Below, one piece after another: positions 1 to 64,000 of a stretch of DNA of 64,000 nt. The notes beneath the pieces were generated by a model, which was not told where the DNA came from, did no database searches, and saw nothing but the letters and a program-made list of their open reading frames with translations. This stretch comes from Sphingorhabdus sp. EL138 (lineage in GTDB: Bacteria > Pseudomonadota > Alphaproteobacteria > Sphingomonadales > Sphingomonadaceae), in contig NZ_CAMDCK010000001.1 of NCBI RefSeq assembly GCF_945890115.1, positions 1 to 64,000 on the forward strand, given 5' to 3'. Position 1 is the stretch's first letter. Every line of letters begins with the position of its first letter. The position numbers and the translations under genes were made by a program.

Positions 1-403
<403 letters not shown>

Positions 404-749
404 GATTCAAAAACCAGACTGGCACGGATAAATCCGCAAACCAACCAGGCTCGAACTTTCAGGCGTTGTTCCTGCACAAATTACTATACATGGTGTATAG
501 GACATATGTGCTGAACGACTAATTTATAACCAAGCACCCGGGGCCTAAAAACCCCCGGACCTGGCGCCGTCGCCCACATGTCCCTTCATCTAAATATCAC
601 AATGTCAAAGAGCCGAACCAGTTTTACCCGGTTACCACCGACAAAAAAGCGGACACCTATGGTTCCCTGATATTACTACCAGAGGAGTAGGTGACCTAAT
701 TGTTAGCGACCGAACCGCGGAAACGCTTGCTTCCCGTCCGGTGAGAGGG

Positions 750-778
750 CCTCTAAAGCGACATCGAGATTCGGTCAA
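750..778 (-). promoter_or_regulatory. Putative rRNA operon promoter: -35 TTGACC, 17-nt spacer, -10-like TAGAGG
   Basis: Minus strand TTGACC (773-778) and TAGAGG (750-755), followed by a GC-rich discriminator-like stretch about 350 nt upstream of 16S. Confidence 0.45.
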
Positions 779-1037
779 CCGCCATTTGCAATTTTATTAC
801 AAAAAAAATGCACTTCTGTCGTAAATGCACGGTTTTCTGCGGTTTCAAGTCAATCTGGCACTCCTGTTTGGACGCTTTTAGCTAATGGCATAGACGGGAA
901 AGAGTTCCACAGTCGGAGGAAATTGGCTGTTTTCGGCTGTTTCGGGACTTTGTTTCTGACTACGCGCGGCATTTGGGATGCGATTCTCGCTCCTGTCCCG
1001 AACTCTTGGACTGGGCAAACCCCGCTTGGTTTGAACA

Positions 1038-1958
1038 TTACGCCTTTAACAGACCAATCTCGATCAGCCGTTCGCGTAGATAGTCATCGGCGAGAATCGG
1101 CTCGGGGTAGCGATTTGGGTTTTCCGCGCTCGCGCATTGCGGCAAAGTCGCAATGGGAAAGTCCGACCGTAAATGGAGGAAGAAGGGCATCGAGTAGCGA
1201 CTGAACCGCGACCGCTCCCCGGTCGGGTTCACCACACGGTGCGTGGTCGATGGCAGCTTATGGTTCGTCAACCGCTGCAACATATCACCCACATTGACCG
1301 CCAAGCCCCCCGATGGTGGGGAGACGTCCATCCAGCTACCATCGGGGCGCAGTATCTGCAGACCTGCCTCCTCTGCCCCCAGCAACAGGGTGATAAGGTT
1401 GATATCCTCATGCGCACCTGCCCGGATGCAGCCTTCGGCATCGCCAGCTATGGGGGGATAATGCAAAAGCCGCAAAATGGAGTTCCCATCCTCAATCGCC
1501 GGGTCAAACCAATGCGCGGGCAAATCAAGATAGCGGGCAATCGACGACAATATACGCGCGCCGACCTTATCCATCTCGGCAAAGAGCAACTGGAACGTCT
1601 CTTTAAATTCAGGAATGTCGGGCCAGATGTTGGGCAGCATGGACCCCGCATGCGGGCTGTCCAATGCGACGTCACGACCGACATGCCAAAATTCCTTCAG
1701 GTCATGAAAGTCCGCGCCCTTGGCAATTTCGGTTTTAAACGGCGTGTAACCGCGCTGACCAGCGATGGCAGCGTCAAAGCCCATCCGCTTTTGTGGTTCA
1801 GATTGTTCGAACAGCGTCTTTGTCAGCGCCCAAGCCTGCGCAACCAAGGCGGGATCAAGGCCATGATTCACAACAGTTGCAAAACCATAAGTTTGAAACG
1901 AGCTACCAAGCTGTTGTCCAAGGGCATCGGCATCACCGATGAGTGAAATTACGGGCAT
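1038..1958 (-). CDS. Isopenicillin N synthase-like 2-oxoglutarate/Fe(II) oxygenase
   Basis: Motifs HEDINLITLLLGAEEAGLQI, NVGDMLQRLTNHKLPSTTHRV and RFSRYSMPFF; start chosen at MPVISLIGD, with an alternative at 1967. Confidence 0.88.
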   Translation of the reverse strand: MPVISLIGDADALGQQLGSSFQTYGFATVVNHGLDPALVAQAWALTKTLFEQSEPQKRMGFDAAIAGQRGYTPFKTEIAKGADFHDLKEFWHVGRDVALDSPHAGSMLPNIWPDIPEFKETFQLLFAEMDKVGARILSSIARYLDLPAHWFDPAIEDGNSILRLLHYPPIAGDAEGCIRAGAHEDINLITLLLGAEEAGLQILRPDGSWMDVSPPSGGLAVNVGDMLQRLTNHKLPSTTHRVVNPTGERSRFSRYSMPFFLHLRSDFPIATLPQCASAENPNRYPEPILADDYLRERLIEIGLLKA

Positions 1959-2020
1959 AACTGTCATGGACAGCGCAATACTGCCTGCCGTAAAGGCTTG
2001 CCAGCGAAAAGGAGTGACAG

Positions 2021-2434
2021 GTGGCAAAACAATTTTGGCTCATGAAGTCGGAACCGGACGTTTACAGCTATGACGATCTGGTGGCGGAGGGCGAAGGCAC
2101 ATGGGACGGCGTGCGTAACTACAGCGCGGCGAATAACCTACGTACGATGAAGGTCGGCGATGAAGCCTTTTTCTACCACAGCAATATCGGACTTGAGATT
2201 GTGGCCATCATCACAATCAGCCAGGAGCATTTCATTGACCCCAGCGATGAGAAGGCCCGCTTTGTTGCCGTGAAGGTCAAACCGTCGCGCAAATTGAAGC
2301 AGCCGGTGACGTTGAAAGCCATTAAAGCCAACCCCGGCTTGGCCGAGATGGAAATGCTGCGGCAGTCCCGCCTGTCCGTCGCCCCCGTCCGCCCAGCCGA
2401 GTGGAAAGAAATATTGCAGATGGCTGGCGAATGA
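2021..2434 (+). CDS. EVE domain-containing protein
   Basis: MAKQFWLMKSEPDVYSYDDLVAEGEGTWDGVRNYSAANNLRTMKVGDEAFFYHSN is a classic EVE domain; GTG start. Confidence 0.93.
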   Translation: MAKQFWLMKSEPDVYSYDDLVAEGEGTWDGVRNYSAANNLRTMKVGDEAFFYHSNIGLEIVAIITISQEHFIDPSDEKARFVAVKVKPSRKLKQPVTLKAIKANPGLAEMEMLRQSRLSVAPVRPAEWKEILQMAGE

Positions 2435-3291
2435 TCCCCCTTCGGATCGCAATATTATGCCCAACGCCAGACTATGAAGAAGATTGGTCGCATATCAGGG
2501 CCGATTATGCGCGTTTGTTAGGCGACAGCGTTTCATTCATCGATTGGACGAAGGCGAACGACTTTAGCGCCTTTGACCTTGTCACGCCCTTGCTGGCCTG
2601 GGGCTATCCGCGCGATTGCCCGCGCTGGTTTGGCCTGCTTGACCAGTTGGAGGCCGAAAATGTGCAGGTGCGCAACCCCGTCAGCATTTTAAGGTGGAAC
2701 AGCGACAAGGCCTATCTGGCTGAATTAGACGCCGCCGGCATTCCTTCGGTGCCGACAATATTCAGCCCCCTACTCGACAGGGTCGCACTTGAAAACGCGC
2801 GGAAAACCTTCAATGTCGAATCGCTAGTCGTCAAGCCACCGATATCGGGCGGAGCAGACGGAACTTTCCGATTGGAACGCGACGATGCGGTGCCGGATTC
2901 GGTCGCTGGCCAGCGCATGATGATCCAACCTTATCTTCCCAACATTGCCGAAGAGGGCGAATATTCGCTTTTCTATTTCGCAGGAGTCCTCAGCCATTCC
3001 ATCCTCAAACGCCCCGCCAAATGCGACTTTCGCGTTCAAGAACAATATGGCGGTCGGGAAGAGGCCGTCACCGCACCCCAAGGCGCACTGATGCTCGCGC
3101 AGCGGGCATTGGCAGCCACAGCCGAGATTACCAAGACCGGAACATTAGCGTATGCGCGGGTCGACATATTGCGCGATGGTGATGGCATTTTCCGCCTGAT
3201 GGAATTGGAGCTTATTGAACCATCGCTCTTTCTGCGCTTTGCGCCCGATGCAGGCGCGGCTTTTGCCCAAGCGTTGGTTACAGGCGTTTAA
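2431..3291 (+). CDS. ATP-grasp domain protein (RimK/glutathione synthetase-like)
   Basis: VKPPISGGADGTFRL, MIQPYLPNIAEEGEYSLFYFAG and LMELELIEPSLFLRF motifs; ATG overlaps the upstream stop (ATGA). Confidence 0.85.
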   Translation: MIPLRIAILCPTPDYEEDWSHIRADYARLLGDSVSFIDWTKANDFSAFDLVTPLLAWGYPRDCPRWFGLLDQLEAENVQVRNPVSILRWNSDKAYLAELDAAGIPSVPTIFSPLLDRVALENARKTFNVESLVVKPPISGGADGTFRLERDDAVPDSVAGQRMMIQPYLPNIAEEGEYSLFYFAGVLSHSILKRPAKCDFRVQEQYGGREEAVTAPQGALMLAQRALAATAEITKTGTLAYARVDILRDGDGIFRLMELELIEPSLFLRFAPDAGAAFAQALVTGV

Positions 3292-3390
3292 CCGCTGGTC
3301 ACACTGGAACCAACGGCCAACCGCTGGGTTCACTTTTGGTACCGACCCGCAGTTCACGCGCGGTCGGCTGACACAGAAAGGACGTGCTTT

Positions 3391-3573
3391 ATGGGCGAAC
3401 TAAACGACAAGGCAAAATGCCTCGGCAACGAAATCGTAGGAAACATCAAGCAAGCTGTGGGCAAGGTATCTGGCAATGAACACCTACAAGCCGAAGGCAT
3501 AGCGCAAGAGCGCCATGGCGAAGGCCAGAATCTTAAGGGCAAAATAAAAGGTGTGATGGGCGACAAAGTCTAG
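3391..3573 (+). CDS. CsbD family stress protein
   Basis: MGELNDKAKCLGNEIVGNIKQAVGKVSGNEHLQAEGIAQERHGEGQNLKGKIKG: CsbD signature. Confidence 0.9.
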   Translation: MGELNDKAKCLGNEIVGNIKQAVGKVSGNEHLQAEGIAQERHGEGQNLKGKIKGVMGDKV

Positions 3574-3592
3574 GCCCCGATCATTCCTAAGA

Positions 3593-3619
3593 AAAGGCCG
3601 CTCATAAGGCGGCCTTTTT
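3593..3619 (+). terminator. Rho-independent terminator after the CsbD gene
   Basis: AAGGCCGC-TCATAAG-GCGGCCTTTTT stem plus T-tract. Confidence 0.85.
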
Positions 3620-3635
3620 CATGTCCGACCCGCCT

Positions 3636-4322
3636 TCAGCCCTGACGATAATCCGCGATGACAAGGCCACAGTCCCGCAGCTCCGCCTCATGGCCAGGTT
3701 CACGCCAGCTCTCCGTCAAAGCATCTTCCTCCCACGCCAGCATCGGTGCGAGCCTAAGCATATGCTGCACCCATTCTTGACCCGCATGGCCCACATCCAA
3801 TCCATAGGTGCGCACCCGAAACGCCACCGGCGCGAAAAAGGCATCCACCACGGTAAATTCGGACCCGGCTAGAAATGGTCCGCCGAAGCTGTCGAGACCT
3901 TGCGCCCATAATTCGGTCAAACGCGCAACGTCGCGTTTCAACGCGACAGACATGGGCTTGGGCTGGACACGAACCCCGACATTCATCGTACAGTCGTTTC
4001 GCAAAGCCCAAAAACCGCCATGCATTTCCGTAACGGCGCATTGCGCCCACGCCCGCGCAGCCGGATCAGATGGCCAGACGCCTTCATGCCGGTCGGCCAG
4101 ATATAATGCGATACCCAAGGAATCCCATATCGTCCGCGCGCCGTCCAGAAGCACCGGCACTTGGCCCGTCGGGGAAAATGCCCGGAATGCATCATAATTG
4201 CTGGCCGCAGCAAAGGGCTCCAAGCGGTCCTCAAACGGGATACTAAGCATCGTCATCAGCACCCAAGGCCGCAAGCTCCAGCTCGAATAATTACGGTTAG
4301 CCGTAATCAGGGTGTAGCCCAT
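3636..4322 (-). CDS. Glutathione S-transferase family protein
   Basis: MGYTLITANRNYSSWSLRPWVLMTMLSIPFEDRLEP...TGQVPVLLDGARTIWDSLGIALYLADRH. Confidence 0.9.
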   Translation of the reverse strand: MGYTLITANRNYSSWSLRPWVLMTMLSIPFEDRLEPFAAASNYDAFRAFSPTGQVPVLLDGARTIWDSLGIALYLADRHEGVWPSDPAARAWAQCAVTEMHGGFWALRNDCTMNVGVRVQPKPMSVALKRDVARLTELWAQGLDSFGGPFLAGSEFTVVDAFFAPVAFRVRTYGLDVGHAGQEWVQHMLRLAPMLAWEEDALTESWREPGHEAELRDCGLVIADYRQG

Positions 4323-4363
4323 GTCAGTTTTCCTTTCGGATTCCAAAGTAAAACAAATACTTA

Positions 4364-5593
4364 TCAGTTCCGCGGGTCGAGTTCCAACCAGCGCGAGTCC
4401 GTCCGTTGATGGTAGCTGTCAAACACGGCGAACGGAATGCGGAAGGGTGTGCCCCAATTGCTGTTCCACATAGCGACAACCCCAACACGTGTGGCCGGAT
4501 CAAAAATCATGGTTGCACGGTAGCCGTCAATGGCGCCGGAATGCCCCAATACTATATGGCCGTCATATTTGAAGCTGCGCCAGCCAAGGCCATAATGTGC
4601 CTCCGAATTCGCCTGCCGCAATGCGCCACCATAAATCTGCGCCGTATTCACCCGCGGCGATTGCGCAATCCGCAGCGTCGATTCGGGCAGCACATCGGGG
4701 CGATCGCCCATCGTCGCCTGCATCCAACGGGCAAAATCGACGATATTGCTCTCAACACCGGCGGCCGCGGGAACCCGCCAATAGGTCTCTTTCACGGTGC
4801 GGACCATGCGGCCATTATGCGGCCGCGCCCAATCTTTCGCATTGGTGAGGCCAGCCATGCCGAAATTGGCGCTGTTCATACCCAAGGGCAGGAAGAAGCG
4901 CTCGCTCACCGCTTCGGGATATGACCGCTGCGCTGCCTGCTCCAAAATCTCGGTGGCGGCGTCAAAGGCGACATTCTGATAGGTGTGACACGACCCCGGC
5001 TGACACTGCAACGGCGCACCGGCCAGACTGGCACGCAGCACACGTGGATCCTGGCCATCCTCCAACCGTTCGTCATAAGCGTTTTTGGTGAGGCCGGTTT
5101 GCTGGGAAAGTAATTGCTGGAAACTCAACCGCGCTTCGGCACCTTCGGGCAAGCGCAGCGTTGTTTGATAACGCGCGACAGGGCGATCCAAATCAACCAG
5201 CCCCTCATTGGCCAAAGTCGCTGCCAATGTCCCCGCAACGGTCTTGGACACCGAAGCCCATCGAAAAACCGTTCCCAGCGTCACTGGCACATTCGTATCC
5301 CGGTCGATCACGCCATAGGTGCGGACAAAACGCAGTTCGCCATCTTCGACAATAGCAATGGCAAGCCCCGCCATTTCCGATCTTTGCGCCATGGCCGCAA
5401 ATTGTTGATCCAGTCGGGGGTAATCAATCCTGCCGCGCCATTCGTCCGGCTGGTCCGGCAAATTTGTCTGGGGCTTGGTAAATTTACCTAAGATTGCGGC
5501 GACCTGATTATTATCAGGCGCGGAACGCATCGCATAAAGACCCGTCAGTCCCAACACAGAAACCGCAATCAAGGCTGATAAAGTCCGCCGCAT
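4364..5593 (-). CDS. Serine hydrolase (class C beta-lactamase-like)
   Basis: SVSKTVAGTLAA (SxxK), YQNVAF (YxN-like), HSGAIDGYRA. Confidence 0.9.
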   Translation of the reverse strand: MRRTLSALIAVSVLGLTGLYAMRSAPDNNQVAAILGKFTKPQTNLPDQPDEWRGRIDYPRLDQQFAAMAQRSEMAGLAIAIVEDGELRFVRTYGVIDRDTNVPVTLGTVFRWASVSKTVAGTLAATLANEGLVDLDRPVARYQTTLRLPEGAEARLSFQQLLSQQTGLTKNAYDERLEDGQDPRVLRASLAGAPLQCQPGSCHTYQNVAFDAATEILEQAAQRSYPEAVSERFFLPLGMNSANFGMAGLTNAKDWARPHNGRMVRTVKETYWRVPAAAGVESNIVDFARWMQATMGDRPDVLPESTLRIAQSPRVNTAQIYGGALRQANSEAHYGLGWRSFKYDGHIVLGHSGAIDGYRATMIFDPATRVGVVAMWNSNWGTPFRIPFAVFDSYHQRTDSRWLELDPRN

Positions 5594-5601
5594 GTTACGA
5601 G

Positions 5602-6243
5602 TTAGATCGCAACCTCAAAATGGGCTGTTGTCTTTACCCGCACCTCGTCAACGCTGACGCCGGGTGCGACCTCAATCAGCTTAAACGCCGATATTTTGTC
5701 AGTCCGCTGAAACACCGCGAGATCGGTTATGATCATGTCGACGACGTTTTTGCCCGTCAGCGGTAAGGTGCAAGCCGGAATGAATTTGGGGGAGCCATCC
5801 TTGGCATTATGCTCCATCACCACGATGATCTTCTTGACGCCGGCAACAAGGTCCATCGCCCCGCCCATGCCTTTAATCATCTTGCCGGGGATCATCCAAT
5901 TGGCAATGTCGCCATTTTCCGCAACTTCCATCGCGCCCAAGACGGTCAGATCAATATGCCCGCCACGGATCATGGCAAAGCTGGCGGCGCTATCGAAATA
6001 AGCGGTTTGCGCAAGCTCGCTAATTGTCTGCTTACCCGCGTTGATCAGGTCGGCGTCTTCTTCGCCAGCAAAGGGAAACGGCCCGATACCCAACATGCCA
6101 TTTTCCGATTGTAGCGTCACTTCGACGCCAAGCGGAATGTGGTTCGCGACCAATGTCGGAATGCCGATACCAAGGTTCACATAATATCCGTCGCGCAGTT
6201 CCTGCGCCGCGCGCGCGGCCATATCATCACGGGTCCAGCTCAT
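5602..6243 (-). CDS. 3-oxoacid CoA-transferase subunit B
   Basis: [43 protein letters not shown]. Confidence 0.95.
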
Positions 6244-6965
6244 AGTGAAGGCTCCCTTTCGCGCACAGTGCGGAACTCAATTTTTTTGTCATAAGGCGCC
6301 CCGACGATCATGCGCTGGACATAGACGCCGGACAAATGGATGCAGTCGGGGTCAAGGCTGCCGACTGGCACCAACTCTTCGACCTCAACCACACACATCT
6401 TGCCACACGTCGCCGCAGGCAAATTGAAATTGCGGGCGGTTTTGCGGAAAACCAAGTTGCCGCTTTCATCGGCCTTCCAAGCTTTGATAATCGACAGGTC
6501 AGCGAATATCCCATGTTCAAGAATATATTCCTCACCCCCAAAATCTTTCACTTCCTTACCTTCTGCGACCAAAGTGCCAACGCCCGTTTTGGTGTAAAAG
6601 CCGGGAATGCCAGCACCGCCAGCGCGCATACGTTCGGCCAAAGTGCCTTGTGGGCAGAATTCAACTTCCAACTCACCTGCCAGATATTGCCGCTCAAATT
6701 CTTTATTCTCGCCAACATAAGACGAAATCATTTTTTTGACTTGCCTCGTCCGCAGCAGCTTACCGATGCCTTCATTATCGATACCGGCATTGTTCGACAC
6801 AAAGGTCAAGCCAGTGACCCCGCTGTCGCGCACAGCGTCCAACAAGCGTTCAGGAAGCCCGCAAAGACCAAAGCCGCCGCTTGCAATCAACATGTCGTTT
6901 TTCAACACGCCTTCAAGCGCCGATTGTGCATCGGGGAAAAGTTTCTTCGCCATGAAATGCTCCAA
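6240..6965 (-). CDS. 3-oxoacid CoA-transferase subunit A
   Basis: [49 protein letters not shown]. Confidence 0.95.
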
Positions 6966-6992
6966 ATAATGGGAGAGGGAACAGCCCTTCGC

Positions 6993-7652
6993 CTAGACCC
7001 CAAGTGGCGTGAAGGTCAACGCCAATAGCGCGCCTAAATCCTGCAAAGCTTGATCACCGCTTGTAACTTTTATGGCGGCCATCCCCATTGCCGCAGCCGG
7101 TTTGCAGTTGATGCCAAGATCATCCAGATAGATGCATTGCGGAGGTGCAACCGTCAGAGCCGCACACATCATGGCATAAATGCGCGGATCGGGTTTGCGC
7201 ACCCCTGCCTTGCTCGATTCAATGATATGGTCGAACCGTTCCATGACCGCAGAGATCGCCGCCGCTTTCTCATCACTCCCCGCCATGCCAGCGCCTTTGC
7301 CAGACGGCACATTGTTGGTAATGCACCCAAGCGCAAAGCCCTTGGACTTCAACACATCCAATGCGGCCACCATATTCGGGCGAATGTCACCCGATAGGCA
7401 GGCAATCACCGACGCGCCGTCAAGTTCATGTCCCAAGGCCAACGCTTCGGCGGCGAACAACGCGTCAAATTCTGCTGCATTGCACTCTGCCCGTTCAAAC
7501 TTTGCCCATGCATTATCGTCAGCGTTGCATGCATTCACGCTGCGGACGAAATCCTTGGGTAGACCGCGCTTTGCTTCCATGCGGTTGAATGCATCAAAGG
7601 GCGATGTCGTAATGACGCCGCCAAAATCGAAGATAACAGTATTGAATGTCAT
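6993..7652 (-). CDS. HAD-family hydrolase
   Basis: VIFDFGGVITTSPFDAF, CITNN, YLDDLGINCKPAAAMGM. Confidence 0.88.
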   Translation of the reverse strand: MTFNTVIFDFGGVITTSPFDAFNRMEAKRGLPKDFVRSVNACNADDNAWAKFERAECNAAEFDALFAAEALALGHELDGASVIACLSGDIRPNMVAALDVLKSKGFALGCITNNVPSGKGAGMAGSDEKAAAISAVMERFDHIIESSKAGVRKPDPRIYAMMCAALTVAPPQCIYLDDLGINCKPAAAMGMAAIKVTSGDQALQDLGALLALTFTPLGV

Positions 7653-7673
7653 GTTTTTCCTTAGGGTCTGGAA

Positions 7674-8369
7674 CTAGGCGACCGTGGTGCCGAACAACGC
7701 GCCAATAGCAGCGGTTGCCGCCGTCGCAATCGCACCCCAAAAGGTAACGCGGAACACCGCCCGAATAATTGGCGCTCCGCCCGCCTTTGCGCCCACTGCG
7801 CCAAGGACGGCCAAGAACAACAAAGCGGCAATGGACACAGTCCAAGTGAGATATGGCGCTGGAGACAGCGGTACCATCGCCAAGGGCAAGGAGGCGCCAA
7901 TGGCAAAGGCAGCAGCCGACGCCAAAGCCGCCTGCACAGGCCGCGCGGCGGTGTGTGTGGCCATGCCCAATTCGTCGCGCAAATGGGTCGCCAGAGCGTC
8001 GTGCGCCGTGAGCTTGTCCGCAACCTGCTCTGCAAGCGCGCGGTCAAGACCCCGCGTTTCATAAATGCCCACCAGCTCCTCGCGTTCCTTATCAGGAATC
8101 GTCGCCAGCTCATGCTCTTCCCGCATGCGGTCCGCACTTTCGGTATCCGCTTGCGAACTGACCGACACATATTCGCCGGCCGCCATCGACATGGCGCCCG
8201 CGACCAGCCCCGCAATCCCCGTCAGCATTATGGTTGCGGGCGTTGCTTGTGCTGCGGCCACGCCGACAATCAGGCTTGCTGTCGACACAATGCCGTCATT
8301 CGCGCCAAGGACCGACGCCCGCAACCAGCCGATGCGGTCAATCAGATGCGCTTCCTTGTGCCGTGGCAT
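7674..8369 (-). CDS. VIT1/CCC1 transporter family protein
   Basis: GWLRASVLGANDGIVSTASLIVGVAAA, MAAGEYVSVSSQADTE; start MPRHKEAHL at 8369. Confidence 0.93.
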   Translation of the reverse strand: MPRHKEAHLIDRIGWLRASVLGANDGIVSTASLIVGVAAAQATPATIMLTGIAGLVAGAMSMAAGEYVSVSSQADTESADRMREEHELATIPDKEREELVGIYETRGLDRALAEQVADKLTAHDALATHLRDELGMATHTAARPVQAALASAAAFAIGASLPLAMVPLSPAPYLTWTVSIAALLFLAVLGAVGAKAGGAPIIRAVFRVTFWGAIATAATAAIGALFGTTVA

Positions 8370-8385
8370 ATACCGGTTTCCAGTG

Positions 8386-9306
8386 CTAATATTGCAGCTT
8401 AAGCCCCGGCCGCGCCCATCGGGTTTTGACGAGACGCCCGCTGCCCGACAGACAGATATAGGCGTCCAACATATCATCGCCGCCAAAGGCAATGTTGGTT
8501 GTAAAAATATCATCGGTCCCAACAAATTCGACCAGATCGCCGGTCGGTGAAATAACGCTGATCCCGCATTCGCCGATGGTCGCGACGCAGATATTGCCAT
8601 TGGCCTCCATGCCAAGGCTGTCAAAGAATTTATATCCCGCCGGGCGGTAAACCGGAATGCCCGGGCCGCCGGGACCAGCATCGCCAGCGACCTTGCCGGG
8701 CGCGGTGATGTTGAACTTCATCAAGCGGCAGGTATAGGTTTCGGCAGCGTATAGCGTGCTGCCATCGGGGGACAAGCCAACGCCATTAGGGTTGTTTGAC
8801 GGGAAGATGACTTCCTCCAAATGGCTGCCATCGGCCTTCGCATAGAAAATGCCGACGACATCATGACTGCGTTTTGCATAATCGATCTTGCCGTGATCGG
8901 TGAACCAGAACCCGCCATGTGCGTCGAACACGATGTCGTTCGGCCCACGCAGGCTGCACCCGAAGTCGCCCGATTTAAAGAGTATCTCAACATCGCCAGT
9001 TTCAATATCGATGCGTTCAATCCGGCCGCCCGAATAATCCTTTGCGATGCCGTGCGGGGCGAGAAAGCCATTGGCCTCCATATATTCGAACCCGCCATTG
9101 TTGCAGCAATAGAGCTTGCCATCTGGCCCCATCGCCAGGCCGTTCGGTCCACCGCCTGGCTTGGCAATAACGGATTTGCTGCCATCGGGGTGCACGCGCG
9201 TGATTTGTCCTTTCGCAATCTCCACCAATATGACGCTGCCGTCAGGCATGATCACGGGTCCTTCGGGAAAACGAAGTCCATCGGCGACCAATTCAAATTC
9301 AACCAT
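8386..9306 (-). CDS. SMP-30/gluconolactonase/LRE family protein
   Basis: LRFPEGPVIMPDGSVILVEI, GPNGLAMGPDGKLYCCNNGGF, GPNDIVFDAHGGFWFTDHG. Confidence 0.92.
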   Translation of the reverse strand: MVEFELVADGLRFPEGPVIMPDGSVILVEIAKGQITRVHPDGSKSVIAKPGGGPNGLAMGPDGKLYCCNNGGFEYMEANGFLAPHGIAKDYSGGRIERIDIETGDVEILFKSGDFGCSLRGPNDIVFDAHGGFWFTDHGKIDYAKRSHDVVGIFYAKADGSHLEEVIFPSNNPNGVGLSPDGSTLYAAETYTCRLMKFNITAPGKVAGDAGPGGPGIPVYRPAGYKFFDSLGMEANGNICVATIGECGISVISPTGDLVEFVGTDDIFTTNIAFGGDDMLDAYICLSGSGRLVKTRWARPGLKLQY

Positions 9307-9357
9307 ATTTTCTCTCTCCTTTTTGGTGCGACTCACGCGCACGCATCCTCTAATCGA

Positions 9358-9915
9358 TTAGGCGGGCTCTCGCGCTGGCGCTGATCGGTCTCCCTCACCA
9401 AGTTCGGCTTGCATATAGACTGTGTCAAGCCAGCGACCGAATTTACGCCCGACGTTGCGCATACGTCCGGCATGGGTGAACCCCATCTTATGATGCAAAG
9501 CAACCGAGGCGGGTTCGCCGCCACCAATAACGGCAATCATCTGCCGAAAGCCGCAATCGCTTGCTTGTTCCATTAAAACGCGCATCAATTGCACGCCCAC
9601 GCCCTGCCCTAGAAAAGCGGGATCGACATAGATCGAATCTTCGCAGGTAAAACTATAAGCAAGCCGGTCGCGAAACGCGGTCACATAGGCATAGCCCATG
9701 ATCGTTTCGGCGCGCTCCGCCACGATGAACGGCCATCCCTTGGACAATATGTCGCGGATTTTCTCTCCGATTTGAACCGGTGTGCGGGGAATCGCGTCAA
9801 AGCTGGCGGTGCCATGCTGCACATGGTGCGCATAAATTCGGGCAACGGCTTCCGCATCTAAAGCGCGCGCAGGCCGCACCGCCAAATCCGTCAAAGCCAG
9901 TCTTCCATCATTCAT
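9358..9915 (-). CDS. GNAT family N-acetyltransferase (phosphinothricin acetyltransferase-like)
   Basis: VRPARALDAEAVARIYAHHVQHGTASFD, SIYVDPAFLGQGVGVQLM, VGRKFGRWLDTVYMQ. Confidence 0.9.
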   Translation of the reverse strand: MNDGRLALTDLAVRPARALDAEAVARIYAHHVQHGTASFDAIPRTPVQIGEKIRDILSKGWPFIVAERAETIMGYAYVTAFRDRLAYSFTCEDSIYVDPAFLGQGVGVQLMRVLMEQASDCGFRQMIAVIGGGEPASVALHHKMGFTHAGRMRNVGRKFGRWLDTVYMQAELGEGDRSAPAREPA

Positions 9916-10057
9916 GAGGCATGGCTGACATAATATCCCATGCTTTGAAAGTTTTTTGCGGTGTTTGATGTCCATCAATGACTTTGCAGCGTTTAGGTCC
10001 AGAATGACGTGTGTGGGACCGGCACATCGCTACCGTCCATTAGCTAAGGAAATGACG

Positions 10058-10861
10058 ATGAAATCTATCATGGTACATGCAGGCACAGATGCCGCATTTG
10101 AAAGCCGGTTGCAGGCGGGACTTGACCTTGCACGTCGCTTCGACGGGCATATGTCGCTCGTTTTGCCAAGGCCAACGCAGGATTATGTCGCGTTTGACAT
10201 GTTCGGCGGCGCGCATTTCGTCGCTGAGGCGTTTGAAGCTGCGGAACAGGAACGCGAAAAGCTGTGCACGCGGATCGATGCGCGGTTGAAGGCAGAAGAT
10301 GTGCCTTGGGACTGGCAAATATTTGATGGCACGACGTCAGACGCGCTGATCAACGCTGGCCGATTGGCGGATGTCCTCGTCATGTCATTGGATGCGCCGG
10401 GCGCGGCGGGCACTGCCCGCGCTTGGATTAGCGATGTGGTGACGGCATCGCGCACCCCGGTTCTGGCAGTCCCTGCGAAAGCCGCGCCTCTTTCCTTCGA
10501 CCGTATCATGGTCGCTTATGATGGCGGTTTTGAAGCCGCCAACGCATTGCGTGCTGCATTGCCATTGCTTCAAGCTGCATCGGTTGTGCGCATATCAGAA
10601 ATCGAAATGGTGCCGGAGCAACTCCCAATCACCGAGGCGGCGACATATTTGTCGCGCCACGGCATCAAGGCCGAAATAGCTGTTGCCGCCAAAAGCAATC
10701 AGAGCGTCGAGGAAAGGCTTTTGGCAGAGGCAAATGCATGGGCACCCGACTTGCTCGTTATGGGAGCCTATAGTCACGGACGGTGGCGTGAAACCGTGTT
10801 TGGCGGCGTAACGCGATTCATGCTTGGCGCGCTCGGCATCCCGGTACTGCTCGCCCATTAG
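10058..10861 (+). CDS. Universal stress protein family (tandem-domain)
   Basis: C-terminal PDLLVMGAYSHGRWRETVFGGVTRFMLGALGIPVLLAH; two UspA-like halves. Confidence 0.9.
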   Translation: MKSIMVHAGTDAAFESRLQAGLDLARRFDGHMSLVLPRPTQDYVAFDMFGGAHFVAEAFEAAEQEREKLCTRIDARLKAEDVPWDWQIFDGTTSDALINAGRLADVLVMSLDAPGAAGTARAWISDVVTASRTPVLAVPAKAAPLSFDRIMVAYDGGFEAANALRAALPLLQAASVVRISEIEMVPEQLPITEAATYLSRHGIKAEIAVAAKSNQSVEERLLAEANAWAPDLLVMGAYSHGRWRETVFGGVTRFMLGALGIPVLLAH

Positions 10862-10872
10862 GCGGCGGCCAA

Positions 10873-10952
10873 GGGTCGGGACCATTTAAATTCACCTTCG
10901 CGGCGTCAAAATAGCTTCAAACCGCGAGGGTGGATTTAAGTGATCCTGACCC
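10873..10952. repeat. Long imperfect inverted repeat: 31-nt arms, 18-nt loop
   Basis: GGGTCGGGACCATTTAAATTCACCTTCGCGG (10873-10903) vs CCGCGAGGGTGGATTTAAGTGATCCTGACCC (10922-10952); 26/31 complementary, 4 of the 5 differences G.U-compatible in a + strand RNA. Confidence 0.85.
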
Positions 10953-11014
10953 CAAACAAAGCTTGGCTTTTGCCTCCGTTCCGTGCCAGCGTGCACGAAA
11001 TAAGGGGAACTTAA

Positions 11015-12337
11015 GTGAGGCAAGACACAGCCGCAACAACACGGCCCATGGGGTTCTGGATGGCGCTCGCATTGGTCATGGGCAGCATGATCGGTTCGGG
11101 CGTATTCTTGCTTCCGGCAAGCCTTGCACCCTTGGGATGGAATTCAGTCATTGGCTGGGCGATTACCGTTTCGGGCGCATTATGCGTCGCATCCGTCTTT
11201 GGCGCGCTGAGCAAAGCATTGCCCAAGGCTGGCGGGCCTTATGCTTATACAAAAGCCGCTTTCGGCGATGGTGCCGGCTTTGCGATTGCATGGGCTTATT
11301 GGATTTCGATGTGGGTCGGTAATGCCGCCATAGCAACAGCGGCGGTCAGCTATCTTAGCCAGTTGTTTCCCGTCGTCGGCACCCACGGCGTGTCCGCCGC
11401 CGTTACCATATCCATCGTATGGGCTTTCACGCTGATCAACATTCGCGGGACCAAATTGGCGGGACAAGTTCAGGTCATCTGGACAATTGCCAAGTTGCTC
11501 CCGCTCATCGCGGTTATTGGGCTTGCGGCTTATGTGTTAGCGATTCAAGGCACCGGTGTTGTCCGCAGCTTCGACATGACAGACATTTCGACGGCAAGCA
11601 TTTCGACGGCCACCATTTTGACCCTTTGGGCAATGCTTGGCCTTGAATTGGCCACCGTACCCGCAGACAAGGTGCAAGACCCTGAACGCACCATCAACCG
11701 TGCGACCTTATTTGGAACCGCTGGTGCCGGCGGCATATATATTTTGGTCTGCTCAGCCGTCGTCCTGATGTTGCCTGTGGCAATCACCAGCGCCTCTGCG
11801 GCGCCATTTGCCGATTTTGTGCGCGTCTATGCGGGCACCAACGCTGGCACCGCTATCGCTGCCATTGGCGCAATCAGCGCGCTGGGTGCATTGAACGGAT
11901 GGATCATGTGTCAGGCAGAATTACCCGCCGCTTTAGCGCGCGACGGCTTGTTTCCAGCGTTCATGGGCAAGGCGACCGCCAATGGCACGCCGCGCAACGC
12001 GCATCTATTCTCCACCAGCCTAGTGACGCTCGTCATCCTGATGAACAGCAGCCGGACGATGGCATCAATGTTTGAATTTCTCATATTACTAACCACGGCG
12101 ATCTCGCTGGTCATATATTTCGGTTGCGCAGCGGCCGCGTTCCGACTCATCCAAACGGGCATATTGAAGGTAGGCGCAGGGTTTAAAGTCATCCTATTGC
12201 TGGCCGCCATATATTCCTGCTGGACGATATATGGTGCAGGCACAGAAGCATTGCTCTGGGGCATTGCCTTATTGCTCGCGGGTTTTCCGGTTTTCTGGCT
12301 ATTGCGGCTTGCAAGGGGTTCCAAAGCCGCCACCTGA
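11015..12337 (+). CDS. APC-family amino acid permease (arginine/agmatine antiporter-like)
   Basis: GFWMALALVMGSMIGSGVFLLPASLAPLGWNSVIGW; about 12 hydrophobic segments; GTG start. Confidence 0.9.
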   Translation: MRQDTAATTRPMGFWMALALVMGSMIGSGVFLLPASLAPLGWNSVIGWAITVSGALCVASVFGALSKALPKAGGPYAYTKAAFGDGAGFAIAWAYWISMWVGNAAIATAAVSYLSQLFPVVGTHGVSAAVTISIVWAFTLINIRGTKLAGQVQVIWTIAKLLPLIAVIGLAAYVLAIQGTGVVRSFDMTDISTASISTATILTLWAMLGLELATVPADKVQDPERTINRATLFGTAGAGGIYILVCSAVVLMLPVAITSASAAPFADFVRVYAGTNAGTAIAAIGAISALGALNGWIMCQAELPAALARDGLFPAFMGKATANGTPRNAHLFSTSLVTLVILMNSSRTMASMFEFLILLTTAISLVIYFGCAAAAFRLIQTGILKVGAGFKVILLLAAIYSCWTIYGAGTEALLWGIALLLAGFPVFWLLRLARGSKAAT

Positions 12338-12376
12338 CGCCTACATCCAAAGCACAATGATTTTGCAGGAAAACCG

Positions 12377-13804
12377 ATGAGCTATTCCAATAATTTGGGC
12401 CTATATGTTGACGGCAGCTGGCGCACGGGCGAAGGCCGCGACACGCATTTGGTCATCAATCCAGCCACGGGCGAGACGTTAGCCGAATTACCGTTGGCGA
12501 CGGCTGCTGACCTTGATGAGGCACTGGCCGCAACAGCAAAGGGCTTTGCCCATTGGCGCAGCGTCGACGTTAATGCCCGTTCCGCCATATTGCATAAGGT
12601 CGCTGACCATATTCGCGAACGTGCAGAGCCAATCGCGGTCATGCTTACCACTGAACAGGGCAAGCCGCTAGCCGAAGCGCGCGCGGAGGTGCTGTCCTGT
12701 GCCGCGCAATTCGACTATTTCGCAGAAGAAGCCAAACGCAGCTATGGGCGCGTGCTGGTGCGGCCAACGGGGCAGCGGGCGTTGGTCTTGAAACAACCCG
12801 TCGGGCCAGTGGCAGCCTTTTCGCCGTGGAACTTCCCAGTCAACCTGATGTGCAAGAAAATGGCGGCTGCGTTAGCAGCAGGATGCTCCATCATCGCCAA
12901 ACCGCCGGAAGAAACACCCGCCAGCACCAGCGCAATCATGCAATGCGTCATTGACGGGGGCGTGCCGGGTAATGTCGCGCAATTGGTCTATGGCGTACCC
13001 GACATGGTCAGCCGCCATTTGATAGCGTCGCCCATCATCCGCAAGGTCAGCTTCACTGGCTCGGTCCCCGTTGGTAAACATCTGCTCAAGCTTGCCGCTG
13101 ATGGCGTGAAACGGACCACCATGGAACTGGGCGGTCATGCACCCGTGCTGATTTTCGACGATTGCGACCTTGAAAAAGCCATCACCTTATCCGCCGCCAC
13201 CAAGTTCCGCAACGCGGGCCAAGTGTGCATTTCGCCAACACGTTTCTATGTGCAAGAGGGCGTTTATGAACGCTTCGTGGCTGGCTTTGCCGCGCATACG
13301 ATGAAGGTTCAGGTCGGCAATGGCCTCGACGCAGGCACCGACATGGGCCCTTTGGCCAACGGACGGCGACCGTCGGCAATCGCGGCCTTAGTCGAGGATG
13401 CTACATCAAAGGGTGCAAAGCTACTGACCGGCGGATCGCGCGGCGATCATGGCTTTTTCTTTACGCCAACGGTGCTGTCCGATGTGCCGATGTCGGCCAA
13501 AGTGATGGATGATGAACCCTTTGGTCCCGTTGCATTGATGCGGCCATTCAAGACCTTTGACGAAGCTATTGAACAGGCCAATCGCCTGCCCTTCGGCCTT
13601 GCCGCTTATGCTTTCACCGAAAATGCACGTCAGGCTAACCTCGTCGCCGACGCGCTGGATACAGGGATGGTTGGCCTCAACAGCTTTGTGATCTCGATGC
13701 CTGATGCGCCCTTTGGCGGCGTGAAAGAATCCGGCTTTGGCAGTGAGGGCGGTCCCGAGGGGCTTGATAGCTATTATGTGACCAAGGCAGTCCACCAATA
13801 TTGA
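12377..13804 (+). CDS. NAD(P)-dependent succinate-semialdehyde-type aldehyde dehydrogenase
   Basis: FSPWNFPVNLMCKKMAAALAAGCSIIAKPPEETP, FTGSVPVGKHL, MELGGHAPVLIF, NAGQVCISPTRF, GGVKESGFGSEGG. Confidence 0.94.
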   Translation: MSYSNNLGLYVDGSWRTGEGRDTHLVINPATGETLAELPLATAADLDEALAATAKGFAHWRSVDVNARSAILHKVADHIRERAEPIAVMLTTEQGKPLAEARAEVLSCAAQFDYFAEEAKRSYGRVLVRPTGQRALVLKQPVGPVAAFSPWNFPVNLMCKKMAAALAAGCSIIAKPPEETPASTSAIMQCVIDGGVPGNVAQLVYGVPDMVSRHLIASPIIRKVSFTGSVPVGKHLLKLAADGVKRTTMELGGHAPVLIFDDCDLEKAITLSAATKFRNAGQVCISPTRFYVQEGVYERFVAGFAAHTMKVQVGNGLDAGTDMGPLANGRRPSAIAALVEDATSKGAKLLTGGSRGDHGFFFTPTVLSDVPMSAKVMDDEPFGPVALMRPFKTFDEAIEQANRLPFGLAAYAFTENARQANLVADALDTGMVGLNSFVISMPDAPFGGVKESGFGSEGGPEGLDSYYVTKAVHQY

Positions 13805-14157
13805 TAAAGCGACCGCTGTATCTATGCGCCGGCTTGCTGGCCGTGGCCCTTGGCGCGGTCGGCATTGCCCTGCCTTTGCTGCCGACGGTGCCGTTCATGA
13901 TCTTGGCCGCATTCTGCTTTGCGCGGAGTAGCCCGGCACTTGAGGCGCGGCTGTTGAACCACCCGAGATTTGGACCTCATCTTATGGCGTGGCGGGAAAA
14001 GGGCGCCATTAGTAGGCGCGGAAAATGGTCGGCGACCATCGCATTTGGTGTCAGTATCGCCATCGGCTTTGCCGCTTTGGCGTTGCCATGGTCGCTTGTG
14101 CCCGTTGGAGCAGCCGTGCTTTGCCTTGGTTGGATTTGGCCTAAGCCGGAGGCTTAG
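13801..14157 (+). CDS. YbaN/DUF454 family inner-membrane protein
   Basis: LGAVGIALPLLPTVPFMILAAFCFARSSPALEARLLNHPRFGPHL. Confidence 0.9.
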   Translation: MIKRPLYLCAGLLAVALGAVGIALPLLPTVPFMILAAFCFARSSPALEARLLNHPRFGPHLMAWREKGAISRRGKWSATIAFGVSIAIGFAALALPWSLVPVGAAVLCLGWIWPKPEA

Positions 14158-14171
14158 GGTCCTGACCCTAA
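14154..14171. terminator. Short palindrome overlapping the stops of two convergent genes
   Basis: TTAGGGT-CCTG-ACCCTAA; contains the TAG of DUF454 and the complement of the crtZ stop. Confidence 0.6.
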
Positions 14172-14683
14172 ATGGCGGCGTCGCGGACAATCGCCGTCCC
14201 GGCCGCGCGCTGTTTTTTCAGATCAGCCTTCAACTTGGCTGGGTCGCGCGCCAAGACGAAGCCAAAGCTCACCCCGCCTTCCTTGCCAATAGTGGCATGG
14301 TGCAGCTTGTGCGCCTGTACCAAACGTTTCGCATAGCCACTGCGCGGGACATATTTGAAATAGCGTTGATGCACGAGGCCATCGTGGATGACCGTGTAAA
14401 TGATGCCGTAAAACAGGACTCCAAGGCCGATCCATGTCGCGGGTTCCCACGCGTCGTTGCCAAGCACTAAAGGGCTGCCAATCGCGAATAGCGAAATGCT
14501 GGTCGCTGCGCCCACGATGCCATAAAGATCGTTCTTTTCCAGTGCATTATCATGCGGTTCATGATGGTCGCGGTGCCAGCCCCAACCCCAACCATGCATG
14601 ATATATTTATGGCTAGACCAGGCCACCCATTCCATGACAAAGACCGTTGCAAGCACGATAAAAATGATGCTGAAAATGCTCAT
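14168..14683 (-). CDS. crtZ: Beta-carotene hydroxylase (CrtZ-type, fatty acid hydroxylase superfamily)
   Basis: EWVAWSSHKYIMHGWGWGWHRDHHEPHDNALEKNDLYGIV, HDGLVHQRY, LVQAHKLHHA His boxes; start MSIFSIIF. Confidence 0.93.
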   Translation of the reverse strand: MSIFSIIFIVLATVFVMEWVAWSSHKYIMHGWGWGWHRDHHEPHDNALEKNDLYGIVGAATSISLFAIGSPLVLGNDAWEPATWIGLGVLFYGIIYTVIHDGLVHQRYFKYVPRSGYAKRLVQAHKLHHATIGKEGGVSFGFVLARDPAKLKADLKKQRAAGTAIVRDAAI

Positions 14684-14777
14684 AATAACCCTAATAGACG
14701 CAATGTTTTCAATTTTGAAGTGCAACCAGCGTTGCCTCACTTGATTTAGCTGCAATCGCTTCTATGGCATTTTTATT

Positions 14778-16208
14778 ATGTCAGCACCGCAAACATTGTA
14801 CGAAAAAATCTGGAACGCTCATGTCGTGGAGCAACGCGACGATGGAACGTGCCTGATCTTTATCGACCGTCATCTTGTCCACGAAGTTACCAGCCCGCAA
14901 GCCTTTGAAGGCCTTCGCGTCGCCGGACGCCAGGTGCGGCGGCCAGACCTGACTTTGGCCGTGCCGGATCATAATCTTCCAACTACGGCGCGTTTAGACG
15001 CCAACGGCAACAATATCCCGATTGCTGACCCCGAAAGCGCGCAGCAATTGGAAGCACTGGAACGTAACGCGCCGGAGTTCGGTATCTCGTATATTGACGC
15101 CACCGACGTGAAGCAGGGCATAGTCCACGTCGTCGGTCCGGAACAAGGTTTTTCCTTGCCCGGAACGACAATTGTCTGCGGGGATAGCCATACCGCCTGT
15201 CATGGCGGACTGGGCGCATTGGCCTTTGGCATTGGCACGTCAGAGGTCGAACATGTTTTGGCGACACAAACACTTCAACTTAGCCGGTCCAAGTCGATGG
15301 AAGTCCGCGTTGAGGGCGAACTTGGCCCTGGCGTTTCGGCCAAAGACGTTGTGCTGCATATCACCGGCGTGCTGGGCGCGTCTGGTGGGACGGGCCATGT
15401 CATCGAATATACAGGCGCCGTCATTCGCGCACTCAGCATTGAGGGCCGCTTGACCATTTCCAACATGGCAATCGAACATGGCGCGCGCGCTGGCTTGGTC
15501 GCGCCTGACGATGTGACTTATGCCTATCTGAAGGGTCGCCCGATGGCCCCCAAGGGCGGCGATTGGGACGCAGCTGTCGCTTATTGGCGTTCACTCGCAA
15601 CCGATATAGACGCAGTCTATGACAAGGTCGTCACCATCAGCGCCGCCGACATCGCGCCAAGCGTCACTTGGGGCACGAGCCCAGAGGATGTGTTGCCGAT
15701 TACAGGCGTCGTTCCCGATCCGTCGACCTTTGCCGATCCATCGAAGCAAGCCGCGGCCCAAAAATCACTGGACTATATGGGACTTACCCCCGGCATGCCG
15801 ATGACCGACATATCGGTGGAAAATATCTTCATCGGTAGTTGCACCAATAGCCGGATTGAAGATCTGCGCGCTGCTGCAGCCGTGCTGAAAGGCCGCAAAA
15901 AGGCGGATAATGTCAAATGGGCAATTGTCGTTCCCGGCAGCGGCCTAGTGAAGCAGCAGGCTGAGGCGGAAGGTCTTGACCGCATATTCATCGATGCCGG
16001 TCTTGAATGGCGCGAACCGGGTTGTTCAGCCTGCTTGGGGATGAATCCCGACAAGGTACCTGCCGGAGAGCGTTGCGCATCCACCAGCAACCGCAATTTT
16101 GTGGGACGGCAAGGCCCCGGCGCCCGCACGCATTTGGTCAGCCCGGCTATGGCCGCAGCTGCAGCCATCACTGGAAGGCTTACCGATGTGCGCGCATTTA
16201 TGGACTAA
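14778..16208 (+). CDS. leuC: 3-isopropylmalate dehydratase large subunit
   Basis: [82 protein letters not shown]. Confidence 0.98.
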
Positions 16209-16320
16209 CATATAATAGCACGATTTGCCGTTGCGCGTTCAACCTTGCGCAAAGATAAGCTATTCTCTTTACTAGTCACAGAAGCCAAAGCTAAGGTTTA
16301 GTCCATCAAGGAAGAGACAT

Positions 16321-16527
16321 ATGACCGATAAAAAATCCGATGGCGACGCCAAATGGTCGACCACAGCAAAAGTTGGTGCAGCCGTAGGGTCAGCTGCGTT
16401 GGTGGCTGCATTATTATATGCCGGACGGCGCAGCCTGACCCAGAAAAAGGGCAAGCTTGAACCTATATCCCCGGAGCCCGAAGTCGAGCCAATCCGTCAA
16501 AATCAACCCAAAACGGGAACGGACTAA
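16321..16527 (+). CDS. Small single-TM hypothetical protein between leuC and leuD
   Basis: 68 aa with a TM-like segment [19 protein letters not shown]; upstream AAGGAAGAG SD-like sequence. Confidence 0.65.
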
Positions 16528-16531
16528 ACCT

Positions 16532-17125
16532 ATGCAGCCTATCAGCAGCGTTAAGGGCAAGGCCTATCCGCTTGGGCTGAAAAATGTCGACACCGACATT
16601 ATCATTCCGGCCGCGTGGCTCAAAACCATAAGCCGGTCCGGGCTTGGCAAAGGCGCGTTTCAAACACTGCGCGGCGTGGCGGGCAATGTATTTGATGATC
16701 CGGCATATGCAGGCGCGCCAATATTAATCGCTGGCGACAATTTTGGGTGCGGGTCAAGCCGCGAACATGCCGCTTGGGCTATGGCCGATTTGGGTATTTC
16801 GGCTGTTATAGCGCCAAGTTTCTCCGACATATTTTCCGGCAACGCCTTCAAAAATGGTCTATTAGCTATCGTCCTGCCGCAAGAAGCCATAGACCGCCTG
16901 ATGGACGTGGCGAAGACCGATGAGATCCATATCGATCTGGAAACGCAGACAGTCACCACGCCGTTTCAGGACCGCTTTGCATTTGAAATCGACCCCTTTC
17001 GCAAACATTGCCTGATCAACGGCGTCGATGAAATCGGCCTCACGCTCAAAAGCAGCGACGCCATTTCGGCCTATGAAAACAAGATTTCGGCAAGCCAGTC
17101 CTGGCTGTCGCCCAACCAAGCCTAG
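16532..17125 (+). CDS. leuD: 3-isopropylmalate dehydratase small subunit
   Basis: [67 protein letters not shown]. Confidence 0.97.
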
Positions 17126-17134
17126 GAGAGAGAC

Positions 17135-18130
17135 ATGCGCGCCTTATTATCAACCGCCAGCGGCGGCCCCGAAACGCTCGTTACGGGCGAACTGCCTGAA
17201 CCAGTCGCTGGTCCTGGCCAAGTCGTTGTTGCGGTAAAAGCATGCTCGATCAACTTTCCTGACACGTTGATGATTGTCGACCTGTATCAGTTTAAACCCG
17301 AGCGCCCCTTTGCCCCCGGCGGCGAAATCGCTGGTATCGTCGAAGCCATTGGCGAAGGCGTTAGCGGATTTGCCATTGGCGACCGCGTGATAGGGCTGTG
17401 CGGCAATGGCGGGCTGACTGAAAAGGTCGCGGTTGCGGCGTTCAACTGCTTCAAAATGCCCGACGCCATGTCTTTTGACGATGGTGCGTCGTTGCTGATG
17501 ACATATGGCACATCGATTCATGCGCTGAAAGATCGCGGTCATATGAAGGCTGGCGACAATGTCTTGGTCCTCGGTGGGGCTGGCGGCATTGGCATTTCGG
17601 CGATTGAGCTGGCCAAAGCTTATGGTGGCCGCGTGGTCGCTGGTGTTTCGAGCGAAGCCAAAGCCAAAATAGCAAGAGAGGCCGGCGCCGATGAAGTTGT
17701 GGTTTACCCCCATCAGCCCTTCGATAAGGATCAATCCAAGGCCGTGGCCGAAATGTTCAAGGCCGCCGCTGGCCGCGATGGCTTCAACATCATTTATGAC
17801 ACAGTCGGCGGAGATTATAGCGAGCCTGCGGTGCGCGCCATTGCATGGGAAGGCAAGTTTCTGGTCGTTGGCTTCCCCGCGGGCATCGCCAAGCTGCCGT
17901 TAAACTTGACATTGCTGAAAAGCTGCGACGTTTGCGGCGTCTTCTGGGGCGCCTTTGCCGCGCGTACGCCACATAAGAACCACGCCAACGTCTCGGAATT
18001 GTTCGATCTTTATGCCGCGGGCAAAATCAAGCCACGTATTTCGGAGACGTTCGCACTGGCCGATGCTGGGACCGCGATTGCCCGGCTTGGTGACCGCGCG
18101 GCTGTCGGGAAGCTGGTGGTGCACATTTGA
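17135..18130 (+). CDS. NADPH:quinone oxidoreductase / zinc-type alcohol dehydrogenase family
   Basis: FAPGGEIAGIVEAIGEGV, VLGGAGGIGISAIELAKAYGG, YDTVGGDYSEPAVRAIAWEGKFLVVGFPAG. Confidence 0.92.
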   Translation: MRALLSTASGGPETLVTGELPEPVAGPGQVVVAVKACSINFPDTLMIVDLYQFKPERPFAPGGEIAGIVEAIGEGVSGFAIGDRVIGLCGNGGLTEKVAVAAFNCFKMPDAMSFDDGASLLMTYGTSIHALKDRGHMKAGDNVLVLGGAGGIGISAIELAKAYGGRVVAGVSSEAKAKIAREAGADEVVVYPHQPFDKDQSKAVAEMFKAAAGRDGFNIIYDTVGGDYSEPAVRAIAWEGKFLVVGFPAGIAKLPLNLTLLKSCDVCGVFWGAFAARTPHKNHANVSELFDLYAAGKIKPRISETFALADAGTAIARLGDRAAVGKLVVHI

Positions 18131-18198
18131 CGTGCATCAGCCTTGTTGATTGTACGCAAAGCCATTATCTTGGGCAGACAACAGATAGGAACTGCAAC

Positions 18199-18522
18199 AT
18201 GACAAGTTTCGACAACCGCGAGACCGCTTTTGAAAACAAGTTTGCGCATGACGCAGAAACGCAGTTCAAGATAACCGCCCGCCGGAACAAGCTGCTTGGG
18301 CACTGGGCCGCCGAAAAAATGGGTCTTACGCCAGAAGAGACCGCAGCTTACGCCACTTCCGTCGTGCAAGCGGACTTTGAAGAAGCTGGCGACGAAGATG
18401 TTGTGCGCAAGCTGCTAGGTGATTTGACGTCGGCAGGTGTTGAAATTGACGATGCCATGATTCGTGGCGCGCTTGAGGACAAAATGGTCGAAGCGCGTCG
18501 CCAGTTTATCGAGCCAGCCTAA
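18199..18522 (+). CDS. DUF1476 family protein (alphaproteobacterial F1-ATPase inhibitor zeta-like)
   Basis: MTSFDNRETAFENKFAHDAETQFKITARRNKLLGHWAAEKMGL. Confidence 0.88.
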   Translation: MTSFDNRETAFENKFAHDAETQFKITARRNKLLGHWAAEKMGLTPEETAAYATSVVQADFEEAGDEDVVRKLLGDLTSAGVEIDDAMIRGALEDKMVEARRQFIEPA

Positions 18523-18758
18523 TGGCAATGCAGGCAGACGAAATTGAAGGCATGATCAAGGCCGCTTTGCCCGATGCCTTGGTGGAGATTACCGACCTTG
18601 CCGGTGACGGCAACCATTATGCCGCGCGTGTAGTGAGCGAAAGCTTTCGCGGGCTACCCCGCGTAAAACAGCATAAGGCGGTTTACGACGCGCTGGGCGG
18701 ACGGATGGGCGGCGTTTTGCATGCCTTGCAGCTCACGACAGCCATTCCTCATAATTAG
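18522..18758 (+). CDS. BolA family protein
   Basis: EGMIKAALPDALVEITDLAGDGNHYAARVVSESFRGLPRVKQHKAVYDAL. Confidence 0.94.
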   Translation: MAMQADEIEGMIKAALPDALVEITDLAGDGNHYAARVVSESFRGLPRVKQHKAVYDALGGRMGGVLHALQLTTAIPHN

Positions 18759-18777
18759 AATTTTTGGAGTATTATAC

Positions 18778-19104
18778 ATGAGCGTTCACGAACGGATCGA
18801 AGAGATCGTCAAAGGTAATAATGTTGTTCTGTTTATGAAGGGCAGCCCCCTGTTTCCGCAATGCGGTTTTTCGAGCAAGGCGATAGCCATTCTTGACCAT
18901 CTCAACGTCGCTTATGAAAGCGTCGATGTGCTGCAAGACATGGAAATCCGTGCTGCTATTAAAGATTATAGCGATTGGCCAACAATCCCGCAGCTTTATG
19001 TTAAGGGCGAATTTCTGGGCGGTTCCGATATCATGATGGAAATGTACGACGCGGGCGAACTACAGGAGCTCGTGCAAACCGAGGGCCTTGCAAAGCCAGC
19101 ATAA
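18778..19104 (+). CDS. grxD: Monothiol glutaredoxin, Grx4 family
   Basis: VVLFMKGSPLFPQCGFSSKAIAIL, DWPTIPQLYVKGEFLGGSDIMMEMYDAGEL. Confidence 0.96.
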   Translation: MSVHERIEEIVKGNNVVLFMKGSPLFPQCGFSSKAIAILDHLNVAYESVDVLQDMEIRAAIKDYSDWPTIPQLYVKGEFLGGSDIMMEMYDAGELQELVQTEGLAKPA

Positions 19105-19123
19105 GCGGTAGGATGCATTAGAA

Positions 19124-19155
19124 CTTCATGTGACGCGCTGACGCGTCGCATGAAG
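19124..19155. terminator. Strong hairpin between convergent grxD and MFS genes
   Basis: CTTCATGTGACGCG-CTGA-CGCGTCGCATGAAG, 14-bp stem with one G.U; followed by GTTTCTT. Confidence 0.7.
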
Positions 19156-19171
19156 GTTTCTTGTCTGGCCA

Positions 19172-20419
19172 TCATGCGGCGATTGTTCCGGCTTTCTCGA
19201 CGCGCTGGATATGCGGCAACAGCCAATGCAGCCAGCCCAAAGCCAGTAAATAAGACGCTGCAGCAAAGATAAACAGGGGCGTGAAACCCAACCCCGCCGC
19301 CAAAGCGGTACCTGTCACCAGCTGGATCAAGGCGCCGCCCATGTTGCCCATGAATGCGCCAAAAGCGGTAACGCGCCCAACCTTGCCGCGCGGTACGACG
19401 TCGGTGATGATCGAGAATATCGACAACGAAAAGCCCTGATGCCCCGCCATCACCACGCCCATCATAATCGCCACGGGCCAGAATGAATCCAACGTGAGAA
19501 CGAAGGGCAATGGCACCACAATGGCAGCCGACCCAAACATGATCGTCTTGCGCACGCGGTTGACGCTCCATCCCGCTTCCAAAAGCCGTGTTGATAACCA
19601 GCCTGCGAACAGTGCGCCTGCCCCCGACCCGAAAAAGGCTATCGCCAGCGGAATCGCCAGCTCGCCTGTGGTCAGGCCAAATTCCTTGCGATAAAAATCC
19701 GGCAGCCAGAAATTGATGAGCCACCAAGTCGCGTCGGACAACATTTTGGCAATCACGATTGCCCACGTACGCCGTTCCATCAATATGGGACCATAAGGCG
19801 CACCATCATCGGCAAAATCCCGATGGACGTCTTCGGCCTTATCATCAAACTTCACCCCACGCGCTAACCACAGCCACAGCGCCAGCGTTATAAAACCGCC
19901 AACCCCGCCAAAGATAAGCGCGCCGCGCCATCCCCAAATAGCGGCGATCACGGGGATGAAAAACGGCATGGTGATTGTGCCAATCCCGGCAATCGCTGTG
20001 CCCACACCAAAAGCGAACGAGCGCTTGTCCGGAGGAAAAAGCGTGGCGACGGTCTTAATGGTCAGCGGCGTCTGCACAGCCTCCGTCGCGCCAAGGCCGA
20101 TGCGGGCAGCCACAACTTGCCAGCCAGCTATGGCCCAGCCATGCGCCATCGCCGCAAGGCTCCACGTGGTAACGCCAGCTATCATTGAACGCAGCACGCC
20201 AATTCTATCAACGAGCCACCCGGTGAACAAGAAAGACAGCGCTGCTGCAACCTGCGTTACAAAGGCGAGATTGGCAAAATCGGTATCGCTCCAACCGAGG
20301 TCAGCCGAAATGTCAGGCTTCAGAATCGCGATGACTGGCCGGTCTATGGCATTGAAAATGCCGGCAACACACAACAGCCCAAACAATGTCCAGCGCAGCG
20401 TCGGCGTGATTCGCTTCAT
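19172..20419 (-). CDS. MFS transporter
   Basis: AIDRPVIAILKPDISADLGWSDTDFANLAFV; 12 TM-like segments; ACS-type MFS style. Confidence 0.9.
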   Translation of the reverse strand: MKRITPTLRWTLFGLLCVAGIFNAIDRPVIAILKPDISADLGWSDTDFANLAFVTQVAAALSFLFTGWLVDRIGVLRSMIAGVTTWSLAAMAHGWAIAGWQVVAARIGLGATEAVQTPLTIKTVATLFPPDKRSFAFGVGTAIAGIGTITMPFFIPVIAAIWGWRGALIFGGVGGFITLALWLWLARGVKFDDKAEDVHRDFADDGAPYGPILMERRTWAIVIAKMLSDATWWLINFWLPDFYRKEFGLTTGELAIPLAIAFFGSGAGALFAGWLSTRLLEAGWSVNRVRKTIMFGSAAIVVPLPFVLTLDSFWPVAIMMGVVMAGHQGFSLSIFSIITDVVPRGKVGRVTAFGAFMGNMGGALIQLVTGTALAAGLGFTPLFIFAAASYLLALGWLHWLLPHIQRVEKAGTIAA

Positions 20420-20514
20420 GTCGCTTCACCACACTGCATCATTGTCTCCGCTCGGTCGATTGCGCATCGCGCTTTATGCTGGAACTACTCGCGGACTTGC
20501 CTATAGAAGGGCAT

Positions 20515-21588
20515 ATGACACCGCAAGACATAAACGCGAATTACATCGCTGACCTCTACGGCGAAACCTACCTCGCAGAGGATAATCCTGCGCGCGCCAA
20601 AAGGTTGTTGATCAGCGCTCTGTTTCCGGGACTTGCGGTCGTCGGCATTGCCTCAATCGCCGCAACTTGGTTTTCCGAACATTATGGCATGCCTGTCATG
20701 CTGGCGGGTTTATTGCTTGGCCTTGCACTCAATTTTGTGTCGGCAGAACAAAAGGTGCATCCTGGGCTTGATTTCTGCGGCACGTCCTGCTTGCGCTGGG
20801 GCATCGTACTGTTGGGCACACAAGTTACCGCGCTGCAAATTGGCGGACTTGGTGCGCTCGCATTTTTGGGGCTGATTGGCATTATGTCTTTGGTCATGGG
20901 GGCTGGACTTTTAGGCGCGCGGTTGGGCGGGCAAAGCCGCTATGCAGGCTGGCTAGCCGGCGGCGCGACCGCCATTTGCGGTGCGTCCGCAGCTTTGGCG
21001 ATTTACGCGGTCATTGGGCGTGAGCGCCTTAACCAGTCGCAGTTTACGCTCATTCTCGTTGGCGTGACCTTGGCAAGCGCGGTCGCCATGTCATTCTATC
21101 CGCTGATTGCCGCGCAGCTCAATTTCACCGACAGGCAAGCTGGCTTCTTGATGGGTGCTGCGGTGCATGATGTCGCGCAATCTCTGGGTGGCGGCTATAG
21201 CTTCTCCCAATCGGCGGGCGAGACTGCGACAATTGTAAAACTGTCTCGCGTCGCGCTCCTCGCACCTGCCGTGGCGCTTGTCGGGCTTGCTATTGGGTCA
21301 AGCGATGGACGCCCCAGAAGCTTGGTTTCCAAACTCAAATTGCCTTGGTTCATCATCGCCTTCTTTGTTGCTGTTGCCGTAAATTCCATTATGGACGCGC
21401 CCGACTGGGTGGCGGAATATGGCTTGATGGCTTCCAAGGCGATGTTATTGTTTGCAGTCACAGCTACGGCGATGCGGTCACGGCTTGATCTGCTGCTTAC
21501 GCAAGGGTGGCGGGCGCTGCTTCCGGTGATGCTGGCGACCGCTACCGCCTTTGTGACCGCGGCGGCATTTGCATGGGCGTTTTTATGA
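20515..21588 (+). CDS. YeiH family putative sulfate exporter
   Basis: LLGLALNFVSAEQKVHPGLDFCGTSCLRWGIVLLGTQVT, GASAALAIYAVIG, GAAVHDVAQ. Confidence 0.9.
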   Translation: MTPQDINANYIADLYGETYLAEDNPARAKRLLISALFPGLAVVGIASIAATWFSEHYGMPVMLAGLLLGLALNFVSAEQKVHPGLDFCGTSCLRWGIVLLGTQVTALQIGGLGALAFLGLIGIMSLVMGAGLLGARLGGQSRYAGWLAGGATAICGASAALAIYAVIGRERLNQSQFTLILVGVTLASAVAMSFYPLIAAQLNFTDRQAGFLMGAAVHDVAQSLGGGYSFSQSAGETATIVKLSRVALLAPAVALVGLAIGSSDGRPRSLVSKLKLPWFIIAFFVAVAVNSIMDAPDWVAEYGLMASKAMLLFAVTATAMRSRLDLLLTQGWRALLPVMLATATAFVTAAAFAWAFL

Positions 21589-23087
21589 ACCAGATGATCT
21601 ATGATTTGGCCGTTATTGGCGGTGGTATTAACGGCGCGGGTATCGCACGTGACGCCGCTGGCAGGGGCGCGAAAGTCATCTTGCTTGAACGTGGGGATTT
21701 GGCCCGGGGCACGTCTTCTGCCTCGACGAAGCTCATTCATGGCGGGCTGCGCTATCTTGAACATTATGAATTTGCGTTGGTCCGCGAATCGTTGATTGAG
21801 CGTGAACGTTTGTGGGCGATTGCGCCGCATATCATCTGGCCACTGCGCTTCATTTTGCCGCATCAAAAGGGGATTCGTCCAGCGTGGCTCGTGCGGCTTG
21901 GCTTGTTTTTGTACGACCATATTGGTGGCCGGAAACTGCTGCCCGCCACGCGCACGGTCGATCTGAAAACAGCGGCAGCAGGAAAGCCGCTTCGGCCCGA
22001 ATTTGTGAAGGCGTTTGAATATTCGGACTGCTGGGTCGATGACGCCCGCTTGGTCGTGTTGAACGCGATGGACGCCGCTGAACATGCAGCAGATATTCGC
22101 ACCCGCTGCGAAGTTACGCATCTCGAGCGTCGCGATGGATTATGGCATATAGAAGTTGCAGGACAAGAACCCGTGCTGGCGCGCGCGGTTGCCAATGCGG
22201 CGGGGCCAGCGGTGCTGGACTTGCTGGCACGGACGACAGGGCATGACCGGCCATCCGGTGGCACAATCCGCTTGGTAAGAGGATCGCATATCGTGGTCCA
22301 AAAAATGTTCGACACGCCGCAAGCCTATTTCTGTCAAAACCCCGACGGCCGCATATTCTTCGCCATTCCTTATGAGGACGACTTCACCCTCATAGGGACG
22401 ACTGATGCCGATCATACAGGTTCGCTCGATGACATTCACGCGACTGCAGAAGAGATTGCGTATATCTGCGCGTCAGCTGCGGCTTATTTTAAGCAATCCA
22501 TCACGCCTGCCGATGCGCTGTACAGCTTTGCAGGCGTCCGGCCATTAGTCGACGACGGCTCAGGCAAACCGGAAACAGCGTCGCGCGGATATCATTTCGA
22601 ACTGGATGTTGATGCGGACGGAACGGCACCGATCCTCTCGGTCTTTGGCGGCAAGATAACCACCTATCGGCATCTGGCCGAGAGCGCAGTCGAGCGGCTT
22701 TCGAAGCATTTGGCCGCACTCAAAGGCGAAAGCTGGACATTGCGTCAGTCCTTGCCGGGCGGGGATTTTCCAATTGATGGTGCCAATCGCCTCGCTTCGG
22801 ATATTCAGCAGGCGCATGCCTATTTGCCCGCCGCACTCGTTCACCGTTGGGTGCGAAGCTACGGAACAAAGACCCGTGCTTTTTTATCAAACGCCAGCGG
22901 ACTTGCCGATTTAGGCACGGATTTTGGACATGGCCTATATGCGGTTGAGGCGGATTATCTCGTCGATCACGAATGGGCGCAATCCGCCGAGGATATATTA
23001 TGGCGGCGCAGTAAGCTGGGTTTGCGTTTCAACACGGCAGAGGCCCAGACGTTAGAGGATTATGTTGTTAGCCGTCGACGCCACTAG
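21585..23087 (+). CDS. glpD: Glycerol-3-phosphate dehydrogenase (aerobic)
   Basis: YDLAVIGGGINGAGIARDAAGRGAKVILLERGDLARGTSSASTKLIHGGLRYLEHYEFALVRE. Confidence 0.96.
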   Translation: MNQMIYDLAVIGGGINGAGIARDAAGRGAKVILLERGDLARGTSSASTKLIHGGLRYLEHYEFALVRESLIERERLWAIAPHIIWPLRFILPHQKGIRPAWLVRLGLFLYDHIGGRKLLPATRTVDLKTAAAGKPLRPEFVKAFEYSDCWVDDARLVVLNAMDAAEHAADIRTRCEVTHLERRDGLWHIEVAGQEPVLARAVANAAGPAVLDLLARTTGHDRPSGGTIRLVRGSHIVVQKMFDTPQAYFCQNPDGRIFFAIPYEDDFTLIGTTDADHTGSLDDIHATAEEIAYICASAAAYFKQSITPADALYSFAGVRPLVDDGSGKPETASRGYHFELDVDADGTAPILSVFGGKITTYRHLAESAVERLSKHLAALKGESWTLRQSLPGGDFPIDGANRLASDIQQAHAYLPAALVHRWVRSYGTKTRAFLSNASGLADLGTDFGHGLYAVEADYLVDHEWAQSAEDILWRRSKLGLRFNTAEAQTLEDYVVSRRRH

Positions 23088-23101
23088 GGACCAATCCCTA
23101 C
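23086..23101. terminator. Short palindrome at the end of glpD
   Basis: TAGGGA-CCAA-TCCCTA overlapping the stop codon. Confidence 0.45.
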
Positions 23102-23215
23102 TCAAAGCGACTTAGGCCATTTCCCCGCTACAGAGTCCTTTCTGGCTTGATTTCCGTGCATAAAGGGACCATCTGCCCCTAATCGGAGTAAATTTATCTG
23201 ATTAGGGGACGCAAG

Positions 23216-23629
23216 ATGCGTTTGTCGAATATGGCCGATTATGCAGTGGTGATCATGAGCGCAGCTTCGCGCCATTGCGGTTTTGCGCGCGTATCGGCGA
23301 CTGATCTTGCCGCCGAAACTGGGTTGGCCCTGCCGACAGCGCAAAAGCTGGTGAGTATATTGACAAAGGCGGGCCTGTTGCGCTCGGCCCGTGGCACAGG
23401 CGGCGGCATCACGCTTGCCCGTCCCGCCGCCGCAATCACCATTGCCGATATCATTGAAGCTGTCGAAGGTCCGATTGCGCTGACCACATGTTGCGATTCG
23501 CACAAGCACGCAATGGGACAGCATTGCGTGAAGGAAGGCAGCTGCAACGTCCAAGCGCACTGGCCAATGGTCAATAATGCGGTGCGCGGTGCGTTGGCAC
23601 AAATCAATTTGGCGGGATTAACGCGATGA
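23216..23629 (+). CDS. Rrf2-family SUF system Fe-S assembly regulator
   Basis: [61 protein letters not shown]; three Cys in the C-terminal half; upstream of sufB. Confidence 0.93.
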
Positions 23630-25107
23630 ACGAAGACATGGACATCAAGGATAAGGCAGCTTGGGATGCCGCAGATCGTGTCGCGGATTATGAGCATGGT
23701 TGGTCATCGGACATCGAAACCGACTTCGCACCAAAGGGCCTGACCGAGGATACCGTCCGCTTTATCTCCGCCAAAAAAAATGAGCCCGAATGGATGCTCG
23801 AATGGCGCCTAAAGGCGTTCGCAAGCTGGAAAACCATGACGCCGCCCGATTGGGCCAAGCTCAACGTGCAGCCCATCGATTATCAGGACGCCTATTATTA
23901 TGCCGAGCCAAAGGCTAAGCCAAAGCTTGGGTCGCTGGATGAGGTCGATCCTGAAATCCTGCGCATTTATGAAAAGCTGGGTATTCCAATTGCCGAACAA
24001 GAAGTGCTGGCCGGCGTCGAAGGCGCGCGCCGCGTCGCGGTAGACGCCGTTTTTGACAGCGTCTCGGTCGCCACCACTTTTCGCGCCGAATTGGAGCGCG
24101 CAGGCGTCATCTTCCGCAGCATATCGGAGGCAATTAAGGAATATCCGGAGCTGGTGAAAAAATGGCTCGGTAAGATTGTGCCGATGCACGACAATTATTT
24201 CGCGACATTGAATTGCGCGGTCTTTTCCGACGGGACTTTCGTTTACATTCCCGAAGGCGTGCGGTGCCCGATGGAGCTTAGCACCTATTTCCGCATTAAC
24301 GCGGAAAACACAGGGCAGTTCGAACGCACGTTGATTATCGCCGATAAGGATAGCTATGTTAGCTATCTTGAAGGCTGCACCGCGCCAATGCGTGACGAAA
24401 ACCAGTTGCATGCCGCTGTTGTTGAACTCGTTGCGCTCGACGATGCCGAAATCAAATATTCGACCGTGCAAAACTGGTATCCCGGCGATGCAGAGGGCAA
24501 GGGCGGCATCTATAATTTCGTGACCAAGCGCGCTTTGTGTCAGGGCAAGAATAGCAAGGTGTCTTGGACTCAAGTCGAAACCGGCAGCGCAGTGACGTGG
24601 AAATATCCAAGCTGCGTTTTGAACGGTGAGAATAGCGTGGGCGAATTTTACTCGGTTGCGGTAACCAACAATTATCAGCAAGCCGACACTGGCACCAAGA
24701 TGATCCACAATGGCAAAGGCAGCCGCTCGACCATTGTCAGTAAGGGCATCAGCGCCGGCCACAGCAATAACACCTATCGCGGCCTCGTCCGCGTCGCACC
24801 CAATGCCGAAGGCGTGCGCAACTTCACCCAGTGCGATTCGCTGCTGCTGGGGTCCTTAAGCGGCGCGCACACTGTGCCCTATATCGAAGTGCGCAACCCC
24901 AGCGCGCAGATTGAACATGAAGCAACGACGAGCAAGATTTCCGACGACCAGATGTTCTACGCAATGGCCCGCGGCCTGAATGCGGAGGAAGCGGTGACGT
25001 TGATCGTCAACGGCTTTGCCAAGGAAGTGTTGCAGCAACTGCCCATGGAATTTGCGGTTGAGGCGCAGAAGTTGTTGGGGATTAGTTTAGAGGGCTCGGT
25101 TGGATGA
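23626..25107 (+). CDS. sufB: Fe-S cluster assembly protein SufB
   Basis: [80 protein letters not shown]. Confidence 0.98.
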
Positions 25108-25159
25108 GCCAACCAGCAGGCAATGATCGAATAAAGCTTTGATGGAAAAAAGAAGTAAC

Positions 25160-25903
25160 ATGCTACAAATAACTAACCTCCACGCCAATGTTGGCGACAA
25201 GCCTATTCTTAAGGGCCTGACACTGTCACTGAACGCAGGTGAAATCCACGCGATCATGGGGCCGAATGGTGCGGGCAAATCAACGCTCGGTTATGTGCTC
25301 TCCGGCCGACCTGGCTATGAAGTGACTGAGGGTGAGATAACCTTTAACGGACAAGACCTACTCGGCCTTGAACCGCATGAACGCGCCGCCGCTGGCTTGT
25401 TTTTGGGCTTCCAATATCCCGTCGAAATTCCAGGCGTATCAAATGTCCAGTTTCTACGTGAAGCATTGAATGCGCAGCGCAAGAACCGTGGTGAGGCACC
25501 TTTATCCGGCGCAGAATTCCTGAAAGTAGCGCGCGAGCAAGCGGGCGCGCTTGGCATGGATATGGACATGCTCAAGCGCCCGGTAAATGTCGGCTTTTCC
25601 GGCGGTGAAAAGAAGCGCAACGAAATGGTGCAAATGGGCATCATCAACCCCGCGATCGCGATCTTGGATGAAACCGACAGCGGCCTCGACATCGACGCAT
25701 TGCGCATCGTCGGCGACGGCATCAACCGCATCATGCGCAAGCCCGACAAGGCCGTGTTGCTGATCACGCATTATCAGCGGCTTCTTGATTATGTGAAGCC
25801 CGACTTCGTCCATGTGCTTGATGGCGGCCGCATCACGCGGAGCGGCGGACCTGAACTCGCGCTTGAGCTGGAGCGCGACGGGTATAAGGAATTGGCGGCA
25901 TGA
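25160..25903 (+). CDS. sufC: Fe-S cluster assembly ATPase SufC
   Basis: MLQITNLHANVGDKPILKGLTLSLNAGEIHAIMGPNGAGKSTLGYVLSG; NVGFSGGEKKRNE. Alternative start 25142. Confidence 0.97.
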   Translation: MLQITNLHANVGDKPILKGLTLSLNAGEIHAIMGPNGAGKSTLGYVLSGRPGYEVTEGEITFNGQDLLGLEPHERAAAGLFLGFQYPVEIPGVSNVQFLREALNAQRKNRGEAPLSGAEFLKVAREQAGALGMDMDMLKRPVNVGFSGGEKKRNEMVQMGIINPAIAILDETDSGLDIDALRIVGDGINRIMRKPDKAVLLITHYQRLLDYVKPDFVHVLDGGRITRSGGPELALELERDGYKELAA

Positions 25904-25929
25904 TTCTTGCCGTTGCCTTTATCCAACAC

Positions 25930-26020
25930 CGTCATGCTGAACTTGTTTCAGCATCTATCGTGCCGATCAAGCCGAAGAGTATAGAAGCGAAATGGACCCT
26001 GAAACAAGTTCAGGGTGACG
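25930..26020. repeat. Bipartite palindromic element, copy 1 (sufC-sufD intergenic)
   Basis: CGTCATGCTGAACTTGTTTCAGCATC (25930-25955) and GACCCTGAAACAAGTTCAGGGTGACG (25995-26020), inverted to each other; each arm is also a hairpin. Confidence 0.85.
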
Positions 26021-26024
26021 GAGT

Positions 26025-26759
26025 GTGGGAGTGACTGCCTTGCTCCCTACCCGCCACGATGAAGCATGGCGCTACAGCGACATTGCCGCTGTCGAGGCAG
26101 CATGGCCCTTACCTGCGCCTGAAAGCATTATCGTGCCTGCAGGCGGGGCTTTTGCGCGGACGATTGTTCAGGACAGTGGCGCAATCCACCAGCTTGAAAT
26201 CGCCATCGGCAAAGGCGCAAGAGCGGCAATCCACATCCTTAACATCGGCGGCGAATATGGTCGCGTGGAGTTGAACGTCACCTTGCATGAGCAGGCCGAT
26301 TTCAAACTGGGCGCAGTCCAAATTGGCGGCGGCACCCAAAATCTCGAGATCGTCACGACTGTCACCCACGCCGAACCCAAAGCAACATCGTCGCAGATCG
26401 TGCGATCGGTCCTCGCGGGAACCGCAACTGGAACCTATTTAGGTAAGGTCGCCGTTGCGCGCGATGCGCAACTGACCGACAGCGTGCAGTCGGTGAAGGC
26501 CATGTTGCTAGACCGCAGCGCGACCGCCAATGCAAAGCCCGAACTCGAAATCTACGCCGACGATGTCAAATGTGCGCATGGTTGTGCCATTGGTGAGTTG
26601 GACCCGATGGGGCTGTTCTATTTGCAAGCCCGCGGCATTGCGCCAGCGGATGCAAAGAAGTTGATGTTGCAAGCCTTTGTCGCCGGCGTGTTTGAAGGTG
26701 CGGCGGATGAAGAAATGCTAACCGAGGCGGCGCTTAAGAAATTAGGGGAATTGGTGTGA
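26025..26759 (+). CDS. sufD: Fe-S cluster assembly protein SufD
   Basis: HDEAWRYSDIAAVEAAWPL, NAKPELEIYADDVKCAHGCAIGELDPMGLFYLQARGI. GTG start; alternative GTG at 26031. Confidence 0.96.
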   Translation: MGVTALLPTRHDEAWRYSDIAAVEAAWPLPAPESIIVPAGGAFARTIVQDSGAIHQLEIAIGKGARAAIHILNIGGEYGRVELNVTLHEQADFKLGAVQIGGGTQNLEIVTTVTHAEPKATSSQIVRSVLAGTATGTYLGKVAVARDAQLTDSVQSVKAMLLDRSATANAKPELEIYADDVKCAHGCAIGELDPMGLFYLQARGIAPADAKKLMLQAFVAGVFEGAADEEMLTEAALKKLGELV

Positions 26760-26782
26760 GTGCACTATTCCCTCTAAATCGT

Positions 26783-26894
26783 CGTCACCCTGAACTGGTT
26801 TCACCTGTGGTGACTTACGTTCCAGGGTCTATTTTGCCTCTCATCCCCTCGGTCTCGGTTACACGATGGATGCTGAAACAAGTTCAGCATGACG
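26783..26894. repeat. Bipartite palindromic element, copy 2, opposite orientation (sufD-sufS intergenic)
   Basis: CGTCACCCTGAACTGGTTTCA (26783-26803), 18-nt interruption, CCAGGGTC (26822-26829), then GATGCTGAAACAAGTTCAGCATGACG (26869-26894). Confidence 0.8.
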
Positions 26895-26904
26895 GTGTTT
26901 TGGT

Positions 26905-28107
26905 ATGCTGAAATCCACTTCACCCATCCGCGACCAATTCCCCGGCCTTGCTAACAACTGGCATTATCTGGACACCGCCGCGACAGCGCAAAAGCCGCAG
27001 GTCGTTCTGGACGCGATGATGCGTGCAGGCGGCGTGGATTATGCCACCGTCCATCGCGGCGTCTATGCACGGTCGGCGAATATGACCGTTGCGTTTGAGG
27101 CAGCGCGAGCCCGTGTGGCGCGCTTCATGGGCGCGGCTTCGTCCGATGAGATTGTGTTTGTACGCGGTGCGACCGAGGGCATCAACCTCGTCGCGCAAAG
27201 CTGGGGAACAGCCAACCTGACGGCGGGCGACCGTATCATGCTCAGCCAATTGGAGCATCACAGCAACATCGTGCCATGGCAGATGGTCGCCGAGAAGGTT
27301 GGGGCGCATATCGATGTCTGTCCCTTGACTGCGGACGGCCAAATCGACCTTGATTGGTTAGAGACGCATTTGACGCCAGCGCACAAGATGGTCGCGTTGG
27401 CGCATGTGTCGAACGTGCTTGGCTCGGTGCTTGACGCCCGCCGGGTCGCGAACGCCGCGCATGCGGTTGGTGCAAAATTCTTGCTCGACGGCTGCCAGGC
27501 CGCGCCGCGCATGCATCTGGACATGGCGGCGTTGGATTGCGATTTCTATGTCATGTCGGGGCACAAATTATACGGCCCGACCGGCCTTGGCGTATTGTGG
27601 GCAAAGGCCGAAACGCTGAATGCGATGCCCCCTTATCAGGGCGGCGGCGCGATGATTGATCGGGTGACGTTTGAAAAGACGACCTACGCCCCTGCCCCTT
27701 CACGGTTTGAGGCAGGGACGCCCATGATCATTGAGGTAATTGGCCTGCATGCCGCTATTGATTTCATCGATAGCTTTGGCCCCGACGCTATATTTGCACA
27801 TGAAAGTGCATTGGCCGCACAGACGCGCGATGCCTTGCGTGCGATCAATTCGATCACTTTATACGGCCCTGAACAATCAGCAGGGATAGTCTCCTTCTCG
27901 ATGGAGGGCGTGCATCCGCACGACATCGGGACAATATTGGACGAAGAAAATGTCGCCATTCGCGCTGGCCACCATTGTGCGCAGCCGTTGATGGACCATT
28001 TGGGCGTACCTGCCACCGCGCGGGCGAGCTTTGGAATTTATAATGATGAAGATGATGTCGCGGCTCTGGTGCGCGGCCTCGAACGGGTGAAGAGGATTTT
28101 TGGATGA
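26905..28107 (+). CDS. sufS: Cysteine desulfurase SufS
   Basis: YLDTAATAQKPQVVLDAM, ATVHRGVYARSANMT, DFYVMSGHKLYGPTGLGVLW, AIRAGHHCAQPLMD. Confidence 0.97.
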   Translation: MLKSTSPIRDQFPGLANNWHYLDTAATAQKPQVVLDAMMRAGGVDYATVHRGVYARSANMTVAFEAARARVARFMGAASSDEIVFVRGATEGINLVAQSWGTANLTAGDRIMLSQLEHHSNIVPWQMVAEKVGAHIDVCPLTADGQIDLDWLETHLTPAHKMVALAHVSNVLGSVLDARRVANAAHAVGAKFLLDGCQAAPRMHLDMAALDCDFYVMSGHKLYGPTGLGVLWAKAETLNAMPPYQGGGAMIDRVTFEKTTYAPAPSRFEAGTPMIIEVIGLHAAIDFIDSFGPDAIFAHESALAAQTRDALRAINSITLYGPEQSAGIVSFSMEGVHPHDIGTILDEENVAIRAGHHCAQPLMDHLGVPATARASFGIYNDEDDVAALVRGLERVKRIFG

Positions 28108-28559
28108 ACGAGAACATCCGCATACAAGAAGTTGAAAGCGTAGAGAAGCCGCCAAAGGCGCGGGTCGAAAGCGCAACTGACACGTCCGAACGCAAGAAGG
28201 ATTATCTGGAAGGCTTCCTCGCGCAAAAGCCCGCCGCGCCCGCGCCAAGCGAACCCGATGGTGATTTGTATGAGGCGGTGATTGCTGCGCTCAAGGAAAT
28301 ATATGACCCCGAAATTCCGGTGAATATTTACGACCTTGGCCTGATTTACAATGTCGAGATCAACGATGGCCATGCTGTCGTTTCGATGACACTGACGACG
28401 CCGAATTGCCCGGTTGCAGAATCGATGCCCGGCGAAGTTGAACTGCGCGTGGGCGCGGTGCCCGGCATCGGCGACGCCGAAGTGAATTTGGTGTGGGAGC
28501 CCGCATGGAGCCCAGCCAATATGACTGATGAAGCCCGTTTGGAGCTTGGAATGTTATGA
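28104..28559 (+). CDS. SUF system DUF59/MIP18-family Fe-S assembly protein
   Basis: YEAVIAALKEIYDPEIPVNIYDLGLIYNVEINDGHAVVSMTLTTPNCPVAESMPGEVE. Confidence 0.95.
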   Translation: MNENIRIQEVESVEKPPKARVESATDTSERKKDYLEGFLAQKPAAPAPSEPDGDLYEAVIAALKEIYDPEIPVNIYDLGLIYNVEINDGHAVVSMTLTTPNCPVAESMPGEVELRVGAVPGIGDAEVNLVWEPAWSPANMTDEARLELGML

Positions 28560-28912
28560 CCGAACTGAAAACACGCGCTCGCCCTGCGGCAGTTATGCTC
28601 ACAGCGGCATCCGAAACGCGCATTGCCGAACTGATGTCCAAGGCACCCGAAGGCGCCATCGGCGTGAAGCTGTCCACCCCGCGCCGTGGCTGTTCAGGCC
28701 TTGCTTACTCGGTCGATTATGTGACTGAGGCCGTCGCGTTCGACGAGAAAATCGAAACCCCCGGAGGCGTGTTGTATATTGATGGCGGCTCCGTGCTGTA
28801 TCTCGTCGGTTCAATCATGGATTGGGTCGAGGATGAATTTGCCGCTGGCTTTGTGTTTACGAATCCCAATGCGACGGGAAGTTGCGGCTGCGGCGAAAGC
28901 TTCACCGTTTAA
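28556..28912 (+). CDS. HesB/IscA/SufA-family iron-sulfur assembly accessory protein
   Basis: GVKLSTPRRGCSGLAYSVDYV ... FTNPNATGSCGCGESFTV. Confidence 0.95.
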   Translation: MTELKTRARPAAVMLTAASETRIAELMSKAPEGAIGVKLSTPRRGCSGLAYSVDYVTEAVAFDEKIETPGGVLYIDGGSVLYLVGSIMDWVEDEFAAGFVFTNPNATGSCGCGESFTV

Positions 28913-31311
28913 AAATCAAACTGCAGACGAAACGCAAAGCCAACATCATCGGGTGCGTTTTCGAAATGCCCCGGTTCCTGCCGCCAGAACAGATTTGACG
29001 AGAAATGGCCGCCATAAATCGGCACGCCCCATACAAGCTCGCTGGCAATCTCCTGCCCCTTTGGTGCCAGCGAAATCTGGCGGACCGCAAATGTCGTCCC
29101 AAGCGTTGCATAATCATACGCCACAGGCAGATTGAGCGCGAGCCCGCCACGCGTTACGCGCAAGGGTTGGGCTATACGCAACGCAATTCGGTCATGGCTG
29201 GTCAGGACATTGCCGCCCGACAGGTCCAGCGAAAAGGCATTGCTTTGCATCAGGCTCTGGCCGGTCAGTGACGCGCCGGCATTGGCGTTGGTCCATCCCT
29301 GCCGCCAGCTTGCGCCAAGCGACCATGCGCCAATCAATGTGACATCAGCCCGGCCGTCAACAAACAGGCTGCGCGCACCATTTTGGCCAATGAAGTTAGC
29401 GAAGCGAGCACCCAGAATGGTTTGGTCTTCGCGCATCCAATTTGCACCAACAGCGACTTTGGCAGGGCCAATCTGCCGATCTAGCGATACGCCGACGGAG
29501 GAATAAGGATAGCGATTATGACCCTCACGCATAAACGTCGCGCCGCCGCGTTCGAACACACGTGCCTGGCCTGCCTCAACGCTGCCTGTCACGCCGAAGC
29601 GCCCAAGTTGATGACGCAACGCGAAAGATTGATCCGGTGCGCGTTCAAAACCGCCGTCAATCTGCGCATCGGTCGCGGTGAGAAACGAAGCCCCCGAGTT
29701 GCCCTGCAATGCCGCAACTTGGCCTGCGGCCGCTTGGCGGATACCAAGGCTAAACCGGGTGTCGCGTGCAATAGCGGCACTGACGCGGCCCGCCAAAATA
29801 CGCGCTTGGTTCTGCTGCCCATTGGAAAGAGGTAATGGCGAAAGGCCCAAGCTTCTGGCGTTGCTGGCGCTGATTGAAAAGGCGAGTTGGGTTGTTCCGC
29901 GCGACATGCTGACGGATCGTCCCTGATCCACCAAAACAGGCATTAGCCGAAGACGTGGCGCGCTCGCGCTTAGCCCTTCGGCAATGTTGATGTCATATGC
30001 ACGGCCATAGCCGTCCAGCACCACCGCATTTACGGACATAGGGGACACCGCAGCGTCACCCATGGCCGCTGAGGTTGTCCCGCCATTTCCGTTCAGCATA
30101 ACGGCCATATTTGTACCAGCCAGCGACGTTGTTCCCGCGGGCGCAAAGGCGCGACCAATGTCCAATATGCCGCGTCCGTAAATCGCATCGGTGTCAGGAA
30201 TTCCCGCATCACGTGCGGACGTCAGCAGCAGGTTCACAATCTGTGCGCCGGTTAAGTTCGGAAAGGCTTGCGCCAGCAAAGCTGCGGCACCAGCGATCTG
30301 TGGCGCGGCATAGGACGTGCCATTGAACACGCGCACAGAGGTCCCATCATTCGTAACTAAGCGGTAAATAGTGTCGTTGCGATATTCGCAGCAGATGCTT
30401 TGGCCTAAAGCGGACAACACCGCGTTCTGTGCAACCCCCGCCTTGTTGCTGAATTTTGTTAGGATACCATTGTCATCAACAGCGGTGGCAATGATGACAA
30501 GCCCGTTGCCATTGGCCAATAATGATTGTGCAAAGGGGCTTGGGCTATTCGGGTCAAATGCGGGATCGAACTCATTCCCCTCATTTCCTGCTGACACGAC
30601 TACTATAACGCCAGCAGATGTCGCGCGTTCTATCGCGGTGCGCAGCGTGCTACTCGCGCCGCTCGCCCCACCGAGCGAAATACTAATGACGCGGGCTTTA
30701 TTGTCTACGGCGCGATCAACGCCAGCGGCAATGGCAGAATCGAAGAACACACACCCCGCTTCGTTCACGCCCTGAGCCGTTGGGGCGCAGCTTCCCGCTT
30801 GATCGGCGCGCAACGCCAATATTGTCGCGTTAAAAGCCATGCCGTGGACATCGCGATCATCCTTAGCGGCAGCCAAAACGCGCGAAACGCTTGTGCCGTG
30901 ACCATCATCGTCGCCAAGCGGCCGACCCGCGCCTGTGACATCCCCCGACTGGGCATGGATTCGGCCCGCAAATTCGTGGCTATTTGGCTCAATCCCTGAA
31001 TCAATGATGCCAACAGTAACCCCGCGCCCACTAGCGCCCGCTTGATAGGCCGTGATCGCCCGATGAAAATCTGGTCCATCCGAGCGGAGATATTCCGATG
31101 TTACAAAACTTGTCGTTGGCGCAGGCGGCCGCAGAGGCGGCGCTGGAGGCGGCGTACGTGGGGTTGCTGGCGGCGCAGGTGGCACGTCCGCTGTGGGGGA
31201 AGGCGGCAAGGGTGTCGAACCTACCCCACCTCCGCCGCAAGCAGACAGCGCGAGTGCAAAAAGGACGGAGCTACCGATCGCAATTTTACGACTAATGCGT
31301 GGTTCGGGCAT
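28909..31311 (-). CDS. S8 subtilisin-like autotransporter serine protease
   Basis: VTVGIIDSGIEPNSHEFAGRI (Asp), DDDGHGTSVSRVLAA (His), NGTSYAAPQIAGAAALL (Ser); Pro-rich N-terminal linker; C-terminal beta-barrel ending ...FRLQFDF. Confidence 0.95.
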   Translation of the reverse strand: MPEPRISRKIAIGSSVLFALALSACGGGGVGSTPLPPSPTADVPPAPPATPRTPPPAPPLRPPAPTTSFVTSEYLRSDGPDFHRAITAYQAGASGRGVTVGIIDSGIEPNSHEFAGRIHAQSGDVTGAGRPLGDDDGHGTSVSRVLAAAKDDRDVHGMAFNATILALRADQAGSCAPTAQGVNEAGCVFFDSAIAAGVDRAVDNKARVISISLGGASGASSTLRTAIERATSAGVIVVVSAGNEGNEFDPAFDPNSPSPFAQSLLANGNGLVIIATAVDDNGILTKFSNKAGVAQNAVLSALGQSICCEYRNDTIYRLVTNDGTSVRVFNGTSYAAPQIAGAAALLAQAFPNLTGAQIVNLLLTSARDAGIPDTDAIYGRGILDIGRAFAPAGTTSLAGTNMAVMLNGNGGTTSAAMGDAAVSPMSVNAVVLDGYGRAYDINIAEGLSASAPRLRLMPVLVDQGRSVSMSRGTTQLAFSISASNARSLGLSPLPLSNGQQNQARILAGRVSAAIARDTRFSLGIRQAAAGQVAALQGNSGASFLTATDAQIDGGFERAPDQSFALRHQLGRFGVTGSVEAGQARVFERGGATFMREGHNRYPYSSVGVSLDRQIGPAKVAVGANWMREDQTILGARFANFIGQNGARSLFVDGRADVTLIGAWSLGASWRQGWTNANAGASLTGQSLMQSNAFSLDLSGGNVLTSHDRIALRIAQPLRVTRGGLALNLPVAYDYATLGTTFAVRQISLAPKGQEIASELVWGVPIYGGHFSSNLFWRQEPGHFENAPDDVGFAFRLQFDF

Positions 31312-31415
31312 AAAGATACGACTTTCAGCGATTAAATTGATACTTAAGCACCATTGGCGCTAACTTAACCTAAGGTTACCGTTGAGTATAGATGGGTTTC
31401 TGGCTAGGTGGCCGG

Positions 31416-32090
31416 ATGCATTTATCTTTCAACAACATCGACAATTGGATTTTTGATCTAGACCTTACCCTTTACGGGCCAGAGGCGAATATTATGGCGC
31501 AAGTTAGGGACCGAATTGCGTTATATGTTGAAAGGTTTTTCAACATCGATTCTGATGCTGCACACCAAATTAGGCACGCTTATTGGAAAAAATATGGCAC
31601 CACGCTGGGCGGATTGATGACCGAACATGCGGTCGACCCGCATGGGTATCTTGATTTCGTCCATGATGTGGACATGGCCCTGTTGCAGCCCGCCGCTGAT
31701 TTACGGCGACAGATCGAAGCTTTACCAGGGCGCAAATTGATTTTCACAAACGCAGATGCGCCTTACGCCCAACGGGTTCTGACCGCGCGCGGCCTTGATG
31801 GCGTGTTTGAGGATATATTCGACATTCACCGGATGCAGCATCTGCCAAAGCCGGCATCTGCGAGTTATGACAGGCTATGCACTGAGCTGAATATCGATCC
31901 GACCCGTGCACTTTTTCTCGAGGACTCGGCCTATAATCTTGCTCCAGCAAAGGCCTTGGGCATGACAACTATTTGGGTGAATCACGACGTCGAAGCTGAT
32001 AGCAGCGGTGCAGAACCATTTATTGATCATGAGATTGCCGACGTAAGCGCATGGCTTTCCTCGCTACACGCCATTGAAAGAACGATATGA
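31416..32090 (+). CDS. HAD-family pyrimidine 5'-nucleotidase
   Basis: [67 protein letters not shown]. Confidence 0.92.
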
Positions 32091-32926
32091 CTGACCAACT
32101 TGCCAAGATCATTGATGCCGCATGGGACGCACGCGACAGCATTTCCAGCGCGACCCAAGGCGAAGTGCGCGAAGCGGTGCAGACGGCCTTGGCTGGCCTA
32201 GATGATGGGTCGTTCCGCGTGGCTGAGAAGCTGTCGGGCAGTTGGCAGGTCCACCAGTATTTGAAAAAAGCTGTGCTTTTGTCGTTCCGCCTGAATGACA
32301 ATGTTTTGGTCGATGGCGGGGCGTCCGGTGCGCCTGCTTATGACAAGGTTCCGTCTAAATTCGGCGGTTGGGATGCCGACCGTTTCCGCAATGCAGGTTT
32401 CCGCGTCGTGCCCGGGGCCGTGGCCCGACATGGCAGCTATATCGGCAAAAACGTCATCCTGATGCCCAGCTTTGTCAACATTGGCGCGCGCGTGGATGAT
32501 GGGACGATGATCGACACATGGGCTACCGTCGGCAGTTGCGCCCAAATCGGCAAGAATGTGCATTTGTCCGGTGGCGTTGGCATTGGCGGCGTTTTGGAAC
32601 CACTTCAGGCCGGGCCAGTGATCATCGAAGACAATTGCTTCATTGGTGCGCGGTCGGAGGTTGTCGAAGGCGTGATCGTCGAAGAAGGCGCCGTGCTATC
32701 CATGGGCGTGTTTATCAGTTCAACCAGCAAGATTATTGATCGCACAACAGGCGAGATATTTGTTGGCCGCGTCCCCGCTTACTCGGTCGTGGTGCCAGGC
32801 TCGATCCCCGGAAAAGCCTTGCCTGATGGCAGCCCCGGACCCAATTTGTCCTGTGCCGTCATTGTCAAACGCGTCGATGCGCAGACCCGCGCAAAGACAG
32901 CCATCAACGACCTGTTGAGGGATTAA
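32087..32926 (+). CDS. dapD: 2,3,4,5-tetrahydropyridine-2,6-dicarboxylate N-succinyltransferase
   Basis: [70 protein letters not shown]. Confidence 0.98.
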
Positions 32927-33161
32927 CTCGACGAGCCGAGTGTCTTGTGTCGCAATCATCTTGCAATTCGGACTGAATCGCTCCATAACAGCTAGGCGGA
33001 CCGGGCCCCTCTGACGCTCGCTTCTTCGGAAGGAACGTGATGTCGGCCGCATCGGATGTTTCCGGTGCAGTGGTCAGGCGGTCTTCAAATACCCCCGAAA
33101 TACGTTTGGCCATGCCCGGAACATCCGATTGAACTCAAACTATGTTCAAAGAGGATGAGCT

Positions 33162-33356
33162 ATGACATTTTCGGCATTTCGATTGATGCAATATCACCAG
33201 AGGATTGACCGCGAATTGCGCGCCGAAATCACCCGGCGTTGGCCAGATATTTTTCGCGTTCAAAAACTAAAGCGGCTTAAGCTGGCAATCAAGGATCGTC
33301 TTGAAGGCCAAGCCAAAGCATCTTCGCGGCGGCCATTGCATCTTAACAAAATCTAA
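33162..33356 (+). CDS. Small YdcH/DUF465-like protein
   Basis: MTFSAFRLMQYHQRIDRELRAEITRRWPDIFRVQKLKRLKLAIKDRLEG; SD AGAGGA upstream. Confidence 0.7.
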   Translation: MTFSAFRLMQYHQRIDRELRAEITRRWPDIFRVQKLKRLKLAIKDRLEGQAKASSRRPLHLNKI

Positions 33357-33371
33357 TATTTGAAACTTAGC

Positions 33372-33399
33372 CACCGCGCGGATTGTCGTCCGCGTGGTG
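33372..33399. other. 11-bp hairpin upstream of the TerC-family gene
   Basis: CACCGCGCGGA-TTGTCG-TCCGCGTGGTG (one G.U), about 30 nt before the ATG. Confidence 0.6.
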
Positions 33400-33429
33400 C
33401 ATCGCATACTGTAAAACAGGGAATATTTC

Positions 33430-34419
33430 ATGGAATTTTTGACAATGGACTGGTTGGGGACACCAGTCTGGTTTTGGCTCGCTTTTCTAAGCATTGTTGT
33501 GGCGTTGACAGCCTTTGACCTTGGCATCCTGCATAAGGAGGACAAGGAAATGGGCATCGCAGAAAGCCTGAAACTGTCCGCTTTCTATATCAGCATCGCC
33601 ATGCTGTTCGGCATCTGGGTCTGGTTCCAAAAAGGCGCCGAGATGGGCATGCAATATTATACGGGCTTTTTCATCGAAAAGGCGCTGTCGATCGATAATG
33701 TCTTCGTCATCAGCCTGATTTTCACCTTCTTCGCGATTCCGCGCAAATATCAATATCGGGCGCTTTTGTGGGGCATTATCGCAGTCATTGTGTTGCGCGG
33801 CCTCATGATCGCGGCTGGCGCGGCCATTGTGCAGGAATATTATTGGACGCTCTACATCTTCGCAGCCTTCCTCATCGGAACGGGCATCAAGATGCTGTTC
33901 AGCGGTGACCAGGAAATGGACGTCGCCAAGAACCCGGTGGTCAAATATATCTCAACACATATGCGCGTGACCAAAGAGCTCCATGACGAGAAGTTCTTCG
34001 TCAAGGTGCCTGACGAGAAGACGGGCAAGATGGTGCGTGCGGCCACGCCCTTATTCTTGGCGCTGGTCGTCATCAACTTGGCCGACTTGGTGTTTGCCGT
34101 AGACTCGGTGCCAGCGATCTTTGCAATCACCACGGATACCTTCATTGTCTATACGTCGAACATCATGGCGATTTTGGGCCTGCGCGCTTTGTATTTCGCC
34201 TTAGCGGCGATGGTGCATCGTTTCCATTATCTGAAATACGCACTGGCGCTGGTTTTGGTCTTCATCGGGTCGAAGATCTTCGTGTCGGACTTCCTCATGG
34301 CCGGCGACAAGTTCCCGCCAGTGTTGAGCCTTGGCGTGACCTTCGCGCTTATCCTTGGCGGCATCCTGTTTTCCCTCTGGAAAACCAAAGGTGACAGCCA
34401 ATCGCACGTGCCGCATTGA
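33430..34419 (+). CDS. TerC/Alx family integral membrane protein
   Basis: FFIEKALSIDNVFVISLIFTFFAIPRKYQYRALLWGI, VVINLADLVFAVDSVPAIFAITTDTFIVYTSNIMAILGLRALYF. Confidence 0.96.
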   Translation: MEFLTMDWLGTPVWFWLAFLSIVVALTAFDLGILHKEDKEMGIAESLKLSAFYISIAMLFGIWVWFQKGAEMGMQYYTGFFIEKALSIDNVFVISLIFTFFAIPRKYQYRALLWGIIAVIVLRGLMIAAGAAIVQEYYWTLYIFAAFLIGTGIKMLFSGDQEMDVAKNPVVKYISTHMRVTKELHDEKFFVKVPDEKTGKMVRAATPLFLALVVINLADLVFAVDSVPAIFAITTDTFIVYTSNIMAILGLRALYFALAAMVHRFHYLKYALALVLVFIGSKIFVSDFLMAGDKFPPVLSLGVTFALILGGILFSLWKTKGDSQSHVPH

Positions 34420-34740
34420 TTAACGCCGGTCTTTTGTTGGTGCGTTAAAGTCGGACGGTTTGTTGGCTATCCAGTCGACAAACCGTCCGATTTCGTCATG
34501 CGCTAATAAAGCGTCCACAGTGGCGAAGCGTTTTTCGAGATCGCTGTTGGTGAAATTGGCGTGGATGGTCCGGTGGCAAATCGGGTGCACCGGTTGCCGC
34601 TCTTTCCCACCCCGGCTTTTCGGCACGGGATGATGCCATTCGGTCACATTGCCCATTGGGCGCGCGCAGAGCCAACAGCTCAATTCCGGCTCTGCTGACG
34701 CTTCGTCCGCTTCGTAATGATCGCGAATTTTGCGCGCCAT
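34420..34740 (-). CDS. HNH endonuclease family protein
   Basis: CWLCARPMGNVTEWHHPVPKSRGGKERQPVHPICHRTIHANF. Confidence 0.88.
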   Translation of the reverse strand: MARKIRDHYEADEASAEPELSCWLCARPMGNVTEWHHPVPKSRGGKERQPVHPICHRTIHANFTNSDLEKRFATVDALLAHDEIGRFVDWIANKPSDFNAPTKDRR

Positions 34741-34772
34741 ATTGGCTTCCTTATACTCTGTTTAGCCAGCGA

Positions 34773-36107
34773 TCAGTTTTTGCTTGGCCCAAGCAAATCG
34801 AGCACCGCAGCGGTCGTTGCCTCAATCCCCAGCCGTACGGATGATTCTGGATCAATTTTGAACAAAGGCGAATGGTGGCCAGCCACGGGCGGGCCGCCAT
34901 TCTTTGCGGCAACGATCCATTCAGGCTTCGTCCCACCAACGGCGAAATAATAGCCCGGAATGCCATGTTTCTGATCCACGAAAAAGGCGAAGTCTTCCGC
35001 GCCCATTGCCGTCTGGCGGAACGGTGTCACCACATCCTTACCCAAGGCATTGGCGATAGCCCCGTTCAAGCGGCGGGCAAGCGCACCATCATTGACCGTG
35101 ACTGGCGTGCTCTCCGTCACTGTAACAATAGGCAACTTGTCTTGCGGCAAGCCATGTGCCGCGCCAATGCCCTTGGCAACGCGCTCGATAGAGGCAATGA
35201 GTTGATCGCGCACGGCCTGACTGTTGGAACGCACCGTCACCTGTAAGTCGGCATATTCGGAAATAATGTTATGCTTTGTTCCCGCATGGAAAGCGCCAAC
35301 GGTAATTACGCCGGGGTCCAATGGTCCCTTTTCACGGCTGATGATCGATTGAAGACCGACAACGATTTGCGAGGCAATATAGACTGGATCCCGGCCCAAA
35401 TGCGGCGCTGCGCCGTGGGTAGCGATCCCGGGCACGCGAATGTCAACGCTGTCCGCCGACGAATATTGAATGCCTTCTGAGGCCGAGATTTTACCAGCCT
35501 CAAGCTCTGCGGCGACATGAAAGGCCAAGGCATAATCTGGCTTTGGAAAGCGGGTGTAGAGGCCGTCTTCTATCATCGCCTTTGCGCCGCCGACACGTTC
35601 TTCGGCAGGCTGGACAATGAATAAAACCGTACCCTTCCAGCGATCCTTCATCCGTGCCAACTGACGCGCTGTACCCACCAATGCGGTGATATGCACATCA
35701 TGGCCGCACGCGTGCATCACAGGCATTTCAAGGCCATCGACCCCGACCTGTTTCACCGTCGACGCATTGGCCAGACCGGAGCGTTCTTGCACAGGCAGGC
35801 CATCCATATCCGCGCGCATAAGGACGACGGGCCCATCACCGTTTTTCAACATACCGACGACGCCGGTACCGCCGACTTTCTCGGTCACGACCATGCCGGG
35901 CACGGCGCGCAGTTCCTGCGCCATACGCGCGGCGGTCTTAAATTCACGGAACGATAATTCGGGATTGCGATGGAAATGGTCCCACAGGCTCGCCAGCGAC
36001 TTGTCATAGTCAGCCTTAATCGAGTCTGCGTAATCTGGCTGTGCGGCTGCTGGCGTTACGACCAACGCGCTGGCCAAAAATGCGCCCAAAATAGATCTCT
36101 TAATCAT
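34773..36107 (-). CDS. M20-family amidohydrolase with signal peptide
   Basis: LWDHFHRNPELSFREFKTA, VVLMRADMDGLPVQE, MPVMHACGHDVHITALVGTAR, GAEDFAFF. Confidence 0.94.
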   Translation of the reverse strand: MIKRSILGAFLASALVVTPAAAQPDYADSIKADYDKSLASLWDHFHRNPELSFREFKTAARMAQELRAVPGMVVTEKVGGTGVVGMLKNGDGPVVLMRADMDGLPVQERSGLANASTVKQVGVDGLEMPVMHACGHDVHITALVGTARQLARMKDRWKGTVLFIVQPAEERVGGAKAMIEDGLYTRFPKPDYALAFHVAAELEAGKISASEGIQYSSADSVDIRVPGIATHGAAPHLGRDPVYIASQIVVGLQSIISREKGPLDPGVITVGAFHAGTKHNIISEYADLQVTVRSNSQAVRDQLIASIERVAKGIGAAHGLPQDKLPIVTVTESTPVTVNDGALARRLNGAIANALGKDVVTPFRQTAMGAEDFAFFVDQKHGIPGYYFAVGGTKPEWIVAAKNGGPPVAGHHSPLFKIDPESSVRLGIEATTAAVLDLLGPSKN

Positions 36108-36157
36108 CTTAATTCCCCCTGATATCCCAGATTTTCCGTTATCTGTCGTCCACGCTA

Positions 36158-37315
36158 TCATGGGCACCGGTCAAAGCAATGCCCAACGGCGGAAAATTCA
36201 TCGACCATAGTCACGAAGCGGTAAAAGCCCCTACGTTCGGCAGGGTTGATCCAAAAGCCCGCACGCAGCGAATACGCCTCCCCCACATGGCCGAACCAGC
36301 GATTGCCTTGCTTGTCGGTCAACCAATGCACGCCAAGGCCATAGCCTGTAAAATAACCTTTATCATCATCACCATTTTTACCGTCAAAGGTCCAGACGGG
36401 GCCAATCATCTGCGTAAAACTTTTGCGCGACAACAAAGGTGCGCCATCGCGTAACAGCAATTGACCAATTTTTGCCAGATCGCGCGCCGAAATACGCAGG
36501 CCGCCTTGCGGACTGAAGGCCGAGCCGTTGCGTCCAAGCACATAGAGCTTATCAACGGCACAGCTTCCGTCGCTGGCAGGGTAAACCGCGCATGGATCAG
36601 GCCCGTTCATGGGCGCATCGCGCGCAAGGTCTTTATTGGGTCGCAGCAAAGTGACCGCCTGCGCGCGCCGCCCGTCGCTGCACCCTGCGCCCCAATTATA
36701 GCAGGCATCCAACCCAAGCGGCGTCAACACCAGCCGCGCCATCAGTCGGTCAAAGCGTTCGCCGGTGGCTCCCTCCATCACCGCTGCAATCAACGGCGAA
36801 TTGATATTGGCGTAAGCAAAATAAGTGCCAGGCGCATGGCCCGCATCCCATGCCTTTGGGTTAACCAAAACGGCCTCAAGACTGCCATCAAGCGGCACGA
36901 TATAATCCACAGAGTCACGCAAACCGCTTTGATGCGATAACAAGGCGCGTAAGGTAATCGGTGCATCCGGAAATGCCGGATTGCGGACCTGCCAACCCAG
37001 ATAGTCATTCACGTCGCGGTCGAGATCAAGCTTGCCTTGCTCCGACAGACGCATGACGCCGATGGCTATGACCAATTTCGAGATAGAGGCAACCCGCGCC
37101 GGATCATCTATGGTCACGGCCCGCCCAGCAACGCCAGCATCCCCCTCGACTATTACGGGGGTGGTGCTGTCCGATGTGAAATCGACTTTGACCACTGCCG
37201 GTCGGATGCTGGCATGACGAGGCAGTGTTTCAGCGGGCGCATCGGTTGCGCATCCGGAGACGATCACCGCCACAAGGGCAGCGCAGACCAATTTTAAGCG
37301 GCGCAAATGCATCAT
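36158..37315 (-). CDS. Serine hydrolase (class C beta-lactamase-like), lipoprotein-like N-terminus
   Basis: ARVASISKLVIAIGVMRL (SxxK), TYFAYANINSPLI (YxN), WFGHVGEAYSLRAGFW; N-terminal VIVSGCATD. Confidence 0.88.
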   Translation of the reverse strand: MMHLRRLKLVCAALVAVIVSGCATDAPAETLPRHASIRPAVVKVDFTSDSTTPVIVEGDAGVAGRAVTIDDPARVASISKLVIAIGVMRLSEQGKLDLDRDVNDYLGWQVRNPAFPDAPITLRALLSHQSGLRDSVDYIVPLDGSLEAVLVNPKAWDAGHAPGTYFAYANINSPLIAAVMEGATGERFDRLMARLVLTPLGLDACYNWGAGCSDGRRAQAVTLLRPNKDLARDAPMNGPDPCAVYPASDGSCAVDKLYVLGRNGSAFSPQGGLRISARDLAKIGQLLLRDGAPLLSRKSFTQMIGPVWTFDGKNGDDDKGYFTGYGLGVHWLTDKQGNRWFGHVGEAYSLRAGFWINPAERRGFYRFVTMVDEFSAVGHCFDRCP

Positions 37316-37869
37316 GACGCTGGACACCCACCCAAATATTTACCCATTGCCTTGCCCTGCAGGGCGACCTTGCCAACCATCGGCAGGCGGACATCTACCT
37401 TGCTGTCATAGTTGAATGCGGTTTCGCCCATGACACCGGTAAGTTCCATGTCCACGCTGCCCATGCTATCCATGCCGCAAGATAACTTCATGCGCACATT
37501 TTGTCCGGAAACATCGAACGCCTGATACACGCATTTTTCGGCGCCATTGCCCCTAAAGAAATCCGCCGCTGGCTTTTTTGCTTCGGCATCGGTCAAGCAG
37601 CTTTGGCTAGATGTATTTTTCCCCACTTCATTCATGATCTGCTGCTTTTCAGCTTTACCCAGCGTCGGAACATTGATGTCCGCAAAGACGAAATTGGTTT
37701 CCCAAAGCCCGGCCTTCATCGGAATGAATGCATCATAGTCCATCGCCGCTGCGCTTTCTTGGCTATCGATTACTCCGTCGCCATCCTTATCCGCGCTGCT
37801 GTCCGCACCCTCATTCGAACATGCGGATAATGCCAGCGCGGCTGCGCTCAACAGGAAAATTTTACGCAT
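37312..37869 (-). CDS. DUF3617 domain-containing protein
   Basis: Lipoprotein-like ALALSACSNEG; MKAGLWETNFVFADI; SSQSCLTDAEAKKPAADFF. Confidence 0.8.
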   Translation of the reverse strand: MRKIFLLSAAALALSACSNEGADSSADKDGDGVIDSQESAAAMDYDAFIPMKAGLWETNFVFADINVPTLGKAEKQQIMNEVGKNTSSQSCLTDAEAKKPAADFFRGNGAEKCVYQAFDVSGQNVRMKLSCGMDSMGSVDMELTGVMGETAFNYDSKVDVRLPMVGKVALQGKAMGKYLGGCPAS

Positions 37870-38181
37870 TGATACACCTCCCGTTTCTCTCCGCCATATT
37901 ACTGTCGCCGCCCATCCTAAAAGGCAACAGCGATAAAAAATGCCGTTGAAAAGTCACACTAAGGTTTCACCTCAAACGCTGGCGTTTGCGACGCATAATC
38001 ACATGATGGACCTCTATTGCCTAATTAACCCTGCGCACGGTCCACATGCGCACTTCAATTGCCTTCCACCGACGGGGGGCAAAATCCATTTCGGCTGTGG
38101 AAGAACGTAAATTTGGTGCATCGGTCCGCATTCCGACGCACGCCTCTTGCCCTTGCTGCGTGCAAAGCACATATAGCGAAC

Positions 38182-40368
38182 ATGGCAGAGCTCATCATCC
38201 GCCGTGGGCTGGAAGAACCGGACACGGTTGGCACCTTCACCCCGCACCGACCGGAACGCCCGTCCAAGTTGGAAGGTGGCAGGCCGTTTAAGATCGTGTC
38301 GGATTTTGCGCCGGCGGGTGACCAGCCAACCGCTATTCGCGAACTTGTCGACACGGCACTGACGGGGGAAAAGAACCAAGTTCTGTTGGGTGTCACAGGG
38401 TCCGGCAAGACCTTCACCGTTGCCAAGGTCATTGAAGCATTGCAGCGCCCAGCGCTTATTCTTGCGCCAAACAAGATTTTGGCCGCGCAGCTGTACGGCG
38501 AATTCAAAAGCTTTTTTCCCGACAATGCCGTCGAATATTTTGTGTCTTATTATGACTATTACCAGCCCGAGGCCTATGTCCCGCGCAGCGACACCTACAT
38601 CGAAAAAGAATCGAGCGTAAACGAGGCGATCGACCGGATGCGCCACTCGGCGACTCGGTCTTTGCTGGAACGCGATGATGTCATCATCGTAGCATCCGTT
38701 TCGTGCATTTACGGTATCGGCTCCGTCGAAACATACTCAGCGATGATTTTCGACCTGAAAAAGGGAGAAAGCGTGGATCAGCGGGAGTTGATCCGCAAGC
38801 TCGTTGCACTTCAGTATAAGCGCAACGACATGGCCTTTGGCCGTGGCAACTTCCGCGTACGCGGCGACAATCTCGAAATATTCCCATCACATTATGAAGA
38901 TACTGCATGGCGCGTCAGTTTCTTTGGCGACGAGATTGAGGAGATTGCCGAATTCGACCCGCTGACGGGTAATACCGGCGCAAAGCTGAACAGCGTGCGC
39001 GTTTACGCCAACAGCCATTATGTGACCCCTGGCCCAACGATGAAGCAGGCCAGCGAAGCGATCCGCTTTGAGCTGACTGAGCGGTTGAAAGAGCTGGTGA
39101 CCGAAGGCAAATTGCTGGAGGCACAGCGGTTAGAGGAGCGGACAAATTTCGATCTTGAGATGATTGCCGCGACCGGGTCTTGCGCTGGCATCGAAAATTA
39201 CTCGCGCTTTCTAACGGGCCGCCTGCCGGGTGAGCCACCGCCAACCTTGTTTGAATATCTGCCGGATAATGCCTTATTGTTCGTTGACGAAAGCCACCAG
39301 ACGGTGCCGCAAATCGGCGCGATGGCCAAGGGCGACCATCGGCGTAAGCTGACATTGGCCGAATATGGGTTCCGCCTGCCTTCCTGCATCGATAACCGGC
39401 CACTGCGTTTCAACGAATGGGATATGATGCGCCCGCAAACGGTGTGCGTATCGGCAACGCCGGGCGGGTGGGAAATGGAGCAATCGGGCGGCGTCTTTGC
39501 CGAACAGGTCATTCGTCCAACCGGCCTCATCGACCCGCCAGTTGAGATTAAACCTGTCGAAGACCAAGTGCAGGATTGCATCAACGAATGCCGCAAAACG
39601 GCAGAGGCAGGGTTCCGCACGTTGGTCACCACCCTGACCAAGCGGATGGCCGAGGATCTGACGGAGTTCATGCATGAAGCGGGGCTGCGCGTGCGCTACA
39701 TGCACAGCGACGTTGAGACTTTGGAGCGTATTGAGCTGATCCGCGATTTGCGACGCGGCGTGTATGACGTGCTAGTGGGAATAAACTTGCTGCGGGAAGG
39801 TCTCGATATTCCCGAATGCGGGTTGGTCGCGATATTGGATGCCGACAAGGAAGGTTTCCTGCGCAGCGAAACGTCCTTAATCCAGACCATCGGCCGCGCT
39901 GCGCGCAACGTCGAGGGCCGCGTGATCCTCTATGCCGACCGCATGACTGGCAGCATGGAACGCGCCATCCGCGAAACCGACCGCCGCCGTGAAAAGCAGC
40001 ATGCTTACAATATAGAACATGGGATCACCCCAGCCACAATCAAGCGCGATATTCACAACATTGTCGCCGATAGCGCCAGCCGCGATTCTGTATTGGTCGA
40101 GATTGACGCCGAGGGTGCCAACAACCTCGTTGGGCACAATTTGCGCGCCTATATCGAAGACCTGGAAAAGAAGATGCGCGCCGCTGCAGCCGATTTAGAG
40201 TTTGAAGAAGCTGGCCGCCTGCGTGACGAAATCCGGTCTTTGGAGGCAACCGAGCTTGGCCTGCCGCATCCACAGCATGTCGCAGCACCCAAAGGCCGCG
40301 CGACCGAAGGGCAGCCCGGCACACGCAAAATGCGCTATGGCAAGACGCAGCGCAAATTCGGGAAATAA
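38182..40368 (+). CDS. uvrB: Excinuclease ABC subunit B
   Basis: [92 protein letters not shown]. Confidence 0.98.
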
Positions 40369-40386
40369 GGGTTAGGCCGTGAACGC

Positions 40387-41103
40387 CTAATTTAGCAGCC
40401 GCAGAACGGCCGAAAGTCCGGCAAGGCCAAGAACGCCCGCGACGAAGCTGCGCCACAAAGTCGGCGGCACCCTGCCAAAGGATTTCGCACCAAGCCAGTT
40501 GCCGACAAGCACCGACGGGAACAGCGCAAGCGACAGCCACAATAAATGCGCGTTCGCCAGTCCAAGGACAAATGCCGATATCGTGCCCGCAATCGCGGTG
40601 GCGAAAAACACCAGCATCATCGACGCGCGCGCTTCCTTGGGCGGGATAGGCTGGCGCAGATAAAAGGGTACGACGGGCGGGCCCGGCATCGCCGCAAAAC
40701 CCGTCAATATGCCCGAGGCAATGCCGGTAAGTGCGGTTTCCTTCGGCCCGGGACGCAGTTCCCCGCGTTGCGGCAGCAGCACGAGCACAAACGCCCCAAT
40801 GGCGATTCCGGCGATCATCAACCGTGCAACATCTGGGCTGGTATGCATCAGCAGCCATATCCCCAGGGGCGTTGCCAACATGGCAAACGCCGCAATCATC
40901 AATGCGCTCTGGCGGTGGGCGTCCGCGTAAATGACTTTAAAGCCAACAGGCCCAATCAGCACCTGAAGCAATATGCCAATAACCACCGCCTCACCCGGCT
41001 TCACGATCAACCCGAACAATGGCACAAGAATGATGGCCATACCAAAACCGGTCAGCCCGCGAATATAGGCCGCGCCAAAGGTCATGGCCGCCAACAGCGA
41101 CAA
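40387..41103 (-). CDS. TauE/SafE-family sulfite exporter-like permease
   Basis: IRGLTGFGMAIILVPLFGLIVKPGEAVVIGILLQ, MPGPPVVPFYL. True start may lie upstream (in-frame LNIQDLIGITTAQ precedes the track start). Confidence 0.88.
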   Translation of the reverse strand: MSLLAAMTFGAAYIRGLTGFGMAIILVPLFGLIVKPGEAVVIGILLQVLIGPVGFKVIYADAHRQSALMIAAFAMLATPLGIWLLMHTSPDVARLMIAGIAIGAFVLVLLPQRGELRPGPKETALTGIASGILTGFAAMPGPPVVPFYLRQPIPPKEARASMMLVFFATAIAGTISAFVLGLANAHLLWLSLALFPSVLVGNWLGAKSFGRVPPTLWRSFVAGVLGLAGLSAVLRLLN

Positions 41104-41138
41104 TTGCGCTGTGGTAATTCCAATCAGGTCTTGAATGT

Positions 41139-41555
41139 TCAGTGCCCCATAGCGGCATGGTCAGCGGCGGTCAGCGGCTTTTCCGCAGCTACGCCTTTTT
41201 TGTCGAGCCAGGCCTGCATGTCCTTGATCTCAGCTTCTTGTGCGGCGATGACCTTTTGCGCAAGCGCCCGCACTTCAGGGTCCTTGCCATGTTCCAGCGC
41301 AACCTTCGCCATTTCAACCGCACCCACATGGTGCGGGATCATGCCTTGCATGAACGCAACATCGGCGTCGGCGTTGATATTGCCCATTCCGGCATGCATC
41401 TTGTCATTGGCGGCGGCATAAGCCTTTTGTGCGGCATTGTAGCTGGCGGTCGCATCTGCTGTTGCCGCTGGGGTTTCGGCGTTTTCGTCCGCCGCAGGTT
41501 GCTGGCACGCGGCCAAGAAAAACACGGCAGCAAGCGTCAATGGAAGTGTTTTCAT
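41139..41555 (-). CDS. DUF305 domain-containing protein
   Basis: DADVAFMQGMIPHHVGAVEMAKVALEHGKDPEVRALAQKVIAAQEAEIKDMQAWL; lipoprotein-like signal. Confidence 0.93.
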   Translation of the reverse strand: MKTLPLTLAAVFFLAACQQPAADENAETPAATADATASYNAAQKAYAAANDKMHAGMGNINADADVAFMQGMIPHHVGAVEMAKVALEHGKDPEVRALAQKVIAAQEAEIKDMQAWLDKKGVAAEKPLTAADHAAMGH

Positions 41556-41577
41556 CGCTATCTCCTTAAAGATCGTC

Positions 41578-43575
41578 TTAACGTAAATCCGGCGGTGTGG
41601 CTTCATGCGACAGCATAGCAATCGCTTCATCCAGCGTCATGATACGCTGACCATCCGAACCAAGGCTGCGAATCGCAACCTTACCTTCTTCGGCCTCACG
41701 CATACCAACGACAAGCAAATGCGGCACCTTGGCGACGCTATGCTCGCGCACCTTGTAATTGATTTTTTCGTTGCGGGTATCGGCCTCAACCCGAATGCCC
41801 GCCGCCTTCAACTTTGCGGTCACATCATGCGCATAGCCGTCAGCCTCCGATGTGATCGTTGCGACCACGGCTTGCACCGGCGCGAGCCAGACGGGGAAAC
41901 GGCCCGCATAATGTTCGATCAAGATGCCGATGAAGCGTTCATAACTGCCAAAGATCGCGCGGTGCAGCATGACGGGACGGTGGCGTGCGCCATCCTCTCC
42001 AACATAGCTTGCATCTAGCCGCTGGGGCAACACGCGGTCGGATTGGATCGTGCCGACCTGCCATGTCCGGCCAATCGCGTCGGTCAAATGCCATTCGAGC
42101 TTTGGCGCATAGAAAGCGCCTTCGCCGGGCAGTTCTTCCCAACCAAATTCAGCCGTCGCAAGGCCAGCACGGACCACGGCATCGCGCAGTTCGTTTTCGG
42201 CCTTATCCCAATCCGCATCCGAACCAAAACGCTGGTCGGGGCGCAACGCGAGCTTGATCGAATAGGTAAAACCAAATTCCTTGTACACTCTGTCGGCCAG
42301 CGCGCAGAAGGCCTGCACCTCCTCGACAATCTGGTCTTCGCGGCAGAATATATGCGCATCATCCTGCGTAAACTGACGCACGCGCATCAGGCCATGCAAC
42401 GCACCATGCGGTTCATTGCGGTGACAGCAACCATTTTCGTAAATGCGCAATGGCAGGTCGCGATAGGACTTAATACCCTGGCGGAAAATCAGAACATGCG
42501 CAGGGCAGTTCATCGGCTTCAACGCCATCCAGTCGGCATCGCCCGAAATCACGGGGCCTTCATCGTCGACATTGGGCACTTCATCAGGGATCACGAACAT
42601 ATTGGCGCGATATTTGCCCCAATGCCCCGATTGCTCCCATTGCCGTGCATCCATGACTTGCGGCGTTTTGACTTCTTTATAACCAGCGCCGTCAATCGCG
42701 CGGCGCATATAGCCCTCAAGTTCGCGCCAGATCAGATAGCCATTGGGATGCCAGAACACCGAACCATGTGCCTCTTGCTGCAAATGGAACAAGTCCATGT
42801 CCTGGCCCAGACGGCGATGGTCGCGCTTGGCGGCCTCTTCCAACCGGAGCAGATGCGCGTCCAACTGTTTCTTATTCAGCCAGCCCGTGCCGTAAATGCG
42901 GCTTAATTGGGGATTATTCTGGTCGCCACGCCAATAGGCACCGGCAACGCGCGTCAGCTTGAACGCCGCAGCATCCAACTTACCGGTCGAGGCCAGATGC
43001 GGACCACGGCACATGTCCATCCAGTCATTGCCGGACCAATAGACGGACAATTCCTCGCCCTCCGGCAATTCCGCCGCCCACTCTGCCTTAAAACTTTCGC
43101 CCGCATTCTGCCATGTGGCAATCAAGGCGTCACGCGCCATGACTTCGCGGCGCAGCGGCTTGTCGGCGCGGATGATCGCGCGCATTTGTTCCTCAATCGC
43201 GGGCAGATCATCCATCGTGAACGGGCCGCGTTTGGCAGGTGCCATCACGTCATAATAAAAACCGTCATCGGTCGATGGACCAAAGGTGATTTGCGTACCG
43301 GGAAACAACGCCTGCACCGCCTCTGCCAATATATGCGCAAAATCATGGCGGGCGAGTTCAAGCGCATCCGTCTCGTCTCGGCTGGTCACCAACGCCAGTT
43401 CAGCATCGGCCTCCATCGGGCGCATGATATCGCGCAATTCGCCATCCACGCGCGCCGCAATCGCCGCCTTGGCAAGGCCGGGACCAATCGCGGCAGCAAT
43501 GTCCGCAGGGGTAGTGCCACGCGCAACTTCACGGGCAGAGCCATCGGGAAGGGTGACACGGATCATCTCAGACAT
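41578..43575 (-). CDS. thrS: Threonyl-tRNA synthetase
   Basis: [60 protein letters not shown]. Confidence 0.99.
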
Positions 43576-43689
43576 GGAGTATCTTGCTTTCAACTGCGGT
43601 TAGAAGCGCCCCTTTGCCAGCCCAGAGGCTAAGTCGCAAGTGCGCAGCCATTGTCCGCGAACAAGAACTGGCCATCGCACGAAGTTCAA

Positions 43690-44115
43690 CTAATCCGTCG
43701 TCTTCTCGCTACGATAAGGCACAAACTCGCCAAGGCTGCAAACACCGCCGGTCATGCCGCTGGTCCGGTCCACAAGGCGGATGATGTCGCCTTTGCATTT
43801 CTGGCCACCAAATTGTTCGGACACAATGATGTCATCGTCACGCGCCAATCCGCTGCACGCGGAGCGCAGGTTGTTTTGGTACAGCAGACGGCCCGACACG
43901 CGGTAGAGCAGGATATTGTCGCTGACGCGGATGGTGTTGGTGGCGTTAAAGTCGCTGATGCAGTTTACCGGCGTGCCCGCGACCTTACCGTTCAGTTCCT
44001 TCATAAGCACCGCGCTCTGTTTCTCGGTCAGCGGCTTTGGCGTGCTGTCCACTTGTCCGCACGCAGCGACCAACATGAGCGGAAGAGCAAGAGCGGTAAA
44101 TTTAAGCATATGCAT
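43690..44115 (-). CDS. Small lipoprotein-like hypothetical protein
   Basis: MHMLKFTALALPLMLVAACGQVDSTPKPLTEKQ lipobox-like (LVAAC). Confidence 0.75.
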   Translation of the reverse strand: MHMLKFTALALPLMLVAACGQVDSTPKPLTEKQSAVLMKELNGKVAGTPVNCISDFNATNTIRVSDNILLYRVSGRLLYQNNLRSACSGLARDDDIIVSEQFGGQKCKGDIIRLVDRTSGMTGGVCSLGEFVPYRSEKTTD

Positions 44116-44176
44116 CGAATTTCTCCGTTTCACGCAATGCCCATATCATAAGAGCAGCGCGATGAACCTTAGATTA

Positions 44177-45667
44177 TCAGACGAGCGTCGCAATATGGCG
44201 TTTTTCGCCCGAGGTGACGTCTACGACCGCGTTGCCAAGGTCGGCATCCACCGGACAATCAATCACCGCCATCGCGCGCGCGCCACCTTCGGTTTCGAGT
44301 AACATTGTTGCCGGACCAAAACCGTCCTTGCCCGCTGACCGCACAAAGCTGCGCACCCGCGCCTTGCCCTGCGGCATATCATCGAGCGCGCGCGGTGTAG
44401 GTGCATAGCCCTTTGCAACGTCGCCCGACCATGCGATGGCTGGCTGTGCTGCGGTGTAAATCCCGACCGCTTGCTTTGACATCACGCCGCCATTGGCCGC
44501 AACCAAAGCGGGCTTTGACCCATCATGGCGCAGCGCGTCGACCATCGCGGCGATATTATACACGCCATAGCCATTGCCCGGCCCGCCAAAGAAGCTGAGC
44601 CCGCCGGTGAGGGTATAGTCACCAAGCGATCGGCCTGCATCTTGCATGCTGTCCACCGCTGCAAATACGGCGCAGGGAAAACAGCTATAAATATCCACGG
44701 GGCCAAGGTCCGCCGCAGCGATGCCCGCTTGATCCAGCGCCGCGGGGATAGCAAAATCGAGCGCGGCGGAACGATGAATGACCGCGCGTTCGGACAAGGG
44801 CGGCTCTGCCGCTTCAGCAGCGCCCGCCAACCACACCCATTTGTCTTGCGGCACACCCAATTCCCGGGCCTTGCCTGCGCTTGTCAGAATAATCGCGCCA
44901 CCTAGATCAACCGCGTCCTGCGCCACATGCCAGCGGCGGTAGATGTCCGTCAGCGGGTAATTGGCATTGTCGTTGCTGAGCAACGATTCGGGCGACCGAA
45001 AACCCGGGAATTGAGCATGCGCGCGTGTTTCGGCCTTTGAAGAGAATGCTGACCACAAGGCAGCCATTTCCCGCGCATAAGCATCGGCGTTTAATCCCAA
45101 CGCCATCCGCCGCGCATTTTCAATCAGGCTATACGCCAGCGGCATGGAAATGATGCCATGGCGGATTTCGGTGCGGCTTAGGATCGGGAAGCTGGACAGC
45201 CGGTTGTCGAACGGGGTGTCCGAAGGCAAGCTCCAGTCCAGAGTAACGCCCGCCTTGCGTGCGCGCTTGGCAGTACCCGTTGCTTCAGCCGCGACCAACA
45301 CCGCCATCTCGCAAGTACCGCGCCTTATATCTCCCGCGAGCTCGTTCAACATCGCCTGCGGGCTTTGGCCGCCGACATCAGCATAGATCAGGCGTTTAGC
45401 CGTGACCTCGCCTACCGCGCCAAAGGCCTCCGGCGCGTTGTCGGGCGACCCTGTGCCTAGACTCACCCCGCTATCCTCGAACGTGCGGATAGCGGCGATG
45501 GTGTCAATCGCGGCGGAAACGGCTTGAGCTTGCCCGGTGTCGGCAAGCGCAATCTTGATTGCAGCCCCCGCCAGATCACGCGGGGCGGGCCATTCGCCGG
45601 CAACGGTCTTACGGCTTGCCTCGCCTGCGCCAATGATCACCGGCGCGCTCGCGTCAAAAATGCCCAT
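44177..45667 (-). CDS. Acetyl-CoA acetyltransferase-like / SCP-x type thiolase-family protein
   Basis: ASAPVIIGAGEASRKTVAGEWPAPRDLAGAAIKIALADTGQ, VDIYSCFPCAVFAAVDSM, LTGGLSFFGGPGNGYGVYNIAAMVDALR. Confidence 0.88.
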   Translation of the reverse strand: MGIFDASAPVIIGAGEASRKTVAGEWPAPRDLAGAAIKIALADTGQAQAVSAAIDTIAAIRTFEDSGVSLGTGSPDNAPEAFGAVGEVTAKRLIYADVGGQSPQAMLNELAGDIRRGTCEMAVLVAAEATGTAKRARKAGVTLDWSLPSDTPFDNRLSSFPILSRTEIRHGIISMPLAYSLIENARRMALGLNADAYAREMAALWSAFSSKAETRAHAQFPGFRSPESLLSNDNANYPLTDIYRRWHVAQDAVDLGGAIILTSAGKARELGVPQDKWVWLAGAAEAAEPPLSERAVIHRSAALDFAIPAALDQAGIAAADLGPVDIYSCFPCAVFAAVDSMQDAGRSLGDYTLTGGLSFFGGPGNGYGVYNIAAMVDALRHDGSKPALVAANGGVMSKQAVGIYTAAQPAIAWSGDVAKGYAPTPRALDDMPQGKARVRSFVRSAGKDGFGPATMLLETEGGARAMAVIDCPVDADLGNAVVDVTSGEKRHIATLV

Positions 45668-45743
45668 GTTACACTCCCGATTATCTCTTAACTGCACGCT
45701 TAAATATGCTAGCTGTCGATGCAAGGCTTTTGGGAGAGCGGAA

Positions 45744-46937
45744 ATGGCAAAATGGCCGAAATTGACATGGGACACAGAACCAACCGGACCGCTGAAAGGC
45801 ATTAAGGTCATTGATATGTCTACGGTGGTGCTTGGGCCTTATGCCACTTTGCAATTTGCAGACTTGGGCGCGGAAGTTATCAAGATTGAAAATAGCGAAG
45901 GTAACACGCCCGGTGATCTGATGCGTCACGGTGGCGATTCACCCACCAAGCAGCATGGGCCGATTTTCATCGCGCTTAACCGCAACAAAAAAGCGATCAA
46001 CCTGAACATCAAAAAACCTGAAGATAAAGCGGTGCTCGAGGCATTGTTGGAAGATGCCGATGTGTTCATCCACAATGTCCGCATGGCCGGCGTCGAGCGG
46101 CTTGGTTTTGGCTATGAGGCGGTGAAGGCGATCAATCCCAATATCGTCTATGTCCACTGCGCCGGCTTTGGCGCGGGCGGCGCTTATGGTGAACGACAGG
46201 CCTATGATGACATCATTCAAGCCGCTTCTGGCTTTGCCGCGTTAAGTGAACAACGTGACGGCAAGCGGCCCAATTATGCGCCAAGTCTGGTTGCTGACAA
46301 GGTAAGTGGCTTGTTTGCGGCCAACGCGACTATGGCGGCGCTGCTTGCGCGCGCGGGCGGACAAGGCGGGCAGTTTGTCCAAGTGCCGATGTTCGAATGC
46401 TTCACTTGGTTCAACATGGTCGAAAATCTGTGGGGCGAAACATTCATCCCTGGCAATGGCCGCATGGGCTATACGCGGTCCGTTAATCCGCGCCGGCGGC
46501 CATATCCCACAAAGGATAGTTTCATCGCCATTGTCCCCTATAACGACCGGCAATGGGCAAAGTTTTTCGAACTGGGTGGGCGGCCCAATGTGTTTGATGA
46601 TCCCCGCTTTGCAACATATCAGGATCGCACTAAGCACACAGGTGCGCTTTACGCGTTGATTGAGGAAGTTAGCGGGCTGTACACAACTGCTGAATGGCTT
46701 GACCTGTTGGCACAGCATGACATTCCGGCAATGAAATATAACCGCATGGCCGACGTGCTAGCCGATCCGCATTTGGCCGATGTCGGGTTTTTTGAAGAGT
46801 TGGAGTCGCCAGATATCGGCAAATATCGATCGATGAAGCATCCCGTGCATTATGCCGGAACGCCCGTGACAAACTATGCGCACCCACCGATGCTGGATGC
46901 TGATGGGGATGAGATTAAGGCCGCATTGGGGATGTAA
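45744..46937 (+). CDS. CaiB/BaiF-family (class III) CoA-transferase
   Basis: LKGIKVIDMSTVVLGPYATLQFADLGAEVIKIENSEGNTPGDLMR, FIALNRNKKAINLNIKKPE. Confidence 0.95.
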   Translation: MAKWPKLTWDTEPTGPLKGIKVIDMSTVVLGPYATLQFADLGAEVIKIENSEGNTPGDLMRHGGDSPTKQHGPIFIALNRNKKAINLNIKKPEDKAVLEALLEDADVFIHNVRMAGVERLGFGYEAVKAINPNIVYVHCAGFGAGGAYGERQAYDDIIQAASGFAALSEQRDGKRPNYAPSLVADKVSGLFAANATMAALLARAGGQGGQFVQVPMFECFTWFNMVENLWGETFIPGNGRMGYTRSVNPRRRPYPTKDSFIAIVPYNDRQWAKFFELGGRPNVFDDPRFATYQDRTKHTGALYALIEEVSGLYTTAEWLDLLAQHDIPAMKYNRMADVLADPHLADVGFFEELESPDIGKYRSMKHPVHYAGTPVTNYAHPPMLDADGDEIKAALGM

Positions 46938-46965
46938 TTCCCTCTCCCATCGGGAGAGCATAAAC

Positions 46966-47604
46966 CTAAACCAACAACCCGCGCATGATCAGGTCAATGC
47001 TATGCTCCCGATAGGCATCGCGCATATTCTCGTCGAAATCGTCCTGGTTGTAACAATGGCGCAGCACTAACCGCGATGAATAGAAACGGTCGGCTGCGCC
47101 TGTTACCGTGAAGTAGAAAAATTGCGGGTCGATTTCGCGGAACTTGCCTGCCTTTATGCCCTGCGCAATCAGCACTTCGTAGACATTGGAAATCGGCTTC
47201 AAGTAAAGTTCCGCAATGCGCGCCGCTTCGGCAGGGGCGCTGTCGCGGACCATGCGCATCAACAAACTATTGAGATAAGGAAAGGCGTGATAGGTGTCGA
47301 TTGCAGCGCCAATATGGATACGCAATTTTTCGGCAGGCTCCATGTCTTTGGCCATTAAAGCGCCAAGACTTTGCACGATATTGCCCATGTCGCGATCAAG
47401 CAACGCCAGCATCAGGCCGTTCTTATTGCCGAAATAATATTTGACCAAAGCGCTGTTCAGGTCGGCACGCAGCGACAATTCTGACAATGACAGGTCAATC
47501 GTGTCGCCTTCGCGCATGATCTGGCTCGCAGACTCAATCAATTGATCGCGCGCATTGCTCCCATCGCCTGTATCGCTTGCCACTTTTGGTCCTGTTGTTG
47601 CCAT
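46966..47604 (-). CDS. TetR-family transcriptional regulator
   Basis: RDQLIESASQIMREGDTIDLSLSELSLRADLNSALVKYYFGNKNGLMLALL. Confidence 0.92.
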   Translation of the reverse strand: MATTGPKVASDTGDGSNARDQLIESASQIMREGDTIDLSLSELSLRADLNSALVKYYFGNKNGLMLALLDRDMGNIVQSLGALMAKDMEPAEKLRIHIGAAIDTYHAFPYLNSLLMRMVRDSAPAEAARIAELYLKPISNVYEVLIAQGIKAGKFREIDPQFFYFTVTGAADRFYSSRLVLRHCYNQDDFDENMRDAYREHSIDLIMRGLLV

Positions 47605-47630
47605 TGGTGCCCGCCCCGCTTTGCCTAAGG

Positions 47631-48503
47631 TTACTTATAAACAGGTTCGTCCCACCATGGGAAGAAGTCAGGCAAGTCTGTGGACACTTTGTCGGGGTAG
47701 ACCGGACTGCGCTTCTCCAGAAAGCTGGCGATGCCCTCTTTCGCATCACCGGACCGCGAACGGCGGTAAATTGCTCGGCTGTCGATCGCGTGCGCGGCCA
47801 TCGGGTGGTCCGCCGCAGAGACCCGCCACAACATAGCCCGCGTGAGGGCAATGGAAACCGGCGCCGTATTGTCCGCAATCTCCCGCGCCAGCGCCTGCGC
47901 TGCCTCCATCAATTCGGTCGGCGCGTGAACAGAACGGACGAGGCCGCCATTCAACGCCTCGACGGCATCGAACACCCGGCCCGTCATGCACCATTCCAAC
48001 GCCTGTTGCATGCCCACCAAGCGCGGCAGGAACCAGCTAGAGGCCGCCTCTGGCACAATGCCGCGCCGCGCAAAGACAAAGCCAAAGCGCGCAGTGTCAC
48101 TCGCCAAACGGAAATCCATCGCCAATTGCATCGTTGCACCAATGCCCACCGCCGCGCCGTTGATGGCGCCGATGACGGGTTTTTTGCATTGAAAAATCCG
48201 CAGCGTCAGCCGCCCGCCGGAATCGCGCACGCGTTCGTCCGAAAGCGATTCAACCTCCGATCGGCTCGCAAACACGTCGCCACCCGCATCCGGCGTAAGG
48301 TCCGCGCCCGCACAAAAGGAACGTTCCCCTGCCCCCGTTACAATGACCGCACGCACAGCATCATCGGCATCCACCAGATCAAATGCTGCGCACATCTCGC
48401 CCATCATCACATTGGTGAACGCATTCATCTTTTCGGGACGATGCATAGTTAGGGTCGCGATGCCGTCAGCGACAACATATTGGATTTGGGTAAACTCGGT
48501 CAT
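47631..48503 (-). CDS. Enoyl-CoA hydratase/isomerase family protein
   Basis: VADGIATLTMHRPEKMNAFTNVMMGEM, AVIVTGAGERSFCAGADL, KKPVIGAINGAAVGIGATMQLAMDFRLA. Confidence 0.93.
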   Translation of the reverse strand: MTEFTQIQYVVADGIATLTMHRPEKMNAFTNVMMGEMCAAFDLVDADDAVRAVIVTGAGERSFCAGADLTPDAGGDVFASRSEVESLSDERVRDSGGRLTLRIFQCKKPVIGAINGAAVGIGATMQLAMDFRLASDTARFGFVFARRGIVPEAASSWFLPRLVGMQQALEWCMTGRVFDAVEALNGGLVRSVHAPTELMEAAQALAREIADNTAPVSIALTRAMLWRVSAADHPMAAHAIDSRAIYRRSRSGDAKEGIASFLEKRSPVYPDKVSTDLPDFFPWWDEPVYK

Positions 48504-48507
48504 GCGA

Positions 48508-49290
48508 TCAACGCGGCGCCATGCGGATTGCGCCATCGACGCGCACGTCTTCGCCGTTGAAATAGCCACATTCGATCATCGTCATCGCAACTTGCGCAAA
48601 TTCGTGCGGATAACCAAGGCGCTTCGGGAATGGCACGGATGCCGCAAGCGCATCTTTGACGGCTTGCGGTGCACCATTCATCAATGGCGTGTTGAAAATG
48701 CCCGGCAAGATCGTGTTGACGCGAATGCCTTCGCTCATCAAATCGCGCGCGATGGGTAAGGTCATGCCAACAACACCGCCCTTGGATGCGGAATATGCCG
48801 CTTGCCCCATCTGGCCGTCTTCTGCTGCGACCGACGCGGTGTTAACCATTGCGCCGCGTTCACCATCTTCCATTGGCTCCAGCGTCAACATGCCCGCTGC
48901 CGACTTTGCGATGCAGCGGAACGTGCCAACGAGGTTGATCTGAATGATGCGGTCAAAGGCATCGAGCGGAAAATGCTTGATCGAACCGTCTTCCTTCGAA
49001 CGGCTAGCGGTCTTGGCGGCATTGCCCGTTCCAGCGCAGTTCACCAAGATACGTTCCTGACCATGCGCCGCGCGTGCCTTGGCAAAACCAGCATCAACGC
49101 TTTCGTCGCTCGTCACATTGACGTTGCAAAACACGCCGCCAATTTCAGCGGCCAACGCTTCGCCCTTATCGGCTTGCAAGTCGAAAATCGCGACCTTCAC
49201 ACCCTTTGCAGCGAGCGCCCGTACAGTTGCTTCGCCAAGGCCCGATGCGCCGCCTGTAACGACGGCTGCGACTGTTGAGTCCAGTTTCAC
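48508..49290 (-). CDS. SDR-family (3-hydroxyacyl-CoA dehydrogenase type-2-like) oxidoreductase
   Basis: VAAVVTGGASGLGEATVRALAAKGVKVAIFDLQ, MVNTASVAAEDGQMGQAAYSASKGGVVGMTLPIARDL. Confidence 0.94.
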   Translation of the reverse strand: MKLDSTVAAVVTGGASGLGEATVRALAAKGVKVAIFDLQADKGEALAAEIGGVFCNVNVTSDESVDAGFAKARAAHGQERILVNCAGTGNAAKTASRSKEDGSIKHFPLDAFDRIIQINLVGTFRCIAKSAAGMLTLEPMEDGERGAMVNTASVAAEDGQMGQAAYSASKGGVVGMTLPIARDLMSEGIRVNTILPGIFNTPLMNGAPQAVKDALAASVPFPKRLGYPHEFAQVAMTMIECGYFNGEDVRVDGAIRMAPR

Positions 49291-49309
49291 GTAAGTTCCT
49301 TTTTTAAAT

Positions 49310-49379
49310 ACCGTAGTGCTGAGCTGCGTCGAAGCGCGTTTAACCGATAAGCGCCCTTCGACAGGCTCAGGGTTACGGT
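49310..49379. repeat. Bipartite palindromic element (SDR/thiolase intergenic)
   Basis: ACCGTAGTGCTGAGCTGCGTCGAAGCGCG (49310-49338) inverted to GCGCCCTTCGACAGGCTCAGGGTTACGGT (49351-49379). Confidence 0.7.
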
Positions 49380-49398
49380 GAGTTTATCTGGTTGCGGA

Positions 49399-50568
49399 CT
49401 AAACCCGCTCAATAATCGTGACATTGGCCTGACCGCCGCCTTCGCACATCGTTTGCAGGCCGTAGCGCCCACCACGTGCTTCGAGCGCATTGAGCAACGT
49501 TGCCATCAATTTTGTACCCGACGCACCCAATGGATGTCCGAGCGCAATCGCGCCGCCGTTGACGTTGATCTTTGAACGGTCACCGCCTGTGTGCTTCAGC
49601 CATGCCAAAGGCACTGGTGCGAATGCTTCATTTACTTCATATAAATCGATATCGGACATTTTCATGCCGGCACGCTGAAACGCACGGTCGGTTGCGAACA
49701 ATGGTTCTTCCAACATGATCACTGGGTCACCCGCCGTGACCGTCAAGTTAACGATCCGTGCGCGCGGGGTCAGGCCATGTTCTTTTAACGCCTTTTCCGA
49801 TACGATCAGAACCGCCGATGCGCCGTCGCAAATCTGGCTCGCGTTGGCGGCGGTAATGCTCCCGCCTTCCTGCAGCAATTTGACACCGGACAGACTTTCA
49901 AAGGTCGCGTCATAGCGGATGCCTTCGTCGCTATTGTGGACGATCTTGCCCTCTGGCGTATCGACTTCCATGCCAACGATTTCATTGGCAAATGCACCGC
50001 TTTGCGTAGCCGCAATTGCCTTATGGTGCGATTCCAGCGCAAACTGGTCAAGATCCTCGCGGGTAAAGCCATATTTTTGCACCAGCATTTCAGCGCCCAT
50101 GAATTGGCTGAACATGATGCCCGGATAGGCTTCTTCCAAACGCGGGCTTTTATACGTGCCCATGCCTTCTTTTTTGAACAACATAGATGTCGCACCCATA
50201 GGCACCCGCGTCATGCTTTCGATGCCAGCGGCCAGCACAATGTCCTGTGTACCCGACATGACACCTTGCGCGGCAAACATCATTGACTGCTGTGACGATC
50301 CACACTGGCGGTCGATGCTGACGGAAGGGATCGAATTAGGCAAGCGCGAGGCAAGCACAATGTTACGGCCAACGTCGCCAGCTTGTTCGCCACCTTGCGA
50401 CACGCAGCCCATGATGACATCCTCGATCGCGGCAGGATCGAAATCATTACGGTCAGCAATCGCGTCGAGCACAGCAGCACCCAAATCGACCGCATGTACG
50501 CCCGCAAGCTTGCCACCGCGACGGCCACCAGCGGTACGAACCGCATCCACAATATAGGCATGTGCCAT
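49399..50568 (-). CDS. Acetyl-CoA C-acyltransferase (thiolase)
   Basis: AYIVDAVRTAGGRRGGKLAGVHAVDLGAAVLDA, SIDRQCGSSQQSMMFAAQGVMSG, NVNGGAIALGHPLGASGTKLMATLLNAL. Confidence 0.96.
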   Translation of the reverse strand: MAHAYIVDAVRTAGGRRGGKLAGVHAVDLGAAVLDAIADRNDFDPAAIEDVIMGCVSQGGEQAGDVGRNIVLASRLPNSIPSVSIDRQCGSSQQSMMFAAQGVMSGTQDIVLAAGIESMTRVPMGATSMLFKKEGMGTYKSPRLEEAYPGIMFSQFMGAEMLVQKYGFTREDLDQFALESHHKAIAATQSGAFANEIVGMEVDTPEGKIVHNSDEGIRYDATFESLSGVKLLQEGGSITAANASQICDGASAVLIVSEKALKEHGLTPRARIVNLTVTAGDPVIMLEEPLFATDRAFQRAGMKMSDIDLYEVNEAFAPVPLAWLKHTGGDRSKINVNGGAIALGHPLGASGTKLMATLLNALEARGGRYGLQTMCEGGGQANVTIIERV

Positions 50569-50663
50569 ATTCACTCTCCTGTTGTTCGAAATTTAATCAG
50601 ACGACTAAACTTTGAAAGGGGAGAGTCAAGGGAGAAGCAGTGGCGAGATTATCACGAACCATT

Positions 50664-50754
50664 GTCATTCCCGCGAAAGCGGGAACCCATGGTCCGACCC
50701 GAAGGTTTAAATCGACATTGCGGACCATGGACCCCCGATCAAGTCGGGGGTGAC
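50664..50754. repeat. Bipartite palindromic element with nested hairpin arms
   Basis: GTCA[TTCCCGC-GAAA-GCGGGAA]CCCATGGTCCG ... CGGACCATGGA[CCCCCGA-TCAAG-TCGGGGG]TGAC. Confidence 0.85.
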
Positions 50755-50779
50755 GCAGCTTATCTTCGCGCGTTAATGC

Positions 50780-52201
50780 TTAAGCTGCCTCGCGCGCTAT
50801 AGTAATTACCTGCGGATAAGTGAATTCAAGCAAGCCTTCCTCACCCAGTTCCGCCCCGAAGCCGGACTGCTTATGTCCTGCAAAAGGCGCGTTGGGAGCA
50901 AGATGCATGGACTCGTTAATCCAGACAGTTCCTGTTTCCAGCTGTTCGGCGACTTCGACCGCAGCCTCTGGGTTGCTGGTCCAGATGGATCCGGCCAGTC
51001 CATAATCCGAAGCGTTGGCGCGGCTGATGACTTCATTGATCGTCGAAAACTTCATCAACGGCATGACGGGGCCAAATTGCTCCTCGGCCACAATCCGTGC
51101 GTCTTCGGGGGGGTTATCAAGCACGGTGACGGGCACGAAATAGCCGGGAATGGACGGGTCATGGTCGCCGCCGGCGAGGAATTTATAACCCTTGTCCTTG
51201 GCGTCCTGAATAAGCTCCAACACGCGCTTATATTGTGGCTTGTTCTGAATAGGGCCAATTGCGGTGCCCTGCTCAGCGCCATCGCCGACTTTAACCGCCT
51301 TGGCATAAGCCGCAATCGCGGCGGACAGTTCGTCATAAATATCTTCATGAATATAGATGCGCTTGGCCGCGATGCAGACTTGACCTGCATTGTAAAAGCT
51401 TGCCCAAAAAAGCTTTTCCGCCACCTTGCCCACATCGGCATCGGGTAGAACGATAGCGGCATCATTACCGCCCAATTCAAGCGTAATGCGCTTTAGGTCC
51501 TTCGATGCCGATTCCATGACGCGCTTGCCAGTGGCGGTCGATCCGGTGAAGGTGATCTTGTCGATGTCGGGGTGCGACGTCAGCAATGGTCCAAGCGCGT
51601 CGCCGCCCGTGATGATGTTGAGTACGCCCGGCGGGAATACGCCCGCCACCAGTTCGGCCAAGCGCAAGGTCGCCAGCGGCGTGAACGGCGATGGCTTTAG
51701 CACCATCGTGCAGCCCGACAATAAGGCAGGCACAATCTTCTGAATCGCCATCAACACAGGGAAGTTCCACGGCACGATGCCGCCAACCACGCCAACAGGA
51801 ACGCGGCGGGTACGGCTGAGACGCTTGTCGCTGTCCTCAGTGATTTTCTCTTCCAAATTCAGCATTGGCAAAGCGCGCGTCATGCCCACACAACCGGCGA
51901 TTTCACTGCCCGCCTGCATATGCGGCTTGCCCTGTTCGGCGGTGAGCAGACGCATCAGTTCGTCACTGTTCGTCTTGATCACGTCTGCCATTTTCGCGAA
52001 CAGAGCGCGGCGTTCTTCGACGCTCGTTTTTTTCCATGTTTGGAACGCAGCGCGCGCGGCGGCAACCGCCTTGTCTAGATCGGCCTGACCGCAATCGGGC
52101 ACCTGGCCAATGACTTTTTCTGTCGCAGGGTTCACGACATCAATCCATTTGCCGTTATCCACCAGTTCGCCGTTGATCAGATTTTTATATTGGATGGTCA
52201 T
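50780..52201 (-). CDS. Aldehyde dehydrogenase family protein
   Basis: LINGELVDNGKWIDVVNPATEKVIGQVPDC, GIVPWNFPVLMAIQKIVPALLSGCTMVLKPSPFTPL, FTGSTATGKRVM, YNAGQVCIAAKRIY. Confidence 0.95.
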   Translation of the reverse strand: MTIQYKNLINGELVDNGKWIDVVNPATEKVIGQVPDCGQADLDKAVAAARAAFQTWKKTSVEERRALFAKMADVIKTNSDELMRLLTAEQGKPHMQAGSEIAGCVGMTRALPMLNLEEKITEDSDKRLSRTRRVPVGVVGGIVPWNFPVLMAIQKIVPALLSGCTMVLKPSPFTPLATLRLAELVAGVFPPGVLNIITGGDALGPLLTSHPDIDKITFTGSTATGKRVMESASKDLKRITLELGGNDAAIVLPDADVGKVAEKLFWASFYNAGQVCIAAKRIYIHEDIYDELSAAIAAYAKAVKVGDGAEQGTAIGPIQNKPQYKRVLELIQDAKDKGYKFLAGGDHDPSIPGYFVPVTVLDNPPEDARIVAEEQFGPVMPLMKFSTINEVISRANASDYGLAGSIWTSNPEAAVEVAEQLETGTVWINESMHLAPNAPFAGHKQSGFGAELGEEGLLEFTYPQVITIAREAA

Positions 52202-52236
52202 GGTCTATCTCCTCATCAGTCTGCGGCGTTATAGCC

Positions 52237-53772
52237 TCAAGTTGTCGGCTTGTCCTGCTTTGCCCAATATTCATCGCGCAGCAGGCGTTTGTATAATTTT
52301 CCGGTGTCATGGCGTGGAAGCTCTTCGCGGAAATCAATGCGGCGCGGGATTTTAACGCCTGACAATTTTTCACGTGCGTAGGCGGCGAGTTCAGCGCGCA
52401 AATCATCGCCTGCGTCGGCCATGTCGAGTGGCTGGACCACCGCAATCACTTCCTCGCCCATTTCGTCATGCGGGCCGCCGATCACCGCGACATCGCGGAC
52501 GCGGGGGTGCGTCACCAGATGGTTTTCGATCTCTTGCGGATAGATATTAACCCCGCCCGAAATAATCATGAAGCTTTTACGGTCTGTCAGGTAGAGATAG
52601 CCCTCTTCATCCAAACTTCCGACATCACCAAGCGTGGTCCAGCCGTGTTTATTGGTCGCGCCTTTGGTTTTTTCGGGATCATTATGGTAACTGAATGACG
52701 CGGCGCTTTCGAAGAACACGGTGCCTTCTTGGCCAACCGGCACATCGTCGCCATTATCATCGCATATATGCATTGTGGCGTTCAGCGCGCGGCCTACTGA
52801 TCCCTTGTGCGTTAGCCACTCCTCGCTGGAGATGAAGGTAATTCCCTGCCCCTCGGTCCCGGCATAATATTCGCGCAGGACCGGACCCCACCATTCAATC
52901 ATCGCCTCCTTAATAGGGACGGGACATGGCGCGGCGGCGTGAACGGCGCTCTGCAAGCTGGACACGTCATATTTAGCGCGCACATCTTTAGGCAGCTTCA
53001 GCATGCGCGCGAAATGCGTTGGCACCCATTGGCTGGCGGTAATCTTGTATCTCTCGATAGCAGCGAGCGCGGTTTCAGGATCGAACTTCTCCATCACTAC
53101 GACCGTGCCGCCCAGGCGGTGCACCGCCGCACACCAGCGTAAAGGTGCGGCATGATAGAGCGGCGCTGGCGATAAATAGATACTATCGCCTGAAAATTTG
53201 AACGCCATCATGGCAAGGCCAGCAAGCACATTGGGTGCCGCTATATCGGCGTCTTCGGGCAGCGGAAAGCGAATACCCTTTGGTTGCCCCGTCGTGCCGG
53301 AACTATACAACATGTCAGTGCCTGCGCGCTCATCTGCCACCGGCGTGATCGGCATAGCGGCAACCGCATCAGCGTAATTTTCCCATCCGACATATGCGCC
53401 GCCAAGGATAAAACGCGTCACGGGGCTTTCAATCTGGTCCAGCACGGCGCCAAGATAAGGCGAGGCAAAAAGCGCCTTCGACCCGCTGTCCTTCAGGATA
53501 TAATCGATTTCGGACGCCGTAAGACGGCAACTGATTGCCACATAGATCAGGCCCGCCCGTTGCGCGCCCCAGACAAGATCGAAAAATTCGGCTCGGTTTT
53601 CGAGGCAAATTGCCACGGTGTCACCATGCTGAAGCCCAAGCGACCGAAACAAATGGGCGCACTGATTGGAACGTTCATCAAGTTGCTTATATGATATGGT
53701 CTCGCCTGATCCCGCCATGATGACAGCGGGCTTATCAGGGTTTGCGGCGGCGTGGACGGTCGGATGGCCCAC
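52237..53772 (-). CDS. AMP-dependent acyl-CoA synthetase
   Basis: DMLYSSGTTGQPKGIRFPLP, REYYAGTEGQGITFIS, GWTTLGDVGSLDEEGYLYLTDRKSFMIISGGVNIYPQEIEN; GTG start VGHPTVHAAANPDKPAV. Confidence 0.95.
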   Translation of the reverse strand: MGHPTVHAAANPDKPAVIMAGSGETISYKQLDERSNQCAHLFRSLGLQHGDTVAICLENRAEFFDLVWGAQRAGLIYVAISCRLTASEIDYILKDSGSKALFASPYLGAVLDQIESPVTRFILGGAYVGWENYADAVAAMPITPVADERAGTDMLYSSGTTGQPKGIRFPLPEDADIAAPNVLAGLAMMAFKFSGDSIYLSPAPLYHAAPLRWCAAVHRLGGTVVVMEKFDPETALAAIERYKITASQWVPTHFARMLKLPKDVRAKYDVSSLQSAVHAAAPCPVPIKEAMIEWWGPVLREYYAGTEGQGITFISSEEWLTHKGSVGRALNATMHICDDNGDDVPVGQEGTVFFESAASFSYHNDPEKTKGATNKHGWTTLGDVGSLDEEGYLYLTDRKSFMIISGGVNIYPQEIENHLVTHPRVRDVAVIGGPHDEMGEEVIAVVQPLDMADAGDDLRAELAAYAREKLSGVKIPRRIDFREELPRHDTGKLYKRLLRDEYWAKQDKPTT

Positions 53773-53773
53773 G

Positions 53774-54532
53774 TTACTCCCCCTGCCAGTTTGGTTTACG
53801 TTTTTCGGCAAAGGCCAGCGCGCCTTCGCGTGAGTCCTTCGATGCAAAAACAGGCGCACAAATTTCGCTCTGCTTCTGCCACATCTCCGTCGAATTCCAG
53901 TCGGGTCGTTCGTTAATGACCCGCTTGGTTGCAATCAGTGCCAGCGGACCGTTGGCGGCTATCTTGGCCGCAAGCTCAAGCGCGGCATCAATGGCGGCGC
54001 CGTCCGTCACGCGGTTTACAAAGCCTATTTCATAGGCCCGCTGCGCCGAGATAAAATCACCCGTCAGCGCGAGTTCCATCGCCATACGTTTACCGATAAT
54101 CGATGGTAAGGTCAGCAGACCACCCGCAGCCGCGACAAGGCTGCGCTTCACCTCAGGGATACCGAACTGCGCCTTGTCATTCGCCACGAGCAGGTCGCAA
54201 GCAACCGCAATTTCCATGCCACCGGCGAGCGCATAGCCCTCCACCGCACCAATGAGCGGCTTGGCCGGTGGCGATTCAATAAAGCCTGCAAAACCCTTGC
54301 CCTTGATGCTGGGCAGTTCACCGCGCAGAAAGGCCTTCAGGTCCATGCCAGAGCAGAAAGTACCGCCAGCGCCCGTGATGATGCCCGCGTTCAGGCTCTT
54401 GTCGCTGTCGAGCTGCTCCATGGCCGCAGCGACGCCTTGTGCCACCGCCTGATTGACCGCATTCTTGGCCTCGGGCCGGTTGATGGTGATGATCAGGACA
54501 CCGTCCTGAGCTTGGGTTAGGACTTCGGACAT
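53774..54532 (-). CDS. Enoyl-CoA hydratase (crotonase) family protein
   Basis: VLIITINRPEAKNAVNQAVAQGV, GAGGTFCSGMDLKAFLRGE, KPLIGAVEGYALAGGMEIAVACDLLVA. Confidence 0.95.
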   Translation of the reverse strand: MSEVLTQAQDGVLIITINRPEAKNAVNQAVAQGVAAAMEQLDSDKSLNAGIITGAGGTFCSGMDLKAFLRGELPSIKGKGFAGFIESPPAKPLIGAVEGYALAGGMEIAVACDLLVANDKAQFGIPEVKRSLVAAAGGLLTLPSIIGKRMAMELALTGDFISAQRAYEIGFVNRVTDGAAIDAALELAAKIAANGPLALIATKRVINERPDWNSTEMWQKQSEICAPVFASKDSREGALAFAEKRKPNWQGE

Positions 54533-54548
54533 TTACACCTCGTTTAAT

Positions 54549-54675
54549 GTCATACCCGCGAAAGCAGGTATCCATGGTCTAATCTTCAACTCCACACGCC
54601 ATCGCTTGGGGCAATACCGCCAAGCCATGGATTGACCTCGCGGTCACTTCGCTCCCCCGCTTCCACGGGAATGGC
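54549..54675. repeat. Degenerate bipartite palindromic element, related to 50664-50754
   Basis: GTCATACCCGCGAAAGCAGGTATCCATGG ... CCATGGATTGACC...CCCGCTTCCACGGGAATGGC. Confidence 0.65.
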
Positions 54676-54688
54676 AAATAAAGCTTAC

Positions 54689-55900
54689 CTACCGCCCCTT
54701 GGGCAGGCCAAGCACATGTTCGCCGATAATGTTCTTCTGAATCTGGCTGGTGCCGCCGCCAATCGTGGCGGAAAAGCTATTGAGGTAAGACCGGTGCCAA
54801 TAGCCATCATCGACCGCATTTTCGTCACCAACATAATAGCCCGCGCGCGTGCCCTGAAACTGGAGCGAGAATTCGGTCAATTCGCGCACTAATTCGGTGC
54901 GCGCCAGCTTGTTCATCAACGCAAGCCCCATCGGGCGGTCACTGGTCAGCGGTGCCATGCGGCGGCGTTGGTTGTTGAGGTTCAGCGCCTGAATCTCGAT
55001 CATATAATCGACCAACCTGTCGCGCATGACGGGATCATCCAGCACTGGCTTACCGCCCCGCTTGGCTGACCGTGCCATATCGACAACGCCCATCACGTCC
55101 ATTTCCTTGACGAAATAGCCGCCGACCGGATTAACCTTCGCGCCGCGTTCATATTCCAACGTTTTCATCGCGACCAGCCAGCCTTGCCCTTCTTCGCCGA
55201 CAAGGCCCGATGCCGGTATGCGCGCGTCGGTAAAAAAGCATTGGGTAAAACCATATTCGCCGGTGAGTTTCTTCAACCGCCGCGTTTCAACGCCGGGAAT
55301 TTTCATGGGCGCAAGGAAAAACGAGAGCCCTGCATATTTGCTTGGTCCGTCATTCGATGTCCGCGCGAGCAGGATCATATAATCGGCGCGATCGCCCAAG
55401 GATGTCCAGATTTTGGAACCGTTGATGACATATTCGTCGCCATCCCTGACCGCCTTGGTCTGCGCGCTGCCAAGGTCGGAACCATGCTCGGGTTCCGAAA
55501 AGCCCTGGCACCAGATTTCTTCCGCCGAAAGCATAGGCTTGATGAAACGGCGTTTGTCCTCCTCACGGCCAATGTCCAGCAACAAGGGCCCCGTCCAGCC
55601 ATTGGCAATCGCATTCAGCATGATGGGCGCATCATGGCTTTTCATGATCCGCGTGGCGATCCGCTGATATTCGGGATGCATACCATAGCCGCCATATTCG
55701 GTGGGCCAGGACATGCCGAAATAGCCCGCCTCATAAACCTTGCGTTGCCAATCGCGCAGAAAATCAAACTGCTGATCCGTCGACACTTCCATAAAGGTCA
55801 AAGGCAGCATGAAACCGGGGTCGCGTACCGTGTTTTCAGAGAACCACGCGTCGCAGTGCTTTTCAAAACGGTCAAGTTCCTGCGGGCTTGGTGTGCTCAT
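54689..55900 (-). CDS. Acyl-CoA dehydrogenase family protein
   Basis: MSWPTEYGGYGMHPEYQRI, WCQGFSEPEHGSDLGSAQTKAVRDGDEYVINGSKIWTSLGDRADYMILLART. Confidence 0.95.
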   Translation of the reverse strand: MSTPSPQELDRFEKHCDAWFSENTVRDPGFMLPLTFMEVSTDQQFDFLRDWQRKVYEAGYFGMSWPTEYGGYGMHPEYQRIATRIMKSHDAPIMLNAIANGWTGPLLLDIGREEDKRRFIKPMLSAEEIWCQGFSEPEHGSDLGSAQTKAVRDGDEYVINGSKIWTSLGDRADYMILLARTSNDGPSKYAGLSFFLAPMKIPGVETRRLKKLTGEYGFTQCFFTDARIPASGLVGEEGQGWLVAMKTLEYERGAKVNPVGGYFVKEMDVMGVVDMARSAKRGGKPVLDDPVMRDRLVDYMIEIQALNLNNQRRRMAPLTSDRPMGLALMNKLARTELVRELTEFSLQFQGTRAGYYVGDENAVDDGYWHRSYLNSFSATIGGGTSQIQKNIIGEHVLGLPKGR

Positions 55901-56070
55901 GGGCTGATTCCTCTCTCTGCATTTAAGTGCGCGATTAAAAAGCGGATTGCAAGACCTGTGCGCATGCGCAGTAAAATGTTTTGGTGCGCCGCCTTTCAGA
56001 TGTGGCAAGACGCAAAGGCACAAAGAGGCGTGAAGGCAAAAGCTTTGCGGCTTGTCTCCTTAAGGTCTTA

Positions 56071-56087
56071 CAAGCCGGAAGGGCTTG
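56071..56087 (-). terminator. Hairpin at the start of the acyl-CoA dehydrogenase/GNAT intergenic, within a repeat-like AAGACGCAAAGGCACAAAGAGG tract
   Basis: CAAGCC-GGAAG-GGCTTG stem, just past the stop of the minus-strand gene at 56098. Confidence 0.4.
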
Positions 56088-56097
56088 CCCTGAATCT

Positions 56098-57231
56098 TCA
56101 GCCTTTTTTGAACGGTGCCATTTCGCCCAAAAATTCAATCTCGCGCTCCATCGCCCGTGTTTCGCGCTCCAGAAAATCGGCGACAGCATTTCGGAACCCT
56201 TCATTGGCGATATAATGCGCCGAATAGGTCGGCACCGCTTCATAACCGCGCGCCAATTTATGTTCGCCTTGTGCGCCAGCCTCAACGCGGGCGAGGCCGT
56301 TGGCGATGGCATAATCAATCGCCTGATAATAACACAGCTCAAAGTGCAGAAATGGCACGTCGCGGGTGCAGCCCCAATAGCGGCCATAGAGGCAATCGGG
56401 CCCGACAAAATTGAGTGCGCCAGCAATCGGACGCTCGTCGTCAAAAGCCAAAAACAACACGATGCTGTCACGCATGCTTGTTCCGATGATGTCGAAAAAG
56501 GCGCGGGTCAGATAGGGCGTGCCCCATTTGCGCGCACCCGTATCCTGATAGAATATCCAGAACGCATCCCAATGTTCCGGCGTAATATCCGCACCTGAAA
56601 TTTGCTCTATCCGCACCGCATCTTGCGCGCCTGCACGTTCCTTGCGGATTGCCTTACGCTTGCGTGAAGACAGCGCACCCAGAAAGTCTTCAAAATTCGC
56701 ATAATCGCGGTTCTGCCAATGAAATTGCGTGCCGACCCGCGTCAGCCATCCCGCCGCGCGAAATTGCGCCAGCTCGGCTTCCTCCAAAAAAGTCGCATGC
56801 GCGGACGATAGGCCATTCTGGTCCACAATTGCTTCCGCCGCCCGCAAAATGGGCAGCGCCATCGCTGGGTCGCGTAATAACAATCGCGGCCCCGGCACGG
56901 GCGAGAATGGCGCGGCTATTTGTAGCTTGGGATAATATTGCCCGCCCGCCCGATAAAACGCGTCCGACCAATGATGGTCGAACACATATTCGCCCTGACT
57001 GTGGGTTTTAAGATAGGCAGGAAGCGCCGCCGCAGGAATGCCATTTGCATCGCGAATCAGCACCGGCGCCGGCGCCCATCCGGTGCCCGGACCAACGCTC
57101 CCCGATTGCTCCAACGCGGACAAAAACGCGTGGCCCACAAATGGGTTGCCGCGCGGATTCAACGCATCCCATTGGTCCGCGGGAATGTCGCTGACCTTGC
57201 TTAAGAGTTCGGCGGTGACGCCGTCGGCCAT
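56098..57231 (-). CDS. GNAT-superfamily protein (DUF482/peptidogalycan biosynthesis-type)
   Basis: DALNPRGNPFVGHAFLSALEQSGSVGPGTGWAP, FLGALSSRKRKAIRKERAGA, GRYWGCTRDVPFLHFELCYYQAIDYAIANGL. Confidence 0.92.
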   Translation of the reverse strand: MADGVTAELLSKVSDIPADQWDALNPRGNPFVGHAFLSALEQSGSVGPGTGWAPAPVLIRDANGIPAAALPAYLKTHSQGEYVFDHHWSDAFYRAGGQYYPKLQIAAPFSPVPGPRLLLRDPAMALPILRAAEAIVDQNGLSSAHATFLEEAELAQFRAAGWLTRVGTQFHWQNRDYANFEDFLGALSSRKRKAIRKERAGAQDAVRIEQISGADITPEHWDAFWIFYQDTGARKWGTPYLTRAFFDIIGTSMRDSIVLFLAFDDERPIAGALNFVGPDCLYGRYWGCTRDVPFLHFELCYYQAIDYAIANGLARVEAGAQGEHKLARGYEAVPTYSAHYIANEGFRNAVADFLERETRAMEREIEFLGEMAPFKKG

Positions 57232-57695
57232 TAGGCCGCGCGGACCTTTACCACGCAGTCAATCTCCACCGTTGCATTGCGCGGCAAGACTGGGACCGAG
57301 ACCGCAGCGCGTGCGTGCTTTCCCGCGTCGCCGAACACCGCTTCCATTAAGTCCGAAGCGCCATTGGCAGCTTCGGGTTGATCCGTGAAATCAGGGGTCG
57401 AGGCGACAAATACGCCAAGCTTGACGATCCGTTCGACACGGTCGAGGTCGCCACCGAGGGCCGCCTTCATCTGCGCGATCAGCATGATGCCGCACGCCTT
57501 GGCTGCGGCCTTGCCTTCTTCAAGACTGCGCGTGTCGCCGACTTTGCCGGTGACAACCTTGCCATCAACAAAGGGCAGCTGCCCCGAAATGAAAAGCATC
57601 CCGTTCGCTTCGACAGCAGGCACATAGGATGCGACCGGCGCAGCAGGTGCCGGAAGAGTAATGCCCAGTTCAGCCAATTTTGCTTCGATCATCAT
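57231..57695 (-). CDS. RidA family protein
   Basis: SYVPAVEANGMLFISGQLPFVDGKVVTGKVGD, KHARAAVSVPVLPRNATVEIDCVVKV. Confidence 0.95.
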   Translation of the reverse strand: MMIEAKLAELGITLPAPAAPVASYVPAVEANGMLFISGQLPFVDGKVVTGKVGDTRSLEEGKAAAKACGIMLIAQMKAALGGDLDRVERIVKLGVFVASTPDFTDQPEAANGASDLMEAVFGDAGKHARAAVSVPVLPRNATVEIDCVVKVRAA

Positions 57696-58348
57696 ACTAC
57701 CTTTTCCAATGCAGGCGCTGGCACGTTCGCTACCAGCTTATCCCTAATCCAACTCTCCGCATCCGGCCAACGGTCCAGCCGTGCATGCGCAGACGCCGAC
57801 GGCTTCACGCGATCCCACAGCAACGGCTCACCAACAAAATGTAGACGCCAGACATCGGGATGTTGTTCGCCGACTGATTCATGCTGATGCGCCAGATCGT
57901 CGACAAAAACCGCTACGCTCGGCCGATATTCTTCGAGAATCCGTCCAAGCGCCTCGCCCTTGCCGCCTTGATTGCAATAGACTGGCGCATCGATGCCAAC
58001 GGCCCGCAGTTGCTCTGTCCGCGGTCCTGCGCGGTGGTCGAGCAGGTTGGTCAGAATGACGACATCGGCATGTTCACGCAGGCGGTTGAGGCTATCTACC
58101 GCCCCATCTATAGCCTGTTGCCGGTGCATTTCGGTATCGAAAAAACCATTGAGCAAATCCCAGACCCGCCCGCGTTCAACAACCGTGCCGTCATGCTTGT
58201 GGCGCAGCGCTTCACCCCAATCGCCATGGACGAGGTCGAAATGGATATGATGCGCCTCATCGAGCCAATCGCGAAAGGGCACGATCATATGCAACAACAC
58301 TTCGTCGCAATCTGAAATCAAAAGTGGCCGGGAATCACTGATACTCAT
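57692..58348 (-). CDS. HAD-family hydrolase-like protein
   Basis: RPLLISDCDEVLLHMIVPFRDWL, VVILTNLLDH, VAVFVDDLAHQHESV. Confidence 0.85.
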   Translation of the reverse strand: MSISDSRPLLISDCDEVLLHMIVPFRDWLDEAHHIHFDLVHGDWGEALRHKHDGTVVERGRVWDLLNGFFDTEMHRQQAIDGAVDSLNRLREHADVVILTNLLDHRAGPRTEQLRAVGIDAPVYCNQGGKGEALGRILEEYRPSVAVFVDDLAHQHESVGEQHPDVWRLHFVGEPLLWDRVKPSASAHARLDRWPDAESWIRDKLVANVPAPALEKVV

Positions 58349-58614
58349 GCTTCTAACTCCTGCCGCGCTTGCACCAATAAAGCGGGTGACACCCCGATGA
58401 CCGCCGCGCAAGCGACAAGGTCGGGCTCATACGCCTCCAAAAACGATAATATCGCGGCCTGCGTGCTGCGTTCCATGATGCTGCTGCGCAAGCCCTCTGG
58501 CGTGAGGCCCGTGAGCGACAATAAGCGCTCCGCCCGTGATTCTTCCATCAACGCCCAAGCCAATGCCTGGAACGCCATACCCGATGCGTCTAACTTGTCG
58601 TTTGTTTCATGCAT
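58345..58614 (-). CDS. DUF3572 family protein
   Basis: AWALMEESRAERLLSLTGLTPEGLRSSI ... AILSFLEAYEPDLVACAAVIGVSPALLVQARQEL. Confidence 0.88.
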   Translation of the reverse strand: MHETNDKLDASGMAFQALAWALMEESRAERLLSLTGLTPEGLRSSIMERSTQAAILSFLEAYEPDLVACAAVIGVSPALLVQARQELEA

Positions 58615-58666
58615 GGCTTTCGCTTAAGCCAAGGCACCCACGAACGCAAAGCGGGAAAAGGTCGGT

Positions 58667-59032
58667 ATGCGTAAAAAGGTGATGATCGTCGAGGATAATG
58701 AACTCAACCTCAAGCTGTTCACCGACCTTTTGCGCGCGCATCAGTTTACGGTCGAAGGTGTCCGCGATGGACGGCTGGCGCTGGAACGCGCGCTAAGCTT
58801 TGCACCTGACCTTGTCATCATGGACATTCAATTGCCGCATGTCAGCGGCATCGACTTGATTGAGGCGATGTAAAAGGACGCCGCGCTGTCGGCCGTCCCC
58901 GTGCTAGCCGTCACCGCTTATGCGGGCAAAGGCGACGAAGAACGCATCATAGCCGCGGGCGCAAAAGGCTATCTGTCGAAGCCAGTGTCAGTGATGAAGT
59001 TTTTGGAGGCGGTGCGGGGGATTGTGGGTTGA
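58667..59032 (+). pseudogene. divK: DivK-like single-domain response regulator interrupted by an in-frame TAA (58871-58873)
   Basis: MRKKVMIVEDNELNLKLFTDLLRAHQFTVEGVRDG...VIMDIQLPHVSGIDLIEAM-*-KDAALSAVPVLAVTAYAGKGDEERIIAAGAKGYLSKPVSVMKFLEAVRGIVG*; the same frame continues after the stop. Confidence 0.85.
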
Positions 59033-59048
59033 GCGAGAGGATACTTGA

Positions 59049-59522
59049 TTGACCAGTCGAGACGAATTGTATCAGAAGTTTGGGGTCACAGCAGAAGCGG
59101 CGCAGCTTTTTGAGACTGATCTCGGATCAATTATGCTTAGCGTTAACGGGCTAAAGCACGACTGGCACATCGCACCTGACAGAAGCGATGCTCAGAAGCT
59201 CTACGAAAAGATGGGGAAATTGACGCTAGGTAACCTGCTTCGCCAGACCTGCCAGGATGTTTCGTTTGACGACAACACTTTTTGTATTTTTGATGCCGCT
59301 TTGGACGCCAGAAATAAACTTTTTCATGGATTTTTCGAGCGACACAATTTCAAAATACAGACCGATGAAGGTCGAGCCATCATGATGGCTGACCTAGAAC
59401 AGCTGCACGATAAACTTATCAATGCATGGCGAATAGCTTCAGCCATATCGGCACATCTATTAGTTAAGTTAATTGCAGAGGTGGCTGAAACCGCATCAAA
59501 AAGGGCGCCCGAAGCGCCCTGA
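59049..59522 (+). CDS. Hypothetical protein with HEPN-like RNxxxH motif
   Basis: 157 aa, TTG start with AGAGGA SD; motif ALDARNKLFHGFFERHNF. Confidence 0.7.
   Translation: MTSRDELYQKFGVTAEAAQLFETDLGSIMLSVNGLKHDWHIAPDRSDAQKLYEKMGKLTLGNLLRQTCQDVSFDDNTFCIFDAALDARNKLFHGFFERHNFKIQTDEGRAIMMADLEQLHDKLINAWRIASAISAHLLVKLIAEVAETASKRAPEAP
59498..59521 (-). terminator. Rho-independent terminator of rpmG, embedded in the 3' coding end of the + strand gene
   Basis: Minus strand: AGGGCGC-TTCGG-GCGCCCT followed by TTTT. Confidence 0.8.
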
Positions 59523-59552
59523 TCGATACCCTATTCAAGCGACAGCGTTGGC

Positions 59553-59720
59553 TTACTTGATTTTGGCTTCCTTGAACTCGACATGCTTGCGCACGACGGG
59601 ATCATATTTGCGGAACGTCATCTTTTCGGTGATGTTCCGCGGATTTTTCTTGGTCACATAGAAAAAGCCCGTGTCAGCGGTGCTGAGCAGCTTGATCTTG
59701 ATTGTGGCTGGCTTCGCCAT
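59553..59720 (-). CDS. rpmG: 50S ribosomal protein L33 (not in the ORF track)
   Basis: Translation [55 protein letters not shown]. Confidence 0.98.
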
Positions 59721-59992
59721 GGCCCATTCCTTTTGTTCAAAAATTTTGCAAAAAACTGCGCAGTAAAAAAGCCGCGCTGTTCACAGATGGGGGCCAATGC
59801 GGATTCGCGGGGCTAAAGTCAAGCCAATAAGCGGGCATTGAGGTCGCAGACCAACCAAATTTGCTCCAAAACGTCACGAGTGCGCGCGAATGATGCAACA
59901 TTGCGGCATAAGGCGCTGCCCACGCGCCCCATAGTTGGAAATCGACCCCTTCGTTCCCATATATAGTCTTCCCCCAATATAGGAGAACTGCA

Positions 59993-60457
59993 ATGGCAGC
60001 TGGTGACAATAGCAAAAAGGCATTAGCCGACGCGTTAAATGGCCTATTGGCCGATTATTACGCGTTATATCTGAAAACCAAGAATTTTCACTGGCATGTC
60101 ACGGGTCCGCATTTCCGCGAATATCATCTGCTCTTTGAAGAACAAGCGACAGAGCTGATCGCCACGACTGACCTTGTGGCCGAACGCGTGCGCAAATTGG
60201 GTCAGGATACGCTGACCTCAATCGGTTCTATCGCGGCAAAGCAGCGGATTAAGGATCATGATTCGACGTCAACCGATGCCACCAAGATGCTGACGGAACT
60301 GCACGTTGATAATGAGACGCTGATTGAGGCGTTGAAGGCCGCAAAGGACCTTGCGGACGAAGCAGGGGACAATGCAACCGATGGGTTACTGGACGATTGG
60401 ACCGACCAAGCCGAGCAACGCGCTTGGTTCTTGGCGGCGACCATCGGCAAGGCATAA
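59993..60457 (+). CDS. dps: Dps family DNA-binding ferritin-like protein
   Basis: LNGLLADYYALYLKTKNFHWHVTGPHFREYHLLFEEQATEL. Confidence 0.95.
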   Translation: MAAGDNSKKALADALNGLLADYYALYLKTKNFHWHVTGPHFREYHLLFEEQATELIATTDLVAERVRKLGQDTLTSIGSIAAKQRIKDHDSTSTDATKMLTELHVDNETLIEALKAAKDLADEAGDNATDGLLDDWTDQAEQRAWFLAATIGKA

Positions 60458-60465
60458 TTGATAAA

Positions 60466-60506
60466 AAAAGGCGGGCGAAGCCTATTGCTTCACCCGCCTT
60501 TTTGAA
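60466..60506. terminator. Bidirectional terminator between dps and the cold-shock gene
   Basis: AAAGGCGGGCGAAGC-CTATT-GCTTCACCCGCCTTTTT. Confidence 0.85.
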
Positions 60507-60520
60507 TATCAGAACAGCGC

Positions 60521-61327
60521 TTATTCGGAAAGCGGTCCGAGGTTCGTAGCCGAATATTTGCCGCGACGATCGATTTCGATGTCGAAGGCCAAACGGTCGC
60601 CCTGAGTCACTTGACCCATGCCCGAACGCTCAAGCGCTGAAATGTGCACAAACACATCTTCGCCGCCATCATCGCGCTGCACAAAACCAAAACCCTTCAT
60701 GTCGTTGAAGAATTTCACGGTGCCATTAGCTCGTTCGCCAGTCGATTCGCGCTGCGGACCGCGTGGAGCCGAATCGCGGTCACCACCACGGAAGCCACCA
60801 CGATCATCACCGCGCGGCGCACGGTCACGATCAAAAGCTGGACGGTCGGCACGCGGTGCGCGTTCGCTGACGGCCATTGGCTCACCGTCGATCACGAGAT
60901 CCGTTGCCGACACCTTGCCACCACGTTCCACAAGTTGGAACTCAAGCGGTTGGCCTTCGGCAAGCCCAGCTAGGCCAGCTTGCTCGACAGCGCTAATGTG
61001 CACGAAGACGTCGTCGGGACGCCCATCTACCTGAATGAAACCAAAACCTTTTTGGCCATTGAAAAATTTGACGATTCCCTTGCCAGAACCGATGACTTGA
61101 GCGGGCATTGGTGGGCCGCCGGGGCCACGGCGCGGGGCACCAAAGCCACCTCCGCCACCACCGCTGCCGCCGCTGTTACCGCCGCCGCCATATCCACCGC
61201 CGCCTGAACGGCCGCCACCAAAATCACTTTGATAGGGGGATGGCGCGCGATAACCATCATAGCTTTCATCACCGAAACCATCTCGTTTGTCCCGGCCCTT
61301 GCCAGCACGCTTGCGATCAAAACCCAT
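60521..61327 (-). CDS. Cold-shock protein with two CSD domains and Gly/Arg-rich flanks
   Basis: [35 protein letters not shown] and [35 protein letters not shown]. Confidence 0.96.
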
Positions 61328-61542
61328 AACTTCTTGCTTGCCTTCTCATCGCCCTAAACCACTATGTTATGCAGTCGAGGGCGACTGTACTGCACGTCAC
61401 AAGCGCAACCGTTGGTGACTACGCGAGATCAAGCTATATCGTAATAAAATGTGACGCGATAGCAAATATTGCTGCGGCAATTCGCTACGCAATAGCCGTA
61501 CTTTCATTTGCCTTGGGCAGCATGGTCGGGCAAGGGGCAAGC

Positions 61543-62160
61543 ATGAGCGTATATTTCCATGAAGAAGACCTTCCCGCTGGCGTATTGGCCGAAGGGCCTG
61601 TTGCCGTTGATACTGAAACCATGGGGTTGATCACCCCACGCGACCGGCTTTGCCTGTTGCAGATTTCCGATGGTCGCGGGGACGAACATCTGGTCCGTTT
61701 TGGCCGGGACAGCGATTATAAAGCGCCTAATTTGCGCGCCGTTCTTGCCGATCCTGCACGCCTCAAGCTGTTTCATTATGCCCGATTCGATCTGGCCGCG
61801 ATTTCGCATTATTTGAATGTCGTCGCGACCCCATTATTCTGCACGAAGATCGCCTCACGCCTGACCCGGACATATACGGACCGCCATGGTTTGAAAGAAT
61901 TGGTGAAGGAAATGCTGTCGACCGACATTTCCAAACAGCAGCAATCCAGCGATTGGGGTGGCCCCGTGCTGTCCGAAGCGCAAAAGGATTATGCCGCAAG
62001 CGATGTACGCTATCTCCACCGCCTGCATGCCGAATTTGTGATCCGCCTTGAACGTGAAGGCCGCACCGCCATGGCGCAGGCGTGTTTTGACTTTCTGCCG
62101 CACCGTGCAGACCTTGATCTTGCAGGTTGGCCCGAAATCGACATATTCGGGCACAGTTAA
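61543..62160 (+). CDS. Ribonuclease D (short, single 3'-5' exonuclease domain)
   Basis: VAVDTETMGLITPRDRLCLLQISDG, FHYARFDLAAI, DYAASDVRYLHRLH. Confidence 0.93.
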   Translation: MSVYFHEEDLPAGVLAEGPVAVDTETMGLITPRDRLCLLQISDGRGDEHLVRFGRDSDYKAPNLRAVLADPARLKLFHYARFDLAAISHYLNVVATPLFCTKIASRLTRTYTDRHGLKELVKEMLSTDISKQQQSSDWGGPVLSEAQKDYAASDVRYLHRLHAEFVIRLEREGRTAMAQACFDFLPHRADLDLAGWPEIDIFGHS

Positions 62161-62185
62161 GCTTCGATCTCGTTAGGCATCAATC

Positions 62186-62821
62186 ATGTCAGCACAAGCC
62201 GATCTTGAACGCACACACAGACAGCGCTGGGCAATGCCGGGCGGACAGCATGATCGCCTAATCCGCGCGCTGCGCATTGTGTTGCCTATCATCATTGGCC
62301 TGTTGGTGGCTTTACTGGCATTCAGCCCCTTTACCGGCAAACAGGAATTGAGCTTTGTGCTGAACAAGGATGAAGTTAACCTCTCGCGCGAGCGGCTGCG
62401 CGTCGTTGAGGCATTATACCGCGGTGATGACAGCAATGGCCGGCCCTTTTCCGTGCGGGCGGGCAGCGCAGTGCAGAAAACATCCGCTGACCCTGTCTTG
62501 GACATGACATCCTTGTCGGGCAGAATCATGTTAAATGACGGGCCAGCGTCCATCGTTGCGCAGCGCGGTGTTTACGACCTGAATAAAGAAACGATGCGTG
62601 TGAACGGCCCCTTGGCTGTTCAATCGACGGGATATGATATGGTCGCCAGCAATGTAGAGCTATCGTTGAAAGATCGTTCGATGCAAAGCTTTGGTCCTGT
62701 TAGCGGTCGGACGAAAGTTGGCACCTTCCATGCAGGGCGCCTGCGCGCGGACCTCGACACGCGTATTGTGCGTCTGGATGGCGGCGTTCGTTTGCGTATC
62801 GACCAGAATGCGATTAAGTAA
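62186..62821 (+). CDS. lptC: LPS export ABC transporter periplasmic protein LptC
   Basis: N-terminal TM, GRPFSVRAGSAVQKTSADPVLDMTSLSGRI; upstream of lptA/lptB. Confidence 0.9.
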   Translation: MSAQADLERTHRQRWAMPGGQHDRLIRALRIVLPIIIGLLVALLAFSPFTGKQELSFVLNKDEVNLSRERLRVVEALYRGDDSNGRPFSVRAGSAVQKTSADPVLDMTSLSGRIMLNDGPASIVAQRGVYDLNKETMRVNGPLAVQSTGYDMVASNVELSLKDRSMQSFGPVSGRTKVGTFHAGRLRADLDTRIVRLDGGVRLRIDQNAIK

Positions 62822-62828
62822 GCGCGCA

Positions 62829-63356
62829 ATGACTATTCGTTCTCTCTCCTTTGGTCTGTGTGCAGCGATTGCTGGCATGAGCATGCTGTCCACGGCCTCG
62901 ACGGCGCAAAGCATTCGTAATCATGATAGCAACGCCCCTGTCGATTTTTCGGCTGCTTCTATGGAGTTGCAAGACCGCGCCGACCGAGTGGTATTGTCTG
63001 GCGGGGTAACGGCAATACAAGCCGGGCTTACGCTGAAGGCGAATCGCGTGACCGCCGCATATTCGAGCAATGGAGGCGTTGATGTGAACCGCCTGGACGC
63101 CACCGGCGGCGTGATGGTAACCAAGGATGATCTGCGCGCAACCAGCAATTCCGCCATTTATGATCTCGACTCCAGCCTGATCACGCTGATCGGCAATGTG
63201 AACCTCGTGCAAGGCAGTAATCGCCTCACCGGCGGCCGATTGGTCATTGACCTAAACTCAGGCCGTTCAACCATCAACGGCGGCGGTGCACCAGGCACGA
63301 CAAATGGCGGAGGCCGAGTCACTGGCTCCTTTAGCGTATCTCAGCGTAAGAATTGA
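62829..63356 (+). CDS. lptA: LptA/OstA family LPS transport periplasmic protein
   Basis: APVDFSAASMELQDRADRVVLSGGVTAIQAGLTLKANRVTAAYSSNG; start ATGACTATTCGTTC. Confidence 0.92.
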   Translation: MTIRSLSFGLCAAIAGMSMLSTASTAQSIRNHDSNAPVDFSAASMELQDRADRVVLSGGVTAIQAGLTLKANRVTAAYSSNGGVDVNRLDATGGVMVTKDDLRATSNSAIYDLDSSLITLIGNVNLVQGSNRLTGGRLVIDLNSGRSTINGGGAPGTTNGGGRVTGSFSVSQRKN

Positions 63357-63471
63357 GCTAAGCTAAAGCTGTAAATTCGGCGCAGCATGAACCATGCCAA
63401 TTGCCAAATGCTTTGCTATTCACTAGCTATTGTCGCGAAAACAAAAGCATCATTGCGGATGAATATTGAAT

Positions 63472-64000
63472 ATGGAAAGCATGAAGGCCACCCCACCTGC
63501 TGCTGATGCGACTACCGATGCGGCTATGCAATTGGGGCTGGGTGTTGTTTCAATTGCCAAAAGCTACGACAAGCGCGCCGTTTTGACGGATGTTTCGCTG
63601 TCCGTGGCAAAGGGCGAAGTGGTTGGCCTGCTTGGACCCAATGGCGCGGGCAAGACGACCTGTTTTTACTCGATCATGGGGCTGGTCAAACCCGATAGCG
63701 GCCGCATCACGCTTGATGGCGCGGATATAACCAAGCTGCCAATGTATCGCCGCGCCATTTTGGGGCTTGGCTATCTGCCCCAGGAAACCTCGATTTTTCG
63801 GGGGATGACGGTTGAACAGAATATCAGCGCGGTTCTCGAAATGTCGGAACCCGACCCAGAATCGCGCGGCGAGCGGCTGGAAAAACTGCTGGACGAATTT
63901 GGCCTGACCCGTTTGCGTAGCGCGCCTGCGATGGCCTTGTCCGGCGGAGAGCGTCGGCGGTGCGAGATCGCCCGTGCACTGGCCGCGAACCCCTCGATCA
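63472..64000 (+). CDS. lptB: LPS export ABC transporter ATP-binding protein LptB (partial, runs off window; not in the ORF track)
   Basis: Translation MESMKATPP...VVGLLGPNGAGKTTCFYSIMGLVKPDSGRITLDGADITKLPMYRRAILGLGYLPQETSIFRGMTVEQN...ALSGGERRRCEIARALAANPSI. Confidence 0.97.
   Translation, partial: MESMKATPPAADATTDAAMQLGLGVVSIAKSYDKRAVLTDVSLSVAKGEVVGLLGPNGAGKTTCFYSIMGLVKPDSGRITLDGADITKLPMYRRAILGLGYLPQETSIFRGMTVEQNISAVLEMSEPDPESRGERLEKLLDEFGLTRLRSAPAMALSGGERRRCEIARALAANPSI

Follow-up and report, generated by a model that had tools for sequence, protein, structure and literature searches.

In Caulobacter, DivK is essential and acts via DivL on the kinase CckA, from which the signal runs through ChpT to CtrA. 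The Caulobacter crescentus protein (1M5T and others) is a single-domain receiver of ~120 residues; the frame studied here is collinear with it over residues 3–119 and has the same key set, E9/D10, D53, T83 and K105, but is stopped at codon 69, in a genome from which CckA and CtrA are missing. In the order Sphingomonadales, the CckA–ChpT–CtrA relay is kept while the DivJ–PleC–DivK branch has degenerated or been lost (Brilli et al. 2010, PMC2877005), and ctrA can be lost from Sphingomonas melonis without harm to growth or viability, according to a 2021 study (PMC8116508) citing Francez-Charlot et al. 2015. Decay of the DivK branch thus has a described precedent in the order; the relay, however, was reported as conserved there, whereas in our genome CckA and CtrA are lost too. 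Pelagibacter and Granulibacter, which lack ctrA (PMC2877005), offer a further parallel as free-living lineages without the CtrA axis, although the loss described here is recent, lies within one genus, and has left visible remnants and a retained flagellar set.

The window analysed, a stretch of 64,000 nucleotides, comes from the freshwater bacterium Sphingorhabdus sp. EL138 (G000; 2.31 Mb, 37 contigs, 99.95% complete), and those of its relatives in the genome collection that bear names are likewise Sphingorhabdus, e.g., S. profundilacus. A first-pass annotation had described a DivK-like regulator split by one in-frame stop codon, and this is borne out by the translation and by stop-free, whole-length matches at 82–96% identity in 18 closely related genomes of the genus.

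An interrupted divK frame

Positions 58667–59032 translate as a 121-residue DivK receiver with one TAA, at 58871–58873. The translation reads MRKKVMIVEDNELNL...SGIDLIEAM, then the TAA, its sole internal stop, then KDAALSAVPVLAVTAYAGKGDEERIIAAGAKGYLSKPVSVMKFLEAVRGIVG up to the normal stop. The locus comprises the following parts:

58345..58614, minus strand: DUF3572 gene, conserved divergent neighbour of divK, 90–97% identical beside divK or its scar in close relatives
58653..58661, plus strand: purine-rich GGGAAAAGG, possible ribosome-binding site of divK, read from the sequence, with a putative function
58667..58873, plus strand: 5′ part of divK, 68 codons and the premature stop, from translation; carries E9, D10 and the phospho-acceptor D53
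58679..58685, plus strand: GTGATGA, counterpart of the upstream deletion repeat in relatives, from the scar alignment
58871..58873, plus strand: TAA in place of Gln69, which is CAA or CAG in 18/18 aligned relatives
58874..59032, plus strand: 3′ part of divK, 52 codons and the normal stop, from translation; carries T83 and K105
58991..58997, plus strand: GTGATGA, counterpart of the downstream deletion repeat in relatives, from the scar alignment
59553..59720, minus strand: rpmG, conserved downstream marker of the divK locus, 98–100% identical beside divK or its scar in close relatives

The best solved relative of the translated frame is Caulobacter DivK (1M5T, E = 1.4e-33), followed by PleD (E about 4e-19). 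Assignment as a PleD receiver was rejected, as the frame ends at residue 121 and has no GGDEF output domain. NCBIfam yielded no model above cut-off for DivK and holds no useful DivK equivalog. A receiver domain of ~120 residues makes up a single-domain protein only when the stop is read as X, and the uninterrupted frame of a working DivK is broken by the TAA at codon 69. The acidic pair E9/D10, the phospho-acceptor D53, the switch residue T83 and K105 are all kept, divided between the two halves by the stop; the first-pass statement that the downstream half is in frame with its switch threonine and lysine was therefore correct. So was the assignment to the chromosomal divK from its neighbours, since the order DUF3572–divK–rpmG is common to many relatives in the genus, which places the frame at the orthologous position. 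The search that the annotation had proposed for a second intact divK found none in the genome, where the next best match is a 249-residue PhoB-like regulator at 29% identity. Eight HisKA kinases were found in the genome, and none of those inspected by reading of the sequence alone could be identified as PleC or DivJ.

Several observations concern the surroundings of the gene. Between divK and rpmG lies a 157-residue ORF with a TTG start (59049–59522, plus strand) that has no Pfam or NCBIfam match and is absent from all relatives compared; in the relative G052 the same position holds a different insert, MazF/PemK-like by eye. The window has no tRNA gene. Near 7.7–8.4 kb the window has an intact gene upstream of a HAD-like gene; its counterpart in G058 (G058:C12:7319-8227, L319) appears disrupted. 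Elsewhere in the genus, G056 has a second DivK-like gene (G056:C22:418-780, 56% identical) that could be contamination, and the metal-binding D10 is replaced by Ala or Gly within an intact DivK frame in G006 (L022, ctrA-positive) and G017 (L018, ctrA-less).

Origin of the stop codon and divK deletions in relatives

The first-pass annotation proposed a change from AAA to TAA at 58871. The alignment points to another ancestral codon: codon 69 is CAA in 14 and CAG in 4 of the 18 relatives and AAA in none. The mutation is thus read from the aligned codons as a C-to-T transition, CAA to TAA. Within the genus, divK was found in 36 of 45 genomes, and an internal stop occurs in G000 only. In a tree of 15 neighbouring proteins, G052 and G058 fall together with G000, and G003, G019, G004 and G053 form the sister group; the split inside the group of three has only 65% support. 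Over the 5′ part of divK, all 9 differences between G000 and G052 are synonymous and the encoded protein is identical, and alignment with the relatives revealed no other clear lesion in the G000 gene beyond the TAA. As a second lesion is lacking, the break is recent or, less likely, an error.

Other relatives have lost divK by a different route. In G003, G004, G019, G051 and G053 both neighbours are kept, and between DUF3572 and rpmG lies a scar in which the first few divK codons run straight into the last codons, GTGATGA marking the point where they meet. Where divK is intact, GTGATGA occurs at both ends of the part deleted in these genomes, ~312 bp apart in window coordinates, which suggests that the five relatives probably lost the gene by deletion between these short repeats. 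Judged from the sequences, their loss is independent of the stop in G000, since divK is unbroken in G052 and G058. Four further genomes (G009, G014, G020 and G046) were not counted as proven divK losses because their DUF3572 neighbour is also missing.

The CtrA pathway in the genus

Queries for CtrA, CpdR, SciP and GcrA were approximate Caulobacter sequences, which bears above all on the absence of CpdR. Of the 45 genomes of the genus, 37 have CtrA at 72–79% identity; it was not found in G000, where the ctrA flanks are contiguous (C2:51020-52348 and 53328-54230) with nothing recognisable of the gene between them. Of cckA, whose normal place is just upstream of recA, the last 35 codons are left, and the gene is broken at the same point in G058. 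Only fragments of sciP remain (residues 40–72 and 90–108), and the approximate CpdR query gave no match in the genome. ChpT is intact and GcrA is present. Of the parts that an active CckA–ChpT–CtrA relay would need, G000 therefore retains an intact chpT, 35 codons of cckA and no ctrA.

ctrA is also gone from G058, G023, G016 and G017, the last of which retains its final 15 codons. As the losses fall in three tree groups, at least three separate ctrA losses are likely. In G023 cckA is internally deleted, residues 1–35 being joined to 729–802 (C60, L270:15378-15700); the deletion apparently leaves a short fused frame of ~109 codons. A frameshifted ctrA in G013 was rejected because the apparent gap consists of Ns, and G057 and G052, the latter being the nearest relative of G000, were dropped as ctrA-less candidates because their ctrA slots lie at contig ends.

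Constraint on DivK differs between clades with and without CtrA. By pairwise counts with few changes, as opposed to a codon-model test, DivK pN/pS is 0.35 in the ctrA-less clade C and 0.059 in the ctrA-positive clade D (Fisher p = 2e-4), so that constraint in clade C is weaker by a factor of about six; among the pairs of clade C are G057 and G059, two genomes with a non-contiguous ctrA slot in which no ctrA was found. The corresponding value in the ctrA-positive clade E is 0.019. Two control genes compared across the same pairs of clade C give a pN/pS of 0.14–0.15 (DivK versus controls, p = 0.03). The divK of ctrA-less G023 still looks constrained, with 1 non-synonymous and 15 synonymous differences from that of G007.

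The contig that carries the window also has a flagellar cluster with an intact FlhA (G000:C1:127-163 kb, L311 and L312), and in it a sigma-54 activator of 443 residues with a degenerate receiver. Loss of flagella was considered as a reason for CtrA loss and fails in G000, which keeps FlhA and the cluster. We tentatively suggest, as a possibility with the odds against it, that flagellar assembly and the cell cycle proceed in this lineage in the absence of CtrA, CckA, CpdR, SciP and a working DivK, with GcrA retained, with an intact ChpT that serves another kinase or is next to decay, and with flagellar genes under the sigma-54 regulator encoded in the cluster.

Explanations for the interrupted gene

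The explanation that we consider likely is that divK in G000 became a pseudogene through a recent nonsense mutation, after the lineage had already dismantled its CtrA pathway; true loss had been one of the options listed in the first-pass annotation. CckA and CtrA would have been deleted before divK broke, the main output of DivK would have gone with them, and the CAA-to-TAA change would have been tolerated because that output no longer existed. The loss of CckA and CtrA would thus be the cause of the tolerance, and the broken gene presumably yields no functional DivK. This account has weak points. In G058, G016, G017 and G023, CtrA is missing yet divK is unbroken, so CtrA loss does not force divK loss, and clade B lacks divK but has kept CtrA and CckA, which means that the order of losses is not fixed.

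The alternative with most weight, although improbable, is a sequencing or assembly error behind which the true base gives CAA and divK is intact. Changing a single base would restore the frame, the remainder of divK looks constrained, and sister lineages without CtrA have an unbroken copy. When ~50 conserved window genes were compared with those of G058 and G052, however, only divK had an internal stop, other flagged stops lying upstream of likely starts or in last codons; this comparison speaks against a poor assembly, though a single wrong base would escape it. In addition, cckA, ctrA and sciP of the same pathway show unambiguous losses of multiple bases in this genome, and a sister clade has its divK deleted. 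The TAA is probably present in the living cell.

The annotation had also listed readthrough or suppression and a split receiver, neither of which gained support. Readthrough of the TAA, with some full-length DivK being made, would fit a downstream half that is conserved and in frame, but a recent break accounts equally well for that conservation; TAA usually terminates translation efficiently, suppression of a general kind would act on every gene, and codon 69 is not a stop in any relative. We regard it as very unlikely, and give slightly less credence still to a receiver made as two polypeptides that reassemble. Both halves do keep their key residues (E9, D10 and D53; T83 and K105), yet the first in-frame start after the stop is a GTG at 58901 that would begin inside strand 4 and has no Shine–Dalgarno sequence at a usable spacing, further in-frame starts lying at 58985 and beyond. 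Moreover, AAAAGGAC, which follows the stop, is ordinary coding sequence in the relatives, and no relative with a split divK was found.

With a recent pseudogene as the preferred reading, a conserved cell-cycle control pathway appears to have been caught in the course of being dismantled. A single genus holds complete, partly decayed and nearly empty versions of it, with related species differing by identifiable losses; the kind of event is known, but the record of intermediate stages is unusually complete, and it can now be addressed which components become dispensable first, which later, and what replaces them. The annotation had called a nonsense allele unexpected given that divK is essential in Caulobacter, an expectation weakened by the dispensability of CtrA in Sphingomonas melonis, by the degenerated or lost DivK branch in Sphingomonadales and by the absence of CckA and CtrA from G000; what is essential in Caulobacter need not be essential elsewhere. 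Among 201 near-complete genomes of the family, CtrA was found in 194 and DivK in 174, and these counts together with the published losses in Sphingomonadales indicate that divK loss is not extraordinary in the family. CtrA and CckA are lost more rarely, and their loss is the more interesting part. Several near-complete genomes without DivK, among them G067, G077, G087 and G128, have the most divergent CtrA of the survey, with E-values of about 1e-70 to 1e-100 in place of 1e-140.
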